This document shows positions 1-10,617 of a DNA stretch of 10,617 nucleotides, in pieces. The position numbers and the translations under genes were made by a program. The stretch covers positions 1 through 10,617 of the forward strand of contig JAIRTK010000347.1 of the NCBI GenBank assembly GCA_031254955.1, in the 5' to 3' direction. A model generated the notes under the pieces. That model saw nothing but the letters and a program-made list of their open reading frames with translations. It ran no database searches and was not told the DNA's origin. How positions within the stretch are numbered: position 1 is the stretch's first letter; the number at the start of each line of letters is the position of its first letter. This DNA comes from Opitutaceae bacterium (GTDB taxonomy: Bacteria; Verrucomicrobiota; Verrucomicrobiia; Opitutales; Opitutaceae).

Positions 1-1326
1 GCGCCATTCGACGTAGCGATGCGTGACGGTGCGCACGGCGTAACCCATCACGCCGGGAACGGCGTCCTTGCGCATGGGCCACGGGCGCGGGAACTGGCTG
101 CGCGCTCCGGCGCGGCCCGGCGCGGCGGGGTTGCCGATATTGGGGACGAGGCTGCGGCCTTCGAGCTTTTCGCGCGGGGGCAGGCCGCAGAGTTCGACCA
201 GTGTGGGGTATAGGTCCAGCAGTTCGACGAGTGCGTCGGTGCGGACGCCGCGCGGGCGGGCGTCGAGCGTGGCGATGATGAGGGGCACGCGGGTGTCGGA
301 CTCGTAGCAGGTGGTTTTGCACCAGAGTCCGTGCTCGCCGAGATGGTAGCCGTGGTCGCTCCAGAGAACAATGACGGTGTTTTGGGCCAGACCGGTGCGG
401 TCGAGGGTGTCGAGGACGCGACCGATTTGCGCGTCGGTGAAACTCGTGGACGCATAGTAGCCGTGCCGCAGGCGGGCGATTTGCGCGGGTGTCAGCGGGC
501 CGATTTTGGGCATGTCCGAATACCCGCGCAGTTCCACGGAGTCGTGGAGGGCGATTTCCGGCGCGAGGCGGGGCGGAGCGGGGTGTTCGACGGGCGGGAT
601 TTTCGCCGGGTCGTAGAGATCCCAGTAGTGTTTTGGCGCGGTGAAGGGCGCGTGGGGTTTGCGAAAACCGACGGCGAGGAAAAACGGCGGCGAGCCGGCC
701 TCGCGCGCGGCGAATTTTTCGAGGGAAGCGACGGCGGCGGCGGCCACCCTGCCGTCGGGGTATTCGCTTTCGGGCGCGTCCACAAACTCGGTCGCCGCCG
801 CCTTCGAGCTTTTGCGGGGTTTGCGGTTTTCCGCCAAACGGTAGTCCTCCCGTTTGGGCATGGAGATGTGCAGCTCCGGCTCGTTCCATGAGGCGGCGTC
901 GCGTTTGCCGTCGTGATAGATTTTGCCGATGGCCTGGGTGCGGTAGCCGTTGAGTTTGAAGTGCTCGGGCAGCGGAACCACGTCGGGCGCGGTCTCGCGA
1001 AATTCCGCGCGCAGGTCCCACACGCGGAGGGAGTCGGGGCGGCGTCCGCTGAGCACCGACTGGCGGGAGGGGTTGCAAACGGCCTGCTGGGCGTAGGCGC
1101 GGCCAAACCGCGTGCCGCGCGCGGCCAGTCGGTCGATATGGGGCGTGATGGCGGCGGAGTCGCCGAAGCAACCGATATTCAGCCGCAGGTCGTCGCACGC
1201 GATGAAGAGGACGTTGGGGCGCGAGGCGGGCGTCGGCGCGGCAGGGGTGGTCGCCGGCGGTGCGGCGAGGCCTGGCGCGGCGAGGCCCGGCGCGGCGGCC
1301 AATATGGCGAGGGCGGTGGTTTTCAT
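1..1326 (-). CDS. Secreted sulfatase, iduronate-2-sulfatase-like, 3' end missing
   Basis: Type I, formylglycine-dependent sulfatase that should hydrolyse sulfate esters on a sugar polymer. The frame is open for 442 codons from the ATG at 1326 to the window edge, so the C-terminal part lies outside. Residues 1-36 are an Ala/Pro-rich export signal. The sulfatase core starts at RPNVLFIACDDLR (metal-binding D45, D46). CNPSR at 84-88 is the CxPxR motif whose Cys is matured to formylglycine. GKIYHDG (K135, H138), FRKPHAPF (H225) and SDHGYHLGEHGLWCK (D324, H325, K337) supply the remaining metal and sulfate ligands. This layout, including the motif order and the GRRPDSLRVWDL stretch after the active site, is that of iduronate-2-sulfatases (roughly SulfAtlas S1_7) rather than arylsulfatase A. 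The Cys form can be matured by FGE or by an anaerobic radical-SAM enzyme. No Shine-Dalgarno sequence precedes the ATG. The family is sure; the exact substrate (uronate or another sulfated sugar) is not. Confidence 0.93.
   Translation of the reverse strand, partial: MKTTALAILAAAPGLAAPGLAAPPATTPAAPTPASRPNVLFIACDDLRLNIGCFGDSAAITPHIDRLAARGTRFGRAYAQQAVCNPSRQSVLSGRRPDSLRVWDLRAEFRETAPDVVPLPEHFKLNGYRTQAIGKIYHDGKRDAASWNEPELHISMPKREDYRLAENRKPRKSSKAAATEFVDAPESEYPDGRVAAAAVASLEKFAAREAGSPPFFLAVGFRKPHAPFTAPKHYWDLYDPAKIPPVEHPAPPRLAPEIALHDSVELRGYSDMPKIGPLTPAQIARLRHGYYASTSFTDAQIGRVLDTLDRTGLAQNTVIVLWSDHGYHLGEHGLWCKTTCYESDTRVPLIIATLDARPRGVRTDALVELLDLYPTLVELCGLPPREKLEGRSLVPNIGNPAAPGRAGARSQFPRPWPMRKDAVPGVMGYAVRTVTHRYVEWR
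1262..1291 (-). repeat. 15-bp tandem duplication inside the sulfatase signal peptide
   Basis: Two adjacent 15-bp units (GCGGCGAGGCCTGGC on the plus strand, one mismatch) encode the doubled PGLAA step in the export signal (residues 12-21). The duplication is in frame and lengthens the hydrophobic part by five residues. Slippage is a simple explanation. Confidence 0.8.
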
Positions 1327-1353
1327 GGCAGATAATGAGTGGAGCGGGAGATT

Positions 1354-1380
1354 TCTGGAAAATATGTTTTTAATCGCGAA
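1354..1380 (-). promoter_or_regulatory. Shared upstream element before the sulfatase start (candidate)
   Basis: The plus-strand string TTTTTAATCGCGAA (1367-1380), preceded by an A-rich TCTGGAAAATATG stretch, closely matches 7684-7710 upstream of the NHL-protein gene. Read on the coding strand, TTCGCG begins 54 bp before the sulfatase ATG, against 55 bp for the other gene. The equal spacing suggests a promoter or operator. It could instead be the remnant of a dispersed repeat, since the same core forms the end of the inverted-repeat element at 7699-7788. Confidence 0.4.
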
Positions 1381-1381
1381 T

Positions 1382-1417
1382 GGGGGCGTAGGGGGGGGGC
1401 GTAGGAGTGCGTAGGGG
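1382..1417 (+). other. G-run cluster, possible G-quadruplex
   Basis: Runs of 5, 9 and 4 G are separated by CGTA and a short CGTAGGAGTGCGTA spacer. The 9-G run can count as two tracts, so four tracts are available on the plus strand. It lies 56-91 bp upstream of the sulfatase start on that gene's template strand. Folding is inferred only. Confidence 0.35.
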
Positions 1418-1419
1418 CG

Positions 1420-1492
1420 GAATGGACAGAATGGACAGAATGGACGAAATGGACGAAATGGACGGAATGGACACGAATGGACGGAATGCAGA
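1420..1492. repeat. Nonamer tandem array (RAATGGACR)
   Basis: About eight head-to-tail copies of a 9-bp unit with consensus GAATGGACA/G. The first six (1420-1473) are contiguous without indels. The seventh carries a 1-bp insertion and the last is degraded. It sits between the GH36 stop and the sulfatase start. The unit is a multiple of three, but the region shows no protein-coding character. It fits a minisatellite that can vary in copy number. Confidence 0.85.
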
Positions 1493-1529
1493 AAGATGGA
1501 GCAGGTGCGTGATTATTTAACTGATGTTT

Positions 1530-1585
1530 GGTGGTGAGTAGGGAGTAGGGAAGAGCGAGTGGCGAGTGGCGAGGAGTGGGTGGCT
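1530..1585. repeat. Degenerate heptamer array downstream of GH36
   Basis: Eight consecutive 7-bp units fit, with mismatches, the RGYRGYG heptamer of the longer array at 3839-3971. Units GGTGGTG, AGTGGCG and AGTGGCG match exactly; the others carry one to three changes. The array ends about 15 bp before the GH36 stop codon, so the alpha-galactosidase gene lies between two arrays of one family. The stretch 1327-1600 holds no gene: it consists of the shared upstream element, the G-run cluster, the nonamer array and this array. I see no convincing terminator hairpin there. Confidence 0.65.
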
Positions 1586-1600
1586 GAGTTGGCGGGGGTG

Positions 1601-3772
1601 TTATTCGCCGTCCGCCGTGATTTCAAACACCCCGCTTCTATACGCGCCTTTGACGGGGAAGTCGATGCCGGCCTCCATCAGGCGCCTGCCCGTGAAGCTC
1701 CCCTTCATCTCCTTGATCCGGTAGGTGGCGTCGGGCCGCAGGCCGCGCAGCCGCACCAGGGGGCTGCGCCGCGTGCCGGGCACGGTGTTGCCGGGATACT
1801 CGGCCAGATTATATACAAAGACCACGGCTTTCCTCCCGTCCGCGTCTGTATATTGGAGGACGCTCCGGTTTTCATCATGCGGGGAAACCAGCCGGCTGAC
1901 GCCGCCTTTCTGCACGGTTTCGCGGATTCTCTTGTAGTGCGCAATCTTTCCCCGCGCCAGCTTTCGCTGGCTGTCGTTCCATCCGGAGATGTCGCAGCCC
2001 ACGCCCAGAATCCCCGCCATGCACACGTCGAATTTATACTCCAGGGACAGGCTCCGGCGGTGCCAGTCTTTTTCGGCGACCCATGTGCTCATGGTGCCGG
2101 CGGGGAACAGGGCCAGATAGGAATCGTGGATGAAAATCCGGTCAACGGGGTCGGAGATGTCGCTCGGCCAGTTGCAGTCAAAACGGGCCATCATGCCCAG
2201 GTCCAGGCGTCCGCCGCCGCTGGAGCAGTTTTCAAACCAGACTTCGGGAAACTCGGCGCGCAGGGTTTCCACCAGGCGGTAGAGGTTCTCCACATACCGG
2301 ATGCGCACGGCCCGCTGCTCGCCGGCGGGGGCGGAGGGGAAGCCCGCGTCGCTCAGCGCCTTGTTCGCGTCCCATTTGATAAACTTGATATTGTTTTCCG
2401 CCAGCAGGTCGCGGAGGCTTTTATATAAATACCGCGCCACGTCCTCGCGGGCGAGGTTGAGCATGAGCTGGGGGCGTCTTCCGTGGTGGCGTCCGCGGTT
2501 GGGGAAATGCAGCACCCAGTCGGGATGCGCGCGGTAGAGGTCGCTGTCGGGATTGACCATTTCCGGCTCGACCCAGAGGCCGAAATCCAGGCCCAGCGCG
2601 TTGATTTTTTTTATCATGGGCGCCAGCCCGTCGGGAAACTTGCCCCGGTCCACGGTCCAGTCGCCCAGTCCCGCGCCGCCGTCTTTGCGGCCTTTGAACC
2701 AGCCGTCGTCGATCACAAACAGCTCCACGCCCAGCTCCGCGGCGATCTTGGCGAGGGCGAGTTGCTGCGCCTCGTTGACATCGAAGGTCGTGGCATACCA
2801 GCTATTATACAAAACCGGGCGCAGGCGGTCGCGCAGCGGGGCGGGCAGGATTTTTTCCCTTGCATATGCGACCAGCGCGGTGGTGACGCCGGCGGAGCCT
2901 TGCTCCGTGTAGCCAAAAATCATGCGCGGCGTGGTGAATTTCCGTCCGGGCTGGAGGTGTATTTCCTGGTCCCAAAAGTTGATGCCGCCCGCGATTTGCA
3001 CCGTCCCCGAAAAGGCTTTTTGAAAATCGACCCGCCAGTTGCCGCTGTGGCACACGGTTCCAAACCACGCCTTCCCGGCGGTCGCCCCGGTTTCCCCTTT
3101 GGGGCGCACCAGAAACGTCGATGCGCCGTAGGATTTGAAATCCCGGACCTGCAGGGTCTTCACTCCCTGCGTAAGCTCGGTGGTCTGCGGCACAAGTTCG
3201 TGCCCCCACGCGCCCGAGTAATGGGTCAGTTCATAAAGGTCTTTCGGCAGGAACACCGAGCCGGACAGGAGGTTTTCCACGCGGATCACGCCTTCCGCGC
3301 CGGCGTGGGCCACCTCCACCCATTTCTCGATCATGTCATATTCGGGCAGCGCGCGGATGAAGGAGGTGACTTCCAGCGGATAATAGTTGTCGCGCTGGAT
3401 GATTTTCAGCGTCTGGCAGCCGTCGATTTCCAGCAGTTCATGCGTTTTATATTCCAGTTCGATGTCGCGCACGCCGTCCGGGAAAACCGCCTCCAGCACG
3501 GGCATGGCCGACACCGTGCCGCCGCGCACGGGAAGCTCGTGGCCCGGCGGCCTGGCTTGGCCGGCCGGTTGCGACGGGTTTCCGAAATGCAGGGCGTTGA
3601 CTTCGCCTTTGGGGGACACGGCCAGATGATAAACCGCCGAGCGGGTGCGGATGGCCCAGCTTTTGCCGTCCTGGCCGGCAATGATGGCGTTTTCACGCGC
3701 GGGGCTGGAGGCCGCCGGCAGCCAGAGGCAGGAGCAGGCAAGCAAATAGGAAAGGAAGCGTTTTTTTGTCAT
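1601..3772 (-). CDS. Secreted GH36 alpha-galactosidase
   Basis: Hydrolyses terminal alpha-galactosides such as alpha-1,6-galactosyl side chains or raffinose-type sugars. The predicted protein has 723 residues, normal for bacterial GH36. Residues 1-25 form a Sec-type signal (MTKKR followed by a hydrophobic stretch and PAASSPA). Residues 30-300 are the N-terminal beta-supersandwich with the family string INFWDQE. From about 318 the (beta/alpha)8 barrel begins with YNSWYATTFDVNE, then VIDDGWF (353-359) and GLWVEPEMVNPDSDL. KWDAN carries the nucleophile D468; NCSSGGGRLDLGM follows; WPSDISDPVDR carries the acid/base D538. A C-terminal beta domain ends the protein. The ATG at 3772 is chosen because it opens the signal peptide. 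The frame stays open a further 182 codons upstream, but only through repeat DNA. No Shine-Dalgarno sequence is visible. The neighbouring sulfatase and rhamnosidase suggest that the galactose comes from a complex polysaccharide. Confidence 0.95.
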   Translation of the reverse strand: MTKKRFLSYLLACSCLWLPAASSPARENAIIAGQDGKSWAIRTRSAVYHLAVSPKGEVNALHFGNPSQPAGQARPPGHELPVRGGTVSAMPVLEAVFPDGVRDIELEYKTHELLEIDGCQTLKIIQRDNYYPLEVTSFIRALPEYDMIEKWVEVAHAGAEGVIRVENLLSGSVFLPKDLYELTHYSGAWGHELVPQTTELTQGVKTLQVRDFKSYGASTFLVRPKGETGATAGKAWFGTVCHSGNWRVDFQKAFSGTVQIAGGINFWDQEIHLQPGRKFTTPRMIFGYTEQGSAGVTTALVAYAREKILPAPLRDRLRPVLYNSWYATTFDVNEAQQLALAKIAAELGVELFVIDDGWFKGRKDGGAGLGDWTVDRGKFPDGLAPMIKKINALGLDFGLWVEPEMVNPDSDLYRAHPDWVLHFPNRGRHHGRRPQLMLNLAREDVARYLYKSLRDLLAENNIKFIKWDANKALSDAGFPSAPAGEQRAVRIRYVENLYRLVETLRAEFPEVWFENCSSGGGRLDLGMMARFDCNWPSDISDPVDRIFIHDSYLALFPAGTMSTWVAEKDWHRRSLSLEYKFDVCMAGILGVGCDISGWNDSQRKLARGKIAHYKRIRETVQKGGVSRLVSPHDENRSVLQYTDADGRKAVVFVYNLAEYPGNTVPGTRRSPLVRLRGLRPDATYRIKEMKGSFTGRRLMEAGIDFPVKGAYRSGVFEITADGE

Positions 3773-3838
3773 GCTGGGTGTGGCTATGTAATGGGTGTGT
3801 TTGGGAGGGCGGAGGGTGGGGAGGGCGTGGAGAGGGGG

Positions 3839-3971
3839 AGTGGCGAGTAGCGGGTGGTGAGTGGCGGGTAGTGAGTAGTGAGCGGTGAGTGGTGAGCGGT
3901 GGGTGGTGAGTGGTGGGTGGCGGGTGGCGGGTGGCGGGTGGTGAGTGGTGAGCGGTGAGCGGTGGGTGGTG
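3839..3971. repeat. Heptamer array RGYRGYG, 19 units, upstream of GH36
   Basis: Nineteen consecutive heptamers in unbroken phase all match RGYRGYG on the plus strand. Variants include AGTGGCG, AGTAGTG, AGCGGTG, GGTGGTG and three identical GGTGGCG in a row (3916-3936). Substitutions occur almost only as A/G and T/C transitions at fixed positions, with no indels. Imperfect units continue on both sides (3790-3838 and 3972-4000). The array ends 66 bp before the GH36 start and so lies in its probable leader or promoter region. Heptanucleotide short tandem repeats are known from cyanobacteria; I infer no function here. Confidence 0.9.
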
Positions 3972-4028
3972 GGTGTGATGAGTGGGGTGAGTGGGGGGTT
4001 AATAACTGATGTTACGCGCGGCCTTGGT

Positions 4029-4171
4029 CGTAGCGCAGACTTCCAAGTCTGCTTCAGGCTACGCACGTGTTGCGTGCTCGGCAGGTTGTCAGGCTTCTCG
4101 CTTCGCTCGGAATCCAATCTGCTGACGGGCCGATGGGCCGCTCTGAAGCAGGCTTGGAAGCCTGCGCTACG
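4029..4171. repeat. REPIN-like element: two inverted REP palindromes
   Basis: A 28-bp arm at 4029-4056 (CGTAGCGCAGACTTCC and onward) recurs as its reverse complement at 4144-4171 with two mismatches. Each arm contains its own palindrome (GCAGACTT-CC-AAGTCTGC and GCAGGCTT-GG-AAGCCTGC); the two changes are compensatory, so each palindrome is kept intact. The 87-bp spacer holds smaller inverted repeats (ACGCA/TGCGT, GGCC/GGCC). The layout is that of a REPIN, a non-autonomous element mobilised by RAYT transposases. No transposase is in the window. It lies 70 bp past the NHL-protein stop and could also act as a transcript end or stabiliser. A related palindrome occurs at 7819-7842. Together with the heptamer array it accounts for most of the 3773-4241 gap. 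Confidence 0.8.
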
Positions 4172-4197
4172 ACAGAGGAAGCCTGCGCTGCGACAGA
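4156..4197. repeat. 21-bp tandem duplication at the REPIN edge
   Basis: The right end of the REP arm plus its flank (GGAAGCCTGCGCTACGACAGA, 4156-4176) is directly repeated at 4177-4197 with one A-to-G change. It gives a second half-palindrome and suggests slippage or partial re-insertion at the element border. Confidence 0.8.
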
Positions 4198-4241
4198 GGG
4201 CGGCGCGGGCGGCGTTCCGGGGACATTGCCCGCAACGGGTG

Positions 4242-7200
4242 TCATCGACGCCGGCTTGAGAGTTTGCGGGAGGCGAGGAGCGCGGCGAGGGCGGCGGCGA
4301 AGCACCAGCCCGGCGCACCGCCGCCGCCGCCGCTGTTGTTGTTGTTGTTATTATTATTGCCGGGCGAATCGGGGTTGCCGGTCAGGGCTTCGATGGGGAG
4401 GGTCGTGACATCGTTGCCGTTATCAATGCGGCGGATGACGGCGTTGCCGGTGTCGGCCACGTAGAGGTGGCCGTCCTCGGCCAGGACGATGGAGGACGGA
4501 TGATCAAACAGGACTTCGCCGGGCGTGCCGTCCCGCCCGTCCTTGAGGCCGGCGTAGTTGGAAAAGCCTTCGGGGTAGAGCGTCGTGTGGAAGACGGTGC
4601 CGGAGCGAATGGTGCGGATGTGCGAGTTGCCGGTGTCGGCCACGAACACCCATCCGGCGGCGTCCACCGTGACGCCTTCGGGGGCGTTGAAGGTGGCGGC
4701 GGTGGTTTTCGCGCCGTCGTTGTGGCCGGGGGCGACGAGGGGGCGTCCGGCGAAGGTGGAAACGCTGCCGGTGGTCATGTCGATGTAGCGGATGGCGTTG
4801 TTGCCGGTGTCGGCGATGTAGAGGTTGCCGGCGAGGTCCACGGCGATGCCGGAGGGGGTGTTGAATTGCGCGGCGGGGCCGATGCCGTTGGCGAAGCCGG
4901 GGCCGGCGGCGCCGGCGATGATGGAGACGGCGCCGGCGGAGGTGATTTTTTTGACGAGGTGGTTGCCGGTGTCGGCCACGTAGAGGTCGCCGTTGGTGTC
5001 GTGGGCGGCGAGGGCGCGGGGTTGATTAAAGGCGGTGGAGAGGGTGGAGACGGCGCCGTCGGCGGTGACGAGGCGGATGGCGTTGTTGCCGGTGTCGGCA
5101 ACGGCGAGCGCGCCGGCGGCGGTGACGGCCACGCCGCGCGGCGCGTTGAAGAGCGCGGCGGAGGCGGCGCCGTCGGCATGGCCGGAGACGCCGGGCTGGC
5201 CGGCGAACACGACCGCCCTTCCGTCGGCCTGCGTGATTTTGCGGATGACGTGGGCCTGGGTGTCGGCGATGTAGAGGTCGGGGTCGGTCATGCCGGCGGT
5301 GGCGGTGATGCCGGAGGGGGAGAGGAGCGTCTCGGCGAGGAGCTGGAGGGTCACGGTGTCGCTGTAAACGTCCTCGGTGTGATTCATCGCGACGAAGCGG
5401 TATTGCCAGCCGTTTTTGCCGGCGGTGTTGACGATGGAGAGGTGCGCGGTGGCCGCGCCTTGGTAATCGGCGGAGCCGGTGATGTCGGCCCAGTCGCCGG
5501 AGCCGCCGTCGCGGCGGTATTGCCATTTGAAGGAGGGCGCGGGCACGCCGGTGGCGGAGGCGATGAGGTCGAGGGAGTGGGGGCCGATGACGACGGGTTG
5601 CGTGGCGACGAGGGGGGCGAGCGCGGAGGGTTTTTCGGCGACGGTGTAGCCGCCGCTCATGGGGAGCGGCACGATGGCGCCGGCGGCGGTCTTGAGCGTG
5701 ATGGCTCCGGTGGTGATGCCGGCGGGGACGCGCACGGTGATTTCCGTGTCGGTGCGCGAAACGAAGTCGGCGGCGGCGATCGCCATGTCGCCGAAGAGGA
5801 CGGTGGCAACGTCGGCGAGTTTTACGCCGGTGATGGTGACGGGGTTGCCGGGGTAGATGGTCTGGTAGTCGATGGCGCTGACGGAGGGCGGGAGCGCGGC
5901 GGGGTCGGAGAGGCCGCGGCTGAGGCCGTGGTCGGTGCGCACGACGAGTTCGGCGGGGTTGACGGCGGTGACGCCGGCGGGGAGCGTGGCTTTTATTTCA
6001 GTGATGCTGTAATCGGGGGCGAACTCGGCGGGCTGGCCGGCGACGAGGATTTCCTTGAGCGCGGTGAAGTTGATGCCGGTGATGGTGACGGTGCTGCCGG
6101 TGACGGTGGCGCCGGTGACGGCGGGCGCGGGCAGCGGGGGCAGGCCGCAGGCGGCGCGGAAGGCGTAGGTGTCGAGCGGGCGGCTGAGGCGGTAGGCGTT
6201 GGCGTATTGATAATAGTAGCCGACGTAGATAAAGATGTGCTGCTGTCCGGCGGCCTCGTCCACGATGGAGCCGCCGGGGTGGAAGCCGTCTTTGTTATAG
6301 ATATCGTCGGTGCCGACGGAGCTGTTGCCGCCGCAACTGATGCCGCGGCGTTCGACGAGGTTGCCGTCGAAGCGCCAGGTGGTGCCGCCGGCGAGGAGGT
6401 CAACGGGGTCGATGCTCCAGAGGTTGAGCGAGTTGTTGCATTGGGAGAGGTCGGTCGGGTCGTCGGGGAGGGGGTTTTCGGCGCCGTTGCCCCAGCGGGA
6501 GGATTGGATGACCTCGATGCGGCCGGTGACGGGGTTGTGTATAACCTCGGGGGTGTCGTGAGCCTCGCGGGCGCTTTTGCCTCTGGCGACGGGGGTGGCG
6601 CCGTTGCCGGCGATGGTGGTGCGGGCGGTGGTGAAGGTGACGGCGGAGAAGGGCGCGCCGGGGGTGTGTTTATAGACGTTTTGGGTATAATAAAACTTGC
6701 CGGTGGCGGAGTCGTAGCCGTGGGCCGGGGTGTAGTCGCGTCCGATGATGACCATGTGACCGGGTCCCCAGGTGGCGAGGGCAGGCTCGACGTTGCGGGA
6801 GTTGGTGGCGTTGCGCCACGTTTTGATTTCCCACGTTTCGCCGGCGTCAACGCTGCGGGCGAGGAAGTTTTCCCCGTCGACGGCGCTGCCGGTTTGCTGG
6901 CCAAAGGGGACGACGAGGCCGAACTCGGGGTGGCGGATCATATTCGGGCCGGAGTGGACGGCGTTGAGCGGCATGTCGGCGAGGGCGCCGGGCTGCTCGC
7001 GCCAAGTGACGCCGCGGTCGTCGGAAAGATAGATGCGGAAGTTTTTTTCCGACGGCAGGGTGTCGTTTATTTTTCCCGTGACGGCGACGAGGCGGGCGGT
7101 GCCGGTGGCGGCGCCGGCGATGCTTTCGGCGACGGTGGTGCCGGTGTAGGCCCACGAGAGGGCGTGCATGCCGGCGTAGTCCCACTTGCTGCCGGCGCCG

Positions 7201-7655
7201 GCGACATCGGCCTCGGGATAGACGCCGAGGACGGGCGGGGTGTCGAGAACGTTCGCGGGCTGCCAGGTGGCGAGGTTGTCATCGGACCAGATGACGCGGC
7301 GGGCGTTGTCGGGGTTGCCGGCGTATGCGGAGTGGTTCAGGATGTGACGGATGAGCACCACGGTGCGCCCGTCGGGCAGGCGGGTGGCGACGGGCCAGCC
7401 CATGTGGCGGTAGCCGGGGCTGGGCGGCGCCTCAAACACAAGCTGGAGATCGAGCGTGCCGGCGTCGATAAGCGCCTGCATGCGGGTTTGCTGCTCGGAG
7501 CTGAAATCGAAGCTGTTAAAAGCAGCGTCGGTCAAGTCCACCGGCGCGGCGGACATCGCGCCGGCAAGGGCGGCGAGGCCCGCGGTCAGTATCAATGCCC
7601 GGGCTTTCGTGGCGAGCGCCGGGAGGCTCGTTTTGGTATTGGTTCTGGATTTCAT
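4242..7655 (-). CDS. Secreted Asp-box/IPT/Ig/NHL multidomain protein with C-terminal sorting tail
   Basis: Predicted surface or exported protein of 1137 residues. Residues 1-36 are a signal peptide (hydrophobic 20-33, AMSA-AP cleavage site). Residues 75-500 form a sialidase-like beta-propeller with Asp-boxes SDDNLATW (124-131), SDDRGVTW (211-218) and SVDAGETW (268-275). I do not see the full arginine triad and Tyr/Glu pair of GH33, so sialidase activity is not claimed. Two IPT/TIG domains (about 510-587 and 590-672) and an Ig-like domain (about 682-772) follow. Six NHL repeats (about 777-1078) each carry a variant of LYVADTGN and should form a second propeller. The tail has an Asn-8 run (1100-1107), GGGGG, then APGW, a short hydrophobic segment and RKLSSRRR. 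This resembles GlyGly-CTERM or MYXO-CTERM sorting signals. The ATG at 7655 opens the signal peptide, 37 bp after the rhamnosidase stop. Glycan binding or hydrolysis is a guess from context. Confidence 0.88.
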   Translation of the reverse strand: MKSRTNTKTSLPALATKARALILTAGLAALAGAMSAAPVDLTDAAFNSFDFSSEQQTRMQALIDAGTLDLQLVFEAPPSPGYRHMGWPVATRLPDGRTVVLIRHILNHSAYAGNPDNARRVIWSDDNLATWQPANVLDTPPVLGVYPEADVAGAGSKWDYAGMHALSWAYTGTTVAESIAGAATGTARLVAVTGKINDTLPSEKNFRIYLSDDRGVTWREQPGALADMPLNAVHSGPNMIRHPEFGLVVPFGQQTGSAVDGENFLARSVDAGETWEIKTWRNATNSRNVEPALATWGPGHMVIIGRDYTPAHGYDSATGKFYYTQNVYKHTPGAPFSAVTFTTARTTIAGNGATPVARGKSAREAHDTPEVIHNPVTGRIEVIQSSRWGNGAENPLPDDPTDLSQCNNSLNLWSIDPVDLLAGGTTWRFDGNLVERRGISCGGNSSVGTDDIYNKDGFHPGGSIVDEAAGQQHIFIYVGYYYQYANAYRLSRPLDTYAFRAACGLPPLPAPAVTGATVTGSTVTITGINFTALKEILVAGQPAEFAPDYSITEIKATLPAGVTAVNPAELVVRTDHGLSRGLSDPAALPPSVSAIDYQTIYPGNPVTITGVKLADVATVLFGDMAIAAADFVSRTDTEITVRVPAGITTGAITLKTAAGAIVPLPMSGGYTVAEKPSALAPLVATQPVVIGPHSLDLIASATGVPAPSFKWQYRRDGGSGDWADITGSADYQGAATAHLSIVNTAGKNGWQYRFVAMNHTEDVYSDTVTLQLLAETLLSPSGITATAGMTDPDLYIADTQAHVIRKITQADGRAVVFAGQPGVSGHADGAASAALFNAPRGVAVTAAGALAVADTGNNAIRLVTADGAVSTLSTAFNQPRALAAHDTNGDLYVADTGNHLVKKITSAGAVSIIAGAAGPGFANGIGPAAQFNTPSGIAVDLAGNLYIADTGNNAIRYIDMTTGSVSTFAGRPLVAPGHNDGAKTTAATFNAPEGVTVDAAGWVFVADTGNSHIRTIRSGTVFHTTLYPEGFSNYAGLKDGRDGTPGEVLFDHPSSIVLAEDGHLYVADTGNAVIRRIDNGNDVTTLPIEALTGNPDSPGNNNNNNNNSGGGGGAPGWCFAAALAALLASRKLSSRRR
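4318..4359. repeat. GCC/GTT/ATT microsatellite coding for Gly and Asn runs
   Basis: Successive triplet runs (CCG/GCC about five times, GTT about four times, ATT three to four times on the plus strand) encode the Gly-5 and Asn-8 tracts just before the C-terminal hydrophobic segment of the NHL protein. All runs are in frame, so copy changes would alter linker length without breaking the frame. Confidence 0.85.
4443..5279 (-). repeat. Six NHL-repeat coding units with near-identical DNA cores
   Basis: A core close to GTTGCCGGTGTCGGCCAC on the plus strand, often followed by GTAGAGGT, recurs at 4443, 4626, 4800, 4962, 5085 and, diverged, 5258. Each copy encodes the (L/V)Y(V/I)ADTGN step of an NHL repeat. 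Spacing is about 120-185 bp. Nucleotide identity is higher than the protein motif alone needs, which fits recent duplication or gene conversion among blades. Confidence 0.75.
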
Positions 7656-7683
7656 GGGAAATGGATGTTTGGCGGATGGGAAC

Positions 7684-7710
7684 CTCTAAAAATCAGTTTT
7701 TAACCGCGAA
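7684..7710 (-). promoter_or_regulatory. Shared upstream element before the NHL-protein start (candidate)
   Basis: TTTTTAACCGCGAA (7697-7710) with its A-rich flank matches 1354-1380 upstream of the sulfatase. TTCGCG begins 55 bp before the ATG on the coding strand. The element overlaps the stop codon of the upstream rhamnosidase (7693-7695) and one terminal repeat of the 90-bp element at 7699-7788, so it may bring its own promoter to the downstream gene. No clear -35/-10 pair is seen. Confidence 0.4.
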
Positions 7711-10617
7711 AGGACGCGAAATATCAAACCGAAGGGATTCGGATAATTTATTTAAAAATAAATGCTTGCTGGAAATTTCGCGGTTAAAGCCTGCTCTGGG
7801 CGGGACCTTCGGCCCAAGGCAGGTTTGGAAACCTGCGCTACGAAAGGCCGCGTGCTTCAGGAACTCCACTTTCACCTCTCCCATCAATCCGGCGTCAGGC
7901 GGGACGGATTTCTTATCAAAATAATTCCATGTGGAGAACGCCTGCCGCTTGGTCGGGCGCGGCCTGCCTTCGAGCAGCCAGTCGGGAAACCGGCGCAGGG
8001 GGCGCCCCTCGTCACGGCTGCCCGCGCCCCACTCGCAATCATCGGGATGCTCATTGTCGCCGATCAGGCGGTTCGCCCATGTATTGGTCACTTCGATGCG
8101 AAGCTCGTTCTCGCCGGGTTTTATAAAACCGGTAACCTCCACCTCGAACGGCGCGTGCCAGAGCGTGGCGACGAACCTGCCGTTGACCGAGACGGAAGCC
8201 AGCTCCCGGACGGCCCCGAGATTGAGGATGACGGACAAATCATCGGCGGCGGCGGTTTCGGGCAGGCGAAATGTATTTGTATATACAGCGGTTCCTGAAA
8301 AATATTTTATACGCTCGTCGTCCGAGCGCGTCCACGATTCGAGTTTGTCAAACTTGGTGGAGAACGGCGCTCCGACGGGCGGGCGGAACTCCACGCGCCA
8401 CGCCCCGGCGGGCGCCACGGCGGCGGGCGCGGCGGCGATGACGGCGCGCAGTGTTTTCCCCGAGGCCGTTTGCAATTCCACCCCGCCGGCGGCGGCGGAC
8501 GCGACCGCCCAGCCGTCCGCTTTTCTTTCCACCATAAAATCATCCGGGGAGAGCGGCGAGCGGACGGCGGCGGCAAAATCGTTTTGTGCGATTGGTTTTT
8601 CAAATACAATAAACAGGGCTTGATGGGGTTTCAGGGACAGGGACACGTCCGCGCCGGCGGCGGTCGGGCGCCAGAGGGCGGCGGGGCGCACCACTCCGGT
8701 TTCCGGGTCCCAGATTTCAGGGGTTTTGTTTTTTGCCCTCAGCGCAACATTCAGGTGTTTGGATTCCGCCCCGAGGTTGGAAAAATAAAAAATATCCACT
8801 TCGCCCGACCGCCGGTGCAACCAGCAGAGGGAATCGTCGCGGTCACGCCCTCCGTGAACTTCCACGCTCGCCGGAACATTCAACCGGCGCAGCGCCTCAT
8901 CGACCGAACCGCCCCACAGCACCCTGCCTTTCTTGTATGAATTTTCTCCCGTCTCCGCGAGAGGAGCGTTTCCCCAGATGCTGTCGGCCAGCTCCTTGAA
9001 TTTCTTTTCATCGGCCGCGAAATCCAGGCTCGGCGCGGGCGCCGGGGGTTTTGGGCCGAACACAACCGCGCCGCCGGCCACGAGCCTCTCAATTTTTTCG
9101 AGCGCCTCCAGCGACAATGGCGCCCCGCCCTTCCGGGGGATGGCGAGCAAAGGATAGGTCCGCCCGGTGGGACCGGTCAGCCTGCCGTCTTTTATATTAA
9201 CATGGTTGAGCAGGGATTTTTCCGAAATCACGTCGCCGCCCGGCATATAAACATCCAGCGTGATAAAATCGGACACCTTCTCGCCCTGTCGCATCAGATA
9301 TTGCGAGCGGGCCAGATAGGCGAGCCAGGCCTTGCCCGGCTCATGCCAGGTCTGGTTGCGCCCGAAATGGGATCCCCACGGCCCCATGCTCATGCCCGGT
9401 TTTATAGAATCGGGAAACGGCTGGTGCACCCAGTGGTGCAGAATCATGCGGTTGACGCCCAGCGAAAAGGCGAGGTCGCCGCTGGGCTTGAGCCGCGCGG
9501 GCGTCTCGCTCCAGCGGCTGTGCTCGCCCCGGCCCGAAAACGCCTCGGCGCTTAATAGTGTTTTTCCGAAAAACGGGATGGCCGCGCCGACCCGCCAGAT
9601 GTCGAGTTCGTCCGCGCGACGGTGAAACCAGAATTCGGTGGCGGGCCGGTCGGGCACGGGCGCGGCGTCGAAAGTGGCAAACGGCCTCGCCACGTTGCCC
9701 GGCCCGGTGGCGTAAGGCTCGCTTTGCATTTCCAGCCCCGCCTCGCGGAGCATTTTTTGGGGCAGCCGGAAACTGTATTCGAGAAACAGGTCCGCGATGA
9801 CCGCCTTCAAATCGCGCTTGAACCCCTCCGCGGCCTCCTTGCTTTTAATAACGCGCCCCGCGAGGACGGGCAGCCACGGGATGAGGTCGTAGCCCTTTCG
9901 CGCTTGAAATTCCTCCCGCATGAGCGGCGTCCAGTCCTGCCCGCCCGCCTCGTAACTGTCGAAATGAATGACTTTGAGAGAGCGGCCAATAGTGTCGCCG
10001 AGGTGTTTTTGCAGCGGTTCCAGCACGCTCCGCATGTGGAGGGACATCGCGGCGGCGCTCATCTTGTCGGCCTCCAGCGCGTCGGTGTTTTCGGGCGCGG
10101 CGTTGGGCTTCGAGCCGGTCGGGGTGTGGCCGAAGCGGTAGATGGTGTATCTTCCCCTCGGTATGTCGCAGACCAGCCTTCCGTCGGGCCGCATTTTTCC
10201 GGTGATGTTTATAATGGCGCCGGGCGCGGGTTCGCCGTCGGGCACGAGCAGCACGGCGATATCCTTGTAATGATTCATCTTGGCGGCGGGCTGGTCGAGA
10301 AAGCGGTCATACGGACGCGGGCCGGCGGCCCGCGCCTCCGACCAGACGACGCGCTGCATGGCGTTTTCCGGTTTTATCCAGGGGCCGCCGCTGACCGACC
10401 AGCCGATGCAATTATGCAGGCCCAGCTCCAGCCCGAGCCGCTGGGCCTCGACGGCGGCATGGCGCAGCAGGGAGAGCCAGTTGTCATTATAATATTCGAC
10501 GCCGGGAGAATAGACGTTGGCGACAGGCGCGAAGCGGCTCGTCCCCGCCGAGGTGATCTGGAAGACAATCGCGCCGCCCACGCCGGCGTCTTTCATGGAT
10601 TCGAGGTCCTTGGTGAT
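7693..10617 (-). CDS. GH106-type alpha-L-rhamnosidase, 5' end missing
   Basis: Inverting-type alpha-L-rhamnosidase family that removes terminal rhamnose from pectin (rhamnogalacturonans) or other rhamnosylated glycans. The frame is open to the window edge and already in conserved sequence (ITKDLESMKDAGVGGAIVFQ), so the true start and signal peptide lie outside; the Met at 10596 is internal. Numbered from that Met: HNCIGWSVSGGPWI (61-74); IHFDSYEAGGQDW (210-222) followed by REEFQARKGYDL; SAEAFSGRG (349-357); then GVNRMILHHWVHQPF, KPGMSMGPWGSHF and QTW (about 380-417) are the GH106 signature blocks. E216 and E351 are the likely catalytic acids, judged by motif and spacing. A C-terminal beta-sandwich (about 740-840, SVNGRFVATLWHAPFEVEVT) follows. 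The family-like sequence ends near EVKVEFLK (914). The remaining 53 residues come from dispersed repeats, an unusual C-terminal extension. Confidence 0.93.
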   Translation of the reverse strand: MTKDLESMKDAGVGGAIVFQITSAGTSRFAPVANVYSPGVEYYNDNWLSLLRHAAVEAQRLGLELGLHNCIGWSVSGGPWIKPENAMQRVVWSEARAAGPRPYDRFLDQPAAKMNHYKDIAVLLVPDGEPAPGAIINITGKMRPDGRLVCDIPRGRYTIYRFGHTPTGSKPNAAPENTDALEADKMSAAAMSLHMRSVLEPLQKHLGDTIGRSLKVIHFDSYEAGGQDWTPLMREEFQARKGYDLIPWLPVLAGRVIKSKEAAEGFKRDLKAVIADLFLEYSFRLPQKMLREAGLEMQSEPYATGPGNVARPFATFDAAPVPDRPATEFWFHRRADELDIWRVGAAIPFFGKTLLSAEAFSGRGEHSRWSETPARLKPSGDLAFSLGVNRMILHHWVHQPFPDSIKPGMSMGPWGSHFGRNQTWHEPGKAWLAYLARSQYLMRQGEKVSDFITLDVYMPGGDVISEKSLLNHVNIKDGRLTGPTGRTYPLLAIPRKGGAPLSLEALEKIERLVAGGAVVFGPKPPAPAPSLDFAADEKKFKELADSIWGNAPLAETGENSYKKGRVLWGGSVDEALRRLNVPASVEVHGGRDRDDSLCWLHRRSGEVDIFYFSNLGAESKHLNVALRAKNKTPEIWDPETGVVRPAALWRPTAAGADVSLSLKPHQALFIVFEKPIAQNDFAAAVRSPLSPDDFMVERKADGWAVASAAAGGVELQTASGKTLRAVIAAAPAAVAPAGAWRVEFRPPVGAPFSTKFDKLESWTRSDDERIKYFSGTAVYTNTFRLPETAAADDLSVILNLGAVRELASVSVNGRFVATLWHAPFEVEVTGFIKPGENELRIEVTNTWANRLIGDNEHPDDCEWGAGSRDEGRPLRRFPDWLLEGRPRPTKRQAFSTWNYFDKKSVPPDAGLMGEVKVEFLKHAAFRSAGFQTCLGPKVPPRAGFNREISSKHLFLNKLSESLRFDISRPFAVKN
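7699..7788. mobile_element. 90-bp MITE-like element with 13-bp terminal inverted repeats
   Basis: TTTAACCGCGAAA at 7699-7711 is exactly inverted as TTTCGCGGTTAAA at 7776-7788. The 64 bp between are AT-rich, unlike the flanks, and hold a short hairpin CCGAA-GGGA-TTCGG (7729-7742) and an AT palindrome ATTTATTT-AA-AAATAAAT (7746-7763). The element is in the rhamnosidase reading frame, ending 3 bp short of its stop codon. I see no clear target-site duplication. It could be a small non-autonomous element or a composite of short repeats. Confidence 0.6.
7790..7842. repeat. REP-type double palindrome inside the rhamnosidase 3' end
   Basis: The right half, GCAGGTTTGGAAACCTGC (7819-7836) followed by GCTACG, has the same form as the REP arms at 4029-4056 and 4144-4171, again with compensatory changes that keep the palindrome. 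The left half is a second hairpin: CCTGCTCTGGGC (7790-7801) pairs with GCCCAAGGCAGG (7812-7823), two mismatches in 12, with a 10-nt loop. The element reads in frame as RSAGFQTCLGPKVPPRAG. It directly abuts the 90-bp inverted-repeat element. Confidence 0.75.

Follow-up and report, generated by a model that had tools for sequence, protein, structure and literature searches.

The window, by which we mean the whole stretch of 10,617 nucleotides analysed here, is the complete contig C34 of a draft MAG (G000; 3.58 Mb in 574 contigs, 68.67% complete), and was compared with two further genomes of the same genus, the sister MAG G001 and that of T. mucosus (G002; Termitidicoccus mucosus in the protein database). 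The first gene, at 1-1326, is sulfatase-like by eye, and a 9-base tandem repeat (CGGAATGGA, about eight copies, 1418-1488) lies between it and a GH36 gene. An array of about 22 tandem copies of a 7-base, GTGGTGA-like unit (3827-3985) immediately precedes the probable start of GH36, and further upstream of the same gene, at 4022-4178, sits a pair of oppositely oriented REPs with 36-nt arms that are 89% complementary and 85 nt apart. The REP arm at this site does translate to RSAGFQACF, as the initial annotation had proposed in drawing a parallel with the end of the GH106 gene; the peptide is probably not within a protein, given that the arm lies upstream of both the Met of a signal-peptide-like start recognized by eye (MTKKRFLSYLLACSCLWLPAASSPA, at 3772) and the gene start given by the coding model (3991). 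On the minus strand, a GH106 gene with a frame running from 10617 to 7693, which is 5'-truncated by the contig end and whose product is missing its N-terminus, is followed by a short leader (7656-7692) and by a gene encoding a BNR/NHL protein (ATG at 7655).

The conserved part of the GH106 product, predicted to be an alpha-L-rhamnosidase-like protein on the strength of its match to PF17132 (469.2 bits; Pfam cut-off, 29), spans 7843-10617 and ends in EVKVEFLKHAAF. The protein shares 85% identity with a copy from T. mucosus, and the dN/dS of 0.26 measured against that copy is indicative of purifying selection on the gene body. Homology shared with relatives runs to the tetrapeptide HAAF (7854-7843), whose counterparts in other proteins read HAAFQ*, HASFR*, KAAFQSQF* and HAAFSRPE*, and thus extends four residues beyond EVKVEFLK (7878-7855), where the initial annotation had placed its end. 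Since homology includes HAAF, the added tail comprises 49 codons (RSAGFQTCLGPKVPPRAGFNREISSKHLFLNKLSESLRFDISRPFAVKN; 7842-7696, minus strand) and not the roughly 52 counted earlier. The open frame itself, the REP, the 90-bp element and the stop at 7693 all lie where they had first been described.

From HAAF the frame passes into a GTAG-type REP (7788-7843, minus strand) made up of a core, GTAGCGCAGGTTTCCAAACCTGC, at 7841-7819 and a second G+C-rich part that reaches up to the next repeat, then through a 90-bp inverted-repeat element (7699-7788), and finally meets a TGA (7695-7693). In its present orientation the REP stops one of the three frames by its own GTAG, whose TAG sits out of frame two bases past the Phe codon of HAAF; its palindrome, GCAGGTTTCCAAACCTGC, has a 7 bp stem that is present in the predicted folds. 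The TGA occupies the element's outer edge, which is poorly conserved between copies (the commonest bases, ttcag, reach 30-50% each), and the best-matching copies start within or past the TCA, so that either the repeat or host DNA may have supplied the stop. When the tail was shuffled at constant base composition, 440 of 5000 shuffles contained a stop-free run of 49 codons, so such a run is unremarkable in itself, the tail being no longer than chance allows. In a weak AlphaFold2 model (15 sequences, mean pLDDT 59.5) the tail is predicted with the lowest values, pLDDT 26-29. A search with residues 918-974, covering proteins of similar length that have 5-residue words in common, returned the window protein alone among seven candidates; it is of narrow reach and left the G001 protein described below unlisted, and is therefore no proof that the tail is absent elsewhere. 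A ribosomal -1 frameshift onto the REP TAG was also considered, in view of the hairpin that follows the Phe codon, and rejected: by eye, GCGGCCTTTCGTAG contains no canonical slippery heptamer.

REP cores, sought with a pattern allowing up to two mismatches, number 215 in G000 and 376 in G001 vs 2 in the 96% complete genome of T. mucosus, a member of the same genus; the reversed control pattern gave none. The window core begins with GTAG, as does the consensus derived from 127 of the 133 copies, a conservation that is in part a consequence of the search, whose pattern contained GTAG (up to two mismatches); in G001 most of the listed one-mismatch copies read GTAC, not GTAG. Matches to Y1_Tnp (Y1 transposase), sought as candidates for a RAYT transposase associated with the REPs, occur above the cut-off in all three genomes. 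Four REP-like cores lie in the stretch around one G001 match (L218); among the five of six G000 matches covered (all but that on C242), four stretches hold no REP core and one, on C174 (L216), holds a single core. Copies of the arms of the 90-bp element, TTTAACCGCGAAA (7699-7711) and TTTCGCGGTTAAA (7776-7788), found with at most three mismatches, number 41 in G000, 45 in G001 and 6 in G002, and none with the reversed control. Two G000 contigs (C179 and C474) match most of the element at 79%, near full-length copies being few. Its 13-bp terminal inverted repeats, its dispersed copies and the lack of a transposase inside the 90 bp are suggestive of a MITE-like element. Both the REP and the element belong to true repeat families and are not chance resemblances.

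Aligning GH106 homologues, as the initial annotation had suggested, places the end of most of them just past HAAF. Fifteen of the best 16 relatives were aligned, the window protein included and P0012 ('partial') omitted, and 13 of the 15 stop one to five residues past the Phe of HAAF; the window protein and its syntenic orthologue in G001 (P0003) run further. The C-terminal motif was found in 62 of the best 120 relatives (out of 3341 found), and 55 of the 62 end no more than 18 residues from it. Among the remaining seven, one ends at 26 residues and six farther out: the window protein, P0003 and four proteins with further domains in precomputed Pfam lists. A contig scan (80 of 162 loci retained) yielded the C-termini of four loci, one of them that of the G001 protein (L136) and the others lying 11 (L138), four (L137) and one (L139) residues past the Phe. 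No repeat-free homologue sharing the last 50 residues was seen among the 15 aligned proteins or the 62 with the motif.

Both GH106 copies of T. mucosus have the unextended end. The order of the GH106 gene and the following BNR/NHL gene is the same in the window, on contig C192 of G001 and at locus L037 of T. mucosus; at the last, 76 nt separate the Phe codon from the next ATG, vs 187 in the window, and the junction contains no REP core and no element arm among the listed genome matches. A comparison of the window leader behind the insert with the leader of T. mucosus gave no significant alignment (89 of 500 shuffles as good), and the alignment of the window insert region itself was equalled by 29 of 500 shuffles; judged from these comparisons, the insertion has not left a clean footprint in the window.

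Contig C192 of G001 carries the GH106 gene, the BNR/NHL gene and a GH36-like start, the last two recognized by eye. In this copy GCGGCCTTT is followed by CGTGACGCGGGTTTTCAACC, which resembles CGTAGCGCAGGTTTCCAAACC of the window. The first 30 nt of the G001 tail align with those of the window tail as well as only 3 of 2000 shuffles, and with the bare REP core as well as only 2 of 2000; the later parts of the two tails give an alignment matched by 42 of 500 shuffles. The G001 tail opens with a decayed REP-like start, continues in a different dispersed repeat family that has many copies in G000, G001 and G002, and stops at a TAA soon after CCTGAAATCAT, a stretch that is also present in the leader of T. 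mucosus (3 of 500 shuffles as good). A TGA follows the Phe codon at the same out-of-frame offset as the REP TAG of the window. The two species thus both have tails formed from repeats at this one junction, and differ in what comes later in the tail. A shared old REP with separate later additions fits these data best; alternatively, independent insertions at a favoured spot in each species are possible. We also note that, in the middle of the G001 gene (P0003, L036), an unrelated in-frame stretch including AVLECGDLSPL replaces some 70 conserved residues (about 521-591 of the query). As this part of the protein is unlike its relatives, the G001 copy may be decaying.

The presence of the two repeats at other gene ends, which the initial annotation had proposed to survey, was assessed in 118 stretches of G000 (568 kb, the window included) with an in-house model of coding signal, which is not a gene finder and for which 98 of the 118 served as training data; the census covers 166 of the 215 REP cores and 35 of the 41 element arms. 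None of the 166 cores of this high-copy family falls within a coding segment, a test with a blind spot because the coding model may end a segment prematurely where it meets a REP; 143 of the cores have one or more genes whose 3' end points towards them. Of the 171 pairings of a core with a gene end, two have the stop past the start of the REP, by 149 bp in the window and by 4 bp at L060; eight further stops precede a REP by 30 bp or less. The same two cases emerged from an open-frame check of coding signal linked to a REP. L060, the sole pair in which the REP TAG serves as stop, is an arginine-rich, low-confidence frame that was judged by eye and not accepted as a genuine read-in. Among the 166 REP cores examined in G000, the window gene alone clearly reads into a REP, and it is also the only one of 32 element pairs in which the element is read through.

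The G001 census comprised 21 stretches (20 around listed cores, plus C192) with 54 REP cores, and its counts are not comparable with those of G000 because its looser pattern allowed any base after GTA and the stretches were few. No coding segment contains any of the 54 cores; the check for open frames singled out five of them, in three genes. One of these genes encodes a 2-oxoacid dehydrogenase E2 protein (PF00198, PF00364, PF02817; L251, G001:C314, 121-2424, minus strand), with a REP pair in frame in the linker before the catalytic domain; in the orthologues of G000, G002, G005 and G008 the linker at this place is different and lacks the pair. The second is ftsH, which on contig C588 (L256/L266) reads into a REP pair after a shortened stretch and on contig C203 (L271) has a normal stop; this read-in is a frameshift, a strain variant or an assembly error. 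The third (L249, G001:C290, 3006-4508, minus strand) encodes a protein that by eye looks secreted and whose C-terminal region is hydrophobic and rich in glycine, and the frame continues for about 50 codons before entering the REP. The E2 protein is a solid case, so REPs read in frame are indeed present in the genus; of the apparent cases, one or more reflect an artefact or a variant.

Taken together, these observations make it probable that the tail of the window protein is a product of read-through into repeats at the end of the GH106 gene. A GTAG-type REP would have inserted at the stop codon or taken its place, and an inverted-repeat element unrelated to the REP follows immediately. Once the native stop had been lost or shifted to another frame, translation would proceed through both repeats, add 49 residues and terminate at the next TGA; such read-through of both would be possible because the REP leaves two of its three frames open and the element one of three. 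The tail would then be a tolerated, unstructured by-product carried by an intact, selected enzyme, and it bears no sign of selection, its run length being within chance and its sequence not conserved. The proposal of the initial annotation that mobile repeats extended the protein thus stands insofar as dispersed repeats form a non-homologous tail where most aligned relatives and T. mucosus end; its further suggestion that insertion removed the original stop and that the repeats provided a new one could go either way. The stop may have been lost by the insertion directly or, given the out-of-frame TAG of the REP itself and the TGA at the same offset in G001, by a later one-base change.

In a special case of this explanation, overlapping with it and not exclusive of it, the REP TAG would first have served as the stop of the GH106 gene, and a later one-base deletion, possibly before the split of G000 and G001, would have shifted the frame. 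One more base at the junction would indeed give HAAF, a single further residue and a stop, which is the length of the relatives ending in HAAFQ* and HASFR*. The termini of GTAG REPs often provide a TAG stop according to PMC3733652, and the EnhC case described in PMC5896051 likewise hinges on an indel beside an element. On the other hand, the untrusted L060 frame is the only one among the 171 pairs of the G000 census to use a REP TAG as stop, and the same offset in two species is explicable by common descent of the insertion alone. We regard this sequence of events as possible and hold it tentatively.

A one-base sequencing or assembly indel at the junction, with the real protein ending at the REP TAG and bearing no tail, would be an alternative to read-through: the window comes from a draft MAG, and ftsH of G001, which gave a similar signal and yet proved to have a frameshifted end, illustrates such ends beside REPs in assemblies of this kind. 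However, the reading frame is shared by the G001 orthologue, which comes from a separate genome record, and there too an out-of-frame stop triplet is found at this offset; an error is in our opinion unlikely. A tail kept by selection, for example as a localisation or degradation signal or as an mRNA structure, appears very improbable. In its favour, both sister species carry an open tail, albeit one built from different repeats, and the fold of the stretch is better than that of shuffles (DNA z -2.81, 2 of 200 as good; RNA z -2.07, 5 of 200). Against it, the two tails past the first 30 nt align no clearly better than shuffles, the other 13 aligned proteins have no tail, open runs of this length are frequent in shuffles, and palindromes give such folds by construction.

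Our literature search returned nothing on the GH106 gene of the window, which is no proof of absence. The general process by which the tail probably arose has already been published (PMC3733652, PMC5896051), and the tail is a real but ordinary new instance of it. PMC3733652 (2013, 'GTAG- and CGTC-tagged palindromic DNA repeats in prokaryotes') describes stop codons provided by REPs, GTAG REPs that overlap or lie inside ORFs, and in-frame REPs, of which those of the GTAG type are most numerous in Opitutus terrae. The window REP resembles these GTAG-tagged repeats in its GTAG-ended palindrome, high copy number and location mostly outside genes and near 3' ends; unlike the REPs portrayed there, it has its TAG outside the frame that is read, and the tail runs on into a second, unrelated repeat. 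Another precedent is QMITE2, which according to PMC5896051 presumably gives the 33 C-terminal residues of EnhC in the Dugway strain of Coxiella burnetii, the stop lying immediately downstream, while in another strain an indel yields a stop before the element. There too a dispersed inverted-repeat element supplies a C-terminus, although the element family and the protein are different and the window combines a REP with an element. Rickettsia palindromic elements are likewise palindromic repeats read in the coding frame, as peptide inserts in unrelated proteins; PMC10969869 and PMC3733652 place them in frame in many genes, whereas in the window genome one of 166 examined REP cores is clearly in frame. 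Work cited in PMC12306157 found that REPs up to 15 nt from a stop stall ribosomes; in contrast to such REPs, the stop in the window begins 123 nt past the REP core.

The census count suggests that reading of a gene into a REP is rare in this one REP-rich genome, and ftsH of G001 and the frame upstream of GH36 caution that repeat-coded peptides in draft genomes may be frame artefacts. The locus offers a comparable example of mobile palindromes altering the end of a protein, in which an unextended relative (T. mucosus) and a second extended one (G001) can be set beside it. It is conceivable, if somewhat doubtful, that this gene end has been rebuilt repeatedly, a REP arriving before the split of the sister species, the stop being lost, and a different repeat family then being appended and read in frame in each lineage. 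If so, repeat turnover at gene ends would keep producing new C-termini, as exemplified by two largely unrelated tails on one enzyme.
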